Positions 1-59,934 of a stretch of 59,934 bases of DNA are shown piece after piece. The DNA is from Clostridia bacterium 41_269. GTDB taxonomy: Bacteria > Bacillota > DTU086. The stretch is from positions 116,392 through 176,325 of the forward strand of contig LGEZ01000001.1 in assembly GCA_001508005.1 (NCBI GenBank). Direction: 5' to 3'. Below the pieces are notes generated by a model. It did not search any database. It was given only the letters and a program-made list of their open reading frames with translations, and had not been told where the DNA came from. Each line of letters begins with the position of its first letter. The stretch's first letter is position 1. A program made the position numbers and the translations under genes.

Positions 1-1697
1 TCGTAGAACAGCCACATACCCTTTGCGGCATCGATTGACGAACCGCCTCCTATAGCTATTATTGTGTCCGGGGAAAATTTTTTCATCATTTCAACACCCT
101 TTTCTACGGTGGCAAGGGACGGGTTCGGCTCCACATCGTCGAAAATATCAAGGCTTATGTGGTTGCTTCTTTTTTTCAGGTAATACTCCACCCTGTCAAC
201 GTATCCCAATTTTCTCAAAACCCGATCCGTCACGATGAATACCCTTTCTATGCCCGGCATTTTTGACAGGTACTGCAGGGCACCCCGTTCGAAATATATT
301 TTTGGTGGGACTTTAAACCACTGCATGTTCACTCTGCGCTGTGCCACCCTTTTTATATTAACCAGATCCACAGCAGATATGTTGTCCGTGGTCGCGTTGC
401 GCCCGGCGTATCCGCACCCCAGGGTCAGCGAAGGTGTCAGTATGTTGTAAATATCGCCTATGGCTCCCTGGGAGGCCGGGGAGTTGACGACGACTCTTCC
501 TACCCGCACCCGGTGAGAAAAATATTCTATTGCTTCGCTGTTTTCAGAGTGAATGACTGCCGAGTGGCCCATCCCGCCGAATTCTACCATTTCCCTTGCG
601 CATTCCGTTCCTTCCCTGTAGTCGGCAACTTCGTAATATGCCAGTATAGGGCTCAGCTTTTCCCTGGAAAGAGGATAATCTTTACCCACCCCTTCTTGGC
701 GGGCGATGAGTATTTTCGTGTTTTCCGGCACACTTATGCCCGCCATTTTTGCTATTTGAAAGGCACTTCTTCCCACAATGTCCGGGTTTAAACTGCATTT
801 GCCCTCAAGGATGGAGATGCTTTCGAGCTTTTTAGTTTCCTCCGGGGTCAGGAAATAACACTTCAAAGCTTTAAGCATTTCCAGCACCTGCTGGGATACT
901 TCCCGGTCAACGATGAGGGCCTGCTCGGAGGCGCAGATCATCCCGTTGTCAAAGGTTTTGCTTATCACGAGGTCGTTTACGGCTCTTTTGAGATTTGCTG
1001 TTTTTTCGATGTAACAGGGAACGTTTCCCGGACCGACGCCAAGAGCCGGGCGCCCTGAACTGTAAGCTGCTCTCACCATTCCTTCTCCGCCCGTGGCCAG
1101 GATGAGAGCAACTCCTGGGTGTTTTATAAGCGCTTGCGCCGCCTGAATGGAGGGCTGTTCTATCCACTGGATGCAGAATTCCGGCGCTCCTGCTTGGACA
1201 GCTGCTTTTTTAAGAATTTCCGCCGCCCTGGCGCTGCATTTCTGCGCGCTGGGGTGGAAGCTGAAAATTATTGGGTTTCTGGTTTTAAGGGCGATTAACC
1301 CCTTAAAAAGGGTTGTGGAAGTGGGATTTGTAACGGGCGTGAGTGCGGCTATGACGCCCGCCGGTTCGGCTATTTCTGCATAGCCCTCTTCTTCGATTTC
1401 CTTGATCACACCAACGGTTTTAAGGTTCTTGATATCGTGGTAAATGTATTCTGTGGCAAAAATGTTTTTTATAATTTTGTCTTCGTAGACCCCCCTTCCT
1501 GTATTTTCTACAGCCAGCTTTGCTAATTCCATGTGGTGGTCAAGTCCAGCCAGAGCGGCGCTGCGCACAATTTCGTCCACTTTCTGCTGGTCAAAATCCT
1601 TGCTTAGATATTCCTCTAGGGCTTTTTGGGCGTTTTTTACCAGTCCGTCTATCATAGTTAGGGTTTCACCGTTGTTTGGGTTTTCATTTCCTGACAA
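1..1697 (-). CDS. adhE: Bifunctional acetaldehyde-CoA/alcohol dehydrogenase AdhE (3' end outside window)
   Basis: AdhE converts acetyl-CoA to acetaldehyde and then to ethanol, using NADH in the cytoplasm. The visible 565 codons hold the whole aldehyde dehydrogenase half, with the catalytic cysteine in MICASEQ (about residue 255), then the start of the iron-dependent alcohol dehydrogenase half with the nucleotide loop AIGGGSSIDAAKG (about residue 550). Roughly 300 further residues, including the iron-binding histidines, lie beyond base 1. The start is TTG at 1697-1695, seven bases after GGAGGTG; an in-frame GTG lies inside that ribosome site and is unlikely. It runs divergently from flaG. The gene points to fermentative ethanol metabolism. 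No frame breaks were seen in the visible part. Confidence 0.95.
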   Translation of the reverse strand, partial: MSGNENPNNGETLTMIDGLVKNAQKALEEYLSKDFDQQKVDEIVRSAALAGLDHHMELAKLAVENTGRGVYEDKIIKNIFATEYIYHDIKNLKTVGVIKEIEEEGYAEIAEPAGVIAALTPVTNPTSTTLFKGLIALKTRNPIIFSFHPSAQKCSARAAEILKKAAVQAGAPEFCIQWIEQPSIQAAQALIKHPGVALILATGGEGMVRAAYSSGRPALGVGPGNVPCYIEKTANLKRAVNDLVISKTFDNGMICASEQALIVDREVSQQVLEMLKALKCYFLTPEETKKLESISILEGKCSLNPDIVGRSAFQIAKMAGISVPENTKILIARQEGVGKDYPLSREKLSPILAYYEVADYREGTECAREMVEFGGMGHSAVIHSENSEAIEYFSHRVRVGRVVVNSPASQGAIGDIYNILTPSLTLGCGYAGRNATTDNISAVDLVNIKRVAQRRVNMQWFKVPPKIYFERGALQYLSKMPGIERVFIVTDRVLRKLGYVDRVEYYLKKRSNHISLDIFDDVEPNPSLATVEKGVEMMKKFSPDTIIAIGGGSSIDAAKGMWLFY

Positions 1698-1830
1698 GTG
1701 CCGCACCTCCAGTGTCCTTTGTTTTGGGCCTAAAGCAGCTTGGGTTTTCTGCCAGTGAGCTTTCTTTTTATTATTTGCATGTTGTGGTAGGTAAAATGCA
1801 CTTAATAAAAGGGGATAGTGAAAAATTTTC

Positions 1831-1857
1831 TAAAGCTTTGGCTGTTTTTGCCGAATT
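1831..1857 (+). promoter_or_regulatory. Sigma-D (FliA-type) promoter for the flaG-fliD-fliS operon
   Basis: TAAA at 1831-1834, a spacer of exactly 15 bases and GCCGAATT at 1850-1857 match the Bacillus/Clostridium sigma-D consensus TAAA-N15-GCCGATAT at all but two positions. It lies about 40 bases upstream of flaG, the first gene of a late (class III) operon, and sigD itself is encoded at 25876-26640. The assignment is by consensus match and context. Confidence 0.8.
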
Positions 1858-1899
1858 TTACTATAAGGATACATTTGCTTTAAGGAGAGTGGAAGGAGG

Positions 1900-2295
1900 A
1901 TGTCTGTTCAAGAAATTCAAGGAACTACCGGGGTTTCCCAAGTTTCCCCTTTGAAAGAGACCTTAAGGGAAAGAGTCCAGTTGGAAAAGACAACGGCACC
2001 GATAGATGACACCGTACAGAAAGCCGAAGGGTCGGCAGTTGAGGAAGAACAGCAGTTTTCAGGTGCAGTATCCGAAGCTGAGGTTATAAAAGCCATTGAG
2101 CGAGCCAACGAGGCTTTCAGGGTTGTCAATACCCGTTTTGAGTTTTCCATTCATGAAGGCACAAAGGAAATCATGGTAAAAATAATCGATGAAGAAACCA
2201 ATGAGGTGATAAGAGAAATCCCTCCGGAAAAGATACTGGACCTCATTGCCAAGATATGGGAGCTTGCGGGGATACTGGTTGATGAGCGGGCTTAA
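1900..2295 (+). CDS. flaG: FlaG family flagellar protein (copy 1)
   Basis: FlaG-family protein of 131 residues. FlaG proteins are small filament-associated proteins usually encoded next to fliD, and in some bacteria they limit filament length. The N-terminal 60 residues are variable and acidic. The conserved FlaG domain occupies about residues 60-131, with FEFSIHEGTKEIMVKI and the ending EIPPEKILDLIAKI typical of the family. The ATG directly abuts AAGGAGG, which is unusually close; a second site, AAGGAG at 1882-1887, is 12 bases away. It is the first gene of the operon behind the sigma-D promoter and is followed by fliD after 30 bases. A divergent second FlaG lies at 4380-4751. Confidence 0.88.
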   Translation: MSVQEIQGTTGVSQVSPLKETLRERVQLEKTTAPIDDTVQKAEGSAVEEEQQFSGAVSEAEVIKAIERANEAFRVVNTRFEFSIHEGTKEIMVKIIDEETNEVIREIPPEKILDLIAKIWELAGILVDERA

Positions 2296-2325
2296 GGTGC
2301 GAGGGTTTTTTGAGGAGGCGATAGG

Positions 2326-3807
2326 ATGAGCATTAACAGAGTGTCCGGCTTGGCTTCGGGAATGGACATAGACAGCATTGTATCGGATCTTATGAAGGTG
2401 CACAGGATTCCCTTGGACAAAATGTATCAGGAGAAGCAGCGCCTCGAATGGAAGAAGGAAGCATATCGTGAGATAAACAGCAAGCTTTCAAATCTTAGGG
2501 AACTTGCCTTCAGTTTAAAGCTTCAGAGGACCTTCAATGCCAAGAGGGCTGAATCATCAAATGTAAATGTTGTGGAGGCATCAGCCGGAGCAGGTGCTGC
2601 TGACGGTGTATACAGCATTTCCGTTTTCCAGCTGGCAAAGGGAGCGTACCTTGCCAGTGATGAAGCCATCAGCCTGGGGAGCGATACCCGTACACTTGAT
2701 TCCCTGGGCCTGGCCGGAACCTACACTTTTACAATAAATGGTAAGGAGATAACCGTAGATGCTGCTGTAGACACCATAAGTAGCCTGGTAAAGAAGATAA
2801 ATTCTGCGGGTGCAGGCGTTACTGCTTCCTATGACAGCGGGTTCGACAGGCTTTTTCTCAGCACCCCTTCTACGGGAGCCGATGCGGTGATCGATATTGA
2901 CGATGCTGGTGATGGAAGGGGAGCAGAGCTTTTTGCCAAACTTAAAATAAATTTAAATACAGACGGAACAGCCGAGGCGCAGGGGCAGGATGCGGTGTTT
3001 ACAATAAACGGAATTGAGATGACGAGCTCCTCAAATACCTTTACCCTAAGCAGAGTTACCTTTACGCTGAAGGGCATTAGCCAGGCCGGGTCGGATACTT
3101 TGGTGACGGTGGGCACCGATGTGGATGCGGTTTACAAATCCATAGTGGATTTTGTGAACGCATACAATGAGGTTATATCACACATTAACGGCAAGCTGAC
3201 AGAGGAATACTACAGGGACTACCCTCCCCTGACGGATGAGATGCGAAAGGAATTAGACGAGGATCAGATTGAGGAATGGACCAAGCGGGCCAAAAGCGGG
3301 CTTTTGAAGAATGACTCTCTGCTTTTCAGCATCTTAAGCGGTATGCGGAGGGCGCTTTCCGATTATGTGGAGGATGCCAGCATTAAATCCCTTTCCCAGA
3401 TAGGCATAACTACAGGCTCTTACAGCGAGAGGGGAAAGCTCTATGTGGATGAAGCAAAGCTCAAGCAGACTATTTCTGAAAGCTTGGAAGGAATTATGGA
3501 ACTTTTCACGGATTCAGCTCAAGGAATAGGGGTTAAGGTATATGATGAGATTGTTAGGGGAATCACTCTTATAACGAAAAAAGCGGGCTCACCCGCAGGC
3601 TCTGTTACCATGGACACAAGTGAGCTGGGCAGAAGAATACGCCAGCTTGATGAAAGAATGGACGAATATGAAAAGCGTTTGGAGATGATAGAAAACAGGT
3701 ATTGGAACCAGTTTACGGTGATGGAAAAGTTTATAAGTGAAATGAACTATCAAAGCCTGTGGCTAACCCAACAGTTTGGAATGTGGTCTTCTTCGGGATC
3801 GAGATGA
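2326..3807 (+). CDS. fliD: Flagellar hook-associated protein 2 (filament cap) FliD
   Basis: FliD forms the cap at the filament tip, where exported flagellin is folded into the growing filament. The 493 residues show the conserved N-terminal start SGLASGMDIDSIVSDLM, a variable middle domain, and a C-terminal FliD domain with coiled-coil ending (about residues 380-480, many charged heptads such as RIRQLDERMDEYEKRL). A GGAGG ribosome site precedes the ATG. It lies between flaG and a putative export-chaperone gene, which matches the usual fliD-chaperone-fliS grouping. Its expression is presumably sigma-D dependent with flaG. Confidence 0.97.
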   Translation: MSINRVSGLASGMDIDSIVSDLMKVHRIPLDKMYQEKQRLEWKKEAYREINSKLSNLRELAFSLKLQRTFNAKRAESSNVNVVEASAGAGAADGVYSISVFQLAKGAYLASDEAISLGSDTRTLDSLGLAGTYTFTINGKEITVDAAVDTISSLVKKINSAGAGVTASYDSGFDRLFLSTPSTGADAVIDIDDAGDGRGAELFAKLKINLNTDGTAEAQGQDAVFTINGIEMTSSSNTFTLSRVTFTLKGISQAGSDTLVTVGTDVDAVYKSIVDFVNAYNEVISHINGKLTEEYYRDYPPLTDEMRKELDEDQIEEWTKRAKSGLLKNDSLLFSILSGMRRALSDYVEDASIKSLSQIGITTGSYSERGKLYVDEAKLKQTISESLEGIMELFTDSAQGIGVKVYDEIVRGITLITKKAGSPAGSVTMDTSELGRRIRQLDERMDEYEKRLEMIENRYWNQFTVMEKFISEMNYQSLWLTQQFGMWSSSGSR

Positions 3808-3853
3808 TGATGAAGAGTATTGGCTTTGGTAAGAAAAAGCGGAGGGCTTTTAG

Positions 3854-4330
3854 GTGAAGGAACCTATAGATAAGACAGTGGTAAAACTTTTGGAAAATTT
3901 GAAAAAGAAAAAGGAATATATGAAAATGCTTAAGGATCTCGCTTTGAAGCAGAAATTAATTCTTTCAGATTTTGAGAGCGGTGGCAGTGAAAGCCTTTTG
4001 GACATCCTTGAGGAGAGAAGGAACATTATAAGAGAGGTTGACAGGCTTAATAGTGAAGTTTATGGTGAGAAGAGAGAAAGGGAGCTGGGAAATGCGGATT
4101 TGGCGGAAAGGAAAGGGTTTCCAGTTGAAGCCCTTGAGCTGGAAAGGGAAGCAGCGGAGCTGGCAAAGGAGATATATGATATTGATAGGGAGAGCATGAA
4201 AATTGCCCAAGAAACAGTGGAAGAGATAAAAGAAAAGATAAAGGAAGTAAATCTCCACCGAAAGAGCAAGGATTTCTATAAGGGGAAGGGAAAGGGTTTT
4301 TCCGGAGTTTTCCTTAACGAAAAGAGGTAG
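3854..4330 (+). CDS. Putative FlgN/FliT-like flagellar export chaperone
   Basis: A 158-residue, highly charged, mostly alpha-helical protein without membrane segment. The heptad-like central part (residues about 5-130, rich in Glu, Lys, Leu) and the position directly after fliD and before fliS fit the small chaperones that carry FliD or FlgK/FlgL to the export gate (FliT, FlgN). No signature motif is visible, so the assignment rests on size, predicted helix content and context. The start is GTG at 3854, seven bases after a GGAGGG-containing stretch. The C-terminal tail (KSKDFYKGKGKGFSG) is basic and probably disordered. It could instead be an unrelated coiled-coil flagellar accessory protein. 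Confidence 0.55.
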   Translation: MKEPIDKTVVKLLENLKKKKEYMKMLKDLALKQKLILSDFESGGSESLLDILEERRNIIREVDRLNSEVYGEKRERELGNADLAERKGFPVEALELEREAAELAKEIYDIDRESMKIAQETVEEIKEKIKEVNLHRKSKDFYKGKGKGFSGVFLNEKR

Positions 4331-4379
4331 GCAGAGCGGGACTTAGGAGCTTTGGTTAATTTTTAAAGAGGTGATGGAG

Positions 4380-4751
4380 TTGAAGATTAACGGCGTTGAT
4401 CCCAAGGTTATAGATCAAATAAGAGATCAGTACATTCAGCCAGTGGTAAGGGACAGCAGGCAGATCAAAAGGGTGGACAGGTACGAGGAGCAGGAGGAGA
4501 GGGAGAAGGAGCAGTTTGAACAGTATTCCCGGGAAGATATAAAGCAGTCCATAGACAGGCTGAACAGCATATATGAGTCCTTTAGAAATCCCATTCGCTT
4601 CCGCCTCACTGAGGAAAATGGAGAAGCAAGGGTTGAGGTGGTGGATACTGCTGAGGACAGGGTGCTGAAGGCCGTAGAACCGGAAAGGGTCTTTGCGGTG
4701 ATGACCCAGATGGAGAAGCTCCTGGGTCTCTTGGTGGACGTTTTTATATAA
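4380..4751 (+). CDS. FlaG family protein (copy 2, divergent)
   Basis: About 123 residues. The C-terminal half (FRLTEENGEARVEVVD, then EPERVFAVMTQMEKLLGLLVD) has the FlaG pattern of a short beta region followed by a helix ending in a hydrophobic LLVD block, as in the copy at 1900-2295, but with low identity. The N-terminal half is strongly charged. The best start is TTG at 4380, because AAGAGGTGAT at 4366-4375 is an almost ideal ribosome site; an in-frame GTG at 4371 and ATG at 4374 lie inside it. The gene sits between the putative chaperone gene and fliS. Function is inferred from weak family resemblance and operon position only. Confidence 0.6.
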   Translation: MKINGVDPKVIDQIRDQYIQPVVRDSRQIKRVDRYEEQEEREKEQFEQYSREDIKQSIDRLNSIYESFRNPIRFRLTEENGEARVEVVDTAEDRVLKAVEPERVFAVMTQMEKLLGLLVDVFI

Positions 4752-4806
4752 GTTTTATATAGAGCACCATATGGGAAAAATTGAGGCACTAAAGGGGGAT
4801 GGTTGG

Positions 4807-5205
4807 GTGAACAATTCCTACAGGGCTTACATGCAGAGCCAGGTGATGACGGCTCCTAAAGAAAAGCTTGTGATCATGATGTACGACGGCATTTTGAGGT
4901 TTGCCAGGGGAGCTAAAGAGGCATGCTTGAGGAACGACATAGAGGAGGCGAACAGGAACCTTATTAAGGCGCAGTCCATTGTGGGCGAGCTTATGGGAAG
5001 CTTAAATTTTGAGGCTGGGGATATTGCCAAAAGCCTCTTTCTGCTGTACGACTATATGCACCGCAGGCTCATTGAGGCAAATGTGAAGAAGGATCCGGAG
5101 ATCATTGAGGAAGTTTGTGGCATGGCTGCTGAGCTTAAGGAGGCGTGGCAGCAGTCGCTTAAGGCTTTAAAGGAGGCGCCTACAGAGGCAGATGCCGGAG
5201 GGTAG
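4807..5205 (+). CDS. fliS: Flagellin export chaperone FliS
   Basis: FliS binds newly made flagellin in the cytoplasm, prevents its premature polymerisation and brings it to the FlhA export gate. The protein shows the family hallmarks: N-terminal NNSYRAYMQSQVMTAPKEKL, the motif IMMYDGILRFARGA, and a four-helix pattern ending in a C-terminal Trp-containing helix. GTG at 4807 after AAAGGGGGAT gives 132 residues, the normal length; the upstream in-frame ATG at 4771 has no ribosome site. It is the last gene of the late operon and is followed by a terminator. No flagellin gene is present in the window. Confidence 0.95.
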   Translation: MNNSYRAYMQSQVMTAPKEKLVIMMYDGILRFARGAKEACLRNDIEEANRNLIKAQSIVGELMGSLNFEAGDIAKSLFLLYDYMHRRLIEANVKKDPEIIEEVCGMAAELKEAWQQSLKALKEAPTEADAGG

Positions 5206-5229
5206 AGTGGAGGTTTTGCTTACAGCCTG

Positions 5230-5259
5230 GAGCAGATTTTAAGATCTGCTCTTTTTTTT
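5230..5259 (+). terminator. Intrinsic terminator after fliS
   Basis: GAGCAGAT at 5230-5237 pairs perfectly with ATCTGCTC at 5244-5251 over a 6-base loop and is followed directly by eight T residues (5252-5259). It ends the flaG-fliD-fliS transcript 24 bases after the fliS stop codon and isolates it from the riboswitch-controlled operon downstream. Confidence 0.92.
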
Positions 5260-5332
5260 GTCGATAAAAAAGAAAAAAATTTGTGTTTAATGCGGGGTTT
5301 ACTTTTTTAATGTAGAAATAAAGCAAAAAAAT

Positions 5333-5359
5333 TTGATATTTTCCTTAATGTGCTACTCT
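5333..5359 (+). promoter_or_regulatory. Possible sigma-A promoter of the flgB operon
   Basis: TTGATA at 5333-5338 and TACTCT at 5354-5359, preceded by an extended TGC, lie immediately upstream of the riboswitch. The 15-base spacer is short, and other AT-rich hexamers in 5260-5370 could serve instead. A start near 5366 would place the riboswitch at the extreme 5' end of the transcript, which is why this candidate is preferred. Confidence 0.35.
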
Positions 5360-5370
5360 TTGATAAAAAT

Positions 5371-5458
5371 ACCATGTTGGGCAAGCTTTCCGAAAGGAAA
5401 TGCGCGCAAAGCAATGGGTCTAAGGCCCTTCTTTGAGGGCTATGACTGCCATGCTGCA
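5371..5458 (+). ncRNA. Cyclic di-GMP-I (GEMM-I) riboswitch
   Basis: The segment carries the conserved blocks of the class I c-di-GMP aptamer in order: GGGCAAGC at 5379-5386, a hairpin with GAAA tetraloop (TTTCCGAAAGGAAA, 5387-5400), GCGCAAAGC at 5404-5412, GGGTCTAAGGC at 5417-5427, a second hairpin, and GCTATGACTGCC at 5439-5450. Aptamers of this class bind the second messenger c-di-GMP in the junction between the two hairpin arms. It is followed by an intrinsic terminator and then flgB, so it is placed to control the whole 28-kb flagellar operon. In Clostridioides difficile a riboswitch of the same class sits before flgB and shuts flagellar expression off when c-di-GMP is high; the same direction is inferred here but not proven. 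Confidence 0.93.
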
Positions 5459-5475
5459 GATTAAAAGTGTCGGCG

Positions 5476-5498
5476 CCTATCCTTTGGATAGGTTTTTT
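5476..5498 (+). terminator. Riboswitch-associated intrinsic terminator (expression platform)
   Basis: CCTATCC at 5476-5482 pairs with GGATAGG at 5486-5492 across a 3-base loop, followed by six T residues. It lies 18 bases after the aptamer and 25 bases before flgB, so it would stop transcription before the operon unless an alternative fold forms. I could not identify the antiterminator partner with certainty. Confidence 0.82.
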
Positions 5499-5523
5499 AT
5501 AAATTTTTTGGGGGACAGGTGTT

Positions 5524-5937
5524 ATGAGCTTTATTTTTAGTGATCCTGCTGTAAAGGTTCTGGAAAAATATTTGGACGCTGCCTATCAGCGCCAGGAGGT
5601 TACTGCCAACAACATAGCCAACATCAATACTCCCGGCTACAAAAAATCTTATGTAGTTTTTGAGGAATTCCTGGCACAGGCTCTGAAGGAAAAGGAAGGA
5701 ATTCCTTTAAGGCGCACCCATCCTGCCCATATGGGGTCAGTGCCGGCGTTGGAGGAAATTGCTCCTGAGATCAGAAGGGACTACAGTACTTCCCACAGAA
5801 CGGATGGAAATAACGTGAGCATTGAAGAGGAAATGGCGGTTCTTGCGATGAATGCCATCAATTACAATCTGGCAGCCCAGCAGTTGAGCAACAAGCTGTC
5901 CCTTTTAAGGTATGTGATCACAGAGGGGAGGGGATAA
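5524..5937 (+). CDS. flgB: Flagellar basal-body rod protein FlgB
   Basis: FlgB is a proximal rod subunit, secreted by the flagellar export apparatus to link the MS ring to the rod. The 137 residues have the family N-terminus with the rod-protein signature QEVTANNIANINTPGYKKS (about residues 24-42) and the C-terminal amphipathic helix with NAINYNLAAQQLSNKLSLLR. The start is ATG at 5524, eight bases after a GGGGGACAGG ribosome site. It is the first gene after the riboswitch and terminator; flgC follows after 3 bases. Length and order (flgB-flgC-fliE) match other Firmicutes. Confidence 0.97.
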   Translation: MSFIFSDPAVKVLEKYLDAAYQRQEVTANNIANINTPGYKKSYVVFEEFLAQALKEKEGIPLRRTHPAHMGSVPALEEIAPEIRRDYSTSHRTDGNNVSIEEEMAVLAMNAINYNLAAQQLSNKLSLLRYVITEGRG

Positions 5938-5940
5938 AAA

Positions 5941-6357
5941 ATGAAGCTCATACCAGGCATAGCCATCAGCGCATCGGCCCTAACAGCCCAAAAGCTGTGG
6001 ATGGATATCATTGCCAACAACATTGCTAATATGAACACCACCCGCACTGAGGGCGGCGGTCCTTACCGCAGGCAGATGCCTGTTTTCAGGGAAAGGCTTA
6101 AAGAAGCTTTGGAAGGTGGATATAGGGGAAACGGAGTCAGGGTGGAGAGAATTATTGAGGATGATGCCCCCCCAAGGATGGTGTACAATCCCGATCATCC
6201 CGATGCCGATGAGAACGGGTTTGTTGCCATGCCGAACATAAATATTGTAAATGAAATGATAGATCTCATTGCGGCATCAAGGGCATACGAGGCCAATGTT
6301 ACCGTTCTCAACACTTCTAAGTCCATGGCTTTGAAGGCCCTTGAAATAGGGCGTTAA
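5941..6357 (+). CDS. flgC: Flagellar basal-body rod protein FlgC
   Basis: FlgC is a proximal rod subunit, secreted in an early stage of flagellar assembly. The 138 residues begin with the rod signature MDIIANNIANMNTTRT (about residues 21-36), followed by GGPYRRQ, typical of FlgC, and end with IDLIAASRAYEANVTVLNTSK, the conserved C-terminal coiled-coil helix. It is separated from flgB by three bases and from fliE by 16 bases, so the three are clearly co-transcribed. Nothing unusual is visible. Confidence 0.97.
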   Translation: MKLIPGIAISASALTAQKLWMDIIANNIANMNTTRTEGGGPYRRQMPVFRERLKEALEGGYRGNGVRVERIIEDDAPPRMVYNPDHPDADENGFVAMPNINIVNEMIDLIAASRAYEANVTVLNTSKSMALKALEIGR

Positions 6358-6373
6358 CAGGGAGGTGCATTAA

Positions 6374-6673
6374 GTGGAGGTTTCTGCAGTAAACTCCCAG
6401 CCTTTGGTTTTTGGGCTTTCTGAAAAAAATGGGGATAAGAGGGAGACAAAATCCGTTGATTTTCTGGATGTCCTAAATGATGCGGTGAAAAAGCTTGACG
6501 ATCTTCAGAAGGAGGCTGATGCCCTTACCCTGCAGTATCTGGCAGGGGAAATTGACAGAATTCACGAGGTTGTAATTGCTGCGGAAAGGGCGAGCTTGGC
6601 CCTTCAGCTTGCGGTTCAGATAAGGAACAAGGTAATTGAGGCTTATCAGGAGATTTCCAGAATGCAGATTTAG
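6374..6673 (+). CDS. fliE: Flagellar hook-basal body protein FliE
   Basis: FliE links the FliF MS ring to the proximal rod and is among the first exported rod parts. The 99 residues are the normal size. The conserved C-terminal half is present: ERASLALQLAVQIRNKVIEAYQEI, with the preceding linker containing SVDFLDVLNDAVKKLDDLQKEAD. The start is GTG at 6374, seven bases after GGAGGTG. It lies between flgC and fliF, the standard order. Confidence 0.96.
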   Translation: MEVSAVNSQPLVFGLSEKNGDKRETKSVDFLDVLNDAVKKLDDLQKEADALTLQYLAGEIDRIHEVVIAAERASLALQLAVQIRNKVIEAYQEISRMQI

Positions 6674-6708
6674 GATTCGCAGCTTAAAGCTGCGGCGGCA
6701 GGGAGTGC

Positions 6709-8271
6709 ATGGCATTGAACATCAATCAGCTGATTAAGAAACTGGCAGAAAAATGGAACTCCCTATCAACTGCTCGGAAAGCTGTCGTTATTGGTAGTGC
6801 CGCAGCGGTTATAATCCTGTTAGTTTTTTTGGGGCAGAAGATTTTCGGAGAGAAGTACGCTCCCCTTTTTTCGGATCTGTCCCCAGAAGAAGCGGGAGCT
6901 GTGGCGGAAAAACTGGATGAGATGAAAGTTCCGTATAAAGTGGGAGGGGATGGAGACACCATCCTCGTTCCCGAGGATGTTCTCTATAAAACGAGGCTTC
7001 AGCTGGCCAGCTCCGGTGTTCTCAATACTGGAAAAGGATTTGAGCTCTTTGATGAAAGTCAGCTTGGTGCCACTGATTTTGAGCGGAGGCTGAACTATCA
7101 GAGGGCCCTTCAGGAGGAACTCAGGCGGACCATAAATTATCTTGACGAGGTGGAAGATGCCAGGGTTCACATTGTGCTTCCCGAAGAAAGTGTGTTCGTG
7201 GAAGAAGAGGGAACCGCTTCTGCTTCTGTGGTTCTTGACTTGAAACCCCTTGCCCGGCTCAGTGAAGAGCAGGTGAAGGGAATTATTTATCTTGTTTCGG
7301 GAAGTGTGGAAAACCTTCCTCCAGAAAAGGTCAACATTATTGACACCCAGGGTAACATTCTGAGTGAGGATGTTGCAGTGGGAGAAGAGGAGGGAGCAGG
7401 GGGAGCCTTAAGCAGAAGGCAGCTGGAGCTGAAAAGGGAGTTTGAAAAGAACCTGGAGGACAGGGTTGAGAAGCTACTGGAGAGGATTCTTGGGCCCGGA
7501 CGCGCCGTGGTAATGGTGTCGGCGGACCTTAACTTCGATCAGAGGCAGGTAACAAGGATTGAGTACGGTGAAGATGGTGTGGTAAGAAGCGAGAGGCTTG
7601 TGGAACGAAACAGTGTTTTGGGAGGAGCAGCGGGGGTTCCCGGCACTGCCACCAATGTGGGAGAGTATCAGGAGGTAGAAGGTGGTCAGAACAGCGAAAG
7701 GGAGACCGATGTGACCAGAAATTATGAAATAGATGAGACTAAGGAAACAGTGGTCTTTGCTCCGGGACAGATTGAGAATATTTCCACATCCGTGGCTGTG
7801 GATGGGGAGCTTGATGCTGAAGAGATAGCTCAGATCGAGGAAATAGTGCAGGCAGCCATTGGATATCAGCCCGAGCGGGGAGATCAGATTTCTGTGGTAA
7901 GCCGCACTTTTGACAGAAGCCATATAGAGGAAGCGGAAAGAGAAATGGAGGCGGCCAGGGAAGAGCAGGAGAGAAGGGAACGCTTGAAGCAGTACATTAT
8001 GATTGGCGCTGCGGCTCTGGCGGTGCTAATCACAGGAATAGCTGCGTTTATAATATACAGGCGCCGCTCCAGGGAAGAATTTGAAGAAATTTATCCCATG
8101 CCTGTCAGTGAAGCCGCAGCTGTAGAGGAAGAGGAAGAAAGGGAGCCGGAGCGCGTTCCCACAGAGGAAGAGCTGCAGCGCAAGAGGAGATACGAAAGTG
8201 TTAAGGAAATAGCCAGTAATGCGCCCGAAGAAGCTGCTAGGTTGATAAGGGCATGGCTGTCGGAAGAATGA
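6709..8271 (+). CDS. fliF: Flagellar MS-ring protein FliF
   Basis: FliF forms the MS ring in the cytoplasmic membrane, which houses the export gate and carries the C ring. The 520 residues show a first transmembrane segment at about 25-43, the periplasmic ring-building domains with RALQEELRRTINYLDEVEDARVHIV split over two conserved motifs, a variable loop (about 300-350), a second transmembrane segment at about 428-446, and a C-terminal cytoplasmic tail whose last 40 residues (REIASNAPEEAARLIRAW-like) bind FliG. The ribosome site GGGAG precedes ATG 6709. fliG follows after 11 bases. Confidence 0.97.
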   Translation: MALNINQLIKKLAEKWNSLSTARKAVVIGSAAAVIILLVFLGQKIFGEKYAPLFSDLSPEEAGAVAEKLDEMKVPYKVGGDGDTILVPEDVLYKTRLQLASSGVLNTGKGFELFDESQLGATDFERRLNYQRALQEELRRTINYLDEVEDARVHIVLPEESVFVEEEGTASASVVLDLKPLARLSEEQVKGIIYLVSGSVENLPPEKVNIIDTQGNILSEDVAVGEEEGAGGALSRRQLELKREFEKNLEDRVEKLLERILGPGRAVVMVSADLNFDQRQVTRIEYGEDGVVRSERLVERNSVLGGAAGVPGTATNVGEYQEVEGGQNSERETDVTRNYEIDETKETVVFAPGQIENISTSVAVDGELDAEEIAQIEEIVQAAIGYQPERGDQISVVSRTFDRSHIEEAEREMEAAREEQERRERLKQYIMIGAAALAVLITGIAAFIIYRRRSREEFEEIYPMPVSEAAAVEEEEEREPERVPTEEELQRKRRYESVKEIASNAPEEAARLIRAWLSEE

Positions 8272-8282
8272 GGTGAAACCAG

Positions 8283-9293
8283 GTGTCAAAGCACAGAAAA
8301 CTTACAGGAAGGCAGAAAGCAGCGGTCCTGCTTATAAGCCTGGGGCCTGAGCTTTCGGCCAAGGTTATGAAGCAGCTTTCGGAAGAGGATATTGAGAAGA
8401 TAACCTATGAAATTGCAAATATGGATGTGGTGGATGCCGAAACCCAGCAGGAAGTGCTGAAGGAATTTTTGGAACTTCATGAAGTTCAGTACTACCTTTT
8501 GAAGGGCGGAGTGGAGTATGCAAAGCAGGTGCTGGAAAAATCTCTGGGACCTGCCAAGGCTAATGAATACATCCGTAAGCTTACAGCAGCAACTAAAAAG
8601 TATCCATTTTCCAGCCTCAGGAAAACAGATCCCAAGCATCTGGTGAACTTCATTGGGAATGAGCATCCCCAGACCATTGCGTTAATATTGTCCTATCTGG
8701 ATCCTGAGCAGGCTGCTATGGTGCTTAGCGAACTGCCTCAGGATGTCCAGGCAGAAATAGCGAAGCGTATAGCTAAGATGGAAACCACGTCTCCTGAGAT
8801 AGTTAAAGAGGTGGAAGCTGTGCTGGAGAAGAAGCTTTCCACCTTTGTGGGGGAAAGGTTCACCTTTGCCGGCGGCATTCAGACGGTGGTAGATATTTTG
8901 AACAGGGCGGACCGCAGCACGGAAAGGACCATTATAGAAACGCTGGAGCAGGACGATCCGGAGCTGGCGGAAGAAATCCGCAACAGGCTCTTCGTCTTTG
9001 AAGATATCAACATTCTCGACGATACGGCTATCCGCCGTGTGCTCCGTGAGGTTGACATGAAGGATCTGGCTAAAGCCCTTAAAGGTGCCAGCGACGAGCT
9101 TATGAACAGAATTTTGAGAAACATGTCCAAGAGAGCAGGGGAAATGCTTCAGGAAGAGATGGAATTCCTGGGACCTGTGCGGCTCCGTGAGGTTGAAGAG
9201 GCCCAGCAGAATATTGTGCAGATTATCAGAAGGCTTGATGAGGCAGGCGAGATTATTATTTCCCGCGGTGGGGAGGATGAAGTAATTGTCTAA
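8283..9293 (+). CDS. fliG: Flagellar motor switch protein FliG
   Basis: FliG is the C-ring subunit that touches both FliF and the stator and generates torque. The 336 residues contain the N-terminal FliF-binding domain (GRQKAAVLLISLGPELSAKV), the middle domain with NEHPQTIALILSYLDPEQAA (including the EHPQT motif at about residue 126) and the C-terminal torque domain with charged helix residues in DVDMKDLAKALKGA-like order. The start is GTG at 8283 after AGGTGA. Its last eight bases overlap the start of fliH, suggesting translational coupling. Confidence 0.97.
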   Translation: MSKHRKLTGRQKAAVLLISLGPELSAKVMKQLSEEDIEKITYEIANMDVVDAETQQEVLKEFLELHEVQYYLLKGGVEYAKQVLEKSLGPAKANEYIRKLTAATKKYPFSSLRKTDPKHLVNFIGNEHPQTIALILSYLDPEQAAMVLSELPQDVQAEIAKRIAKMETTSPEIVKEVEAVLEKKLSTFVGERFTFAGGIQTVVDILNRADRSTERTIIETLEQDDPELAEEIRNRLFVFEDINILDDTAIRRVLREVDMKDLAKALKGASDELMNRILRNMSKRAGEMLQEEMEFLGPVRLREVEEAQQNIVQIIRRLDEAGEIIISRGGEDEVIV

Positions 9294-10074
9294 GGTGCTG
9301 CGTTTTGTGGAAGTTAATGAATACTACAACCTGAATCTTAATCTTGAGCCTGCTGAAGATGATAATATGGAAAGCTTTTTGGAAGATAATGCATCGTTTC
9401 AGTCGTCTGAGGAAATAACGGATGGTGAAAGGGAAAGAGGAGAGTTTATCAACAGGGCAAAAGAAGAAGCAGAGGAACTGATTAAAAGAGCTCAGGAGGA
9501 AGCTTCCCAGATTCTTGCAGGAGCCAAGGAGAAAGAAAAGGAAATATATGAAAAAGCGGAAGAAAAGGGGTATGTAGAAGGCTACCGCAGGGGTTTTCAA
9601 AAGGCACTAGATGAAGCAAAAGAAGAGGCAGACAGGATAAGAAATACGGCTTTTAAAGTTTTAGAGGAAGCGGAAAACAGGCGGCAGGAGCTTATAATTT
9701 CAGCTGAAGAGGAAGTAGTGGATCTATGCCTTGCAATTGCATCCAAAGTGGTCCATGCCCATGTTGAGGAACACAGGGATACGGTGTTGAGGCTGGCTAG
9801 GGAAGCCTTGGAGAGGCTTGCTTCTTCCAAACACTACACCATCATCGTTAATCCTAGGGATGCAGAGCTTCTGCGCCAGTATATAGATGAGCTGAGCATG
9901 CAGGTAAGTGCTAGTGCCCATATTCATATCCTGGAGGATGAAAGTGTGGGGGCAGGAGGGTGTAAAGTGGAGACAGAAAAGGGAGTTCTGGATGCCACCC
10001 TTGAGAGTCAGCTTGATGAGATAAGAAAAGTCCTATCTGAAGAGGTAGTAAAGAGGAAGCAGGAGAATGGATAG
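9286..10074 (+). CDS. fliH: Flagellar export ATPase regulator FliH
   Basis: FliH forms a stalk that holds the FliI ATPase at the export gate and restrains its activity. The 262 residues have a long Glu/Lys/Ala-rich coiled coil (about 55-140) followed by the conserved C-terminal domain, with LRLAREALERLASSK and the segment HILEDESVGAGGCKVET typical of FliH/SctL. The start is TTG at 9286, eight bases after GGGAGGATG, inside the end of fliG. Its stop overlaps the start of fliI by eight bases. Confidence 0.93.
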   Translation: MSKVLRFVEVNEYYNLNLNLEPAEDDNMESFLEDNASFQSSEEITDGERERGEFINRAKEEAEELIKRAQEEASQILAGAKEKEKEIYEKAEEKGYVEGYRRGFQKALDEAKEEADRIRNTAFKVLEEAENRRQELIISAEEEVVDLCLAIASKVVHAHVEEHRDTVLRLAREALERLASSKHYTIIVNPRDAELLRQYIDELSMQVSASAHIHILEDESVGAGGCKVETEKGVLDATLESQLDEIRKVLSEEVVKRKQENG

Positions 10075-11383
10075 GATTGATTTGGCGCCCTACAGACGGG
10101 CTTTGGATGGAATTAATACTTTAAAATCTATAGGTAGGGTTTTGAGGGTTGTGGGCCTCACCATTGAAGCAGGAGGGGTTTCGGCCTCCATAGGGGAGCT
10201 GTGCTTCCTTGAGGCCAAAGGCAGAAGGGATAGAATAGCTGCGGAAGTGATGGGGTTTAAGGATGATAGAACCCTTTTGATGCCCCTGGGGGATTTAAAA
10301 GGCATTTTTCCTGGGTGCAGGGTTTTCCCCACGGGCAGGACCCACGGCATTTATATAGGAGAGGATCTTTTGGGCAAAGTGCTTGACGGTTTGGGTAGGC
10401 CCATCAACGGAGAGGGAATGTTCTTTGGACAGGGTTTCTACAGTGTGGCCAATGATCCTCCCAATCCTCTGGAGAGGGAGCGCATCACTGAGGTTCTGGA
10501 GACGGGGATAAAGGTAATAGATCTTTTTACCACCTGCGGACGGGGACAGAGGATAGGCATATTTTCCGGAAGCGGTGTGGGAAAGAGCACCCTTCTGGGT
10601 ATGATAGCCCGCTACTGCAGGGCGGATGTCAATGTTGTGGCTCTGATAGGGGAGCGGGGCAGAGAAATAAAGGATTTTATTGAAAGAGATCTGGGTGAAG
10701 AGGGGCTTAAGAGGTCTGTGGTGGTGGCTGCTCCTTCGGATCAGCCTCCTTTGGTGCGCATTAAGGGGGCCTTTGTGGCCACTGCCATAGCCGAATACTT
10801 CAGGGACCAGGGAAAAGATGTAATGCTTATGATGGATTCTGTTACCCGCTTTGCAGCTGCCCAGAGGGAAGTGGGTCTTGCGGTGGGGGAGCCCCCCACA
10901 ACCAGGGGGTACACTCCGTCGGTATTTGCAATGCTGCCTAAACTTCTGGAGAGGGCAGGGAGGTCCAGGAAGGGTTCAATAACGGGCCTGTATACGGTGC
11001 TGGTTGAAGCTGACGATATGAACGAACCCATAGCCGACAGCGTTCGGGGAATTCTGGATGGGCACATAGTGCTGTCCAGGCAGCTGGCCTCCCAGAACAT
11101 TTATCCTGCTGTGGATGTACTCCAGAGCATCAGCCGTCTGATGCCTGAGATAACTGACGAAGAGCACCAGAGGCTTGCACAGCAGGCCAGAGAGCATCTG
11201 GCAGCCTATGAGGAGGCAAGGGATCTGGTCAACATAGGTGCGTACAAAAAGGGGTCCAATCCTAAAATCGACAGGGCTGTGGAGCTTTATCCGAAGCTGG
11301 TTGAATTTCTAAAGCAGGGAATTGAGGAGCACTGCAGGCTGGAGGAATCTTTGAAGGGATTGAAGGAGATTGTAGGTGGATAG
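10067..11383 (+). CDS. fliI: Flagellum-specific ATPase FliI
   Basis: FliI is a hexameric ATPase related to the F1 beta subunit that helps unfold and deliver flagellar export substrates. The 438 residues include the Walker A motif GSGVGKST (about 167-174), the Walker B region DVMLMMDSVTRFA, and the family signature PPTTRGYTPSVFAMLPKLLERAG. Length is standard. The ATG overlaps the fliH stop codon, which fits tight stoichiometric coupling of the FliH-FliI complex. fliJ follows after 30 bases. Confidence 0.98.
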   Translation: MDRIDLAPYRRALDGINTLKSIGRVLRVVGLTIEAGGVSASIGELCFLEAKGRRDRIAAEVMGFKDDRTLLMPLGDLKGIFPGCRVFPTGRTHGIYIGEDLLGKVLDGLGRPINGEGMFFGQGFYSVANDPPNPLERERITEVLETGIKVIDLFTTCGRGQRIGIFSGSGVGKSTLLGMIARYCRADVNVVALIGERGREIKDFIERDLGEEGLKRSVVVAAPSDQPPLVRIKGAFVATAIAEYFRDQGKDVMLMMDSVTRFAAAQREVGLAVGEPPTTRGYTPSVFAMLPKLLERAGRSRKGSITGLYTVLVEADDMNEPIADSVRGILDGHIVLSRQLASQNIYPAVDVLQSISRLMPEITDEEHQRLAQQAREHLAAYEEARDLVNIGAYKKGSNPKIDRAVELYPKLVEFLKQGIEEHCRLEESLKGLKEIVGG

Positions 11384-11413
11384 CAGGGGATAAAGTAGAG
11401 GGAGAGGAAGGGC

Positions 11414-11848
11414 ATGAAGAAGTTCAAGTTTTCCCTTGAAAAGGTTCTGGCATACAGGAAGCAGGTGGAAGAGCAGCTTAAGACGGAGCTCATAAATAAG
11501 CGGGAGGAGCACCGGGCCCTGGTGGAAGAGCTGGATCATCTTCGGGCAAAGTATTCTGAGCTAAAAAGGGGCCTTGGAGAGGGAAGGATTGAGGCTTGGA
11601 GGCTTGCTCACTGGAGTGAGAGGTCCCTTTTTCTGGAGGAACTCATTGATAAACAGGCGGAAATGGTGGAGCAGTCCTTTTCCCGCCTAAGGGCGCTTCA
11701 GAAAAAATATATTGAGGCCCGGCGCAGTTCCATGGTGCTGGAAAAGCTGAAGGAGAAGAAATTTGCCCAGTATGAGTATGAAGTTTCAAGGGAGATGCAG
11801 AAGGGGCTGGATGAGTTTGCTTCCTCCTCCTATGTAAGGAGGAGTTAA
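11414..11848 (+). CDS. fliJ: Flagellar export protein FliJ
   Basis: FliJ is the small coiled-coil stalk that inserts into the FliI hexamer and contacts FlhA. The 144 residues begin with KFKFSLEKVLAYRKQVEEQLK, the typical FliJ N-terminus, and are almost entirely charged helix with heptads. A clear GAGAGGAAGGG ribosome site precedes ATG 11414. It lies between fliI and fliK as in most Firmicutes. Sequence conservation in this family is low, so the call depends on the N-terminal pattern, the size and the position. Confidence 0.9.
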   Translation: MKKFKFSLEKVLAYRKQVEEQLKTELINKREEHRALVEELDHLRAKYSELKRGLGEGRIEAWRLAHWSERSLFLEELIDKQAEMVEQSFSRLRALQKKYIEARRSSMVLEKLKEKKFAQYEYEVSREMQKGLDEFASSSYVRRS

Positions 11849-11890
11849 GAAAGAATAATGATCAAAAAATTCAAGAAAGGGGGTGAAAAG

Positions 11891-13287
11891 GTGAGCAGAA
11901 CGCCGGCGGTTCAGCTGATGCAGTTTGTGGAAAATCCCGGGATAAGCACGGAAAAACCATCCAGTAAGAATTCTTCTTTAGACGGCTCAGTAAATTTTAG
12001 AAGGGAGCTTGAAGGGGCCATAAACAGAATCGATGAAAGAAAAAAGGCATTTTCTGCGGATTCGTCCAGGGAAGTGCAGGGGAAGAGCAAAGTAGCTGTA
12101 GGTGCTTCAGAAGGAAAGGATTTAAAGGAGCCGGAATTCAAAGGCACTCCTGAAAGCTCAGGACAGGGAAAAAATACAGGGGAAGCAGAAGGGAATGGTG
12201 CTGTTGAACTTGCGGCAGGCTTGGGGCTGATAATGCAGGCAGCACAGCTTTTAGAAAGGGGAGGAGCTTCTCCTTTAACTGGGAATGGTGTTTCTGCCTC
12301 CAGCGGTACTCTTCCTGGGAATGGAATGGAAGGAGTCCTTAAGGTTCTTCCAGGAGTCTTAATGGGTGCTCCCTTGGAGGCTTCTTCAGAAAAAGATGCA
12401 TCTTCTGCAGCTGCTCTGCCCACAGCTTTCGCATCCGCAGAAAGTGGAGTTTCCGAAGCTGAAGCTTTCCTTATGGTTCCCGAGAAGGGTGCTCTGGAAA
12501 CCCAGGGGGCTTCCGTGGGAAAAGCAGAGGGCAGGCTGCCCTTAAATGATCTGGGGCAAAAAGATGAAGCGGAAAAGCCTGGTTTAAAGGGTTCAGAAAA
12601 GGCTTCAGCGGAAGGCGTTGTGAAGGCGCATTGCGGGATGACTGATAAAAGTGCTGAAGCTTTAGCTAAGGTATTGAAAACACCCCTTGACCTTTCCTCA
12701 GGAAGGACAGTTAACCCAGGTGATGCTGCAGAAAATGGAGCTTTTGGTGGAAGGTCCTCGCCTGAGGTTTCCGGAGCTCTTCAGAAGGCGGTGATTGTGA
12801 ATGATGCAGGGACTGCAGCGGATGGGGCAAAGAGCACTATCCAGGGAAGCTTTATTGAGAGGCTGTCCATGATCCTTAGGGAGCAGATGGTGCAGAAAAG
12901 CAGGTTTTTGCATCAGAGGGAAAGTCGGAGGTAACCCTTCAACTCAAGCCCGAGTATTTAGGGAAGCTTTTGGTAAAGCTTACGCTGGAGAATAACGTCT
13001 TCCACGCAAGGATTTTAGCGGAAAATTCTCACGTGAGGCAGTACATCAAGGACAGCCTTCCCCAGCTGAGGCAGTCTCTGGAAAGTCAGGGCATTTCCTG
13101 GCGGCAGACGGAAGTGGATGTAGGTAGTTTTGAGCAGTGGAGGCCCTACGAATATGAAGGGGAGGGCTTTTTCGGAGGAGGCTCGAATAAAGGGGAAGGT
13201 TTGGTTTATGAGCCTGAAGCTTCAGCTATGGAAGAGATTCAGCGTGGAACACCTCACATAGGGGGTACCATCAGCTATCTTGCATAG
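11891..13287 (+). CDS. fliK: Flagellar hook-length control protein FliK, with apparent single-base frameshift
   Basis: FliK is a secreted molecular ruler that measures hook length and switches the export gate from hook to filament substrates. The first frame (11891-12934) gives a 347-residue Ala/Gly/Ser/Glu-rich ruler ending in FIERLSMILREQMVQK. The conserved switch domain (LQLKPEYLGKLLVKLTLEN, then LPQLRQSLESQGI) is encoded up to 13287 in the frame one base behind. Adding one base in the A4 run at 12896-12899 or the T5 run at 12905-12909 joins the two into about 466 residues of normal FliK layout. GTG 11891 is chosen for its AAAGGGGGTGA ribosome site; ATG 11858 has none as good. Whether the break is real is unknown. 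Confidence 0.88.
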
Positions 13288-13305
13288 AAGAAGGAGGTGG
13301 AGCCC

Positions 13306-13752
13306 ATGAGCGTAAGCAGTATAGCTTCTTCCTATCTTACCCAGACGGCATCGAGCAGTTCCACAAACTCGGCGGAAAGTCAGGGGATTCTTGGAAAAGA
13401 TGACTTTTTGAAAATCCTCGTTGCCCAGCTTAAATTTCAGAATCCCCTAGAGCCCATGGATGATGAGGAATTCATATCCCAGCTTACCCAGTTCAGCATT
13501 CTGGAGCAGATAACGGGTATAAGGGAAGAGCTTCAGGAGCTTAAAAGCAGTTTGAAAAATGGCGTGGACGGGCAGTACGCTTTGGGCATACAGGCCCTAA
13601 ACATGATTGGTAAGCGCATAAAGGCCCTGATTGATGGGACTGAAGTTGAGGGCATCGTTGAAGCTGTGAAGAACTTCAATTCTCAGCCCGTGCTTATTGT
13701 GGGCGAAAAAGAAATACCCTTGGGAAGCGTTGTGGAAGTGCATGCAGAATAA
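13306..13752 (+). CDS. flgD: Flagellar hook capping/scaffold protein FlgD
   Basis: FlgD caps the growing hook and is needed for FlgE polymerisation. The 148 residues contain the conserved N-terminal part with GKDDFLKILVAQLKFQNPLEP and FISQLTQFSILEQITGI, the signature of the family. The C-terminal Ig-like/tudor part of proteobacterial FlgD is mostly absent, as is usual in Firmicutes. The preferred start is ATG 13306, six bases after AAGGAGGTGG; the upstream in-frame GTG at 13297 is part of that site. It is followed at once by the small flagellar operon gene. Confidence 0.95.
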   Translation: MSVSSIASSYLTQTASSSSTNSAESQGILGKDDFLKILVAQLKFQNPLEPMDDEEFISQLTQFSILEQITGIREELQELKSSLKNGVDGQYALGIQALNMIGKRIKALIDGTEVEGIVEAVKNFNSQPVLIVGEKEIPLGSVVEVHAE

Positions 13753-13767
13753 ATGGTGGTGATTGTA

Positions 13768-14172
13768 GTGGGCGGTTTTGATGTGAGGTTTGGGACGGAA
13801 AGGGTTTATCCCCTTTCTCAGGTAAAAACAGAAAAGGGCGCTGAGAAGGGCAGAGGGAACAGGGATGCGGACACTCCTTCCTTTGGTGATGTTCTCAGCA
13901 GTGAAATAAGTAAAAGGAGCAGTCTAAAGTTTTCCAAGCATGCCCAGGAGCGTCTGAGCACAGAGGGCGTTGAAATGACCCCTGAAAGGATCAGGCGCCT
14001 GGAGGAAGCTGTGTCCAAAGCCCGCTCCAAAGCAGCTAGGGAAACCCTTGTGCTCATGGAAGGAGTAGCCTTTGTGGTGAGCGTAAAAAACAGTACGGTG
14101 ATTACCGTTGTTGAGGAAAAGAGGATGAAGGAGAATGTTTTTACCAACATTGACAGTGCGGTGATAGTTTAG
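13768..14172 (+). CDS. Flagellar operon protein of the TIGR02530 type
   Basis: A protein of about 134 residues found between flgD and flgE in Bacillus and Clostridium flagellar operons. It shows the family core LKFSKHAQERLSTEGVEMT followed by a helix and the beta-rich ending VVSVKNSTVITVVE. There is no signal peptide or membrane segment, and the molecular function of the family is not established as far as I know. GTG 13768 is preferred because GGTGGTGAT at 13755-13763 resembles a ribosome site; an in-frame ATG at 13753 directly follows the flgD stop codon and could also serve. Confidence 0.83.
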   Translation: MGGFDVRFGTERVYPLSQVKTEKGAEKGRGNRDADTPSFGDVLSSEISKRSSLKFSKHAQERLSTEGVEMTPERIRRLEEAVSKARSKAARETLVLMEGVAFVVSVKNSTVITVVEEKRMKENVFTNIDSAVIV

Positions 14173-14259
14173 ATGGGGCTGGACCTCCTGTGAGGAAGCC
14201 CCGTGCCGCGGAACGACCGAAGCGGCATACAAAGTTTTAGAAGAGGGGAGGTCATTAAA

Positions 14260-15081
14260 ATGATGCGTTCCATGTTTGCGGCGGTGTCCGCACTGAGAAA
14301 CCATCAGACCCGTATGGATGTAATTGGCAACAACATTGCCAATGTCAATACTGTTGCTTTCAAGAGCAGCAGGGTGACTTTTCAGGATGTGTTTTACCAA
14401 ACATTAAACGGCGGTTCTGCTCCTTCAGATACCCGAGGGGGCATTAATCCCAGACAGGTGGGTACGGGGATGACACTGGGCACCATTGATACTTCCTTTA
14501 CCCAAGGTAATGTTCAGCCTACAGGCATAGGAACTGATTTAATGATTCAGGGTGACGGCTTTTTTGTCGTTGGTAATGCTGATGGCACGGAAATTTACTA
14601 TACAAGAGCCGGAGTATTTGGATTTGATAGTGATGGAAATCTTATCAATAAGACAAACGGGCTCTTTGTTTATGATGTAAACGGTAATATTATCAACGTT
14701 CCCGTGGATGCCCAGAGCTTTAACATAGACAGTTATGGATATGTCCGCTACATTAGTGCTGATGGAGAGCAGACCGAAGCAGGGCAGATTGCCATAGCGA
14801 AGTTTGCCAATCCTGAAGGCCTTGTTAAAGTTGGGGAAAACCTTTTCCGCTATGATACTAACGCTGGACCTGAAGCGGGGGGAGAAGGCAATTATGGTGG
14901 TGGGGCTCCAGGGGAACTGGGAAGGGGTACTATTGTTGCCAGTGCCCTTGAGATGTCCAATGTGGATCTGGCAAAGGAGTTCACGGATATGATCATCACC
15001 CAGAGAGGCTATCAGGCCAATGCCAGGACCATCACCACGTGCGATGAAATGCTTGAGGAGCTGGTAAACCTCAAGCGTTAA
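14260..15081 (+). CDS. flgE: Flagellar hook protein FlgE
   Basis: FlgE polymerises into the hook, the universal joint between rod and filament. The 273 residues have the N-terminal signature MDVIGNNIANVNTVAFKSSR, the beta-rich middle with GDGFFVV, and the C-terminal helix with ALEMSNVDLAKEFTDMI and GYQANARTITT. The length is close to that of the short Bacillus hook proteins. ATG 14260 (or the adjacent ATG 14263) follows GGGGAGGT; an in-frame upstream ATG at 14203 lacks a ribosome site. Sequence alone cannot fully separate FlgE from FlgG, but the position between flgD and flbD decides for the hook. Confidence 0.92.
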   Translation: MMRSMFAAVSALRNHQTRMDVIGNNIANVNTVAFKSSRVTFQDVFYQTLNGGSAPSDTRGGINPRQVGTGMTLGTIDTSFTQGNVQPTGIGTDLMIQGDGFFVVGNADGTEIYYTRAGVFGFDSDGNLINKTNGLFVYDVNGNIINVPVDAQSFNIDSYGYVRYISADGEQTEAGQIAIAKFANPEGLVKVGENLFRYDTNAGPEAGGEGNYGGGAPGELGRGTIVASALEMSNVDLAKEFTDMIITQRGYQANARTITTCDEMLEELVNLKR

Positions 15082-15116
15082 TCCGTGCTTAAAATGCTTA
15101 GTGGAGGCAAGGTTCA

Positions 15117-15308
15117 ATGATTGAGATCACTACTCTAAACGGAAGAAGGGTTACCATCAATGCCGAGCTTATAGAGATGGTTGAAAGGGTTCCCGAAACG
15201 CTGATTACCCTTACTACGGGAAGGAAAATGCTGGTTAAAGAAACTCCGGAGGAAGTTAAGCAGCTGGTTCTGGAGTACCGGCGGCTTATACAGCCGCCGG
15301 TATCCTAA
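15117..15308 (+). CDS. flbD: FlbD/SwrD family flagellar protein
   Basis: A 63-residue protein of the FlbD family (SwrD in Bacillus subtilis, where it raises flagellar power for swarming). The whole protein is recognisable: MIEITTLNGRR, then a beta strand containing IEMVERVPETLITLTTGRK and the ending VKETPEEVKQLVLEYRR. No membrane segment is present. A GGAGG ribosome site lies 9 bases before the ATG. It sits directly between flgE and the stator genes motAB, the typical position. Confidence 0.93.
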   Translation: MIEITTLNGRRVTINAELIEMVERVPETLITLTTGRKMLVKETPEEVKQLVLEYRRLIQPPVS

Positions 15309-15328
15309 AAGGATCGAGGTGTGAAGCT

Positions 15329-16144
15329 TTGCGTAAGTTTGATTTAATGACGATTTTAGGATTGGTTTTTGGCATTATTGTGGTGCTGCTGGGTATGGCT
15401 ACAGGCAGCAGTTTGGGGCTTTTCTGGAATCTGCCTTCGGTTTTGATTACCGTTGGGGGTTCCTTTTTTGCAGTGGTTATTCAATATGATTTCAACCAGG
15501 TAAAAAGCGTAATGTCTGTTGCCCGACGAGCTTTTACAACGGAACTTACTCCACCGGAGGAAATAATAAGCACCCTTGCCGAGCTTGCAAAAAAAGCAAG
15601 GAAAGAAGGTCTTCTGGCACTGGAGGATGATATGGATGCCATTAATGATCCCCTTTTTGCCAAGGGGCTCCAGCTTATTGTGGATGCCATTGATCCCGAC
15701 ACCATAAGGGATATACTGGAAACGGAGATAGACAGCATGGCGGAGCGCCACGAGCTGGGGCAGAATATCTTTAAAAGCTGGGCTGCAATGGCTCCCGCTT
15801 TTGGGATGATAGGAACTCTTATTGGTTTAATTCAAATGCTTGCGAATTTGGAAGATCCCAGCAAGCTGGGACCGGGAATGTCCGTGGCGCTTATTACCAC
15901 ATTCTACGGAGCAGTTATTGCCAATCTCATAATGACCCCCATTGCGGGAAAGCTTGCTCTGCGCAGTGATGAGGAAATACGTTTGAAGACTATAATTCTT
16001 GAAGGAATTATTGCCATTCAGTCGGGGCTTAATCCCCGTATTCTTGAGGAGAAGCTTAAGGCTTTCATACCTCCCAAAGCTCAGGATAAAATGAACAATA
16101 ACAAAGGGAAGGAAGATGAGGTGCGCTTAGGTGCGGCGTCGTAG
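15329..16144 (+). CDS. motA: Flagellar motor stator protein MotA
   Basis: MotA forms, with MotB, the ion channel that drives flagellar rotation. The 271 residues show four membrane segments (two near residues 5-45 and two near 150-205), the cytoplasmic loop with acidic and basic residues that contact FliG, and the conserved stretch WAAMAPAFGMIGTLIGLIQML with the channel-lining proline. TTG 15329 is used with GAGGTGTG upstream. The end overlaps the start of motB by 14 bases. I did not try to decide whether protons or sodium ions are used. Confidence 0.95.
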   Translation: MRKFDLMTILGLVFGIIVVLLGMATGSSLGLFWNLPSVLITVGGSFFAVVIQYDFNQVKSVMSVARRAFTTELTPPEEIISTLAELAKKARKEGLLALEDDMDAINDPLFAKGLQLIVDAIDPDTIRDILETEIDSMAERHELGQNIFKSWAAMAPAFGMIGTLIGLIQMLANLEDPSKLGPGMSVALITTFYGAVIANLIMTPIAGKLALRSDEEIRLKTIILEGIIAIQSGLNPRILEEKLKAFIPPKAQDKMNNNKGKEDEVRLGAAS

Positions 16145-16856
16145 GATTAAAAAGGATATTCCCGCTGGTGAATGGCTTCTTACATATTCGGATCTTGTGA
16201 CTTTGGTGCTTGTGTTTTTTGTACTTCTTTATTCCTTTTCCCAAATAGATATTAATAAATTCAGGCAGTTTATCTTATCCTTTCAAGGTTCAGGGGTGCT
16301 GGACGGCGGAAGGGCTCCGCTGGAGCAGATTATGCCCGAAAGCACAAGCAGTGAAGCCTTCGAGGATAAGAATTTGCTAGGAGAAGGTGCCCAAAGCAAC
16401 TTAAAGGAGATTTACGATATGACTGTGAGCTATTTGAAGGAGCATGGGCTCTCGGATCAGGTAGAGGTCAAATACAGTCAGAGGGGAATAGCTCTAGATA
16501 TAAAGGAGAGGATACTTTTTGATTCAGGAAAGGCTGTTTTAAAGCCTGAAGCCAGGAGGCTTCTTGACCTTTTGAGCGGACTTTTTGAAAAGCTTCCCAA
16601 CCAGATTTCGGTGGAGGGGCATACGGACAACCGTCCCATAAATACCGCCCAGTATCCCACAAACTGGGAGCTTTCCGTTGACAGGGCAGTGAAAGTAATT
16701 AGGTACCTGACTGAGGTAAAGGGGCTTGATCCTAAAAAGTTCGTAGCAGTGGGTTTCGGCGAATATCAGCCGATACTGCCTAATACTTCACCGGAGAATC
16801 AGGCTCAGAATCGCAGAGTGGTTATGGTTATAACAACACAAAAAATAAATGAATGA
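16131..16856 (+). CDS. motB: Flagellar motor stator protein MotB
   Basis: MotB anchors the stator to peptidoglycan and supplies the essential ion-binding aspartate. The 241 residues start with a basic tail and a single membrane segment WLLTYSDLVTLVLVFFVLLY containing that aspartate (about residue 20), followed by a plug/linker and a C-terminal OmpA-like peptidoglycan-binding domain with VEGHTDNRPI and NWELSVDRAVKVIRYL. GTG 16131 lies inside the end of motA. The stop overlaps the next start (ATGA). Confidence 0.96.
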   Translation: MRRRRIKKDIPAGEWLLTYSDLVTLVLVFFVLLYSFSQIDINKFRQFILSFQGSGVLDGGRAPLEQIMPESTSSEAFEDKNLLGEGAQSNLKEIYDMTVSYLKEHGLSDQVEVKYSQRGIALDIKERILFDSGKAVLKPEARRLLDLLSGLFEKLPNQISVEGHTDNRPINTAQYPTNWELSVDRAVKVIRYLTEVKGLDPKKFVAVGFGEYQPILPNTSPENQAQNRRVVMVITTQKINE

Positions 16857-17371
16857 GTGAGGTGCAAGGGAATAGTATGCCACTTAAAAAGAAGCAACAG
16901 ATAGATGAGAAGGAGGAAAATCAGGAGAAAAAAAGCGGTGGCAAGAAAAAACTGCTTTTAATTACATTGGCAGTTTTTTTGCTAGCAGGAAGCGCTGCTG
17001 CGGGTTTTTTTCTCCTTGGAGATGGAAAGCTGGGCTTTATTAGCGCTTCAACTGACGGCGAGGAACAGGGGATAAGTGTTCCTTTAGAAACTTTTACTGT
17101 GAATTTATCTGATATGGGGTTCAGGCGGTATCTAAGAGTGGATATAACCCTTGAATGCTACAATGAGGATGCTGTAAAAGAGATTGAGCAGAAGAAGTAT
17201 AAGATTAGGGATAAAATTATAACTGTTCTAAGCCAGAAAACGGTAAGCGATTTTGAGACCAGCGAAAAATTTGAAAGGGTAAGGATGGAACTCTTAAAAG
17301 CTGTAAATAGTGTTTTGTCGCCTTCAAATCAGATAAAAGCTCTGTATTTTGAAAACTTTATTATTCAATGA
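16853..17371 (+). CDS. fliL: Flagellar basal body-associated protein FliL
   Basis: FliL is a single-pass membrane protein around the stators that supports torque and stator stability. The 172 residues have a charged N-terminal tail (many Lys/Glu), one membrane segment LLLITLAVFLLAGSAAAGFF (about residues 40-59) and a periplasmic domain with PLETFTVNLSDMGFRRYLRVDI and the ending LYFENFIIQ, all typical of FliL. ATG 16853 overlaps the motB stop; ATG 16877, preceded by AAGGG, is an equally possible start that would shorten the tail by eight residues. Confidence 0.93.
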   Translation: MSEVQGNSMPLKKKQQIDEKEENQEKKSGGKKKLLLITLAVFLLAGSAAAGFFLLGDGKLGFISASTDGEEQGISVPLETFTVNLSDMGFRRYLRVDITLECYNEDAVKEIEQKKYKIRDKIITVLSQKTVSDFETSEKFERVRMELLKAVNSVLSPSNQIKALYFENFIIQ

Positions 17372-17404
17372 TTAATTCAACACATAATTGGAGGAAATTT
17401 TTTC

Positions 17405-17788
17405 ATGGACATTAGTTCAATTACGGAGGAAAAGATCAGGTCTATGATTGGAGACCTTCTTGATGAGGAAGAAAGTGGGACAAAAGTTAAAAAGGTAAAG
17501 TTTCCTGAGTTAAATCAGCAGAAAACTAAAGAATCTAGCAAGCCCATTGATATTAGTTTTTTAAATGATGTAATGGTGGAGCTTAAGGTGGAGTTGGGTC
17601 GGTGCCAGCTCACGGTGGGAGAGGTGCTGGAGTTAGATGTGGATTCTGTAATAGAGCTCAACAAACTAGCAGGTGAAGAAGTTGATGTTTACCTCAATGA
17701 TATGCCCTTTGCCACAGCGGAAGTGGTAGTAATAAATGAAGCTTTTGGTATTAGGATAAGTTCCTTTGTCGAGGGGTTTGAAGGTTAG
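17405..17788 (+). CDS. fliN: Short FliN-type flagellar motor switch protein
   Basis: FliN-type proteins form the base of the C ring. The 127 residues comprise an acidic, poorly conserved N-terminal half and a C-terminal SpoA domain (about 45-122) with VMVELKVELGRCQLTVGEVLELD and VDVYLNDMPFATAEVVVINEAFGIRI, the core of FliN. It lies between fliL and fliO, where fliM and fliY stand in many Firmicutes; here fliM and fliY are found instead at the end of the operon (31554-33729). The genome therefore carries both a short FliN and a FliY with its own FliN domain. Confidence 0.92.
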   Translation: MDISSITEEKIRSMIGDLLDEEESGTKVKKVKFPELNQQKTKESSKPIDISFLNDVMVELKVELGRCQLTVGEVLELDVDSVIELNKLAGEEVDVYLNDMPFATAEVVVINEAFGIRISSFVEGFEG

Positions 17789-17802
17789 GGATGGAGTGGA
17801 AT

Positions 17803-18159
17803 ATGATATTTGCTTTGCTTAGAATTTTTATCCTTCTTCCCATAATTTTATTTCTAATTTACATATTTATCCGCTTCGGCTTGGCAAGTATTGTTAATTC
17901 CATGAGTCATAGTTATGCTATGAGCATTGTGGACAGGTTGACTGTGGGGCCTAGGAGCAGTCTGCTGGTGGTCAGGGTGGCTGGGAAATATTATCTTATT
18001 GCCCTGAATAATGGTAATGCCACACTGCTTAAAGAATTGGACAGCTATCCTGAAATATCCCTGGGAGAAAGGCAGGTTAATAATGATTTCAGCATAGAAA
18101 GCCTGTTTTCTACTATTAAGAAGAAGATAAATGAACTGCGTTCCAGAGGAGAGGAATGA
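17803..18159 (+). CDS. fliO: Flagellar biosynthesis protein FliO
   Basis: FliO is a small membrane protein that assists assembly of the FliP ring of the export gate. About 118 residues: a single N-terminal membrane segment (LLRIFILLPIILFLIYIFI), then a short cytoplasmic domain with SIVDRLTVGPRSSLLVVRVAGKYYLIAL, the FliO/FliZ family pattern. ATG 17803 follows GGAGTGG; an in-frame ATG at 17791, three bases after the fliN stop, is the alternative. fliP follows after three bases. Confidence 0.9.
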   Translation: MIFALLRIFILLPIILFLIYIFIRFGLASIVNSMSHSYAMSIVDRLTVGPRSSLLVVRVAGKYYLIALNNGNATLLKELDSYPEISLGERQVNNDFSIESLFSTIKKKINELRSRGEE

Positions 18160-18162
18160 AAT

Positions 18163-18936
18163 ATGCCCAAAAAGTCTTTGTTCCAGTGGACACTATTTGT
18201 ATCCGCTGCATTGGCTATATTTACGGTTCTGCTTTATGCTTTTCCAGTAAAAGGTCAGCCCATACCCATTCCAGACATTAATGTGGAAATAGGACAGTCA
18301 GAAAGGCCCCAGGATGTGGTGGGAACTCTTCAGATTTTAATATTACTCACTGTGCTGTCCCTTGTCCCAGCGTTTTTGGTAATGCTCACTTCTTTTACTC
18401 GAATCATTGTGGTGCTGTCTTTTGTCAGGCAGGCCCTTGCGGTTCAACAGATACCCCCAAATCAGGTGCTCATTGGTCTGGCGCTGTTTTTAACATTTTT
18501 TACCATAGCTCCGGTGTTTCAGGACATAAAAAGTGAAGCAGTTGATCCGTATCTGAAAGGAGCTATAACTCAGGAGCAGGCTTTTGAAGCAGGAGCCAAG
18601 CCTTTAAGGGATTTTATGTTCGAGCATACGCGGGAAAAGGATTTGGCTCTTTTTGTGAGAATGTCGGACATGGATAGGCCAAAAAGCAGGGACGATATAC
18701 CCCTGCGGGTATTGATACCTTCATTTATAGTTAGTGAACTTAAAACGGCTTTTGAGATGGGATTTCTGATTTTTATTCCCTTTTTGATTATAGATATTGT
18801 TGTGGCCAGCACCTTAATGTCCATGGGAATGTTTATGGTTCCTCCCATAATGATTTCACTGCCCTTTAAAATTCTTCTGTTTGTGCTGGTAGATGGATGG
18901 CATCTTGTGGTGAAGTCTCTGCTGGAAAGCTTTTGA
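18163..18936 (+). CDS. fliP: Flagellar export gate protein FliP
   Basis: FliP forms, with FliQ and FliR, the helical export channel in the membrane. The 257 residues begin with a cleavable signal sequence (hydrophobic 12-29, cleavage likely near KGQP), followed by the family motifs LLTVLSLVPAFLVMLTSFTRI, QIPPNQVLIGLALFLTFF and the C-terminal ASTLMSMGMFMVPPIMISLP. Length and order fliO-fliP-fliQ-fliR are standard. The ribosome site GAGAGGAATGA precedes ATG 18163. Confidence 0.98.
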   Translation: MPKKSLFQWTLFVSAALAIFTVLLYAFPVKGQPIPIPDINVEIGQSERPQDVVGTLQILILLTVLSLVPAFLVMLTSFTRIIVVLSFVRQALAVQQIPPNQVLIGLALFLTFFTIAPVFQDIKSEAVDPYLKGAITQEQAFEAGAKPLRDFMFEHTREKDLALFVRMSDMDRPKSRDDIPLRVLIPSFIVSELKTAFEMGFLIFIPFLIIDIVVASTLMSMGMFMVPPIMISLPFKILLFVLVDGWHLVVKSLLESF

Positions 18937-18951
18937 CGGAGGGGATGTTCA

Positions 18952-19221
18952 TTGACGCAGGACTTTTTGATTCATCTTGCCAGGGAATCGCTCTTTGTTG
19001 CGCTGATGCTCGCAGGGCCTCCCCTGCTTTTCGGCCTTGTGGTGGGGGTAGTTGTGAGCATACTTCAGGCGACCACGCAGATACAGGAGCAGACGCTGAC
19101 CTTTGTTCCCAAAATTATTGCTGTGTTTTTGGCTGTTTTTCTCTTCGGTTCCTGGATGCTCAATGCTATTGTGCAGTTTACTGAAAATTTAATTGGGAAT
19201 CTTCCTGAAATAATAAGGTAG
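18952..19221 (+). CDS. fliQ: Flagellar export gate protein FliQ
   Basis: FliQ is an 89-residue component of the export gate with two membrane helices. The motif LFVALMLAGPPLLFGLVVGV and the following QATTQIQEQTLTFVPKI are diagnostic of FliQ/SctS. The start is TTG at 18952 with GGAGGGGATG upstream. It is situated between fliP and fliR with short gaps on both sides. Confidence 0.97.
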   Translation: MTQDFLIHLARESLFVALMLAGPPLLFGLVVGVVVSILQATTQIQEQTLTFVPKIIAVFLAVFLFGSWMLNAIVQFTENLIGNLPEIIR

Positions 19222-19250
19222 TTTAAAATTGAGTTTGGGGGAGAGAATTT

Positions 19251-20021
19251 TTGAATTGGGCGGATTACCTTGCGGCGGTGCTTGTTCTAATACGCATAAC
19301 GTCCTTCATAGCAGTTTCCCTGTTTTTCAGTTCCATGGCGATTCCGGCCTACGCTAAGATTGGGCTTGGGGTTGTTATGACGCTGTTGATTTTTCCCACT
19401 GTGGATCACGCTGGGTTGGGAAATCTTACAGAGAATGAATGGCAGTTTATGCTCCTTGCTTTAAAGGAGTGTCTTGTGGGAATGATTATAGGTTTTACCA
19501 CTTCCCTCATTTTTTCAGCAATTACTGTGGCAGGGGAACTGATTGACCTCCACATGGGTTTCTCCATGGCGGGACTTTTTGACCCCCAGACGGGTTCCAG
19601 TGTTACTTTGATGGGCCGTTTTATGTATACTTTGGGAATACTTCTCTTTCTGGCTGTGGACGGACACCACAATCTTCTTTTAGCCCTTTCAAGGAGTTTT
19701 GAAATTGTTCCCCTTGGGACAGCAGTTCTGAATAGAAATATCTCATTGGAAATGCTGATCTTTTTTAAGGAAATGTTCCTTTTGGGCTTTAAGATTGCTG
19801 CACCTATTATTGCTGTTATGCTCATAACAGATCTAAGCCTCAGTCTCATAAGCAGGACTGTACCCCAGATAAATGTTTTTATTATAGGTTTTCCTTTAAA
19901 AGCTGGTTTGGGAATTATAGTTCTTATTATAATTCTTCCTCTTTTTACAGCGGTAATTACCGGCCTTGTGGGGCAGATTGAAAAGGATTTACTGCAGATA
20001 ATGAGGAGTATGGGACAGTGA
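19251..20021 (+). CDS. fliR: Flagellar export gate protein FliR
   Basis: FliR completes the export gate with FliP and FliQ and closes the channel before secretion. The 256 residues are mostly membrane helices; recognisable blocks are RITSFIAVSLFFSSMAIPAY, GELIDLHMGFSMAGLFDPQ and LITDLSLSLISRTVPQINVF. The start is TTG at 19251 after GGGGGAGAG. The last bases overlap the start of flhB (GTGA), the typical coupling of this pair, which are even fused in some clostridia. Confidence 0.97.
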   Translation: MNWADYLAAVLVLIRITSFIAVSLFFSSMAIPAYAKIGLGVVMTLLIFPTVDHAGLGNLTENEWQFMLLALKECLVGMIIGFTTSLIFSAITVAGELIDLHMGFSMAGLFDPQTGSSVTLMGRFMYTLGILLFLAVDGHHNLLLALSRSFEIVPLGTAVLNRNISLEMLIFFKEMFLLGFKIAAPIIAVMLITDLSLSLISRTVPQINVFIIGFPLKAGLGIIVLIIILPLFTAVITGLVGQIEKDLLQIMRSMGQ

Positions 20022-21115
20022 ATGACGGGTTTTTGAGAATCGACCTTCAGCTGTTTGCCCAGGAAGAGAAAACTGAAGAGGCGACTCCCCATAAGAGGAG
20101 GGAAGTGCGCAGGGAAGGGCAGGTGGCTAAGAGCACCGATCTCAACGCGGCGGTGACTCTTTTTGCCGTATTTCTGCTGATTCTTTTTACCCATCAGTAT
20201 TATATTAAGATCCTTTACGATTACATCAGCCGCTGTTTGACCGACGGTGTATTGAGGAGGATTACGGGATCGGAGCTTATGTATATTTTTGCCGATTCTT
20301 CCCTTTTTATAATTAAGTTTATGGCTCCTATACTTTTGACGGGTATTGCAGCAGGTTTGGCTGCAAACCTGGGACAGGTGGGTTTTCTTTTCGCACCCAG
20401 CGCCGTGAAGCCTAAATTGAGCAATATCAATCCCATAAATGGCTTTAAAAGGATTTTTTCCAGGAGATCCCTTGTGGAGCTTCTAAAGTCTCTCTTAAAA
20501 GTGGCTGTGGTGGGCTGGGTAACGTATGTCCTCGTTAGAAATAATTTTGAGAAGCTGGTTTTTATAATGTTTATGGATTTGATGCCCATGCTGGAAGTGG
20601 TGGTATATGTGGTTTCCAGGGTGGCGTTGGGGGCATTGGGTGCCTTTTTGGTGATTGCCATTTTGGATTATATTTATCAGCGCTATGACTTTAGAAAGAG
20701 AATCAGAATGACCAGAAGGGAAGTCAAGGACGAGTTTAAGCAGACCGAAGGGGACCCCCTGATTAAGTCCAGGCAGAGGGAGAGACAGCGCCTTTTAGCC
20801 CAGAGGAGAATGATGAAAAAGGTTCCCGAGGCAACTGTGGTTATTACAAACCCCACTCGCCTTGCCGTTGCTTTGAAGTATGAAGTGGGTGAGCAGGACG
20901 CTCCAGAGGTTGTGGCCAAGGGGGCAGGCCACATTGCAAAAAAAATAGTACAGCTTGCAGAAGAAAATGATGTGCCTGTGGTGGAAAACAAGCCGGTGGC
21001 ACAGTTTATATACCACAATGTGGAGATCGGGCAGGAGATTCCGCCGGAGCTTTACAAAGCTGTGGCTGAGATTTTGGCAGTTATTTACCGTTTTAAGAGG
21101 AAAAAGCTGGCTTGA
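20018..21115 (+). CDS. flhB: Flagellar export switch protein FlhB
   Basis: FlhB controls substrate switching of the export apparatus. The 365 residues have an N-terminal cytoplasmic tail with EEKTEEATPHKRREVRREGQ, four membrane helices (about 35-215), and a cytoplasmic domain with the autocleavage motif NPTH-like sequence, here ITNPTRLAVALKYE: the cleavage motif reads NPTR where NPTH is most common, still with cleavage between N and P expected. The start is GTG 20018 inside the end of fliR, with GAGGAG upstream. The residue exchange H to R is the only oddity. Confidence 0.96.
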   Translation: MNDGFLRIDLQLFAQEEKTEEATPHKRREVRREGQVAKSTDLNAAVTLFAVFLLILFTHQYYIKILYDYISRCLTDGVLRRITGSELMYIFADSSLFIIKFMAPILLTGIAAGLAANLGQVGFLFAPSAVKPKLSNINPINGFKRIFSRRSLVELLKSLLKVAVVGWVTYVLVRNNFEKLVFIMFMDLMPMLEVVVYVVSRVALGALGAFLVIAILDYIYQRYDFRKRIRMTRREVKDEFKQTEGDPLIKSRQRERQRLLAQRRMMKKVPEATVVITNPTRLAVALKYEVGEQDAPEVVAKGAGHIAKKIVQLAEENDVPVVENKPVAQFIYHNVEIGQEIPPELYKAVAEILAVIYRFKRKKLA

Positions 21116-21183
21116 GGTCCAAAGTATACTTAAGGTAAAAATTATCATTCAGCCTGAAAAGCCGAGAAAGAGGATGGGAAGAA

Positions 21184-23253
21184 ATGGCACCATCGGTACT
21201 GACTTATATAAGGAATGCAGCTAAATATAATGATCTGATCATTGCTGCTTTGATTCTTGGTATAGTGATAATAATCGTAATACCCATAGATCCTTTTGTT
21301 CTTGATATTCTCCTTACCATTAACATAACGGTTAGCATTGTCATTCTCCTTACTACAATGTTTACTACCAATGCCCTGCAGTTTTCCGTTTTTCCTGCAC
21401 TGCTTCTGGTGGTAACGCTTTACAGGTTGGCTCTAAACATTGCTTCCACAAGGCTCATATTGAGCCAGGGAGTTGCCGGTAACATAATTGCTGCCTTTGG
21501 AAGCTTCGTAATAGGCGGTAATTATGTGGTGGGAATGATAATATTTATCATAATTACGGTTATCCAGTTTGTGGTGATTACCAATGGAGCGGGAAGGGTA
21601 GCTGAAGTGGCAGCAAGGTTTACGCTGGATGCTATGCCTGGAAAGCAGATGAGCATAGATGCAGATCTCAATGCAGGGATAATTACGGAGCAGGAAGCCA
21701 GGGAAAGAAGGGAAGAGCTTCAAAGGGAAGCGGACTTTTTTGGGGCCATGGATGGTGCCAGCAAGTTTGTCAGAGGGGACGCCATAGCAGGTATTGTAAT
21801 AACCCTGGTAAATATACTGGGAGGCTTTGTGATTGGAATCTGGCAGATGGGGATGTCTTTAACCGAAGCCCTTCAGAGATACACCATGCTGTCTGTGGGG
21901 GACGGTCTGGTTGCCCAGATACCTGCGCTTCTCGTTTCCACAGCAACGGGCATTTTGGTAACCAGAGCTGGAAGCGGTGAAAGTTTGGGCAGTGATATTA
22001 CTGAACAGCTGACCAGGTATCCCAGGGTTGTTGCTCTGGCCAGCGGTGCCCTTTTTGTTATTGGACTCATACCCAGTATACCCACCATTCCTTTTTGGGT
22101 GCTGTCCGGGGTTACTGGCTATATCGCCTATACACTTTTTAAGGAAGCCAGAGAAGCAGCGAGAAGGGAACAGCTTGCTAAAGCTAAGGAAATTAAATCG
22201 AAAGAGCGCCAGCCTGAAAATGTGCTGGGGATAATGAAGCTGGATCCCTTAGAAATTGAAATCGGCTACAACCTGGTGCCCCTTACCGATGAAGAAAAAG
22301 GAGGAGATCTTCTGGACCGCCTTGCAGCCGTAAGGAGACAGACAGCGCTGGAGCTGGGGCTTTATGTGCGGCCCATACGCATAAGGGACAATTTGGAATT
22401 GGATAGGAACGCGTATGTTTTTAAAATCAGGGGTGTTGAAATTGAAAGGGGCGAGATAATGCCCGACCGGTATTTAGCAATGAATCCCATGGCCCAGGAT
22501 GAGGATGTGCCGGGAATTCCCACTAAGGAGCCCACTTTTGGTCTCCCAGCATGGTGGGTTACCGAGGAGGTTAAGGAAGAGCTGGAATTTAAGGGATTTA
22601 CTGTGGTTGACGCTTCAACGGTTCTTATAACTCACCTGACGACATTTATTAAGAGGCATGCTCATGAACTCCTCGGAAGACAGGAAACAAAGGAGCTCAT
22701 TGAAACGGTTAAGGAAACAAATCCTGCGGTGGTGGAAGAGCTTATTCCCGATCTAATGTCTTACGGGCAGGTCCAGAAGGTTCTGCAGAATCTCCTTAAG
22801 GAGCAGGTGCCCATAAGGGATCTGGTGACAATTCTGGAGGTGTTGGCGGACAATGCCCCCATTACCAACGACATAGATCAGCTTACAGCAGCGGTTAGGC
22901 AGGCTCTTTACAGAACCATCAGTAATCTTTACAGCAGAAACGGCAGGATAAAGGTCATAATGCTCGATCCTAAAGTTGAAGAAGTTATTGAAGGATCTCT
23001 GCGGAAAACTCAGGAGGGAGCTTATCCAGCACTGGATCAGGAAACCGCTGAAAAACTGATACAGAGTGTAAGCCAACAGGTAAATAATATGGTTAACATT
23101 GGAGAGCAGCCCGTTATTCTCTGTTCCCCAAAGGTAAGGCTTCCTTTTAGGCGCTTTCTTGAGCGTTTTATCCCTGAGGTGGCTGTTATTTCATACAATG
23201 AATTGGCTCCTGAGTTGGAGATTGAAACACTGGGGAAGGTGGCTCTGGAATGA
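21184..23253 (+). CDS. flhA: Flagellar export gate protein FlhA
   Basis: FlhA is the large export-gate protein whose cytoplasmic ring receives chaperone-substrate complexes. The 689 residues include seven or eight membrane helices in the first 330 residues, the conserved FHIPEP-region elements PGKQMSIDADLNAG and ADFFGAMDGASKFVRGDAIA, and a C-terminal cytoplasmic half with RHAHELLGRQE and the segment IRDLVTILEVLADNAP. The ATG follows AAGAGGATGGG. Its stop codon overlaps the flhF start (ATGA). Confidence 0.98.
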   Translation: MAPSVLTYIRNAAKYNDLIIAALILGIVIIIVIPIDPFVLDILLTINITVSIVILLTTMFTTNALQFSVFPALLLVVTLYRLALNIASTRLILSQGVAGNIIAAFGSFVIGGNYVVGMIIFIIITVIQFVVITNGAGRVAEVAARFTLDAMPGKQMSIDADLNAGIITEQEARERREELQREADFFGAMDGASKFVRGDAIAGIVITLVNILGGFVIGIWQMGMSLTEALQRYTMLSVGDGLVAQIPALLVSTATGILVTRAGSGESLGSDITEQLTRYPRVVALASGALFVIGLIPSIPTIPFWVLSGVTGYIAYTLFKEAREAARREQLAKAKEIKSKERQPENVLGIMKLDPLEIEIGYNLVPLTDEEKGGDLLDRLAAVRRQTALELGLYVRPIRIRDNLELDRNAYVFKIRGVEIERGEIMPDRYLAMNPMAQDEDVPGIPTKEPTFGLPAWWVTEEVKEELEFKGFTVVDASTVLITHLTTFIKRHAHELLGRQETKELIETVKETNPAVVEELIPDLMSYGQVQKVLQNLLKEQVPIRDLVTILEVLADNAPITNDIDQLTAAVRQALYRTISNLYSRNGRIKVIMLDPKVEEVIEGSLRKTQEGAYPALDQETAEKLIQSVSQQVNNMVNIGEQPVILCSPKVRLPFRRFLERFIPEVAVISYNELAPELEIETLGKVALE

Positions 23254-24328
23254 AGATCAAAAATACCTGGTTAAAAGCATGCATGAAGCCTATGAGCGGA
23301 TAAAAGAAGATTTGGGGAAGGATGCCATTATAATAAGCAGCAGAAAAGTTCGGGCAGAAGGGTTAAAGGGACTGCTGGGCGTTAAAATGATCGAAGTCAC
23401 TGCAGCCCTTGAAAAGGATTCTGGAATAGATGTATACGATGATTTAAAGAAGATAAACGGCCTTAAACAGGAACTGACTGATATGAAATTTATGCTGAAA
23501 AAGCTTCTTAACAGCAGTGTTCCTAACCCTGAACCCATAAATAAGTGGAAAAAAGTTCTTGAGGATCTGGAATTTAATTCAATGGTTATTGAGGAACTTA
23601 TACAGGGCATTACTGAAACTTTTGGAGAGGATTTTCCTCATAATGAAAACATCATCCAGGAGGCACTTATTGCCCGTCTTGCCAGGATTTTTGAAGAGGC
23701 GGATGAAAAACCCAAGGGTAAGGGTAAGATATTTGCTTTTGTGGGACCTACCGGTGTTGGAAAAACGACGACTTTGGCAAAGCTAGCAGCCCACTATATC
23801 TTTGAACAGAACAAAAAAGTGGGACTGGTGACCATCGACACATATAGAATTGGGGCTGTGGAGCAGTTAAAGATATATGGAGATATTTTGGGAATTGATG
23901 TTGACGTTGTCTACACTGCTGATCAGCTGAAGCAGGTAATGGAAAAGCATCGGGATAAGGATGTGGTTCTTATCGACACAGCGGGAAGGTCTCCTTTCAA
24001 CAGCATGAGGCTTTCTGAGCTCAGAGCTTTCCTTGAAACCATTGATAACCTGGAGACATATCTGGTGCTGAGCTGTACAACCAAGTCCCGGGATCTTGAC
24101 AGGATAATCGCTGAGTACCAAATACTTAACTACACCCAGCTGATCTTTACCAAAGTTGATGAGACCCATTATTTAGGTCCCATAGCCAACACGGTCCATA
24201 AGGTTAAGAAGCCCGTTGCCTATATTACCAATGGACAGAGCGTTCCCGATGATATAGAAGCTGCTGAGCCATATAAGCTGGCAAAAATGATACTGAAAAG
24301 TGGTGTGGCTGATGGATCAGGCTTCTAA
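23250..24328 (+). CDS. flhF: Flagellar SRP-type GTPase FlhF, with apparent single-base frameshift near the start
   Basis: FlhF is an SRP-family GTPase that sets flagellar position. The GTPase half is intact: FVGPTGVGKTTTLAKLAAHY (about residues 165-184), DTYRIGAVEQL, LIDTAGRS and FTKVDE. The expected N-terminus MKIKKYLVKSMHEAYERI is nearly encoded: ATG AAG ATC starts at 23250, overlapping the flhA stop, but the A5 run at 23259-23263 is one base too short to join it to YLVKSMHEAY. With six A residues the frame is continuous, about 360 residues. Starting instead further upstream would require reading deep inside flhA without a ribosome site. The first in-frame ATG after the break is at 23280. 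Confidence 0.9.
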
Positions 24329-25165
24329 ACTTAGAGAGCAGGCATTAAGCAGAAGAAATTTAAAAGCGCCCACCAGGATCATAGCTGTTACCAGCGGTAA
24401 AGGAGGGGTGGGTAAAACCAATCTGGCCGTAAACTTGGCCATCTGCCTTGCTTCTTTTGGGAAAAAGTTGCTCTTTTGGATGCAGATTTGGGAACAGCAA
24501 ATGTGGATGTGCTTTTGGGATTGGTTCCTAAATATTCCCTTTATGATGTGTTCAGCGGAAGAAAAAATATTGAGGAAATTGCAGTAAAGGGACCAGCTGG
24601 TGTAAATATTATTCCCGGCGGTTCAGGCTTTAACGAGTTGGTTTATTTAAGCAGTATTGAAAAGAAAACCATAGAGGAAAGTATTGGGGATTTTACGGGA
24701 AAACACGATTTTCTTTTCATAGATACAGGGGCAGGCATTTCCCGAAATGTACTGGCTTTTGTCAGTGCAGCCAGTGAAGTTATTATGGTGGTTACTCCGG
24801 AACCCACTTCCATAGCAGATGCCTATGCTTTGATTAAGGTTTTGTGGAAATTTAAGTTAAATGAACGTATTTATCTGGTGGTTAATATGGCTGCCAGTTT
24901 TTCTGAGGCTAGGCAGACCTCAGAAAGAATAACAGCAGCAGCCAGGCATTTTTTAAAGAAAGAGATTAATGTTTTTGGTTATGTGCTGGATGACGAATGT
25001 GTGGGAAATGCAGTAAAAAAACAGATGCCCTTTGTGCTGCTGTATCCTAGAGCGCGGGCATCCTATCAGATAAAAGCGGTTTCTAAGAATTTAATGCTGG
25101 GAAAAGTGAGCAATGAACTGGCTAAGGATAGATTTGCTTCCAGAATACTGCGCATTTTTGGATGA
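24312..25165 (+). CDS. flhG: MinD-like flagellar ATPase FlhG, with apparent single-base frameshift
   Basis: FlhG (YlxH) is a MinD-type ATPase that partners FlhF to control flagellar number and place. The first frame encodes MDQASKLREQALSRRN and the deviant Walker A loop TSGKGGVGKTNLAVNLA. The second frame continues with LLDADLGTANVDVLLGL and the rest of the ATPase to 25165. They join if the A5 run at 24462-24466 has one more A, reading GKKVALLDADLG, a perfect family sequence. The joined protein has about 285 residues, the normal length. ATG 24312 overlaps the end of flhF. As written, the gene would yield only a short fragment containing the Walker A motif. Confidence 0.9.
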
Positions 25166-25183
25166 TATTGGGAGGTATTTTTA

Positions 25184-25876
25184 TTGGTGACGGTTTCTGA
25201 ACTTTTTAAAGTCAATGCCAAAATGGATATTAAGCGTGAAGGGGAAAGGGTATATTATAAAACTTCTATTCAGGAAATTTCGGACGAATATATTGGAATA
25301 CATATACCATCTTATCGGGGAAAGGAAATGATTTTAATGCCTGGGGATTATGTAAATGCGAGGGTTTTTTTAGAAGATGCCCAGTATGTTTTTAATGCTA
25401 CCGTATTGGGGAGGAAAAAAGATAGGGTGCCTCTATATATGCTCTCTATGCCCTCAAATGTTAAAAGAGTGCAGATGAGGGACTATGTAAGAATTAAGGT
25501 GCAGCTTCCAGTTAAATATAAAGTTCTTGAGGAAACCAGGAAAAATGCTGAGAACGGTGCTGATGATGAAGATAAAAAGTTTGAAAATGCATATACCGTG
25601 GATATAAGCGGTGGGGGGGTGCAGCTGGTTGTTTCCAAACCTGTTGAGGTGAATCAAAGGCTGTATCTAAAATTTAAAATTTGTGATTTAAAAAATAGGG
25701 ATATTGAAATTACGGCTAAAGCAAGGGTTGTTAGGAGAGAGCAGATCTTTAATGAAAGAAATAAATGGAGCTTAGGCATAGCTTTCGAAGATATTTCTGA
25801 AACCCAAAGAGATCTGATTATAGCTTTTGTGTTTAGAAAACTCATTGAGCAGAGGCGCCTTGAGGTGGAAGGTTAA
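25184..25876 (+). CDS. PilZ-domain c-di-GMP receptor, YcgR-like flagellar brake
   Basis: The 230 residues have an N-terminal YcgR-type domain (about 1-95) and a C-terminal PilZ domain with the c-di-GMP-binding motifs R99-D-Y-V-R103 and DISGGG (140-145). In related proteins (YcgR, MotI/DgrA) c-di-GMP binding makes the protein slow or stop the flagellar motor. The gene sits between flhG and sigD, as ypfA/motI-like genes do in several Clostridia. The start is TTG 25184 after GGGAGGT; GTG 25187 is an alternative. Together with the riboswitch in front of flgB it gives c-di-GMP a second point of control. Confidence 0.9.
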   Translation: MVTVSELFKVNAKMDIKREGERVYYKTSIQEISDEYIGIHIPSYRGKEMILMPGDYVNARVFLEDAQYVFNATVLGRKKDRVPLYMLSMPSNVKRVQMRDYVRIKVQLPVKYKVLEETRKNAENGADDEDKKFENAYTVDISGGGVQLVVSKPVEVNQRLYLKFKICDLKNRDIEITAKARVVRREQIFNERNKWSLGIAFEDISETQRDLIIAFVFRKLIEQRRLEVEG

Positions 25877-26640
25877 TGCTGTTAAAAAAAAGGGAAGAGC
25901 TGTGGAGGGAGTATTTACAGAATAAAAGTGAAAGGGCTTTTCAGGAACTTGTGGAATCCTATCTGCCCCTTGTGAAACACATAGCGGGGCGGCTCAACTT
26001 TAAGCTTCCCCTTCACATGGATCAGGAGGATTTGGTAAGCTGCGGCATTTTCGGCCTTATGGAGGCTTTAAAGAAATTTGATCCAAGTAAGGGTGTTAAA
26101 TTTGAAACCTATGCGGCTCAGAGGATCAGGGGATCCATCGTGGATGCATTAAGACAGGGACAGTGGGCTCCCCGTTCCGTAGCTTCTAAGCTTAAGGAGT
26201 TTCAGAGGATACTTTGGAAGCTGGAGGGGGAGGAAGGAAAAGAAGTTTCCGAAAGCAGGATAGCGGAAGAAATGGGCATCAGTGTTGATGAGGTCCATTC
26301 TCTGCTGGCTGAAATTAATAAAATGGCAGTGATCTCCCTTGAGGATTTTCTCCTGGGTAAAGGGGAAGGCATGACTGTGGGGGAAACCCTTTCGGATGCC
26401 CACAGCCCTAATCCTCTGTCGGAAATGGTGGAAGAAGAGTTGAAAAGGTCTTTGGTTCAAGCTGTGGAAGCACTTCCGGATAAGGACAGATTGGTGATTT
26501 CCCTTTATTATTATGAAGGGCTTACCCTTCGGGAGATTGGAAGGATTCTTGGCGTTTCTGAGTCCAGGGTCAGCCAGCTCCATGCCAGGGCTATTCTCAA
26601 ACTGCGGGAAGCATTAAAAAAGTATATTAACCAAGACTGA
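25876..26640 (+). CDS. sigD: Flagellar RNA polymerase sigma factor SigD (FliA/WhiG family)
   Basis: SigD directs RNA polymerase to late flagellar and chemotaxis promoters. The 254 residues contain region 2 (DLVSCGIFGLMEALKKFDP, then KFETYAAQRIRGSIVDALR), region 3 with APRSVASKLKEF, and region 4 with the helix-turn-helix LTLREIGRILGVSESRVSQL. These are typical of the FliA/SigD group. The start codon overlaps the preceding stop codon (TAATG). A matching promoter is seen at 1831-1857. No flgM anti-sigma gene is in the window. Confidence 0.96.
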   Translation: MLLKKREELWREYLQNKSERAFQELVESYLPLVKHIAGRLNFKLPLHMDQEDLVSCGIFGLMEALKKFDPSKGVKFETYAAQRIRGSIVDALRQGQWAPRSVASKLKEFQRILWKLEGEEGKEVSESRIAEEMGISVDEVHSLLAEINKMAVISLEDFLLGKGEGMTVGETLSDAHSPNPLSEMVEEELKRSLVQAVEALPDKDRLVISLYYYEGLTLREIGRILGVSESRVSQLHARAILKLREALKKYINQD

Positions 26641-26656
26641 ATGGAGTTGTTCTAAG

Positions 26657-27115
26657 ATGGCGTATATTTTAATGTTGCTGGGAATGCTTCTTATTCTGCT
26701 TTCAGGAAAAAATGCAGTGAAGCAGTTGAGGGAAAAAGAAAATTTTTATGGCTTTAAGGAAGCATTAAAAAAGCTTGAACAGCGCATGGATGAAATTGAG
26801 AAGAAGATAGTGTCCTTGGAAGAAAAATCAGGCCGTTCCGTTTTTAAGGAAATTCATTCTCCCCTTCTTGAGGAGAAAATAAATAATTTAACTTTAAGCT
26901 TATCAAAAATTGAAAGAAAACTGGATAACTTTGGAGAAATGGGAGAAAAGCTGAATGTTGACAAAAAGTTTGAAGATTATGTTAGAGATGCTGAGGCTGA
27001 CGACTTTCAGAAAATACGCACGGCTTTTGAAATGGGCAAAACCATTGATGAAATAGCAGAGGAGTTTGGGAGAGGAAAGGGTGAGGTGGAATTAATTTTG
27101 AACTTGAAAAGATGA
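26657..27115 (+). CDS. SwrB-like membrane-anchored coiled-coil protein (DUF6115 type)
   Basis: The 152 residues start with one membrane segment (YILMLLGMLLILLSG), followed by a coiled coil (about 25-105) and a C-terminal helix-turn-helix-like motif GKTIDEIAEEFGRGKGEVELILNLK. This layout and the position right after sigD match SwrB of Bacillus subtilis, which helps to activate the FliPQR export gate during basal-body assembly. Sequence similarity to SwrB outside the C-terminal motif is not visible, so I treat it as a probable functional analogue. The stop overlaps the next start (ATGA). Confidence 0.75.
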   Translation: MAYILMLLGMLLILLSGKNAVKQLREKENFYGFKEALKKLEQRMDEIEKKIVSLEEKSGRSVFKEIHSPLLEEKINNLTLSLSKIERKLDNFGEMGEKLNVDKKFEDYVRDAEADDFQKIRTAFEMGKTIDEIAEEFGRGKGEVELILNLKR

Positions 27116-27597
27116 GAAGATTTATAAATGTCTATGCGGTACTGCTGTGGGGGATAGGATTGGGCTTATTTATTTCCGGCTTTGTACTGGCAGCATTTCC
27201 CCAAAAGCCCTCAAAAATGGAAATTGAGGAAATGGCAAGGAATTTGGGAATGGTTTACAGAGAAGAAGTGGTGGTATACGACAGCGGATCATCAGATAAA
27301 GATGCCGGTAAAGGGGAAGAAAAATCAGAAAAAAGAGATGTACCGGTAGCCAAAGGGAGCAGTATAGAGAAATCTTCTGTTATAACAGTAAGAGTTGAAC
27401 CTGGTCTCACCCTGGAACAGGTGGGAAATCTCCTTGCGAAGGAGGGAGTAATCGAAAATCAAGAAAGTTTTGTGGTTTTGGTTCAGAAGATGGGACTCAG
27501 CGACAAACTTATAGCGGGTACCTATACCTTTAAACGAGGTGAGGATGTTTCAAAAATTATAAATGCTCTTACGAGCGGAAAAAAGGAGGGCAGCTGA
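27112..27597 (+). CDS. MltG/YceG-like membrane protein without the catalytic domain
   Basis: The 161 residues show a membrane anchor near the N-terminus (YAVLLWGIGLGLFISGFVL), a low-complexity Lys/Glu/Ser linker, and a C-terminal domain with VEPGLTLEQVGNLLAKEGVI and LIAGTYTFKRGEDVSKIINAL. This is the LysM-like N-terminal substrate domain seen in the endolytic transglycosylase MltG; the catalytic part of MltG is missing. It lies between the swrB-like gene and flgF with zero or overlapping spacing. A role in local peptidoglycan binding during rod insertion is an inference from this context only. Confidence 0.72.
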   Translation: MRRFINVYAVLLWGIGLGLFISGFVLAAFPQKPSKMEIEEMARNLGMVYREEVVVYDSGSSDKDAGKGEEKSEKRDVPVAKGSSIEKSSVITVRVEPGLTLEQVGNLLAKEGVIENQESFVVLVQKMGLSDKLIAGTYTFKRGEDVSKIINALTSGKKEGS

Positions 27598-28356
27598 ATG
27601 CTTAGGGGAATATATTATGCAGCATCGGGAATGCTGGCACAGCAGATCAATGGCGATACAATTTCCAACAATATTGTCAATATGGAGTCGCCCGGTTATA
27701 AAAAGGATACAGCAGTTATGAGCTCTTTTCAAAAGGTGCTGCTGCACTACATAGTAAAAGAAAAAGATAAGCCTGAAGCGGCAGCTGTGGGATATACTGC
27801 AAGGGGCACACAGGTTGCAGAGGTGCACACTTCCTTTAAACAGGGTGAGCTTAAGGCTACTGGCAGGCCCCTTGATGTAGCCATTGTGGGCGATGGCTTT
27901 TTCGTCGTGCAGTACGGAGAAGAAGTGCGGCTTACAAGGAACGGATCTTTTAAAATTGATTCTGAAGGCTATTTGGTCACAGGAAACGGCCTAAGGGTTT
28001 TAGGAGAAAACGGATTGATTGTTTTAAACGATGAAGATGGTATTTCCATTTCCGATGACGGAACCATATACGAAGATGGGCAGGAAGTGGATCGCCTTTT
28101 GGTGGTAGACTTTGCAGACAGAGCGGTTCTGACAAAAGCTGGGGAAAATACTTTTACAGCACCTGATGATGCCCAAGCTGTTCAGCCTCAGTACAGCATA
28201 AGGCAGGGTTATTTGGAAATGTCCAATGTGGATGCTGCGCAGGAAATGACAGATTTAATAATGATGATGCGCATTTATGAGGCCAACCAAAGGGTTGTTC
28301 AGACTTATGATAAAGTTTTGGAGCAGGCAGTTAGGGAAGTGGGTAATTTGAAGTAA
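27598..28356 (+). CDS. flgF: Flagellar rod protein FlgF (FlhO type)
   Basis: A 252-residue rod protein of the FlgE/F/G family, secreted by the flagellar apparatus. It has the N-terminal rod signature GDTISNNIVNMESPGYKKD (about 20-38), the central motifs GRPLDVAIVGDGFFVV and LTRNGSFKIDSEGYLVT, and the C-terminal YLEMSNVDAAQEMTDLIMMM. In Firmicutes, two such genes stand side by side (flhO-flhP). By order I call the first FlgF and the second FlgG; the sequences alone do not separate them with certainty. The ATG directly follows the preceding stop codon. Confidence 0.88.
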   Translation: MLRGIYYAASGMLAQQINGDTISNNIVNMESPGYKKDTAVMSSFQKVLLHYIVKEKDKPEAAAVGYTARGTQVAEVHTSFKQGELKATGRPLDVAIVGDGFFVVQYGEEVRLTRNGSFKIDSEGYLVTGNGLRVLGENGLIVLNDEDGISISDDGTIYEDGQEVDRLLVVDFADRAVLTKAGENTFTAPDDAQAVQPQYSIRQGYLEMSNVDAAQEMTDLIMMMRIYEANQRVVQTYDKVLEQAVREVGNLK

Positions 28357-28375
28357 GGGGGTGAGAGGTGTGATT

Positions 28376-29137
28376 GTGAGTTTGAAAAAGGCTTCAACGG
28401 GACTTACTGCTCAAAGCATTCGAATGGATATTGTTGGGAATAATGTGGCCAATATTAATTCCACAGGGTTTAAGAAGAGCTCCGCAGTTTTTGAGGACCT
28501 TTTATATCAGGAAGTAAATAGGTTGGGTTTGCCTGTGGGGGAAAATGTTTTTGCTGGAAGCGGGGTAAGGATTTCGGAAACGAAAAAGGACTTTCGTCAA
28601 GGTGCTCTGATGGAGACGGGAAGAAACCTTGATTTTGCCATTGATGGGAATGGTTTTTTTGCAGTGGAGCTTCCCAATGGTGAAATAGCTTTTACCAGGG
28701 ACGGCAGTTTCAGTGTTGATAGGGAGGGATTTCTGGTTACAGGCGGCGGTCTTAGAGTTTTCCCTTATGTACAGGTGCCTGAGAATTGGAACAGCATAAG
28801 GGTAAACAGCACCGGTGAGGTAATTGTAGTGTATGAAGACGGAATAACAGAAGAATTAGGAATACTTACCATTTTTGATGTGCCTAATCCCGGTGGAATG
28901 ATATCCTTAGGGCGGGGACTGTATTCTCCATCGGATGCCAGCGGTGAACCCATTGAGGGGGTTCCTGGAGCGGACGGTTTTGGGGTTGTAAAACAGGGAT
29001 TTTTAGAAATGTCCAATGTTGATTTAGGTGAAGAGATGACTGAGATGATCCTGGCTCAGCGTTCATTTCAGCTGAATGCAAAGCTTATACATACCTTTGA
29101 TGAAATGTGGTATCTTGCAAACTCCATAAGGGGATAA
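28376..29137 (+). CDS. flgG: Flagellar distal rod protein FlgG (FlhP type)
   Basis: A second FlgE/F/G-family rod protein of about 253 residues. Visible motifs are MDIVGNNVANINSTGFKKSS, GRNLDFAIDGNGFFAV, FTRDGSFSVDREGFLVT and the C-terminal QGFLEMSNVDLGEEMTEMI. FlgG forms the distal rod just below the hook. Several in-frame GTG codons lie near the start (28361, 28370, 28376); GTG 28376 gives the best distance from GAGAGGTG and removes an unlikely extension. It follows flgF by about 20 bases and precedes cheD. Confidence 0.88.
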   Translation: MSLKKASTGLTAQSIRMDIVGNNVANINSTGFKKSSAVFEDLLYQEVNRLGLPVGENVFAGSGVRISETKKDFRQGALMETGRNLDFAIDGNGFFAVELPNGEIAFTRDGSFSVDREGFLVTGGGLRVFPYVQVPENWNSIRVNSTGEVIVVYEDGITEELGILTIFDVPNPGGMISLGRGLYSPSDASGEPIEGVPGADGFGVVKQGFLEMSNVDLGEEMTEMILAQRSFQLNAKLIHTFDEMWYLANSIRG

Positions 29138-29168
29138 AGAGTATTAACAATTCAATGGAGGTAAATAG

Positions 29169-29678
29169 ATGTGTGTCGAAGAATCAAAGTTGGGTGTTAA
29201 AGAATACAAGGTGGGTATTGCTCAGTGGAAAACGACTCAAGCCCCCAATAAGCTTATTACATTGGGGTTGGGTTCCTGTGTAGGGGTGGCTCTCTACGAC
29301 CCTTTAAATAAAATAGGTGGGCTGTGCCACATTATGCTGCCGGACAGCACGCAGTTTAAGAAGAATGAAAATTTAGGGAAGTTTGCTGATACAGCTATTC
29401 CCATAGTATATGAAGAAATGATCCGTATGGGTGCTAAAAAGAAAAGTATTGTAGCTAAAATAGCAGGGGGAGCACAGATGTTTTCCTCAGCAGACAGCAG
29501 GATTATAGGAAATATTGGTAAACGTAACGTGGATAAAACTTTAGAAGTTTTAAAACAGATGGGAATAAAACTTGTGGCAAAAGATGTGGGAGGAAATCGA
29601 GGACGCACCATGATTTTTGATACCTGTGACGGTTCTGTATATCTTAGAATTTTGGGTAAAGAGATGAAAAAGCTTTAA
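29169..29678 (+). CDS. cheD: Chemoreceptor glutamine deamidase CheD
   Basis: CheD deamidates glutamines in chemoreceptors and also binds CheC, raising its phosphatase activity. The 169 residues include the catalytic motif TLGLGSCVGVALYD with the nucleophilic cysteine, HIMLP with the catalytic histidine, and KIAGGAQMF. The ATG is preceded by GGAGG. It begins the chemotaxis part of the operon (cheD-cheR-cheC-cheY). Its natural partner CheC is encoded two genes downstream. No receptor gene is in the window. Confidence 0.96.
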   Translation: MCVEESKLGVKEYKVGIAQWKTTQAPNKLITLGLGSCVGVALYDPLNKIGGLCHIMLPDSTQFKKNENLGKFADTAIPIVYEEMIRMGAKKKSIVAKIAGGAQMFSSADSRIIGNIGKRNVDKTLEVLKQMGIKLVAKDVGGNRGRTMIFDTCDGSVYLRILGKEMKKL

Positions 29679-29701
29679 AGCATATTGTGGGAGAGGGAAG
29701 A

Positions 29702-30484
29702 ATGGATTTTCAGGAGTTCAGGGAGGCAGTTTACAAGAAAAGAGGTATCAATTTAAGCGGCTATAAGGAAAAGCAGTTAAAACGCCGTATTGAAAGCTTT
29801 ATGAATGCTTCCGGGGTAAAGGATTATAAGGAATTTTTGAATATTCTCCTGAACGATAAGGATAAATGGGAAGCCTTTTTAGACAAGGTAACTATTAATG
29901 TTTCTGAATTTTTTAGAAATCCGGATATTTTTGAGAAGCTGGAAAGGGATATTCTTCCAAAGCTGGTGGAAGGTAAAAGAAAGATCAAGATATGGAGTGC
30001 TGCTTGTTCCAATGGTGCGGAGCCCTATTCCATAGCAATTATTATGGAAGAACGTTTTCCAGGGGTGCAGTATAAAATTACAGCTACGGATATAGATGAA
30101 AATATTTTGAATGCTGCAAGAAAAGGACTTTACGAGGAACGCCTCATTAAAAACGTTTCACCCCAGAGATTGAAAAGGTTTTTTAGAAAAGAACCCAGCG
30201 GTTTATATTCAGTTGTGCCTGAGCTTAAAAGGAATATTACCTTTTTGAAGCATGACCTTCTGGTAGACAGGTATGACACTGATTATGATCTTATAGTGTG
30301 CAGAAATGTAAATATTTATTTTACAAAGGAAACCCAGGATAAAATTTACCGGAATATGAACAGAAGTTTAAGGGTGGGAGGAGTTCTCTTTGTAGGTGCT
30401 ACGGAAAATATTATGAATTACAGGGAATTAGGATTTGATAAGCTTTACCACTGGTTTTATGTAAAAAGGGAGCACCTTTCATAA
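29702..30484 (+). CDS. cheR: Chemotaxis protein methyltransferase CheR
   Basis: CheR methylates glutamates of chemoreceptors using S-adenosylmethionine. About 260 residues: an N-terminal helical domain with KKRGINLSGYKEKQLKRRI, then the methyltransferase domain with KIWSAACSNGAEPYSIAI (family consensus CSTGEEPYS) and the motif YDLIVCRNVNIYF. ATG 29702 after GGGAGAGGGAAG is preferred; an in-frame ATG five codons upstream lies in the ribosome site region. Neither the opposing methylesterase gene cheB nor cheA and cheW are found nearby. Confidence 0.95.
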   Translation: MDFQEFREAVYKKRGINLSGYKEKQLKRRIESFMNASGVKDYKEFLNILLNDKDKWEAFLDKVTINVSEFFRNPDIFEKLERDILPKLVEGKRKIKIWSAACSNGAEPYSIAIIMEERFPGVQYKITATDIDENILNAARKGLYEERLIKNVSPQRLKRFFRKEPSGLYSVVPELKRNITFLKHDLLVDRYDTDYDLIVCRNVNIYFTKETQDKIYRNMNRSLRVGGVLFVGATENIMNYRELGFDKLYHWFYVKREHLS

Positions 30485-30507
30485 ATGCGGTGGAAGGGGT
30501 GGAAAAT

Positions 30508-31125
30508 TTGAATGCCTCTTTGGAAGATCTGAATCCGTTCCATTTAGAAGTTCTTAGGGAAGTTGGAAATATTGGAGTGGGAAATGCGGTAACTTCCTTG
30601 GCTCAAATGCTGTCAAAAAAAGTAAACATGGATGTTCCCGAAGCAGGAATTTTGGAACTGCAGGATGTAATTACCCTTATTGGTGGGGAAGAGGATGTAA
30701 TAGTTTGTGTGGAACAGCTCATTGAAGGAGATACTCCTGCAATCCTTTTATTTATCCTTAATGAAGAGAGCGCCATGTGCTTAACTGATCTCCTCCTCGG
30801 CAGAGAAAGGGGTTCCACCACATCCATTGGGGAGATGGAGGAGTCTCTTCTTAAGGAAGTGGGAAATATTTTAAGCGGTTCCATACTTAATGCTTTATCT
30901 GAAATGACGGGATTGGTATTTGTACCTTCTGTTCCTGCCTTTGCCCATGATATGATGGGAGCAGTTCTCAGCTCAGCGTTGATTGAAGGGGGATATTATT
31001 CCGATAAAGTTCTGGTCGTGGAGACGCGGTTTTTTGAATCTGCTACAGAGATAAAGGGATATTTTTTCATATTACCCCAGAAGGAAGTAGTTGAAAAAAT
31101 ACTCAGTGCACTGGGCGTAGGTTAA
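30508..31125 (+). CDS. cheC: CheY-P phosphatase CheC
   Basis: CheC dephosphorylates CheY-P and is stimulated by CheD. The protein of about 205 residues has both active-site helices of the family: LREVGNIGVGNAVTSL and LLKEVGNILSGSILNAL, each with the paired Glu and Asn. It ends with a beta strand and FFILPQKEVVEKIL. TTG 30508 is preferred because GGAAGGGGTGG at 30492-30502 fits a ribosome site; an in-frame GTG at 30490 is the alternative. The gene is adjacent to its substrate gene cheY. Confidence 0.94.
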   Translation: MNASLEDLNPFHLEVLREVGNIGVGNAVTSLAQMLSKKVNMDVPEAGILELQDVITLIGGEEDVIVCVEQLIEGDTPAILLFILNEESAMCLTDLLLGRERGSTTSIGEMEESLLKEVGNILSGSILNALSEMTGLVFVPSVPAFAHDMMGAVLSSALIEGGYYSDKVLVVETRFFESATEIKGYFFILPQKEVVEKILSALGVG

Positions 31126-31148
31126 TCAATGATTTTTAGGAGGGGAGT

Positions 31149-31517
31149 ATGGTAATGGGTAAGAGGGTTCTTGTGGTTGATGGTGCTGCTTTTATGAGAA
31201 TGATGCTTAAAGATATTTTAACAAAAAATGGATATGAAGTGGTGGGAGAAGCAGCAAACGGCAATGAAGCAGTGGAAAAATATCGGGAGCTTAAACCGGA
31301 TGTGGTAACTATGGACATAACAATGCCTGAGAAGGATGGTATAACAGCAGTTAGAGAGATAATGGCGCTGGATTCCAATGCCCGAATAATAATGTGCAGC
31401 GCTATGGGACAGCAGGCTATGGTTATGGAAGCCATTCAGGCAGGGGCAAAGGATTTTATTGTTAAGCCTTTCCAGCAGGAGAGAGTTATTCAGGCACTTC
31501 AAAAGGTGGCAAGCTGA
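31149..31517 (+). CDS. cheY: Chemotaxis response regulator CheY, acidic-pocket Asp replaced by Gly
   Basis: CheY-P binds FliM (and FliY) to change flagellar rotation. The 122 residues resemble Thermotoga/Firmicute CheY throughout. The phosphorylation site D56 in VTMDITMPEKDG, S84 in CSAMGQQAM and K106 in FIVKPF are present. The acidic pocket, however, reads VVDGAAFMR where the family has VVDDAAFMR: residue 12 is GGT (31182-31184) instead of an Asp codon. This residue coordinates Mg2+ in other CheY proteins, so phosphorylation may be reduced unless the base is a sequence error. ATG 31149 follows AGGAGGGG; ATG 31155 is also possible. Confidence 0.95.
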   Translation: MVMGKRVLVVDGAAFMRMMLKDILTKNGYEVVGEAANGNEAVEKYRELKPDVVTMDITMPEKDGITAVREIMALDSNARIIMCSAMGQQAMVMEAIQAGAKDFIVKPFQQERVIQALQKVAS

Positions 31518-31553
31518 TTTTAGATCTCTTTAACTGAAGGGCAGGTGTTTTTA

Positions 31554-32528
31554 GTGGATGAAGTATTGTCCCAAGAGGAGATAGATTCCCTATTAAGTGC
31601 ATTGACAAGGGGAGAGCTGGATACGGAAAAGTTTAAACAGCAGCAGGAATCCCCAAAAGTGGTTAAATATGATTTCAAAAGGCCCAATAAATTTTCTAAG
31701 GACCAGCTTAGGACCCTTTATTTAATTCATGATAATTTTGCAAGGATGCTTTCCAATTTTTTATCTGCTTACCTGCGTGCTAACATAAAAATAGAAATAG
31801 TATCGGTGGATCAGACTACCTATGAGGATCTTGTTGTATCCTTTCCTTCTCCTACATTAATTACAGTATGTAAAATTAAACCCAGTGAAGAAAGTATTTT
31901 GATGATTTTCAGCCCCGGCTTTTTATTTCCTATCATTGATTTGGTTTTTGGCGGTCCGGGGGTTATGCCCCAAATAACAAGGGATCTTACTGATATTGAA
32001 ATTACAGTTATGCGGAAAATAAATTTAAAAATTTTGGAGCATTTAGCATATGCATGGGAAGATGTGGTTAGTATTTCACCTGAATTGGTTTCCCTTGAGA
32101 CCAATCCCCAGTTCAGTCAGCTGTATTCTCCTTCGGAAAACTGTGCCGTGGTTACCATGACTACGGAGGTTAGGGAATATGAGAGTCTGATAACCCTGTG
32201 TCTTCCTTATTTAGCTTTAGAGCCCATTATTTCAAAGCTGTCAGCGCAGTACTGGTTTGCAGGAAGCTCAGCAGCAGCCAAAGATGGAGTGACACCTCAG
32301 CTTAAAAAAACCATTTTAAAGGCTCCGGTGGAGCTTACAGTTTTTTTAGGAAAAACCACCATCACAATGAGAGATTTTTTAAAAATGAGGAAGGGAGATG
32401 TTATACCCCTTGATAATAAAGTGGATGAAGATCTTGAAATGTGGGTTGAAAAGAAGAAGAAGTTTAGGGTGCAGCCTGGAATCATTGGACAGAGGAAAGG
32501 TGTATACATAAAGGGTCTTATTGGTTAA
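31554..32528 (+). CDS. fliM: Flagellar motor switch protein FliM
   Basis: FliM is the C-ring protein that binds CheY-P and relays the signal to FliG. About 324 residues: N-terminal CheY-P-binding peptide LSQEEIDSLLSAL, the CheC-like middle domain (about 45-230, with FPSPTLITVCKI and FGGPGVMP), and a C-terminal SpoA domain with VELTVFLGKTTITMRDFLKM and KGDVIPLD. GTG 31554 follows AAGGGCAGGTG; an in-frame GTG at 31545 lies in that site. It is displaced from the usual fliL-fliM order and stands with fliY behind cheY. Confidence 0.96.
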   Translation: MDEVLSQEEIDSLLSALTRGELDTEKFKQQQESPKVVKYDFKRPNKFSKDQLRTLYLIHDNFARMLSNFLSAYLRANIKIEIVSVDQTTYEDLVVSFPSPTLITVCKIKPSEESILMIFSPGFLFPIIDLVFGGPGVMPQITRDLTDIEITVMRKINLKILEHLAYAWEDVVSISPELVSLETNPQFSQLYSPSENCAVVTMTTEVREYESLITLCLPYLALEPIISKLSAQYWFAGSSAAAKDGVTPQLKKTILKAPVELTVFLGKTTITMRDFLKMRKGDVIPLDNKVDEDLEMWVEKKKKFRVQPGIIGQRKGVYIKGLIG

Positions 32529-32568
32529 TTTGCTGCGGCAGAATAGCCGGCAGAAGGAGGGGTAAGGC

Positions 32569-33729
32569 TTGAGCGAAAACTTTTTATCCCAAGAAGAAAT
32601 AGATGCCCTGTTAAAACAGCAGAGCCAGGAAAATGGCACAGATGGGGCTGGCGGAGGGGACGATTCTAATACTGTTGAGGAAGATCTGACTCAGGAAGAA
32701 AAGGATGCGTTGGGGGAAATAGGTAATATTTCCATGGGTTTTGCTGCTACTACTCTTTCAGAGCTTCTAAGACAGCGGGTTGTAATAACAACTCCCAACA
32801 TTAAAACTACTACTCAAAAGGATCTTTTTGAAAGTTTTGAAAAGCCTTATGTGGTTATAGAAGTTAATTATACCCAGGGGCTTACAGGAACAAACATTTT
32901 TTTTATGCATACCAACGATGCTTTGACCATAGCAGATTTAATGATGGGTGGCGATGGGAAAGGAAGCGGGGAGCTGACGGAGCTGCATTTGAGTGCTGTA
33001 GCTGAAGCGATGAACCAGATGATGGGTGCTGCAGCCACAGCTATGTCAAATATGTTTAATTTTCCTGTTACTATCTCTCCTCCCAAAATCAATAAAATTG
33101 ATTTTGATAAAGAGAAATATGATTCTCCCTTAACAGAAGAAAAAGTTGTCGTGGTTTCCTTTAAGCTCATCGTAGGAGATCTAGTGGACAGTCGATTTAT
33201 GCAGGTGATTCCCTTTGATATTGCAAAGCAGAAGGCACGAATGCTGCTGGATCCTTCATTCATCAATCAAATGACTGCAGGAGATAAAACAGAAGAAAAA
33301 CCTCTGGAAGAGTCTGCCGAGGAGGAAAAAGGAGTAAGGGCAGAGGAAAAAGCAGAAGATGAAGAATTGGTACTACCTCAAATAAGTGAGCCGGAAGAAG
33401 AAGATTTATCAGCTTCCAACCGCTTCCAAAGGACAGAGGCAGAAGCTGTGTCTATGTCTGAAAGGGAAAAAAGAAATCTTGATTTAATCCTTGATGTTCC
33501 CTTAAATGTTTCTGTTGTTCTGGGAAAAACGAAAAAGCCCATTTCCGAAGTACTTAATATGACCCCGGGAACCATTGTGGAGCTGGAGTCTTTGGCCAAT
33601 GAGCCTGTGGATATTTATGTTAACGGCACTCTTATTGCTCAAGGTGAGGTTGTGGTGGTAAATGAGAATTTTGGGGTTCAGATAAAGAATATCATAAGTC
33701 CGGAAGAGAGAATCCACAAGCTGAGGTAA
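32569..33729 (+). CDS. fliY: Flagellar motor switch phosphatase FliY
   Basis: FliY is a C-ring protein of Firmicutes that combines a CheC-like CheY-P phosphatase with a FliN domain. The 386 residues show an N-terminal CheY-P-binding motif FLSQEEIDALLKQ, a phosphatase domain with two active-site helices (GEIGNISMGFAATTLSELL and VAEAMNQMMGAAATAM), a long acidic linker (about 240-300) and the C-terminal FliN domain with VPLNVSVVLGKTKKPISEVL and VVVNENFGVQI. The start is TTG 32569 after GGAGGGG. It is the last gene of the operon. Confidence 0.96.
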   Translation: MSENFLSQEEIDALLKQQSQENGTDGAGGGDDSNTVEEDLTQEEKDALGEIGNISMGFAATTLSELLRQRVVITTPNIKTTTQKDLFESFEKPYVVIEVNYTQGLTGTNIFFMHTNDALTIADLMMGGDGKGSGELTELHLSAVAEAMNQMMGAAATAMSNMFNFPVTISPPKINKIDFDKEKYDSPLTEEKVVVVSFKLIVGDLVDSRFMQVIPFDIAKQKARMLLDPSFINQMTAGDKTEEKPLEESAEEEKGVRAEEKAEDEELVLPQISEPEEEDLSASNRFQRTEAEAVSMSEREKRNLDLILDVPLNVSVVLGKTKKPISEVLNMTPGTIVELESLANEPVDIYVNGTLIAQGEVVVVNENFGVQIKNIISPEERIHKLR

Positions 33730-33753
33730 AAAAATAAAAAATTTAAAAATCAA

Positions 33754-33813
33754 ACCGGGGGCTTTTTTAAGCTGCTGCAGAACATATTTTTATTTTTGCT
33801 GTCAACCCCCGGT
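33754..33813. terminator. Probable terminator between convergent fliY and stress-protein gene
   Basis: ACCGGGGG at 33754-33761 can pair with CCCCCGGT at 33806-33813 across a 44-base AT-rich loop. Read on the minus strand, the stem is followed by TTTGATTTTTAAATTTTTT, a good U-rich tail for the gene at 33835-34341. On the plus strand it lies just after fliY, but its tail is weak. The long loop makes it an unusual terminator. Confidence 0.5.
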
Positions 33814-33834
33814 AAAGATTAATTTGGGCTGTTT

Positions 33835-34341
33835 TTATTTTTTTTCGTGGATTTTTATGTTTTTGGCTCCATGGTTGCGGAGAACCTGTTCTGCGCGGTC
33901 AGCTTTGTCTTCGGAAGTGTTTACTGCTACAAGCACATTTCCTTCTTTTATATCCTGCTCAATTTCTCTGCCTTCTTCTTCAGGTATTCCCCAATCCAGC
34001 AGTCCCCCAGCGATGCCTCCTGTAGCTGCCCCAGCTAGAAGACCGCTGATGGGTCCTGCTGCTACTACCGGTCCCAATCCAGGGATTGCCAGTGCCCCTG
34101 CTCCTGCTGCAAGGCCTGCTAGAGCACCTAATACACCGCCGCTTGTGGTTCCATCTGCGATGTTATCTGCAGTTTCAAAAGCTGCATTGGTTAAGCCTTC
34201 TTCACCTTCACCTTCGCCTTTTCCTTTTCTTTCTTTAGCAAGGATGGATATCTCTCTGTCAAAACCTTCCTGACGCAGATCGTTAACTGCTTCTTCTGCT
34301 ACCCGTTCACTGCTGAATATTCCTAAAACGGTCTTGGACAT
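33835..34341 (-). CDS. General-stress-type protein with glycine-rich middle
   Basis: The 168 residues start with KTVLGIFSSERVAEEAVNDL, resembling the YflT/GS17M-type N-terminal domain of Firmicute general stress proteins, followed by a Gly/Ala-rich, possibly membrane-inserting zone (about 68-115, GALAGLAAGAGALAIPGLG and similar) and a short C-terminal domain with EGNVLVAVNTSEDKADRAEQ. Such proteins are often stress-induced, but their function is unclear. AGGAGGTTGAT precedes the ATG. It is the first gene of a minus-strand group after the flagellar operon; I see no promoter that I can name. Confidence 0.65.
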   Translation of the reverse strand: MSKTVLGIFSSERVAEEAVNDLRQEGFDREISILAKERKGKGEGEGEEGLTNAAFETADNIADGTTSGGVLGALAGLAAGAGALAIPGLGPVVAAGPISGLLAGAATGGIAGGLLDWGIPEEEGREIEQDIKEGNVLVAVNTSEDKADRAEQVLRNHGAKNIKIHEKK

Positions 34342-34424
34342 ATAATATCAACCTCCTAATTTAGTGGTATGTTCCAGTAAAATATAATTTCCAAAAAGCT
34401 GGGCATATATGCAGAAAAATGTTT

Positions 34425-35568
34425 TTATTTGTGATGTCCAAGACCAAGTTTTAAAAGGGGAATTTTTTTGACTTCTTTAAGCAGACCTGAATAGCTTTCT
34501 TCGCCACCTGCTGCTTTAAAAAGCATTTCTGCAATCTCAGGATTTTTTCTAACAGTTTTATGAACTAGATGGGGAAAATTGTAAACCAGTTTTGAAATTA
34601 TTGCACCTGAGCTTAGTTCTTTATGAAAATTTTCCAAAATTTTTTCTGTATATTTCTCCATTCTTCCGGTGTAACTAAGACTTTCTATTACAGTTTCTGC
34701 GGCAAGCTCGGCACTTTTTAGGGCATAGTAAATACCTTCGCCGGAAAAAGGATCGGTCAGGCCTGCAGCATCGCCCACAAGGAGCGCTCTTTTCCAGTGA
34801 AAATTATTTTTCCAATTTATTAAATAAGGGATTGGATGACCAACGCTTCTATCAATTTTATAGTTTTCAGTAATAACTGATTTAATAAAGTTGAGGGTAG
34901 TATTTTTAACATCTGTGCCTTTTTTCTGGTATGTACCGCTTCCTATGGATAAGTGATTTTTTTTTTGGAAAGATCCAGCTGTAACCCCTACTGATCAGTC
35001 CATATTCAAGCCAGATTTTTGATCTCTGCTTTTGTAAAAATTTTTTGTCCACAAAAACTTCAGCTTCATAAGCTTTTGCGTAGTTTATCTTTAGATTAAA
35101 GGGCAGTTTTTTATAGACAATACTTGCGGGACCATCTGCTCCTATTAAAACATCTGCCGTATAAGAGCGGGATGGAGTTTTAATATTAAATTTCCCCTGG
35201 GAGTATTCAATATCCAAAACAGGTGTCTGCTCAATGACAGCTGCTCCAGACTTTACAGCAAAATCTGCCAGCCATGTGTCCAGCTTATCCCGCATGGTGG
35301 TAAATATCAAAGGATTTTTGAAGTATAAATGGGCGGTTTCTTCCATTTTATAGGTTACCAAAATGCTTTCAATATGATCTTCAATTAAATTCTGCCAGCC
35401 CTCAGGTAGGAGTTCCACAGCTTTTTTTGTCAGTCCACCTCCACAGGACTTATATCGGGGGAATTTGCTTTTTTCAAAAATTATCACTTTAAGACCTGTT
35501 TCTGCCAGTTTCCAGCCGAGAAAGGAGCCGGAAGGCCCAGCACCGATAACTGCAGCATCCCAGTTCAT
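34425..35568 (-). CDS. Geranylgeranyl-reductase-family flavoprotein, with apparent single-base frameshift
   Basis: Family members reduce double bonds of isoprenoid lipids or quinones using FAD. The N-terminal frame (35568 downward) has the FAD loop VIGAGPSGSFLGWKLAE, the family motif RYKSCGGGLTKKAV and VLIGADGPASIVY. After GYSWIFPKK the frame breaks at a run of ten A on the coding strand (34957-34966) and soon stops. In the neighbouring frame the protein continues with NHLSIGSGTYQKKG and RALLVGDAAGLTDPFSGEGI, the conserved second FAD motif, to 34425. With nine A the frame is continuous, about 380 residues. The exact substrate is unknown. AAGGGAAGGGG precedes the ATG. Confidence 0.85.
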
Positions 35569-35595
35569 TGATGATCCCCTTCCCTTAGAAGGTGC

Positions 35596-36564
35596 TTAAC
35601 GGATTTTTATTAATTTAGTACAAAATACCACTACATTATTCATTAAGTCAATTGTCCCTTTGTAAAGAATGGAAACTATTTCAGCATAGGCATGGGCAAA
35701 AGGAAGGATAAGAAAGGAGGAAAATATGTTGAACAGCGTATGGGCATTGGCTATCTGTCTGGGCAGGGAAGTGGAGGTTGCTTCGACAATGGCTGTAAAG
35801 GATTTAAAAATAGGTAAAATGAGAACAATCCCAATAATGTTCAGCAAAATGTGGGCGAAGGCTGTTTTTTTTGCTGCTTCAGATCCTCCAAAGCCTGCCA
35901 GAAGAGCAGTTATGCAGGTGCCAAGATTGCAGCCCAGAGTTAGGGCAGTGGCTTCTTTTATATCAAGTATTCCCTTTTGAGAAAGGGCAATTATTATCCC
36001 AATCACAGCGCTGCTGCTTTGAGCTACAGCTGCTGCAGCAGTTCCTATTATTATACCAGCTAAGGGCTTTGCTTCCGCAGCTTCGATCATTTTAAAAAAA
36101 ATTGGGGAGTGGATTAAGGGTTCAGACCCTACTCCGATCAAATGAATGCCTTCAAAAATGGCTCCCAACCCTATTAAAAAATATCCTAAGTTTTTGGATA
36201 TGAAAAATAACAGTATACCAAAAGCGAAAATGGGTATCGCCAAATGGTATAAATTTAGGGAAAATATTTGAGCAGTCATGCATGTTCCAATATTAGCTCC
36301 CAAAATTATGCCTATGGATTTTTTAAAGTCAAGGATGCCGGCATCCACCATACTTACGGCCACTGCTGTTACCACACTGCTGCTTTGAATTATGGATGTT
36401 ATAATGGTGAAGGCAATGGTACCCCTTAGGGGAGTTGTAGTGAAATCTCTTACAGCTTTTATTAAAAAACTGTGAGGTACAGCATAAAGCTGCTTTTTAA
36501 AAATGTAAAGGCCTGCAAAAAAAAGAAGGAAACCGAGGATAAAAAACAAAATATCAATTAACAT
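35596..36564 (-). CDS. Na/Pi-cotransporter family membrane protein
   Basis: The 322 residues contain about eight hydrophobic segments and two copies of the inverted-repeat motif of the NptA/Na-Pi cotransporter family: IQSSSVVTAVAVSMVDAG and AQSSSAVIGIIIALSQKG, each followed by a GANIGTC- or GCNLGTC-type loop. These QSSS motifs form the substrate site in the family. The C-terminal PhoU-like domain found in many bacterial members is absent, so this is the short form. Phosphate uptake is probable, but substrate and coupling ion are inferred. It is probably co-transcribed with the flavoprotein gene 27 bases downstream and divergent from the PHP gene. Confidence 0.88.
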   Translation of the reverse strand: MLIDILFFILGFLLFFAGLYIFKKQLYAVPHSFLIKAVRDFTTTPLRGTIAFTIITSIIQSSSVVTAVAVSMVDAGILDFKKSIGIILGANIGTCMTAQIFSLNLYHLAIPIFAFGILLFFISKNLGYFLIGLGAIFEGIHLIGVGSEPLIHSPIFFKMIEAAEAKPLAGIIIGTAAAAVAQSSSAVIGIIIALSQKGILDIKEATALTLGCNLGTCITALLAGFGGSEAAKKTAFAHILLNIIGIVLILPIFKSFTAIVEATSTSLPRQIANAHTLFNIFSSFLILPFAHAYAEIVSILYKGTIDLMNNVVVFCTKLIKIR

Positions 36565-36604
36565 TTTCCTTCACCCATTTTATTAATTGTGAGGTTAGTC
36601 AGAT

Positions 36605-37366
36605 ATGATTGATATGCATGTACATGCAATGGCTCATGGGGAATTTGATTTCAGTGTCAAAAATTTATCTCGATTTATAAGGGAAGCAGAAAGAAAAGGT
36701 ATTAAATCAATAGGTTTTTCAGATCACAGCTGGTACCTTGGGGAAATTGATATAAAGGTTATTGGTAAAATAAAAGATCTTTTTCCCCATATAAGGGTAT
36801 GTTTAGGGCTGGAAGTGGATCATGTTCCTGATATGGATAAGGAAACTGTCATGAAAATAGATTCAATTCCCTTTGATTATGTCATTGGTTCAGTGCATGA
36901 AATTGAAGGTTGGATGTTTGATAATCCTAAATATGCTGAAGGGTTTAAAAACTGGGATATTGATGAACTTTATGAGAAGTATTTTTCCCTAGTGGATAGT
37001 GTAATTGAATCTGGAATATACAATGTTATTGGGCACCTCGACCTGATAAAAATATATGGGCACAGGCCTTCAAAAAGAATTGAAGATTTTGTGAGGCCAG
37101 TTCTTAAAAAAGCGGCTCAGAAAAATATGATTGTGGAAATTAATACCAGCGGATTATATAAGCCTGTTAAAGAGATTTATCCCAGCTTTCAAATTGTAAA
37201 GCTTTGCAAAGGCTTGGGGGTTAATGTTACTGTGGGTTCTGATGCCCACAGCCCGGAACATGTGGGCAGAGATATTCCGCTGGCAGTTGAAATGTTAAAA
37301 GAAGCAGGTTTTAGGGAAATTGTGTCCTTTAAAAACAGAAATCCCATTTTCCATGCCATTTATTAG
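36605..37366 (+). CDS. PHP-domain phosphoesterase, histidinol-phosphatase-like (copy 1)
   Basis: The 253 residues form a PHP-type TIM barrel. Metal-binding motifs are DMHVHAMAHGEFDFS at the start, GFSDHSW (about 38-44), LGLEVDHVP, SVHEIEG, IGHLDLIKIYG and GSDAHSPEHVGRD near the end. The family includes histidinol phosphatase (HisK), but no his genes are nearby, so the substrate is open. It starts 40 bases from the divergent transporter gene. A second, clearly related protein is encoded at 47172-48011. Confidence 0.85.
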   Translation: MIDMHVHAMAHGEFDFSVKNLSRFIREAERKGIKSIGFSDHSWYLGEIDIKVIGKIKDLFPHIRVCLGLEVDHVPDMDKETVMKIDSIPFDYVIGSVHEIEGWMFDNPKYAEGFKNWDIDELYEKYFSLVDSVIESGIYNVIGHLDLIKIYGHRPSKRIEDFVRPVLKKAAQKNMIVEINTSGLYKPVKEIYPSFQIVKLCKGLGVNVTVGSDAHSPEHVGRDIPLAVEMLKEAGFREIVSFKNRNPIFHAIY

Positions 37367-37408
37367 TCAAAGTTGTTCAAAGCAGCTGTTTTAAAAATAA
37401 TTCTAAGA

Positions 37409-37437
37409 TTGATTTATGAGGAAGAAACTTTTATTTT
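37409..37437 (+). promoter_or_regulatory. Possible sigma-A promoter of the lysE-ylbF-fur operon
   Basis: TTGATT at 37409-37414, a 17-base spacer and TATTTT at 37432-37437 place the transcription start in the Fur-box-like sequence at 37440-37454. A second candidate lies just upstream: TTGTTC at 37373-37378, 17 bases, AATAAT at 37396-37401. Either or both may be used. Confidence 0.42.
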
Positions 37438-37439
37438 AT

Positions 37440-37454
37440 TGATAATAATAATCA
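37440..37454. promoter_or_regulatory. Fur-box-like operator
   Basis: TGATAATAATAATCA matches the 7-1-7 Fur box TGATAATNATTATCA at all but one of the fixed positions. It lies 20 bases before lysE, overlapping the likely transcription start. The operon itself encodes a Fur-family regulator at 38510-38932, so autoregulation is a natural inference. Confidence 0.6.
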
Positions 37455-37473
37455 TTGCTAGGAGGAGATTTTT

Positions 37474-38133
37474 TTGAAATTACCCACGCTTTTTTTTACG
37501 GCTCTGGCGGTAGGTTTTTCAGGAGCGGTGGTACCGGGTCCCCTTCTAACCATTACCATTGATAGGAGCTTGAGACAGGGGTTTTCTGCTGGTCCTTTAG
37601 TTGTCCTGGGTCATGGTATTTTGGAAATAGCTACAGCTGTGGGGATGTTTTTTGGATTGGGATTGTTTTTGCGGCAGCCTTTGGTGGCTAAATTTATTGC
37701 TGTTTGCGGCGGTTTGGTCCTCATTTGGATGGGTACAGGAATGTTAAAGGGAATTAAAGGAACAGCAGCTGCTTATGGAGAAGGAGAAGAAAATAGGGGA
37801 AAGAAAGGTTTTTTGGGAAGTTCGGTGGCTGCGGGCATAATGGGAAGCCTGTCTAACCCATATTGGTTTTTATGGTGGGCTACTGTTGGGGCAGCCTTTA
37901 TAGTTGAGTCCTTGAAGTCGGGGCTCGTGGGGTTTGCTGCATTTTTTTCGGGGCATATTCTATCGGATTTATTATGGTATTCTGCTGTGTCTTTGGCTGT
38001 AACTGCTGGCAGAAGGGTTTTCAGCGACAGCACATATAAGTGGGTTACTGCATTGTGCGGAATTTTTATGATTGTTATAGCTGTTTATTTTATCTGGTCG
38101 GGTATCAGTGGTAATATAAATTTGGAGGGGTAG
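37474..38133 (+). CDS. LysE family exporter
   Basis: The 219 residues contain about six hydrophobic helices and the family N-terminus FFTALAVGFSGAVVPGPLLT, with the conserved PGP, plus the mid-protein SLSNPYWFLWWATVGAAF. LysE/RhtB proteins export amino acids or related metabolites, and a few act on metals. The Fur-box-like operator directly upstream hints at metal- or peroxide-linked control, but the substrate is unknown. TTG 37474 follows GGAGGAG. ylbF begins three bases after the stop. Confidence 0.85.
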   Translation: MKLPTLFFTALAVGFSGAVVPGPLLTITIDRSLRQGFSAGPLVVLGHGILEIATAVGMFFGLGLFLRQPLVAKFIAVCGGLVLIWMGTGMLKGIKGTAAAYGEGEENRGKKGFLGSSVAAGIMGSLSNPYWFLWWATVGAAFIVESLKSGLVGFAAFFSGHILSDLLWYSAVSLAVTAGRRVFSDSTYKWVTALCGIFMIVIAVYFIWSGISGNINLEG

Positions 38134-38135
38134 TT

Positions 38136-38498
38136 GTGAATATATATGATAAGGCTTTAGAACTGGCAAAATTGCTAGCAGATACAAAGGAATATAAGGA
38201 TTTTACAGCTGCCAAGGAAAATTTGAGTAAGAATCAAATCTGCCGTGAAATCTTGGATAATTTTAGACAGGTACAGTTGGAGGTTCAGGTGGCTGAACTG
38301 ACCGGCCATGAAGTGGATGAAGAGGTAAAGGAGCAGCTGGAAAGACTTTATGATATAATAAGTACCAATCCTACAATAACGGAGTATCTGGAAGCAGAGT
38401 ACAGATTTTCCCGTTTAATGTCTGATATTCAAAAAATTATTGCGGAAGCAGTGCCAGAATGGTTTGAACTGGATATTAATAGAAATGCTCTAAATTAG
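38136..38498 (+). CDS. YlbF/YmcA family protein
   Basis: The 120 residues are all-helical, with the family pattern LAKLLADTKEYKDFTAAKENL at the N-terminus and YRFSRLMSDIQKII in the last third. In Bacillus subtilis YlbF, YmcA and YaaT form a complex that affects RNase Y, biofilm formation, competence and sporulation. The start is GTG 38136 after GGAGGGG. It is squeezed between lysE and the Fur-family gene with gaps of 2 and about 11 bases, so all three should be expressed together. Confidence 0.85.
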   Translation: MNIYDKALELAKLLADTKEYKDFTAAKENLSKNQICREILDNFRQVQLEVQVAELTGHEVDEEVKEQLERLYDIISTNPTITEYLEAEYRFSRLMSDIQKIIAEAVPEWFELDINRNALN

Positions 38499-38509
38499 TA
38501 GAGGTGGCG

Positions 38510-38932
38510 TTGAAATTGACTGAAAAACAGAGGAGAATGACAAAACAGAAAAAAGTTATACTTGACATTTTACGGAGCACCACATCCCACCCTACCGCGG
38601 ATTGGATTTATAAAGAGGCAAAGAAAATTTTGCCCAACTTGAGTCTGGGAACTGTATACAGAAACCTTAAAAATTTAAAGGAAGAAGGCAAAATCCTTGA
38701 GCTCAGCTATGGAAGCACATGCAGCCGATTTGACGGCAACCCGGAAAACCATTATCACTGTGTATGTGTTGAGTGTGGTAGGGTTATGGATGTGGATATG
38801 TCCGTAGAGAAGGAGCTGGATAAGAAAGCTGAGGAAGCCCTAGGCTGCCCCATCTTTTACCACCGCCTGGAGTTTTACGGGTTGTGCCCCCAATGTAAAA
38901 AGGAGACCAAAAAAGCAAAAATGAGCGGTTAA
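38510..38932 (+). CDS. Fur family transcriptional regulator, PerR-like
   Basis: A metal-dependent repressor of about 140 residues. Features: winged-helix domain with SHPTADWIYKEAKK and SLGTVYRNLKNLKEEG, metal ligands in FDGNPENHYHCV, zinc cysteines in CVECG and CPQCKK, and the His in YHRLEFYG. The first His and the Asp/His cluster are as in PerR, the peroxide sensor, but Fur or Zur cannot be excluded. TTG 38510 or TTG 38516 are likely starts, since GAGGTGG at 38501-38507 is the ribosome site; GTG 38504 lies inside it. Confidence 0.88.
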   Translation: MKLTEKQRRMTKQKKVILDILRSTTSHPTADWIYKEAKKILPNLSLGTVYRNLKNLKEEGKILELSYGSTCSRFDGNPENHYHCVCVECGRVMDVDMSVEKELDKKAEEALGCPIFYHRLEFYGLCPQCKKETKKAKMSG

Positions 38933-38975
38933 TGTTATATACAGCTTTATAGAGGTGCAGGAGGTAAAAAAGGGA

Positions 38976-39656
38976 GTGGAGAGCAATATTTCCTACCTTA
39001 GAAAAATACCAGTTTTTTCGCACCTTACAGATGAAGAGCTTAAGATGGTTGATGAAATAACAAAGGTGAGAAAGTACCGAAAAAATATGCTGATCTTTGT
39101 TGAGGGAGAGCATGGAGATGAGCTTTATTTTGTAAAAAAGGGAAGGGTAAAAATATCAAAGCTTCTTGAAGATGGAAGTGAGAAAATTCTCCATATATTA
39201 AAAGAAAGAGATATTTTCGCTGAGGTGCTGCTTTTTGGTGGAGGAGAGTATCCCGCTACTGCAGAAGTTATAGAAGATGCAGAAATTGGAATAATAGAAA
39301 ACAAACCCTTAGAAGAGTTATTAAAGAAAAATGGTGAAATGACCTTAAAGATCCTTAAGGTTATGGCTGAGCGCCTGCGGCGTGCTCAGTACCATATTCG
39401 GGATTTAGCATTAAGGGATGCCTGTGGGCGCCTTTCCAGCGTGCTGCTGGATTTAGTGGAGGAACATGGAGAAGAAACCCCGGATGGCGTGAAAATATCT
39501 GTTAAGCTCAGCCAGCAGCAGCTTGCCAATATGGTGGGTACTTCCAGGGAAACTGCGGCAAGGATTTTAGGGATGTGGAGAAAAGAGGGAATTATTAAAG
39601 TTAACAATCAGATAATAGAAATTGTGGATATGGAAAGACTTAAAGAATGGCTTTGA
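38976..39656 (+). CDS. Crp/Fnr family transcriptional regulator
   Basis: About 226 residues with an N-terminal cyclic-nucleotide-binding-fold domain (LIFVEGEHGDELYFVKKGRVKI and EDGSEKILHILKERDIFAEV) and a C-terminal Crp-type helix-turn-helix (LSQQQLANMVGTSRETAARIL). No cysteine cluster of the FNR iron-sulfur type is seen at the N-terminus, and the cAMP-contact arginine motif is missing, so the signal is unknown. GTG 38976 is preferred, ten bases after GGAGGT; GTG 38955 is possible but overlaps that zone. It follows the Fur gene after about 40 bases. Confidence 0.88.
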   Translation: MESNISYLRKIPVFSHLTDEELKMVDEITKVRKYRKNMLIFVEGEHGDELYFVKKGRVKISKLLEDGSEKILHILKERDIFAEVLLFGGGEYPATAEVIEDAEIGIIENKPLEELLKKNGEMTLKILKVMAERLRRAQYHIRDLALRDACGRLSSVLLDLVEEHGEETPDGVKISVKLSQQQLANMVGTSRETAARILGMWRKEGIIKVNNQIIEIVDMERLKEWL

Positions 39657-39673
39657 GCCTCCGGGGAGGAGGC
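39657..39673 (+). terminator. Weak hairpin after the crp/fnr family gene
   Basis: GCCTCC at 39657-39662 pairs with GGAGGC at 39668-39673 over a 5-base loop, immediately after the stop codon. The following bases (ATTATTTATG) form only a poor U tract, so termination efficiency is doubtful. A strong promoter follows about 45 bases downstream, which supports a transcript boundary here. Confidence 0.35.
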
Positions 39674-39715
39674 ATTATTTATGATTAGAATTTTGTATCA
39701 ATGTGTTCTTTTTTT

Positions 39716-39745
39716 TTGCTACCCTTATACTCTGTGGGATATAAT
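39716..39745 (+). promoter_or_regulatory. Sigma-A promoter of the TPR-flavoprotein-nifZ-thiI group
   Basis: TTGCTA at 39716-39721 and a perfect TATAAT at 39740-39745 are separated by 18 bases. They lie 38 bases before the ATG at 39783. This is the clearest vegetative promoter in the window. Confidence 0.68.
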
Positions 39746-39782
39746 ATTGAACATGAATAATTGTTGCGGAGGAAAATAGAAA

Positions 39783-40456
39783 ATGCTTAATCTAATCAGG
39801 CGCCTTTATGCAAAAAGAAGTTTAGAATAGGTCTCATTATACTTACAGTGGTATTGTGCCTAGGGCTTGTGGGAACATATTTTGCCTATTTACCGCAGCT
39901 TTTATCTTCTAAAGAAAGTGCTGGGAGTGCAGGTTCTCAAGATGCTGATTATGAATATGAAAATTTAAAAAATAAGATCAGGGAATATGAGGAAAAGCTG
40001 AAGGAAAAGCCTAAGGATGTAGAAATTTTATGGAATTTAGGCAATGCATATTACGATTTGGGTGTTCGAAAATTAATTGAAGATAAAGAAATAAATGAGG
40101 GTACAGAAAATTTAAAAAAATCCTTGGAAGTTTATGAGAAAGCAGCAGAGATCAGTCCCAACGATGCAAAAATTTGGGGTCAAGCTGCTGGTGCGGCATA
40201 TTATGTAGGAGATATGGAAAAAGCGGAAAAGTATTATAAAAAAACTTTGAGTTTAGAACCTCAATCTGTTGACATGAGAATAAATTATGGACAGTTTCTA
40301 CTTTACGGAAAAAATGACATTGCCGGTGCTAAAGCCCAGTGGAAAGAAGCTTTAAGTTTTGCAAAAAATAAATCCACAAGAGAAGCACTGGAGGCCATGC
40401 TTGAGCAGGTGGAAGAGATGGAAAAACAGCAGAGCCAGAACGGGGAAAACAGCTAA
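39783..40456 (+). CDS. Membrane-anchored TPR protein, with apparent single-base frameshift near the start
   Basis: The main frame encodes a membrane segment (IGLIILTVVLCLGLVGTYF), a linker, and TPR repeats (about residues 80-200 of the joined protein, with NLGNAYYDLGV, AAEISPNDAKIWGQAAGAAY and YYKKTLSLEPQSVDMRIN), ending in a Glu/Gln-rich tail. No start with a ribosome site exists in that frame. ATG 39783, 11 bases after GGAGG, begins MLNLIRRLYAK but stops after 15 codons. If the A5 run at 39822-39826 had six A, it would read on as AKKKFRIGLIILTVV into the TPR protein, about 225 residues. Without this, GTG 39848 would start inside the membrane segment. The function is unknown; TPRs suggest protein binding outside the membrane. 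Confidence 0.75.
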
Positions 40457-40486
40457 AATTAGTTTAAATATTTTGGGGGGAACAAA

Positions 40487-41371
40487 ATGAACGAAAACAT
40501 ACTCTATGATATGGTAATTGTGGGATGTGGACCTGCAGGCTTATCTGCCGCTGTGAATGCGAAGATAAGAAAGAAAAATATAAAGCTCATTGGTGGTGAG
40601 GTATGCAGTCCCAAGCTCTACAGCTCGCCGGAAATAAATAATTATTTGGGGTTTCCAAACATTAAGGGCTCTGAATTAAAAGAGCATTTTTTAAATCATA
40701 TTAAGTCGTTGGGTATAGATATAGTTAAAAATACAGTTGTAAACATATTTCAGGGCGATGGAAGCTTCGATATTTTGACCAGGGATAATGAAATTTATAA
40801 AGCAAGGAGTGTTATTATAGCCGTTGGAGTTACCAATGATGCAGTTCTGCCTGGAGAAGAGGAATTCCTGGGCAGAGGTGTCAGCTACTGTGCTACCTGT
40901 GATGCTCCCCTTTATAGAGGAAAAAATGTAGCCGTTGTTTCCTTTGAAGAGGAAGGGGAAAAGGAAGCTAAGCTTTTATCCCAGTACAGCAGCAGGGTAT
41001 ATTACATCCCGCGCTACAATGATGCTCCTAAATTTATTGCGGATAATGTGGAAATTATTAATGATATTCCCACAGCTGTGATAGGAGACAAATTTGTAAC
41101 TTCTTTGGAGCTGAGTAAGGGTAGAATTGAGGTTCAGGGTGTTTTTATTATCAGGGAAACGGTGCCGGTGGACAAGCTGATACCGGGACTTGAGATGGTG
41201 GATGACAGGTTTATAAAAGTAAATTTAAATATGGAAACCAACATTCCAGGCGTTTTTGCAGCAGGGGATTGTGTTGGTAAACCCTTTCAATTAGCCAAAG
41301 CTGTGGGGCAGGGGCAGATAGCAGCTCTTACGGCAGCTGATTATTTGGAACAGCTGAATGCTAGGAGGTGA
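40487..41371 (+). CDS. Thioredoxin reductase-like flavoprotein without NADPH motifs (FFTR-like)
   Basis: The 294 residues are built like low-molecular-weight thioredoxin reductase: FAD loop VIVGCGPAGLSAA (G13-x-G15), redox-active disulfide C135-A-T-C138 followed by D, and the C-terminal FAD motif GVFAAGDCVGKPFQLAKAVGQG. The NADPH domain is abnormal: in place of GGGDSAVEEA there is VVSFEEEGEKEAK, and in place of HRRxxxR there is YIPRYNDAPK. This is the pattern of pyridine-nucleotide-independent enzymes such as the ferredoxin-dependent thioredoxin reductases (FFTR) described from clostridia. The electron donor is thus probably ferredoxin, by inference. No thioredoxin gene is adjacent; a cysteine desulfurase gene follows. 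Confidence 0.82.
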   Translation: MNENILYDMVIVGCGPAGLSAAVNAKIRKKNIKLIGGEVCSPKLYSSPEINNYLGFPNIKGSELKEHFLNHIKSLGIDIVKNTVVNIFQGDGSFDILTRDNEIYKARSVIIAVGVTNDAVLPGEEEFLGRGVSYCATCDAPLYRGKNVAVVSFEEEGEKEAKLLSQYSSRVYYIPRYNDAPKFIADNVEIINDIPTAVIGDKFVTSLELSKGRIEVQGVFIIRETVPVDKLIPGLEMVDDRFIKVNLNMETNIPGVFAAGDCVGKPFQLAKAVGQGQIAALTAADYLEQLNARR

Positions 41372-41381
41372 GGGTTGAACT

Positions 41382-42536
41382 TTGAGGGAAATTTATCTGG
41401 ACAATAGTGCAACCACAATGGTTATTCCAGAGGCAGCGGAGGCAATGGTGGAAGCTTGTTGTGTGAAATATGGCAACCCCTCATCTCTGCATGGGAAAGG
41501 CATTGAGGCAGAAAAAATAATAAAGGAAACAAGGGAGAGAATTGCAGAGTTTTTAAACTGTTCTCCGGATGAGATTTTTTTTACTTCAGGGGGAACAGAA
41601 GCCAACAATTGGGCCTTATTTAAAGCAGCTGAAAAATTGAAGCGTTTTGGGAAGCATATTATTACCACTTCCATAGAACATTCTTCTGTACTGGAGCCCG
41701 TAAAAGAGCTTGAAAGAAGGGGTTTTGAAGTTTCCTATCTATCTCCTTCAAAGGATGGCATCATCAGCCTAGAAGATTTAAAAAAAGAGCTTAGGCCCGA
41801 TACAATTCTTGTAAGCATTATGCATGCTAACAATGAGACTGGATCTGTACAGCCTATTTATGAGGCCGCTGAGATAATCAAAAATTCATCTGATAAAGCC
41901 CTTTTTCATGTTGATGCAGTACAGTCCTTCGGCAAGATAAATATAAATTTAAAGAAGGAAAAGGGAATAGATTTTTTATCTGTAAGCGCCCATAAAATTC
42001 ACGGACCCAAAGGAATTGGGGCGCTTTTTATCAGGAAGGGCATAAATATAAGCCCTTACGTTTATGGAGGAGATCAGGAAGGAAAAATGAGGGCGGGCAC
42101 TGAAAATGTTCCCGGCATAGCAGGATTTGGTGCTGCCCTTAAAGCATTGAAAAATAATGTGGAGGATCATCAGAAAAAAATAAAGGGGTTAAAAGAAAGG
42201 TTTATCAGTGGAATTAAGGCAGGCATTCAGGATGTGGTAATAAATGGACCGCTGGATGAACGTGCCCTTCCCAATATTGTAAATGTTTCCGTACTGGGTG
42301 TGAAGGGAGAAGTGCTGGTGCATTACCTGGAACAGTGGGGAATCTACATATCCACAGGTTCAGCATGCCATTCCCGGGGCGGCAGTGTGAGCCATGTGTT
42401 GAAAGCCATGGGGCTTAAAAAGGAAGCATTGGAAAGTGCGGTGCGGGTGAGTTTTTCTGCTTTTAATACAGAAGAAGAAGTGGATTTCGCAGTGGAGAAG
42501 TTTAAAGAAGCAGCTGAGGAACTGCGGGACCTTTAA
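41382..42536 (+). CDS. Cysteine desulfurase, probable NifZ/IscS-type partner of ThiI
   Basis: A pyridoxal-phosphate enzyme of 384 residues that takes sulfur from cysteine as a persulfide. Visible are the N-terminus IYLDNSATTMVIPEAAEAM, the histidine in ILVSIMHANNETGSVQP, the cofactor lysine in SVSAHKIHGPKGIGALF (about residue 203) and the catalytic cysteine in STGSACHSRGG (about residue 327). It stands directly before thiI. Since that ThiI lacks a rhodanese domain, this enzyme is likely its dedicated sulfur donor, as NifZ is in Bacillus subtilis. The start is TTG 41382, about nine bases after AGGAGGTGAG. Confidence 0.93.
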   Translation: MREIYLDNSATTMVIPEAAEAMVEACCVKYGNPSSLHGKGIEAEKIIKETRERIAEFLNCSPDEIFFTSGGTEANNWALFKAAEKLKRFGKHIITTSIEHSSVLEPVKELERRGFEVSYLSPSKDGIISLEDLKKELRPDTILVSIMHANNETGSVQPIYEAAEIIKNSSDKALFHVDAVQSFGKININLKKEKGIDFLSVSAHKIHGPKGIGALFIRKGINISPYVYGGDQEGKMRAGTENVPGIAGFGAALKALKNNVEDHQKKIKGLKERFISGIKAGIQDVVINGPLDERALPNIVNVSVLGVKGEVLVHYLEQWGIYISTGSACHSRGGSVSHVLKAMGLKKEALESAVRVSFSAFNTEEEVDFAVEKFKEAAEELRDL

Positions 42537-42562
42537 TGGGCTTAAGGTAGGGAGGATATTCT

Positions 42563-43732
42563 ATGAGCTGCGTCATTCTGGTGCGTTACGGTGAAATAGG
42601 ATTAAAGGGAAAAAACCGCATTTATTTTGAAAGGATGCTAATGGACAACATACGCCGTTCCTTAGGGGATCTGAAAGGAATAAAAGTTAGTAGGGAGCAT
42701 GGAAGGCTTTATGTGGAACATGAAGAAGATGCGGAACGGGTTATAGAAAGGCTTAAAAAGGTTTTTGGGATAGTTTCCGTAAGCCCTGCTAGGGTTGTAC
42801 CCCTTGATATGGAAGCCATTAAAGAAGGAGCTTTGGATGAAGTTAAAGAGTTTTTAAAAGACAGGGGAACCTTTAAGGTAGAGACAAAGCGTGCCAACAA
42901 AAAATTTCCCTATAAATCCATAGAAATAAACAGTATTGTAGGAGCCCATATACTTAAGAATACAGAAGATCTTAAAGTTGATGTCAATGCCCCCCTTTTT
43001 ACTGTAAATATAGAAATAAGAGAGAATAATGCTTATATTTACAGCACTTCTTACCCTGCGCCGGGAGGCCTGCCCGTGGGAACCACTGGAAAAGGGGGGC
43101 TTTTGATTTCAGGAGGTATAGACAGCCCTGTTGCAGGATGGCTGGCAATGAAGCGGGGGGTAGAGATTACGGGAATACACTTTTACAGTTTTCCTTTTAC
43201 CAGTGAACGTTCAAAGGAAAAGGTTGTGGAGCTATGCCGGGTTTTAGCGGGATACGGTGGGCCCATCAGACTTTTTGTGGTACCTTTCACCCGCATTCAG
43301 AGTGAAATAAAGAAAAATTGTCCTGAAAAGTTTTATGTTACCATTATGAGGCGGATGATGTTCAGGATCGCTGAAAAAATATGCCTTAAAGAAGGATGTA
43401 CTGTTCTCTTTACTGGTGAAAACCTCGGTCAGGTGGCCAGCCAAACTTTGGAGAGCATTGCAGTAATCGAAAATGTTGTGAATATTCCAGTGCTGAGACC
43501 CCTTATCACCATGGATAAATCAGAAATCATTGAAAAGGCTAAAGAAATTGGAACCTACGACATTTCTATCCAGCCCTATGAGGACTGCTGTACCATTTTT
43601 GTTCCCAAGCATCCAGCAACAAAACCTAAGCTTGAAGAAGTGGAGAAAGCTGAAGAAAAAATTTTAGGTTTTGAAAATCTCGTGGAGGAGGCAGTAGAGA
43701 AAGCGGAAAGCATGTCCATAACTCCTAAATAG
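42563..43732 (+). CDS. thiI: tRNA 4-thiouridine sulfurtransferase ThiI
   Basis: ThiI makes 4-thiouridine at position 8 of tRNA and can supply sulfur for thiamin synthesis. The 389 residues have an N-terminal ferredoxin-like domain with RYGEIGLKGKNRIYFE, a THUMP domain (about 60-165), and the PP-loop ATPase domain with the signature SGGIDSPVAGWLAMKRG (about 184-200) and the later YEDCCTIFVPKHPATKP. The C-terminal rhodanese domain of the enterobacterial enzyme is absent, typical of Firmicutes, where a neighbouring cysteine desulfurase replaces it. The ATG follows GGGAGG. Confidence 0.96.
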   Translation: MSCVILVRYGEIGLKGKNRIYFERMLMDNIRRSLGDLKGIKVSREHGRLYVEHEEDAERVIERLKKVFGIVSVSPARVVPLDMEAIKEGALDEVKEFLKDRGTFKVETKRANKKFPYKSIEINSIVGAHILKNTEDLKVDVNAPLFTVNIEIRENNAYIYSTSYPAPGGLPVGTTGKGGLLISGGIDSPVAGWLAMKRGVEITGIHFYSFPFTSERSKEKVVELCRVLAGYGGPIRLFVVPFTRIQSEIKKNCPEKFYVTIMRRMMFRIAEKICLKEGCTVLFTGENLGQVASQTLESIAVIENVVNIPVLRPLITMDKSEIIEKAKEIGTYDISIQPYEDCCTIFVPKHPATKPKLEEVEKAEEKILGFENLVEEAVEKAESMSITPK

Positions 43733-43745
43733 GGGGTGATTTATT

Positions 43746-44006
43746 ATGCCTTCCTGTCAGTTTTCTCTGTACCCTTTGGGCACTGGGGATTTGAGTCCTA
43801 TAATTGATAAGGCTTTGGAACAGCTGAAGGATATGGGGCTCCAATACGAAATGGGTAATATGAGTACGGTTTTTTATGGAAGCTCGGAAGAGGTCTTTAC
43901 AGCGCTGAAGAGGATGTATGAGGCTGTATCCATGCATCCGGTGGTGATGAATTTTACCGTCAGCAATGCATGTCCCGTTGCTCCAAAGGGAAAGGATAAA
44001 AGCTGA
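43746..44006 (+). CDS. YkoF-like thiamin/HMP-binding domain protein
   Basis: A small protein of 86 residues with the pattern of the YkoF/MTH1187 family: CQFSLYPLGTGDLSPIIDKAL at the N-terminus, a central EMGNMSTVFYGSSEEVFTAL, and a beta strand HPVVMNFTVSNA. YkoF of Bacillus has two such domains and binds thiamin or hydroxymethylpyrimidine; here there is one. It follows thiI after 13 bases with GGGGGTGAT as ribosome site. Because ThiI can feed thiamin synthesis, a link to thiamin is plausible, but this is inferred from context. Confidence 0.75.
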   Translation: MPSCQFSLYPLGTGDLSPIIDKALEQLKDMGLQYEMGNMSTVFYGSSEEVFTALKRMYEAVSMHPVVMNFTVSNACPVAPKGKDKS

Positions 44007-44044
44007 GAATAATTTTTAGCATTTTCAACAAGGGGTAATGCATT

Positions 44045-44953
44045 TTGGCACCTTTAGCTGTGGGAATAGATATGGGAGGAACCAACATCAAAGGGGTTTT
44101 GGTAAATGAGGCGGGGGAAATCCTGGCATATAAAAGGATTTCCACGGAAGCCTCGAAAGGCATAGATCATGTGCTGAATCTTACAGCAGAGCTTGTGAAT
44201 AAATTAATGGGCAGCCGACAAACTGCTGTGGGTATAGGTATTCCTGGAATGCTGGATGCAGGAAGGGAAACGGTTATTAATGCACCTAACCTGAGGTGGC
44301 ATAATGTACCCATAAAGAATCTCCTTAGGAAATTTCTTGGTTTTGAAGTTATTTTGGATAACGACGGTAATGCGGCAGCGCTGGGCGAGGCATGGCTGGG
44401 TGCCGGCCGGGGATGTGATAATTTTCTGCTTATAACCATTGGGACGGGTATTGGCTCAGGTATGATTCTAGATGGAAAAGTTTATAGGGGAGCAAATGGA
44501 CTTGCTTCTGAGCTGGGGCACATGATGCTCCTGTCCAGGGGACGGGAATGCGGATGCGGGAGAAGGGGCTGTTTAGAGACATTAGCCAGTGTTTCTGCTG
44601 TATTGAGAATGGCAGAGGAGAATGGGATAAAACTTAGGGTTCCTGAAATAGGGGAATTTTTTGAGAAGGTATATGAGGGCAATGAAACTGCCGTTAGGAT
44701 TCTTGATGAGGCTATGGAATATCTGTCCATAGGGTTGGCCAATGCAGCTGTTCTCATGGACCCAGCTATGATAATTATTGGGGGAGGAGCAGCAGAATAC
44801 GGAGAAGTATTTTTGGAGCTGTTGAAAAGAAAATTTATAGAAAAACTGCCCGTTCCCCGGGATATTAAAATTGCCAGGGCTCAATTGGGGAATAAAGCAG
44901 GAGCCCTTGGCGCTGCCCGTATGGCAATGCTGGAAATGGGGGACAGATCATGA
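44045..44953 (+). CDS. ROK family sugar kinase (glucokinase-like)
   Basis: The 302 residues belong to the ROK family. Motifs in order: ATP phosphate loop AVGIDMGGTNIKGVLV, the segment GIGIPGMLDAG, catalytic NDGNAAALGEAWLGAG with the general-base aspartate, the sugar-binding GLASELGHMML, and the zinc motif CGCGRRGCLETLAS. There is no N-terminal winged helix, so it is a kinase rather than a repressor; glucose is the likely but unproven substrate. The start is TTG 44045 after AAGGGG. The stop overlaps the aldolase start (ATGA). Confidence 0.92.
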   Translation: MAPLAVGIDMGGTNIKGVLVNEAGEILAYKRISTEASKGIDHVLNLTAELVNKLMGSRQTAVGIGIPGMLDAGRETVINAPNLRWHNVPIKNLLRKFLGFEVILDNDGNAAALGEAWLGAGRGCDNFLLITIGTGIGSGMILDGKVYRGANGLASELGHMMLLSRGRECGCGRRGCLETLASVSAVLRMAEENGIKLRVPEIGEFFEKVYEGNETAVRILDEAMEYLSIGLANAAVLMDPAMIIIGGGAAEYGEVFLELLKRKFIEKLPVPRDIKIARAQLGNKAGALGAARMAMLEMGDRS

Positions 44954-45513
44954 TTGAAGAGTTTAAGAAATACGGAAGGCTGCTTTTTGAATCTGGAGTT
45001 ATAAGCTCCCATGGGGGCAATATGAGCATCAAGCTTAAGGAAGGGATTGCCATTACCCGAAGGAACTCTATGTTGGGAAACTTGACTGACGGCGATATTG
45101 TTATCGTTGAAGCTGATGGGACGGGGTCAGAAGCAGCTTCTAGGGAACTTCCTGTCCATCTTTCCATATATAACAAAATTGACTGCGGAGCGGTAGTTCA
45201 TGCCCATCCTCCATATGCCGTTGCCCTTTCCCTTATCATGGATAGAATAGTACCCGTTGATGCAGAAGGGAGTTATTATTTAAAGGAAGTTCCAGTTTTA
45301 AGTGTTGAAAACAGTATCGGTTCGGAAGAAGTGGCTGAAAAAATTCCAAAGCTCCTTAAGCAGTGTCCCATTGTGATGGTAAAAGGTCACGGCAGTTTTG
45401 CGGTGGGCAGGGATCTTGAAGAGGGGTTCCGGCTTACTTCATCCCTGGAATTTTCCAGCAGAATATTATGGTTGTGCAGAAATTTTAGGGGGGATATAGG
45501 TGATTTTGAGTAA
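44950..45513 (+). CDS. Class II aldolase/adducin family protein (fuculose-phosphate aldolase type)
   Basis: The 187 residues show the class II aldolase fold: SSHGGNMSIKL near the N-terminus, a zinc site formed by AVVHAHPPYAVALSL (two His) and the third His in MVKGHGSFAVGRDL, and the acidic residue in VDAEGSYYL expected to act in catalysis. Such enzymes cleave fuculose-, rhamnulose- or ribulose-phosphates or related aldol substrates, and some act in methionine salvage. No pathway genes nearby fix the substrate. Start and stop overlap neighbouring genes by a few bases, so co-translation with the ROK kinase and the E1-like enzyme is likely. Confidence 0.88.
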   Translation: MIEEFKKYGRLLFESGVISSHGGNMSIKLKEGIAITRRNSMLGNLTDGDIVIVEADGTGSEAASRELPVHLSIYNKIDCGAVVHAHPPYAVALSLIMDRIVPVDAEGSYYLKEVPVLSVENSIGSEEVAEKIPKLLKQCPIVMVKGHGSFAVGRDLEEGFRLTSSLEFSSRILWLCRNFRGDIGDFE

Positions 45514-46279
45514 TGAACAGCTTAAAAGATATGAGCGTCAGATAATAATGGACACCATAGGCAAAGAGGGGCAGGAAAAGCTGTGTTCTTCAAAAGTTCT
45601 TGTAATTGGTACGGGGGGATTGGGTTCTCCCGCTGCCCTTTATCTTGCGGCAATGGGCGTGGGGACTTTAGGATTTGTTGACAGCGACTGTGTAGAAATT
45701 TCCAATCTCCAAAGGCAGATCATTCATGGAACACCGGATATTGGAAAACCCAAGGTGGAATCAGCTCGGGATAGAATAAATCAGCTCAACCCCCATGTGA
45801 AAGTTGAAGTTTACAAAACCAGGCTGAGCAGAAATAATGTAATGGGGATAATTTCAAAATATGATTTGGTGGTAGATGCTGTGGATAATTTTCCTACCCG
45901 TTTTTTAGTAAATGATGCCTGCTTTTTTGCTGGAAAGCCTTTGGTGGAAGCAGGGGTTCTCCGCTGGGAAGGACAGGTAATGACTATTTTCCCAGGGGAG
46001 GGAGCCTGCTATAGATGTTTATTTAAGGAACCTCCCCTGCCTGAAAATGTTGAAGATCCAGGGGAAGCAGGGGTGCTTGGGGTGATACCAGGGATTATAG
46101 GCACCCTACAGGCTCTGGAAGCTGTAAAAATAATTTTAGGCAGAGGGAAAAATTTAAAGGGACGGATGCTGATTTTTGATGGGCTGAACAGCAGCTTTAG
46201 GGAGATAGAGGTGCCTAAAAATCCTAGATGCCCCCTGTGCGGCGAAGAACCTAAAATAACTAGTTTTGAGGGTAAATAA
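45500..46279 (+). CDS. MoeB/ThiF (HesA) family E1-like adenylyltransferase
   Basis: An E1-like enzyme of 259 residues that adenylates the C-terminal glycine of ThiS- or MoaD-type sulfur carriers. Visible are YERQIIMDTIGKEGQEKL, the nucleotide loop VLVIGTGGLGSPAALYLA, the aspartate/arginine site DSDCVEISNLQRQI, and zinc cysteines in ACYRCLF and CPLCGEE. Sequence does not separate ThiF from MoeB. No thiS or moaD gene is adjacent, but thiI and a cysteine desulfurase lie 1.8-4 kb upstream, which favours a sulfur-transfer role. The start overlaps the end of the aldolase gene by 14 bases. Confidence 0.92.
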   Translation: MILSNEQLKRYERQIIMDTIGKEGQEKLCSSKVLVIGTGGLGSPAALYLAAMGVGTLGFVDSDCVEISNLQRQIIHGTPDIGKPKVESARDRINQLNPHVKVEVYKTRLSRNNVMGIISKYDLVVDAVDNFPTRFLVNDACFFAGKPLVEAGVLRWEGQVMTIFPGEGACYRCLFKEPPLPENVEDPGEAGVLGVIPGIIGTLQALEAVKIILGRGKNLKGRMLIFDGLNSSFREIEVPKNPRCPLCGEEPKITSFEGK

Positions 46280-46313
46280 AAAATATTGTTTAACCGGCTT
46301 GTTGATAAATTAT

Positions 46314-46496
46314 CTCTGCTGCAGTTTTTTCAATCCTGAACTCATACTTTTGAAAACCAGACCGTCCCAAATTGGACATCTTATGAGAGACTGGCTGGAT
46401 CTCTTCTCCTATTCGCGCGTTTTAAGGTTTTGCCCTACGCTTGGGCCTGTAGCTGTTAGCCAGAGTTCATTAAGTGGTTCAAAAACTGCAGCAGAG
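46314..46496. other. Non-coding segment with nested inverted repeats, candidate structured RNA
   Basis: The 299-base gap between the E1-like gene and the next gene holds a 16-base perfect inverted repeat, CTCTGCTGCAGTTTTT at 46314-46329 and its complement at 46481-46496. Nested within are TGAACTC (46337-46343)/GAGTTCA (46463-46469), CTGGCT (46391-46396)/AGCCAG (46458-46463), GTCC/GGAC (46364-46376) and GCCC/GGGC (46432-46446). This gives a closed helix enclosing a branched fold of about 185 bases. I see no convincing protein. The strand is undetermined; it could be a riboswitch-like leader for the downstream gene, a small RNA on either strand (for example 6S-like), or a MITE-like element. Confidence 0.55.
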
Positions 46497-46578
46497 GCCT
46501 GCTGTGTGATTTACTAAAAGGGTTTGTCTGCGGTCTGGTTTAAGATGTTTTTTGTTTCTGCTGGGGGAGGGGGAAATT

Positions 46579-47139
46579 TTGACTCAACAGCTATTAGATT
46601 TGATAAAAGATATGCCCGCTGCTCTGCAGATAATTATCCTTGCTGCCCTGCCTGTTACAGAACTTCGTTTTTCCATTCCTGCTGCTCTGGCTATGGGCAT
46701 GTCACCATGGGAAGCTTTTGGTCTTTCGGCTGTGGGCAATGGAATTCCAGCTTTTTTACTTCTGTTGGTTTTGGAACCTGCGTTTAAAATTCTTTCCCGT
46801 ATTTATTTTTTTAAGAGAGTTATTGAATTTATTCTTGAGAGAACGAGAAAAAAGGGAGACAAAGTACAGAAATATGGAGCTTTGGGTTTGATGATGTTTG
46901 TGGCTGTTCCCCTGCCGGGAACTGGGGTTTGGACAGGGAGCCTCCTGGCTTATTTTTTTGGGATAAACTTTTGGTATGCACTGCTGGCTTTATGGGGAGG
47001 AATGCTGATAGCTGGTGTACTAGTTACCCTTGCTTCCCTTGGAGTTATAAAAATTATTGCAGAAGGCTATGGACTGGTTCTTCTTGTCATTGTGCTGGTA
47101 TTGGGTTTTATATTTATTGCGAGGAAAGGAAAAAAATAA
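46579..47139 (+). CDS. COG2426-type small membrane protein (putative small multidrug export family)
   Basis: About 186 residues with five or so hydrophobic segments. The family features are AALPVTELRFSIPAALAMGM near the N-terminus and MFVAVPLPGTGVWTGSLLAYFF in the middle, which recalls the DedA-like re-entrant PLPGTG element. Members are annotated as putative small multi-drug exporters, but a transport activity is not well established. TTG 46579 after GGGGGAGGGGG is clearly the better start; an upstream in-frame ATG at 46552 precedes the ribosome site. It lies downstream of the inverted-repeat segment. Confidence 0.82.
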   Translation: MTQQLLDLIKDMPAALQIIILAALPVTELRFSIPAALAMGMSPWEAFGLSAVGNGIPAFLLLLVLEPAFKILSRIYFFKRVIEFILERTRKKGDKVQKYGALGLMMFVAVPLPGTGVWTGSLLAYFFGINFWYALLALWGGMLIAGVLVTLASLGVIKIIAEGYGLVLLVIVLVLGFIFIARKGKK

Positions 47140-47171
47140 TTTTTCAGGGTATTATTCAGGAGGAAAGATAG

Positions 47172-48011
47172 ATGTTTTTTTGTGATTATCACGTTCACTG
47201 CAGCTATTCAGCTGATGCTGAGGGCAGCATTGAAGAGTACTGCCTAAAAGCCGTGGAGAAAGGAATAAGGGAATTATGCTTTACCCCTCATTACGAAGCT
47301 GATCCCGTAAGGAGATCCATTGATGGTTTTGTACGGATAAATGGAAGGCTTGCTCCTGTTACCGGAAACTGGCTGGATGATTATTTCAGAGAAATTGAGA
47401 TTGCTAGAAAGCGTTTTGCAGACAGGCTTATTATTAAAGCAGGAATTGAAATGGACCACATTCCTGAGATGGAAAAAGATCTGCGCCAAGTGGTTGGCTC
47501 CTATCCCTTTGATTTTGTCTTGGGAGCAGTTCATTCCATTGATCACACTGCCATATCCTCTGCATCAGAAAGCTTTATATATTTTTCCAAACACAGTGCT
47601 TCAGAAATGCTTCGGGATTATTATTCTATTTTGGAAGAAGCAGTGGCAAGTGGAATTTACAATGCATTGGCGCACCTGGATGTTTATAAAAGGTTCGGTT
47701 TAAAATACTACAGCAGGGAGGAATTGGAGAAGCTGCCTAAAGAAGCGGAAAGAGCGGTAAAAGAGGCAGTGAAAAGGGGCATCGCCTTTGAAATAAATAC
47801 TTCAGGGTATAGACAGGGACCAGGGGAACCCTTTCCTGGAAAAAAACTTTTGAAATACTGTGTGGATCAGGGAGCTAGGTTTTTTACTGTGGGTTCCGAT
47901 GCCCATAGAATAGAAGATTTGGGAAGGGATATTTCGAAAGCTGTGGAGCTTTTAGAGGATCTTGGGGGATTAAAACCTGTAAGATATCGGCGGGGAGTTT
48001 TGGAATATTAA
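47172..48011 (+). CDS. PHP-domain phosphoesterase, histidinol-phosphatase-like (copy 2)
   Basis: The 279 residues are a PHP barrel with metal motifs CDYHVHCSYSADAEGS, CFTPHYEAD, AGIEMDHIPEM, GAVHSIDHTA, LAHLDVYKRFG and VGSDAHRIEDLGRD. It is slightly longer than the relative at 36605-37366 and shares the same motif order and the SGIYN-x-x-x-HLD block. HisK-type histidinol phosphatases belong here, but no his genes are near, so the substrate is unknown. The ATG follows GGAGG. A strong terminator follows and separates it from mraZ. Confidence 0.87.
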   Translation: MFFCDYHVHCSYSADAEGSIEEYCLKAVEKGIRELCFTPHYEADPVRRSIDGFVRINGRLAPVTGNWLDDYFREIEIARKRFADRLIIKAGIEMDHIPEMEKDLRQVVGSYPFDFVLGAVHSIDHTAISSASESFIYFSKHSASEMLRDYYSILEEAVASGIYNALAHLDVYKRFGLKYYSREELEKLPKEAERAVKEAVKRGIAFEINTSGYRQGPGEPFPGKKLLKYCVDQGARFFTVGSDAHRIEDLGRDISKAVELLEDLGGLKPVRYRRGVLEY

Positions 48012-48026
48012 TAACAGCTTTTCGTT

Positions 48027-48057
48027 ATCCGGCAGGAAAAGCCGGATTTTTATTTTT
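48027..48057 (+). terminator. Intrinsic terminator before mraZ
   Basis: ATCCGGC at 48027-48033 pairs with GCCGGAT at 48041-48047 over a 7-base loop and is followed by a T-rich stretch to about 48060. It lies 16 bases after the second PHP gene and isolates the dcw cluster. Confidence 0.9.
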
Positions 48058-48102
48058 TTATTAAACAAAAGCAGGAAATGGAAACACAATGTAGAATAGA
48101 GT

Positions 48103-48147
48103 GTGGAAACAAGTGGTTCAAAGTGGGACGAAAGACCCATAAAGTGG
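48103..48147 (+). promoter_or_regulatory. MraZ-box repeats (autoregulatory operator of the dcw cluster)
   Basis: Three GTGG repeats at 48103-48106, 48113-48116 and 48123-48126 have an exact 10-base period, each preceded by an A/T-rich spacer (AAACAA, TTCAAA). A fourth, AAAGTGG, ends at 48147, roughly two periods on. Direct repeats of this type with 10-base period upstream of mraZ are the known binding sites of MraZ in several bacteria. A TAGAAT hexamer at 48092-48097 could be the -10 element, but I see no good -35. Confidence 0.75.
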
Positions 48148-48158
48148 AGCGATATCCT

Positions 48159-48596
48159 ATGTTCATGGGGGAATACGAACATACCCTTGATACTAAAGGC
48201 AGAGTGATTATTCCAGCTAAATTTCGAGATGAGCTGGGAGATAGGTTTGTGGTTACCAAAGGACTTGACAACTGTCTTTTTCTTTACCCCATGAACGAGT
48301 GGGAACAGATTGAACAAAAGCTGCGCTCCCTCCCCTTTAATAGATCTGATGCGAGGGCTTTTGCGCGCTTTTTCTTTTCCGGTGCCTGTGAATGTGAAGT
48401 GGACAAGCAGGGTAGGGTTCTGCTTCCAGCTAATCTTCGCAGATATGCCGATCTTGATAAAGAAGTAGTGATTATTGGTGTTTTAACAAGGGTTGAGATA
48501 TGGAATAAGGAAAATTGGGAAAAATACAGCAGAGAAACCCGGGAAGAATATGAAGAGATTGCGGAAAAAATTGTGGATATAGAATTCAGCTTGTAA
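48159..48596 (+). CDS. mraZ: Transcriptional regulator MraZ
   Basis: MraZ binds its own promoter region and modulates expression of the division and cell-wall cluster. The 145 residues carry two AbrB-like half-domains: [21 protein letters not shown] at the N-terminus and [19 protein letters not shown] (about residues 75-95), each with the DxxGR motif. ATG 48159 gives the universal start [11 protein letters not shown]; an upstream extension to 48078 would include the operator repeats and is rejected. rsmH follows after 17 bases. Confidence 0.97.
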
Positions 48597-48613
48597 GGCT
48601 GGGAGTGAATTGA

Positions 48614-49552
48614 TTGGAATTCTGCCATGTACCAGTTCTCCTTAATGAAGTTATTGAAGGTTTAAAAATAAAGGCTGATGGCGTTTATGTGGATTGTACT
48701 TTGGGTGGAGGCGGCCATTCAGTAGAAATAGCCAAAAGATTGGGTCCTGAAGGGACCCTCGTGGGAATAGATCAGGATCCCGACGCCCTAAGAGCTGCAG
48801 AAAAAAATCTTTACGGTTTTGATGCCCATGTAAAAATCATACAGGGAAATTTCCGCCATCTTGACGGAATCCTTAAAGAATTGGGTATTCGTAAGGTTGA
48901 CGGTTTCTTAGCCGATTTAGGTGTATCATCTTACCAGCTTGAGAATCCTGCAAGGGGTTTTACTTACCAGGAGGATGCTCCCCTAGATATGAGAATGGAT
49001 CCCAATTCAGAGCTTACGGCAGAGAAAATAGTTAATACCTTTTCCAAAGAAGAGTTGGAAAAAATTATCTCTGAATATGGTGAAGAAAAATGGGCATCAC
49101 GAATAGCGTCATTTATTGTTGAAAGGCGTAAAAAGAAGCCCATTTTAACCAGTGGGGAGCTGGTAGAAATAATTAAGGCAGCTGTTCCTGCTGGTGCAAG
49201 GAGAAGGGGTCCCCATCCTGCCAGAAGAACCTTTCAGGCTTTAAGGATTGCTGTAAATGATGAGCTCAATGCCTTAAGGGAGCTTTTGGATTTAATGGTT
49301 CGGTATGCGGGACCAGGAGGACGGATATGCGTAATTTCCTTTCATTCATTGGAGGACAGGATGGTGAAGGAAGCTTTTCAAAAGTATGCCCAGGGCTGTA
49401 TATGTCCTGCTGACTTTCCCCGCTGTGTGTGCGGTAAAAGTCCTTCTATTAGGATAATAACAAGGAAGCCCATAACTGCAGGGGAAAAGGAAAAGGAATT
49501 AAATCCCAGATCCCGCAGTGCCAAATTGAGGGTAGCTGAGAAAATAGCGTGA
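48614..49552 (+). CDS. rsmH: 16S rRNA (cytosine-1402 N4) methyltransferase RsmH
   Basis: RsmH methylates C1402 of 16S rRNA in the P-site, using S-adenosylmethionine. The 312 residues are standard. Motifs: HVPVLLNEVIEGL, the SAM loop VDCTLGGGGHSVEIAKRL, DQDPDALRAAE, DLGVSSYQLENPARGF and RTFQALRIAVNDEL, ending in SRSAKLRVAEK. The start is TTG 48614 after GGGAGTGAA. It stands between mraZ and ftsL, as in most bacteria. Confidence 0.98.
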   Translation: MEFCHVPVLLNEVIEGLKIKADGVYVDCTLGGGGHSVEIAKRLGPEGTLVGIDQDPDALRAAEKNLYGFDAHVKIIQGNFRHLDGILKELGIRKVDGFLADLGVSSYQLENPARGFTYQEDAPLDMRMDPNSELTAEKIVNTFSKEELEKIISEYGEEKWASRIASFIVERRKKKPILTSGELVEIIKAAVPAGARRRGPHPARRTFQALRIAVNDELNALRELLDLMVRYAGPGGRICVISFHSLEDRMVKEAFQKYAQGCICPADFPRCVCGKSPSIRIITRKPITAGEKEKELNPRSRSAKLRVAEKIA

Positions 49553-49588
49553 TAATTAAGTTCTAAAAAGACTGGGGGTTGAATAGGG

Positions 49589-50146
49589 TTGTTAATAGCT
49601 CCGGAGCATCAAGGGGATTATTATGGTTATGAGCATGAGAAGGGAAATAGGGATTTTGTAAAGATCAGAACAAGAACTGGAGCTTTTAAGCATACCAGTA
49701 AAAGAAAGGGCTTAAAAAAGAAGTTTTTTCTGACGACGGGTGTTTTGTTCTTATTCTTGTTATTTGGAATATATTACACGTCCCTTACTGTAGCTGTTGC
49801 CCGTCAGGGCTATGAGCTTGAAAAGCTCCAAAATGAAATTGAACGTATACAGAACGAAAATGAGCGTTTAGAGTTTATGGTTGTCCAAATGAGTTCCCTA
49901 AATAGAATTGAGAAGGAAGCAGTGGAAAAGCTGGGAATGAAAAAGCCTGATTTGGAAAACATCGTTTTTGTTTCCAACACAGAAGCCGGTAAAGGGAAAG
50001 AAAATGCTTCGGAGCAGAAACTAAATAAAACTGAGAAGCAGAATTCTCAGGACAGAAAAGAGGAAGTGACAGGTAATGAATTTTTCTCAAAGCTGTTTGA
50101 TAATATTTTCAAAGCCCAGAGGGCTGAAGCGTTTATGTCTAAATGA
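49589..50146 (+). CDS. ftsL: FtsL-like cell division protein
   Basis: FtsL is a small bitopic membrane protein of the divisome that works with DivIC/FtsB. The 185 residues have a basic cytoplasmic part, a membrane segment at about 45-70 (KFFLTTGVLFLFLLFGIYYT), and a coiled coil (GYELEKLQNEIERIQNENERL) followed by IEKEAVEKLGMKKPD, the usual FtsL ending. The further tail of about 60 polar residues is longer than usual. The start is TTG 49589. Identity to known FtsL is low, as always; position between rsmH and the penicillin-binding protein supports it. Confidence 0.87.
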   Translation: MLIAPEHQGDYYGYEHEKGNRDFVKIRTRTGAFKHTSKRKGLKKKFFLTTGVLFLFLLFGIYYTSLTVAVARQGYELEKLQNEIERIQNENERLEFMVVQMSSLNRIEKEAVEKLGMKKPDLENIVFVSNTEAGKGKENASEQKLNKTEKQNSQDRKEEVTGNEFFSKLFDNIFKAQRAEAFMSK

Positions 50147-50179
50147 TTACAGCTCTAGCTTAGGGGAGAGAACCTTAGC

Positions 50180-52312
50180 ATGTCTGTAAGCAGTGTGTTT
50201 ATAAAAAAACGAATTGCTAAGCTGTTCGTTCTGCTGGCTGGAGTTATTTTTTTGCTCTTTTTACGCTTGGGCTATATACAGTTTGTTAAAGGCGATGAGC
50301 TGCAGAAAATGGCTTTGGATAATAGGCTTCGGGAAGTTGTGGTAGAAGCTAAAAGGGGAGCCATTCTTGACCGCAATCATAGGGAGCTTGCTGTTAGTGT
50401 AAGTTCTGATTCTGTTGTGGCATTTCCTCCTCAGATAAAAAGAACAGGAAAAGCAGAACAGATTGCAGAACAGGTTGCTGAAATTCTTGAAATGGATAAA
50501 GAAGAAGTGCTTAAAAAAATTACCCAGAACAGCTCCTGTGTTTGGATAAGAAGAAAGATAGATGATTTTGAAAAAAGCAGGAAAATTAAAGAACTGGATT
50601 TAGACGGTATCGAGGTAGTGGAAGAAAGCCGGCGATTTTATCCCAATGGGTCCCTTGCCTGTCATGTGCTCGGCTTTGTAGGAATTGACAATCAAGGGCT
50701 GGAAGGGCTGGAGGTAACTTTTGATGATGAGCTTAAGGGTGTTCCCGGGCGTATAGTAATGGAATTTGATGCTGCAGGACGTAAACTGCCCCAAGCAGTT
50801 CATCGATACATTCCTTCCCAGGATGGTAACAATCTTGTTTTAACTATTGATGAAACAATACAGTATGTTGTGGAGCGAGAGCTGGACCAGCTGATGAACA
50901 GCAGCGTTAAACCCAAAGGTGCTGCTATTATTGTAATGAATCCAAAAACCGGTGAGATACTGGCTCTCGGCTGCAGACCGTCCTTTGATCCCAATAATTT
51001 TAATAAATATTCTCCGAAAACATGGAGAAATTTTGCTGTGTCTGACAGCTATGAACCGGGCTCAACTTTTAAAATAATTACTGCTGCGGCAGCACTGGAA
51101 GAAGGAGTTATAAGGGATGGCGAAAAATTTAATGACCCAGGATACATAAAAGTTGGGACAGAAAGAATTAGATGCTGGTCCAGTGTTCCCCATGGCGTTC
51201 AGACTTTTGAAGAAGGGATGATGAATTCCTGCAACCCAGTTTTAGCTGCTGTGGGATTAAGATTAATGCACAAAGATAGGGGGTTATTTTATAAATACAT
51301 TAAAGCTTTCGGCTTTGGAAAAGCGACAGGTATAGCCCTGCCCGGGGAGGCTGAAGGGCTGCTAATTCCTTTAGAACAGCTGAAGGAAATAAACATTGCT
51401 ACTATTTCCATAGGCCAGGGAATATCTGTTACTCCAATACAGATGATTACAGCAGTTTCAGCTGTTGCCAATGGAGGAAACCTCATGAAACCTCTATTGG
51501 TCAAGGAAATTCGCGATAAAAATGGAAAGATTATTGAAAAGTTTGAACCCCAGAAAATTAGGCAGGTAATCTCCCAGGAAACTTCTAAAAAGCTGTGCAG
51601 TATACTGGAAAAGGTGGTTAATGAAGGTACTGGAAAGAGGGCTTATATAGAAGGATATAGAGCAGCAGGCAAAACAGGTACTGCCCAAAAGGTGGGTAAG
51701 GGAGGATATGTTCCGGGAAAATATGTGGCTTCATTTGTTGGGTTTGCTCCTGCTAATGATCCCCAGGTGGCTGCCCTTGTGGTGGTTGATGAGCCCCAGG
51801 GGTATCCCTACTATGGAGGTACGGTGGCGGCACCCATTTTTAAAAGGGTAGTGGAAGATGCACTTCATTACTTAGGAATACCCAAGCAGGATACAGGCGA
51901 TCCTCCACCGGAAATTCCTGGGGAGGAAAGATCTCAGCCAAGGGAAGATGTGGAAGTTCCTGATATAGTTGGTCTTACTCTTGACGAAGCAAGGCAGAAA
52001 CTGGCAGAAGCTCGTTTAGAAGGAGAAATTGTAGGACGTGGCGAAAGGGTTCAAAACCAACTGCCTAAACCTGGAGCAGTTGTGAAGGAAGGAACAAAAG
52101 TTATAATATATTTAGATCAAAAGAGTTCTCCTGAGGTTTTGGTTCCAGATGTTAGGAATAAAAGAATTTTTGAAGCTGCTGATGTGCTGGAAAGTTTAGG
52201 ACTTAAGCTTGTTCCCCATGGTTCCGGAAAGGCGTATATGCAGAAACCAGCTCCCAATACAAAAATAAAGAGGGGCAGCAGTGTTGAAGTTTGGTTTAAA
52301 GAGGAGCAGTAA
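50180..52312 (+). CDS. spoVD: Class B penicillin-binding protein SpoVD/FtsI with two PASTA domains
   Basis: A peptidoglycan transpeptidase of 710 residues. Membrane anchor at about 12-33, dimerisation domain beginning with RGAILDRNHRELAVS, transpeptidase domain with the active-site serine S295 in YEPGSTFKI, SCN-type motif in MMNSCNPVLA, and KTGT in AAGKTGTAQKVG. The C-terminus has two PASTA domains (about 590-650, VEVPDIVGLTLDEARQKL, and 655-710, VLVPDVRNKRIFEAADVL). SpoVD of Bacillus has one PASTA domain, and PBP2B is the division enzyme; sequence alone does not say which role this protein has, and it may serve both division and sporulation. Confidence 0.93.
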   Translation: MSVSSVFIKKRIAKLFVLLAGVIFLLFLRLGYIQFVKGDELQKMALDNRLREVVVEAKRGAILDRNHRELAVSVSSDSVVAFPPQIKRTGKAEQIAEQVAEILEMDKEEVLKKITQNSSCVWIRRKIDDFEKSRKIKELDLDGIEVVEESRRFYPNGSLACHVLGFVGIDNQGLEGLEVTFDDELKGVPGRIVMEFDAAGRKLPQAVHRYIPSQDGNNLVLTIDETIQYVVERELDQLMNSSVKPKGAAIIVMNPKTGEILALGCRPSFDPNNFNKYSPKTWRNFAVSDSYEPGSTFKIITAAAALEEGVIRDGEKFNDPGYIKVGTERIRCWSSVPHGVQTFEEGMMNSCNPVLAAVGLRLMHKDRGLFYKYIKAFGFGKATGIALPGEAEGLLIPLEQLKEINIATISIGQGISVTPIQMITAVSAVANGGNLMKPLLVKEIRDKNGKIIEKFEPQKIRQVISQETSKKLCSILEKVVNEGTGKRAYIEGYRAAGKTGTAQKVGKGGYVPGKYVASFVGFAPANDPQVAALVVVDEPQGYPYYGGTVAAPIFKRVVEDALHYLGIPKQDTGDPPPEIPGEERSQPREDVEVPDIVGLTLDEARQKLAEARLEGEIVGRGERVQNQLPKPGAVVKEGTKVIIYLDQKSSPEVLVPDVRNKRIFEAADVLESLGLKLVPHGSGKAYMQKPAPNTKIKRGSSVEVWFKEEQ

Positions 52313-52319
52313 CTTAGAA

Positions 52320-52345
52320 ACCAGAGTTTCGGCTCTGGTGTTTTT
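52320..52345 (+). terminator. Terminator-like hairpin between spoVD and murE
   Basis: ACCAGAG at 52320-52326 pairs with CTCTGGT at 52333-52339, with a 6-base loop, followed by GTTTTTGTATTTT. It lies 8 bases after the spoVD stop codon. It may reduce read-through into murE. A possible promoter follows: TTAAAC at 52364-52369, 17 bases, AATAAT at 52387-52392. Confidence 0.62.
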
Positions 52346-52363
52346 GTATTTTACCTTCTAAGG

Positions 52364-52392
52364 TTAAACTTTGATATCCAGGACATAATAAT
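52364..52392 (+). promoter_or_regulatory. Possible sigma-A promoter before murE
   Basis: TTAAAC at 52364-52369 and AATAAT at 52387-52392 with a 17-base spacer lie downstream of the terminator-like hairpin and 33 bases before the murE start. Both hexamers deviate from consensus, so this is only a candidate. Confidence 0.32.
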
Positions 52393-52425
52393 AAAAGGGA
52401 AATTTTAGCAATGGAGGAAGAGAAT

Positions 52426-53904
52426 GTGGTGGATTTAAAAAGTATTAAAGAAATAATTGGAGCTGTAGAGTGGCAGGGTAATTTAAACACAGTGTTTAAG
52501 GAAGTGAAATATGATTCCAGAAAGGTAAAAGAAGGGGATCTTTTTGTTGCTATTAAAGGGTATAAAAATGATGGTCATGATTATATAAAAGAAGCTGTAA
52601 GTAATGGAGCGGCAGCCCTTGTGATTGAGCGGACTCCTTCACTGGGCGTGGGCGTGCCTTGGCTTAGGGTGAGGGACAGCCGCTTTGCTTTATCTTTAAT
52701 TTCAGCTCATATAAACGGTTATCCTTCACAAAAGCTTAGAATAATAGGGGTCACAGGCACAAACGGTAAAACCACAACAACAAATTTAATCGAAACTGTT
52801 CTTCTGCATGCTGGTAAAAAGGCAAGCCTTATGGGAACTGTGGAAAATAGAATTCTGGGAAAACCCATTGAGGCAAAACTTACAACCCCTGATTCCCCAG
52901 AACTTCAGGCACTTTTGGCAGAAATGGCTGCGGCGGGTTCCGAGTATGCTGTCATGGAAGTTTCATCCCATGCTTTAAAGCTTAAAAGGGTAGCCCATTG
53001 TGAATTTGATGTTGCTGTATTTACAAATATAACTCAAGATCATTTGGATTTTCATCCTACTTTTGAAGATTACTTTAATACAAAAGCGGAGCTTTTTTAC
53101 AAGCTTCATCAGGGAGTAAAACAGGGTAAAAAATACGGTGTGGTAAACTTAGATGATCCCCACGGGAAAATTATTGCCGAAAAAGCCAGGGTTCCTATCA
53201 TTACCTACGGGTTTTCAGAGAATGCCCATGCCGTGGCTAAGGATGTAAATATTGGACCCAAGGGAACCAATTTTAAAATTTCTTATGAGGGAATGGAACT
53301 GGAGCTGTCCATAAAGCTGATCGGAAGGTTCAATGTTTATAATGTCTTAGCGGCTTTCTGTGTTGCAGTAAATGAAGGGATCGATGTGGAACTTATAAAA
53401 GAAGCTCTAGAAAAGGCAAAAGGTGTTCCCGGTCGGTTTGAAGCTGTTGATGAGGGACAGGACTTTTCGGTTATCGTGGATTATGCCCATACCCCTGATG
53501 GGCTGAAAAATATTCTTGAAACAGCAAGGGAAATAACCCAGGGGAGGGTAATTACTGTTTTTGGCTGTGGTGGAGACAGGGATAGAACAAAGAGGCCTCT
53601 CATGGGTAAGGCTGCGGCTTTGTATTCTGATTACTGCATCATTACTTCTGATAATCCCAGAAGCGAATCTCCTCAGGCAATCATAGAGGATATTCTTCCT
53701 GGAGTTAAGAAAATTACCAGCGGATATAAGGTGATTGAAAACCGCAGTGAAGCAATTAATGAAGCTGTACGCATGGCGCAGAAGGGAGATTTGGTAATAA
53801 TAGCGGGAAAAGGTCATGAAACCTATCAAATTATAGGCAGTAAAGTCTACCATTTTGATGACCGCGAAGAAGCAAGAAAAGCATTGAGGAGAATGAAGAA
53901 ATGA
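52426..53904 (+). CDS. murE: UDP-MurNAc-tripeptide synthetase MurE (meso-diaminopimelate-adding)
   Basis: MurE adds the third amino acid to the peptidoglycan precursor in the cytoplasm. The protein of about 493 residues contains the ATP loop GVTGTNGKTTTTNLIE (about 108-123), the carbamylated-lysine region and HTPDGLKNILETAR, and the substrate motif DNPRSESP (about 409-416). DNPR is the signature of enzymes that add meso-diaminopimelate rather than lysine. GTG 52426 is preferred, since GGAGGAAGAG at 52413-52422 is the ribosome site; ATG 52411 overlaps it. The stop overlaps the murF start. Confidence 0.97.
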   Translation: MVDLKSIKEIIGAVEWQGNLNTVFKEVKYDSRKVKEGDLFVAIKGYKNDGHDYIKEAVSNGAAALVIERTPSLGVGVPWLRVRDSRFALSLISAHINGYPSQKLRIIGVTGTNGKTTTTNLIETVLLHAGKKASLMGTVENRILGKPIEAKLTTPDSPELQALLAEMAAAGSEYAVMEVSSHALKLKRVAHCEFDVAVFTNITQDHLDFHPTFEDYFNTKAELFYKLHQGVKQGKKYGVVNLDDPHGKIIAEKARVPIITYGFSENAHAVAKDVNIGPKGTNFKISYEGMELELSIKLIGRFNVYNVLAAFCVAVNEGIDVELIKEALEKAKGVPGRFEAVDEGQDFSVIVDYAHTPDGLKNILETAREITQGRVITVFGCGGDRDRTKRPLMGKAAALYSDYCIITSDNPRSESPQAIIEDILPGVKKITSGYKVIENRSEAINEAVRMAQKGDLVIIAGKGHETYQIIGSKVYHFDDREEARKALRRMKK

Positions 53905-55283
53905 TTGAGCTTAAAGTTAGTGAACTGGCTGAGGTTTGCGGGGGAAAGCTGATAGGAGGAAATATGCAAACTTCTTTCAAAGGAGTGTGTACCGACAGCA
54001 GAAAAATTGAGCCTGGTCAGCTGTTTTTTGCTCTCAAAGGAGAAAATTTTGACGGGCATGATTTTGTGTATCAGGCTTTTTTAAGGGGTGCTGCAGCAGC
54101 GGTTGTTCATAAAAGTGTTAAGGGTATTCCCGAAGGAAAATGTGTTGTTATGGTGGAGGATACCCTTTTGGCACTGCAGAAGCTAGCTGCATGGTGGAGG
54201 AAGCAGTTTGATATTCCTGTCATTGGGGTGACGGGAAGCAGTGGTAAAACCACCACAAAGGATATATTAGCGGGTATTCTTGCTTCATCAGGAGAGGTTT
54301 GCAGCACCAAGGGAAACTTAAACAATCATATTGGTCTGCCTCTGGTATTATTGGGACTGAGCAGAAGCTGCCGTTTTTGTGTTTTGGAAATGGCCATGCG
54401 CGGCTTGGGAGAAATAGCCCAGCTGTGTGAGATAGCTGCTCCCACAGGTGGGATTATTACCAATATTGGATTGGCTCATTATGAGAGGTTGGGTTCCCAG
54501 GAAAATATAGCTAGAGCCAAGGGTGAATTGGCCCAAAGTCTGCCTGAGGAAGGCTTTCTTCTTTTGAACAGTGAAGATCCATGGTCTTCCTTTATTAGGA
54601 GACTGACTTCTGCAGAAGTTATATATTACGGTATGAGAGACAATGCCCATATCAGAGCTGAAAAGGTTAAGTTTACTCCTTGGGGTTCTTCTTTTTTACT
54701 TGTTACCGATAGTTTTTCAGGAACTCTGGATCTGCCCCTTCCGGGAAAACATAATTTGTACAACTGTCTTGCAGCCGTGGGAGCTGCAGTTCAGCTGGGT
54801 TTGAATTTGGAGGAAATACGTCAGGGCTTAAAAAGAATTAATCTTACAAAAATGCGTTTGGAACATCTAAAAGGGATTAAGGATACCGTTGTTATCAATG
54901 ATGCATACAATGCCAATCCCGATTCTATGAAAGCTTCCCTTAAAGTTTTAAGGGATTTTTCAGGAAATCGTAAAATTGCTGTTCTGGGAGACATGTTGGA
55001 ATTGGGAGAAATTGCTGTTAAAGAGCACATTGAAGTGGGCAGGGAAACAGCTGATTTGGGTATTGATTATTTAATTACTGTTGGAAAGCTGGCTCGTAAT
55101 ATTGCCCAAGGGGCAGCTGATGTGGGAATGTCCAGAGAAAAAATTTTTTGCGCATCAAATAATGAGGAAGCTGTTGAAATGATTAAGAAAATTATTGTTC
55201 CAGGGGATGTTATATTGGTCAAGGGTTCCCGAGCTATGGGGATGGAGGAGATTGTTAATGCTCTAAGAGATGCGGGGGAATAG
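53901..55283 (+). CDS. murF: UDP-MurNAc-tripeptide-D-Ala-D-Ala ligase MurF
   Basis: MurF joins the D-Ala-D-Ala dipeptide to the precursor. The 460 residues show the N-terminal substrate domain (GVCTDSRKIEPGQLFFALKGENFDGHDF spread over residues 29-56), the ATP loop GVTGSSGKTTTKDILAGIL, the motif HIGLPLVLL and the late block NDAYNANPDSMKASL. The length is standard. ATG 53901 overlaps the murE stop codon and mraY follows after three bases, so the group is tightly coupled. Confidence 0.97.
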   Translation: MIELKVSELAEVCGGKLIGGNMQTSFKGVCTDSRKIEPGQLFFALKGENFDGHDFVYQAFLRGAAAAVVHKSVKGIPEGKCVVMVEDTLLALQKLAAWWRKQFDIPVIGVTGSSGKTTTKDILAGILASSGEVCSTKGNLNNHIGLPLVLLGLSRSCRFCVLEMAMRGLGEIAQLCEIAAPTGGIITNIGLAHYERLGSQENIARAKGELAQSLPEEGFLLLNSEDPWSSFIRRLTSAEVIYYGMRDNAHIRAEKVKFTPWGSSFLLVTDSFSGTLDLPLPGKHNLYNCLAAVGAAVQLGLNLEEIRQGLKRINLTKMRLEHLKGIKDTVVINDAYNANPDSMKASLKVLRDFSGNRKIAVLGDMLELGEIAVKEHIEVGRETADLGIDYLITVGKLARNIAQGAADVGMSREKIFCASNNEEAVEMIKKIIVPGDVILVKGSRAMGMEEIVNALRDAGE

Positions 55284-55286
55284 TGT

Positions 55287-56270
55287 ATGAGTCAGTTGGC
55301 TGATTTTGCACCAATTTTATTAAAGGCTTTTTTAGCTTCACTTATATTAACAATTTTGCTGGGTCCCGTAATAATTCCTATTTTGAATAAATTGAGGCTT
55401 GGGCAGTACATCCGTCAGGAAGGACCTGCAAAGCATTTTAAAAAGGCGGGTACTCCCACCATGGGGGGAATAATATTTATTATTCCTCTGCTGATTTCCA
55501 CAATGATTTTTGCAGGGGAAAGTGCAGAAGCTTTAACTGCTGCCACGGTAACCCTTGGTTACGGAATTATTGGATTTATAGATGATTTTATAAAGGTTGC
55601 TTTAAAAAGATCATTGGGATTGAAAGCTAGATATAAATTATTGGGACAGCTGATCATGGGCTTTTTTCTGGCATTACTGGCGGTGAAATATTTGGGAAGG
55701 GGTACAGATTTAAGGATACCCTTTACCGACTATATGCTGGAATTGGGCTCATTGTATTACCCCTTTGTTCTTTTGGTTTTGGTAAGCAGCACCAATGCCG
55801 TAAATCTTACCGACGGTCTTGACGGTTTGGCTGCAGGATGCACAATGTTTGTTTCCATAGGCTATGTTTTTATATCTCTTCTATTAGGCACAACAGAGCT
55901 TGCCGTTTTTGCTGCAGCCCTTGCAGGTGGATGTTTTGGCTTTCTTGCCTTTAATTTTTACCCAGCAAAAGTTTTTATGGGAGATACCGGTTCCCTTGCT
56001 CTGGGAGCTGCGGTTGCATGCTTGGCTGTACTCACGGGAACCGAGCTGGTTCTGCCCATTGTTGGGGGTATATATGTGATAGAGACCCTTTCTGTGGTCT
56101 TACAGGTGGCTTCTTTTAGGCTCAGAGGAAAAAGAATTTTTTTAATGAGTCCCCTGCACCATCATTTTGAGCTTGCAGGCTGGGAAGAAGAAAAAATTGT
56201 TTTACTATTTTGGGCTTTTTCTGCTTTATTTTCCTTATTAGGAGTTTTATCTGTTATAAAAATAGGTTAA
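55287..56270 (+). CDS. mraY: Phospho-MurNAc-pentapeptide transferase MraY
   Basis: MraY transfers phospho-MurNAc-pentapeptide to undecaprenyl phosphate, making lipid I at the membrane. The 327 residues have about ten membrane helices. Catalytic and binding motifs: GPAKHFKKAGTPTMGG, GFIDDFIKV with the two aspartates, NLTDGLDGLAAG, VFMGDTGSLALG and the histidine cluster SPLHHHFELAGW. The ribosome site is GGGGGAAT. Position between murF and murD is the normal one. Confidence 0.98.
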   Translation: MSQLADFAPILLKAFLASLILTILLGPVIIPILNKLRLGQYIRQEGPAKHFKKAGTPTMGGIIFIIPLLISTMIFAGESAEALTAATVTLGYGIIGFIDDFIKVALKRSLGLKARYKLLGQLIMGFFLALLAVKYLGRGTDLRIPFTDYMLELGSLYYPFVLLVLVSSTNAVNLTDGLDGLAAGCTMFVSIGYVFISLLLGTTELAVFAAALAGGCFGFLAFNFYPAKVFMGDTGSLALGAAVACLAVLTGTELVLPIVGGIYVIETLSVVLQVASFRLRGKRIFLMSPLHHHFELAGWEEEKIVLLFWAFSALFSLLGVLSVIKIG

Positions 56271-56297
56271 TAATGGTAAAAAAAGGTGGCGTTTAAG

Positions 56298-57653
56298 ATG
56301 ATAATTAAAAATAAAAAAGTGCTGGTTGTGGGAGCAGGGAAAACAGGCACTGCTTGTGCTCATTTTCTTAACCAAATGGGTGCCCGGGTAACTTTAGCAG
56401 ATATAAAAAAAGATATTGAGATGAAAGAAGTTTTGGAAAAGTTTAAAGATACTCCAGTAGTAGTTAAAACGGGAGGTTATCCAGATGTTGACGGCAGCAC
56501 AGATCTCGTCATTGTAAGTCCTGGGGTGCCCCTGGATGTGCTTCCCATAAAGCAGGCTCATGAGAAAGGTATACCAGTATGGAGTGAGCTGGAACTGGCT
56601 TTTCGAATGTTTAATGCTCCTGTTATTGCTGTTACAGGAACGAATGGCAAAACTACTACCACTGCTCTCATTGGTGCCATGTTTGAAGATGCTGGAAAAC
56701 CAGTAGTGATTGCAGGAAACATAGGCATACCCCTAATTGAAAAGGTTTCTGAGATAACTTCCCATCATGTGGTTGTTGTTGAGGTGAGCAGTTTTCAGCT
56801 GGAATGTATTGAGACTTTTAAACCTAAGATGGGAATAGTGCTTAACTTAACCCCTGATCATTTGGATAGACACGGTACTTTGGAAAATTATGCACGGGCA
56901 AAGGAAAGGATTTTTTTAAATCAGTCTCAAGGGGATTTTTCCATTTTAAATTATGATGACCCGAGAGTAAAGAAGATGTCCCAATCCACCAAGGGAGAGG
57001 TAATATTTTTCAGCATAAAACATACCTTAGAACAGGGGGCTTATCTCTTTGAGAATAAAATTTATCTTGCCCTTGGAGATAGAGCTGTTCCTGTTATAGA
57101 CCGTAAAGACATTTTTATAAAGGGTGAGCACAATGTCCAAAATGCCCTGGCAGCTGTTTTGGCTGGTGCTGTAATGGGTCTTGAAATAGAAAGCATGTCC
57201 AGTACCCTGAAGACTTTTAAAGGTGTTCCCCACAGACTGGAGTTTGTTGATGAAATAGATGGGGTTAAATACATTAATGACTCTAAGGGCACTAATCCCG
57301 ATGCATCCATAAAGGCTCTTTTGGCATTTGATGAACCCATTGTTTTAATTGCTGGAGGCAGAAATAAAGGCAGTGATTTTTCTCAATTTGCAGAGATTGT
57401 TAAGGAAAAGGCCCGGGCTGTGGTGCTTCTGGGGGAAGCGGCTGATGAAATTTATAGTGCTTTAAAAGAAAAGGGTTTTTACGAAATATATAAGGAAAAT
57501 ACCTTGGAGGAAGCAGTTTACCGCGCTGGTAAAATTGCACGACCTGGGGAAGTTGTGCTTTTATCTCCTGCCTGTGCCAGCTGGGATATGTTTAAGAGTT
57601 ATGAAGAGCGGGGAGATCTTTTTAAGAGCCTGGTAGCTTCTTTGAGGAGGTAA
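56298..57653 (+). CDS. murD: UDP-MurNAc-L-alanine D-glutamate ligase MurD
   Basis: MurD adds D-glutamate to UDP-MurNAc-L-Ala. The protein of about 451 residues has the N-terminal Rossmann loop VLVVGAGKTGTACAHFL, the ATP loop AVTGTNGKTTTTALIG (about 114-129), LNLTPDHLDRHGT and NDSKGTNPDASIKAL, and ends with LSPACASWDMFKSYEERG. ATG 56298 is chosen because AAAAGGTGG at 56281-56289 is the ribosome site; GTG 56286 lies within it. The gene spoVE begins four bases after the stop. Confidence 0.97.
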   Translation: MIIKNKKVLVVGAGKTGTACAHFLNQMGARVTLADIKKDIEMKEVLEKFKDTPVVVKTGGYPDVDGSTDLVIVSPGVPLDVLPIKQAHEKGIPVWSELELAFRMFNAPVIAVTGTNGKTTTTALIGAMFEDAGKPVVIAGNIGIPLIEKVSEITSHHVVVVEVSSFQLECIETFKPKMGIVLNLTPDHLDRHGTLENYARAKERIFLNQSQGDFSILNYDDPRVKKMSQSTKGEVIFFSIKHTLEQGAYLFENKIYLALGDRAVPVIDRKDIFIKGEHNVQNALAAVLAGAVMGLEIESMSSTLKTFKGVPHRLEFVDEIDGVKYINDSKGTNPDASIKALLAFDEPIVLIAGGRNKGSDFSQFAEIVKEKARAVVLLGEAADEIYSALKEKGFYEIYKENTLEEAVYRAGKIARPGEVVLLSPACASWDMFKSYEERGDLFKSLVASLRR

Positions 57654-57657
57654 ATGT

Positions 57658-58758
57658 ATGCAGGGTGCAAAAAGGGAATCGCCTGATTTTGTGATTTTTT
57701 TTGTTACCCTTCTCCTGCTTACCATTGGAATAGTGATGGTGTTCAGTGCCAGTGCTGTGTCAGCTTATTTGGACAGGGGCGACAGTTTTTATTATTTAAA
57801 ACGTCAGCTGAGATGGGCATTAATAGGAATAGCGGTAATGATTGGATTTATGAACTATAATTATTATAGAATTCGAAGGTATGCCAATTTAGGACTGTTA
57901 TTTTCCTTAATGCTTTTGGTTCTTGTTCTTTTGGTGGGAACAGTCAGCCACGGATCCAGCCGATGGTTGAATTTGGGATTTATATCTTTTCAACCTTCGG
58001 AGCTAATTAAGCTGCTGCTGGTAATCTTTATGGCTAAAAGTTTATCTGATCACCAAGAAGAAATTCAGAGTTTTTTTAAGGGAATACTTCCCCACATAAC
58101 CATAGTGGGGGTGATATGCCTTCTTATCCTTCTTCAACCTGATTTGGGAACGGCAGTGAGCATTGCGGGAACTGCTTATCTTATGCTGATTGCAGCTGGA
58201 GCAAGGGTAAGGCATTTGGTTTTTTTGGCGATGGTGGGAGGCGTTTTAGTATTTATTGCTATTTTAATTGAACCGTACCGATTGGAACGCCTTATTGCTT
58301 TTTTAAATCCTTGGGCTGATCCTACGGATTCAGGATTTCAGATTATTCAATCGCTGCTTGCTTTAGGTTCCGGTGGGCTTATGGGAATGGGATTGGGACA
58401 GAGCCGCCAGAAATTTTTCTATCTGCCGGAACGGCATACGGATTTCATCTATGCCATTTTAGGGGAAGAGCTGGGCTTTCTAGGTGCGTCCTTTGTGCTT
58501 CTTCTTTTTGCCATATTTTTATGGAGGGGTTTTAAGGTTGCCCTTTCCGTAAGGGATACTTTTGGAAGTCTTTTGGCAGTGGGCATCACATCTATGATAG
58601 TTTTTCAAATGATAATAAATGTCGGAGTAGTAACCGGATCCATGCCCGTTACAGGTATAACTCTGCCTTTAATAAGTTATGGAGGCTCTTCGCTGGTATT
58701 TACGTTGGCAGGTATAGGCATTCTTTTAAATATTTCCCGCTTTGCATCGGTCAAGTAA
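57658..58758 (+). CDS. spoVE: SEDS peptidoglycan glycosyltransferase SpoVE/FtsW
   Basis: SEDS proteins polymerise lipid II into glycan strands together with a class B PBP. The 366 residues have about ten membrane helices and the family motifs GSSRWLNLGFISFQPSEL, KLLLVIFMAKSLSDH, LQPDLGTAVSI and the C-terminal PLISYGGSSLVF. In Bacillus this position is held by spoVE, the sporulation SEDS protein; with only this gene visible, a role in division (FtsW) is equally possible. Its likely partner is the class B PBP at 50180-52312. The ribosome site is GAGGAGGTAA. Confidence 0.95.
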   Translation: MQGAKRESPDFVIFFVTLLLLTIGIVMVFSASAVSAYLDRGDSFYYLKRQLRWALIGIAVMIGFMNYNYYRIRRYANLGLLFSLMLLVLVLLVGTVSHGSSRWLNLGFISFQPSELIKLLLVIFMAKSLSDHQEEIQSFFKGILPHITIVGVICLLILLQPDLGTAVSIAGTAYLMLIAAGARVRHLVFLAMVGGVLVFIAILIEPYRLERLIAFLNPWADPTDSGFQIIQSLLALGSGGLMGMGLGQSRQKFFYLPERHTDFIYAILGEELGFLGASFVLLLFAIFLWRGFKVALSVRDTFGSLLAVGITSMIVFQMIINVGVVTGSMPVTGITLPLISYGGSSLVFTLAGIGILLNISRFASVK

Positions 58759-58776
58759 TTTAATGGAGGTTTATAA

Positions 58777-59907
58777 ATGCGGAAGCAAGAAAGCAGGCTT
58801 AAGGCTGTAATTACAGGGGGAGGTACTGGAGGGCATATATATCCTGCCCTGTCAATAGCTAAAGGTCTTAAAAATAGATACCCTGATGCTGATCTTCTTT
58901 ACATAGGTACAAAAAAGGGGTTAGAGTCAGAAATAGTTCCCCGGGAAGGCTTGAAATTTTGTACTGTGTCCGCTGCGGGATTGAAACGTAAAGTTTCTCC
59001 CAAAAACATAAAAACTCTTTTTAGTTTTTCAAGTGGGATAATAGAATCAGAAAAAATTTTGCGCTCCTACAAACCCCATGTGGTTATTGGTACAGGAGGA
59101 TATGTATGTGCTCCTGTTATGCTGGCAGCGGTTGCAAAGGGAATTCCCACAATAATTCATGAGCAGAATGCATATCCTGGGTTGACCAACAGACTCCTTT
59201 CCCGTTTTGTCACAAGGGTATGTGTAACCTTTGAAGAATCCACTGCCCATTTCAGCACAAAGGCAAAAATTGTTGTTACTGGGCTTCCCGTTCGCCCTGA
59301 AATATGTAAAGTCACCAGGGTACAAGGGGCAGAATATATTGGACTTGATCCCAAAAAATTAACCATCCTCATTGTGGGAGGCAGCAGAGGAGCAAGATCC
59401 CTGAATAAAGCTGCGGTGCCGCTGATCAAATGGATTGCTGAAGATGCGGGCAAACAAGCGATATGGGTGACGGGGAAGAACGGTTATGATGAAGTTATAA
59501 AAGATCTATTAGATGTTGATATATCTCAATACAGCAATATAAAAGTGGTACCCTATCTGCACCATATGGAATATGGTTTGGCTGCTGCTGATCTTGTAAT
59601 TTCCAGAGCGGGAGCTTCTTTTTTGGCAGAACTCACCATTAGAGGGCTTCCGGCGATATTGGTTCCTTATCCCTTTGCTTCGGAAAATCATCAGGAATTT
59701 AATGCTAGGGCTTTGGAAAAGAAAGGAGCTGCTAAGGTTATTTTAGATAAGGATCTTGAGGGAAATGTTCTTTTGGACGAGGTAAAAAACCTTTTGCAGA
59801 GGGGGAGGCTTGAAGAAATGTCTAAAAACAGCCTTAAGGCAGCAAAGCCTGATGCCCTGGATAAAATTTTAGATGTTGTGGCTGTAGTCTTAAAAGAAAA
59901 AAAATGA
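58777..59907 (+). CDS. murG: Undecaprenyl-PP-MurNAc-pentapeptide GlcNAc transferase MurG
   Basis: MurG adds GlcNAc to lipid I, making lipid II at the inner face of the membrane. The 376 residues show the N-terminal glycine-rich loop ITGGGTGGHIYPALSIAKGL, VVIGTGGYVCAPVMLAA, the motif IIHEQNAYPGLTNRLLS, the second loop LIVGGSRGARSLN and SRAGASFLAELTIRGLPAILVPYP, which bind UDP-GlcNAc and membrane lipid. The length is slightly above the usual 355-365. A perfect GGAGG precedes the ATG. The stop is 27 bases from the end of the window. Confidence 0.98.
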   Translation: MRKQESRLKAVITGGGTGGHIYPALSIAKGLKNRYPDADLLYIGTKKGLESEIVPREGLKFCTVSAAGLKRKVSPKNIKTLFSFSSGIIESEKILRSYKPHVVIGTGGYVCAPVMLAAVAKGIPTIIHEQNAYPGLTNRLLSRFVTRVCVTFEESTAHFSTKAKIVVTGLPVRPEICKVTRVQGAEYIGLDPKKLTILIVGGSRGARSLNKAAVPLIKWIAEDAGKQAIWVTGKNGYDEVIKDLLDVDISQYSNIKVVPYLHHMEYGLAAADLVISRAGASFLAELTIRGLPAILVPYPFASENHQEFNARALEKKGAAKVILDKDLEGNVLLDEVKNLLQRGRLEEMSKNSLKAAKPDALDKILDVVAVVLKEKK

Positions 59908-59931
59908 TTAAAAGTAAAATAGGGGACAAGC

Positions 59932-59934
59932 TTG
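59932..59934 (+). other. Possible start codon of the next gene
   Basis: The last three bases are TTG, nine bases after AGGGGAC, a plausible ribosome site. Given frequent TTG starts here, the next dcw gene may begin at 59932, but nothing of its coding sequence is visible. Confidence 0.3.

Follow-up and report, generated by a model that had tools for sequence, protein, structure and literature searches.

The flgB leader of Clostridia bacterium 41_269 contains a class I c-di-GMP riboswitch aptamer with an intrinsic terminator behind it, and we consider it likely that together they act as an OFF switch that works by terminating transcription ahead of the flgB-fliY operon. Flagellum building in this anaerobe is then probably stopped at high c-di-GMP. 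We infer each of three parts of this reading, namely that the aptamer binds its ligand, that the direction is OFF, and what prevents the terminator from forming in ligand-free RNA.

Aptamer, terminator and flanks of the flgB leader

Rfam covariance models were used to search the 60-kb window (the whole stretch of DNA analysed, 59,934 nucleotides), and the sole family to reach its cut-off was RF01051 (c-di-GMP-I, or GEMM-I), which matched 5370-5461 on the forward strand over the full model (1-87 of 87) with 61.3 bits (E 1.4e-9) against a gathering score of 35 bits. The original prediction had named a class I c-di-GMP aptamer and proposed this very search as a check, and both the identification and the significance of the score are borne out. 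The Rfam alignment and folding agree on P2 (5386-5402), which the alignment caps with a GAAA tetraloop at 5392-5395, and on P3 (5410-5455), with C5427-G5438 as its apical pair. The alignment also recovers the pocket G, A and C, at G5380, A5408 and C5457, which we take to be the equivalents of G20, A47 and C92 in Vc2 of V. cholerae; C5405-G5448 presumably corresponds to the Vc2 tertiary pair C44-G83. The predicted block, 5379-5450, was right to within a few bases but ends short of the 3' pocket, since the C92 equivalent is C5457. Compared with the Vc2 type of RF01051, the full-length match, the GAAA-capped P2, P3 and the three pocket residues are shared, but usually conserved sites are off-consensus here, with UU in place of AA before GGC and CGC in place of GAC after P2, and one U is inserted in P2.

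About 13-14 nt beyond the aptamer lies the intrinsic terminator (5475-5498, forward strand), made up of a hairpin at 5475-5493 with eight pairs (seven Watson-Crick and a basal G-U), a UUU loop, and six T at 5493-5498. When 5462-5523 was dinucleotide-shuffled 300 times, a terminator-like hairpin of equal stability arose just 6 times. The terminator with six T had been predicted to stand before flgB with a 7-bp stem, and it does, the basal G-U bringing the stem to eight pairs. A likely ribosome-binding site, GGGGGA, follows at 5510-5515, 8 nt before the ATG of flgB (5524-5937). The leader has an intrinsic terminator between aptamer and flgB, as does Cd1 of Clostridioides difficile, with which it also shares the RNA family, the position in the flgB leader, sigD within the operon, and the lack of a clear P1 helix beside the pocket; the 14-nt spacing of aptamer and terminator is a point of difference from Cd1.

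On the upstream side, a 10-pair terminator-like hairpin with a T run (5229-5259) follows fliS and sets the flgB leader apart from fliD-fliS upstream. The 30 nt directly before the aptamer (5340-5369) differ by one substitution from those of a congener, and the sequence further upstream diverges; this conserved flank may be the 5' strand of P1, leader or promoter. Upstream of the aptamer, no sigma-A promoter scored above chance, nor was any shared with the congener. The best sigma-A-like site (5313-5342) was rejected as a promoter, being weak and not kept in the congener. No convincing sigma-A promoter stands in 5265-5369, although many relatives have such a promoter, its -10 box about 20-45 nt before the aptamer.

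The flagellar gene run

The leader is followed by 38 co-directional genes on the forward strand, from 5524 to 33729 (28.2 kb), identified with Pfam. This count includes flbD (15117-15308), an overlooked gene that sits in an apparent 247-nt gap, and takes the frameshifted flhG as one gene. The run begins with flgB, flgC, fliE, fliF, fliG, fliH, fliI and fliJ, and continues with a fliK-like gene (11858), a fliK C-terminal part (12970) and flgD (13753); flgE, flbD, motA, motB, fliL, fliN, fliO, fliP, fliQ and fliR; flhB, flhA, flhF, flhG, pilZ/ycgR, sigD and a DUF2802 gene (27112); and lastly flgF, flgG, cheD, cheR, cheC, cheY, fliM and fliY. The gene at 25876-26640 encodes sigma-70 regions 2, 3 and 4, and we name it sigD, the flagellar sigma factor, from its position and established knowledge. 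Directly before it, at 25184-25876, is a YcgR-type PilZ protein (PilZNR and PilZ domains), a presumed c-di-GMP-responsive motor brake. It is a second, protein sensor of c-di-GMP in a riboswitch-headed operon, making two layers of c-di-GMP control.

Sequence-based prediction had put about 37 genes, including sigD and the chemotaxis genes, under direct control of the one RNA sensor. The gene count agrees well with ours, and sigD, cheD, cheR, cheC and cheY are indeed in the run, but these four are its only chemotaxis genes and cheA is not among them. The chemotaxis set of the operon is thus incomplete, the genome's single CheA dimerisation-domain match being located some 23 kb ahead of the window. 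Direct control is a matter of what we infer about transcription: one transcript over all 38 genes is plausible, and this single site may control the whole operon. Within the gene run, no promoter-like or terminator-like sites were found above chance.

Two further observations concern individual genes. The flhG gene is split over two frames, with a P-loop N-terminal part from 24300 and the remainder at 24476-25165; the frame changes at a purine run near 24460-24470, and flhG of the congener is a single frame. We think it probable that the assembly is in error here or that the gene is broken. Between sigD and flgF, two small genes (26657-27597) are kept in the congener; one encodes the DUF2802 protein and the other a product whose C-terminal match is YceG-like.

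Conservation within the family and spread in the phylum

In the congener, a metagenome-assembled genome (G001), a flgB leader stands before the same gene order, with protein identities of 45-96%, and the two leaders are almost identical over 5340-5455. The identity of the aptamer, the terminator and their placing ahead of the flgB-to-fliY run hold both by computation and in the congener. In P3, the congener has U-A in place of C5427-G5438, which is compensatory and the only change in a paired stem of the aptamer (one pair); the remaining differences affect the P3 loop, G5456 and the linker (5464-5471). In two other genera of the family (L226 in G002 and L227 in G003), flgB has no c-di-GMP-I aptamer upstream, even at E 0.05. 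The aptamer before flgB is one that has been gained or lost within one family.

The genome carries three RF01051 aptamers, and the congener has counterparts of all three. The two others, L001 (G000:C6) and L002 (G000:C21), are located before a chemoreceptor (4HB_MCP) gene and a histidine-kinase-like HATPase-domain gene, with L010 and L013 as their counterparts. A c-di-GMP-II search of the genome gave zero matches, as it did in the control genomes. There are 14 GGDEF-domain and 3 EAL-domain matches, and c-di-GMP is therefore probably made and broken down by this organism. Given these matches and the G at the selectivity position of the aptamer, c-di-GMP is the expected ligand.

Across the phylum, RF01051 was found in 229 of 300 genomes. 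Using a model built here and a threshold of at least 50 bits, a same-strand aptamer was identified upstream of flgB at 39 of 111 loci in 21 families (44 of 111 with weak matches counted), though loci were picked by rank of similarity to this FlgB, making the fraction a biased estimate for the phylum, and a few of the 111 end early at contig ends. All 18 such loci checked with Rfam pass the cut-off of RF01051 or of its GGC variant, RF03167. Desulfotruncus, Desulfoscipio and Desulfallas are among the named genera with the arrangement. Between aptamer and flgB, 26 of 54 usable leaders have a terminator no less stable than -8 kcal/mol, against 3.7 expected. In the openly available literature, we found no paper that joins c-di-GMP riboswitches with flagellar operons of the Desulfotomaculum type.

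Some leaders are built differently. RF03167 (c-di-GMP-I-GGC) replaces RF01051 in the flgB leaders L071, L072, L100 and L143. Tandem c-di-GMP-I aptamers are found upstream of flgB in L058 (848-931 and 1156-1239), each with its own terminator-like hairpin, and in L099 (157-240 and 313-396), where both score weakly.

Direction of the switch and competing readings

The riboswitch before flgB of C. difficile works as an OFF switch and controls sigD by way of the flgB operon (PMC11477304), and in the pilM ON switch a strand of the aptamer itself goes into the terminator (PMC9262584). The leader described here has a homologous aptamer fold and a terminator in common with the pilM cGAMP riboswitch of Geobacter metallireducens, but its selectivity position is a G and its aptamer and terminator are separate. 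In structure folding the two elements do not overlap and fold together, which fits an OFF rather than a pilM-type ON design. We favour OFF because of homology, with Cd1 as precedent, and physiology. Under this model, binding of c-di-GMP while the leader is being transcribed would lock P2, P3 and the pocket (G5380, A5408 and C5457), the terminator at 5475-5498 would form, and transcription would halt before flgB. At low c-di-GMP, the ligand-free RNA would adopt folds incompatible with the aptamer and some polymerases would read through, giving the early flagellar genes and sigD and, via sigD, the late genes.

How the terminator might be held open was examined through a search for an antiterminator, and no significant one was found in the leader. 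The Cd1 antiterminator forms between the terminator strand and the 3' pocket residues G86-C87 and is only transiently stable (PMC9262584). Pairing of this type, between the 5' arm of the terminator and the last 26 nt of the aptamer, is absent here (z -0.58, p 0.29). The best candidate pairs P2 and its flanks (5382-5406) with the terminator (5472-5496) at -21.5 kcal/mol; it is conserved in the congener, and at transcript end 5489 the resulting fold is nearly iso-energetic with the aptamer fold (-40.0 vs -40.4 kcal/mol). It was rejected, being equalled by 14-20% of hairpin-preserving shuffles, with many foreign aptamers pairing better. Also rejected were a leader hairpin at 5344-5381, which is no more stable than shuffles, and long-range P1 helices using 5464-5471, which are not kept in the congener. 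In a heuristic co-transcriptional fold, the ligand-free RNA formed the terminator with either assumed start and switching was not reproduced; runs with ligand were discarded for an incomplete candidate set. In the wider panel, the terminator 5' arm matches the 5' pocket strand of the aptamer more than controls do (per-family mean z -1.17 vs -0.35, p 0.02), which is suggestive of OFF wiring in other flgB leaders of the group and does not extend to this one, where the match is absent (z -0.26). As to an invertible flagellar switch, the inverted repeats listed are short or A/T-rich.

The terminator also forms in ligand-free folds, and together with the missing antiterminator this would be in keeping with an aptamer that binds c-di-GMP to little effect on termination, the terminator being a largely constitutive attenuator or the gating taking place at translation or RNA stability. 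We find this unlikely. Terminators are strongly enriched behind flgB aptamers in the phylum (the 26 of 54 noted above), and the ribosome-binding site is downstream of the terminator and not part of the aptamer. Moreover, the Cd1 antiterminators that have been tested exist only transiently and differ from the equilibrium fold (PMC9262584), and equilibrium folding is therefore a weak test. A platform that differs from Cd1 can also be imagined, in which no pairing of the arm with the 3' pocket is used, the switch works through displacement of P2 or through the conserved 30-nt 5' flank, and the riboswitch also controls the PilZ/YcgR brake in a two-layer c-di-GMP circuit; we regard this as speculative, with a small but real chance of being correct.

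An ON switch, in which the ligand blocks termination, could for instance stabilise a helix in which the 5' flank (5350-5361) pairs with 5464-5476 and so occupies the base of the terminator. When transcripts ending at 5483 are folded, the minimum-energy structure contains this helix, with G5475-C5476 in it, but it would cost the terminator only 2 of its 8 pairs, and the congener has uncompensated changes on its 3' side (5464-5471) and an identical 5' side. Activation of flagellar genes by c-di-GMP would also go against what is usual in biology and against the precedent of C. difficile, and we judge an ON direction improbable. Lastly, the off-consensus residues at usually conserved positions could mark a divergent aptamer that no longer binds or that responds to a different cyclic dinucleotide (3',3'-cGAMP). 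Aptamers of the cGAMP type have an A at the selectivity position (Vc2 G20); here that position is G5380, and the A that defines the 3',3'-cGAMP GEMM-I variant is therefore missing. The position equivalent to Vc2 G20 has been termed a selectivity factor (PMC9262584). The pocket residues are kept and the aptamer is nearly unchanged in the congener, with its one paired-stem change compensatory. Either outcome seems very improbable to us, and the OFF switch responding to c-di-GMP is the reading we retain.

The arrangement is of a well-known and ordinary kind, now in a new lineage. Mildly notable are how it has spread and turned over among flgB operons, the absence of a Cd1-type antiterminator, and a protein c-di-GMP sensor placed under an RNA sensor. 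These flgB leaders lend themselves to comparing the ways in which one aptamer has been connected to different terminators in nature. With more than one-third of the examined flgB loci, in 21 families, carrying the aptamer, the C. difficile arrangement is no peculiarity of that pathogen, and for the uncultured anaerobe studied here it would place the flagellar programme under RNA-level control by c-di-GMP.
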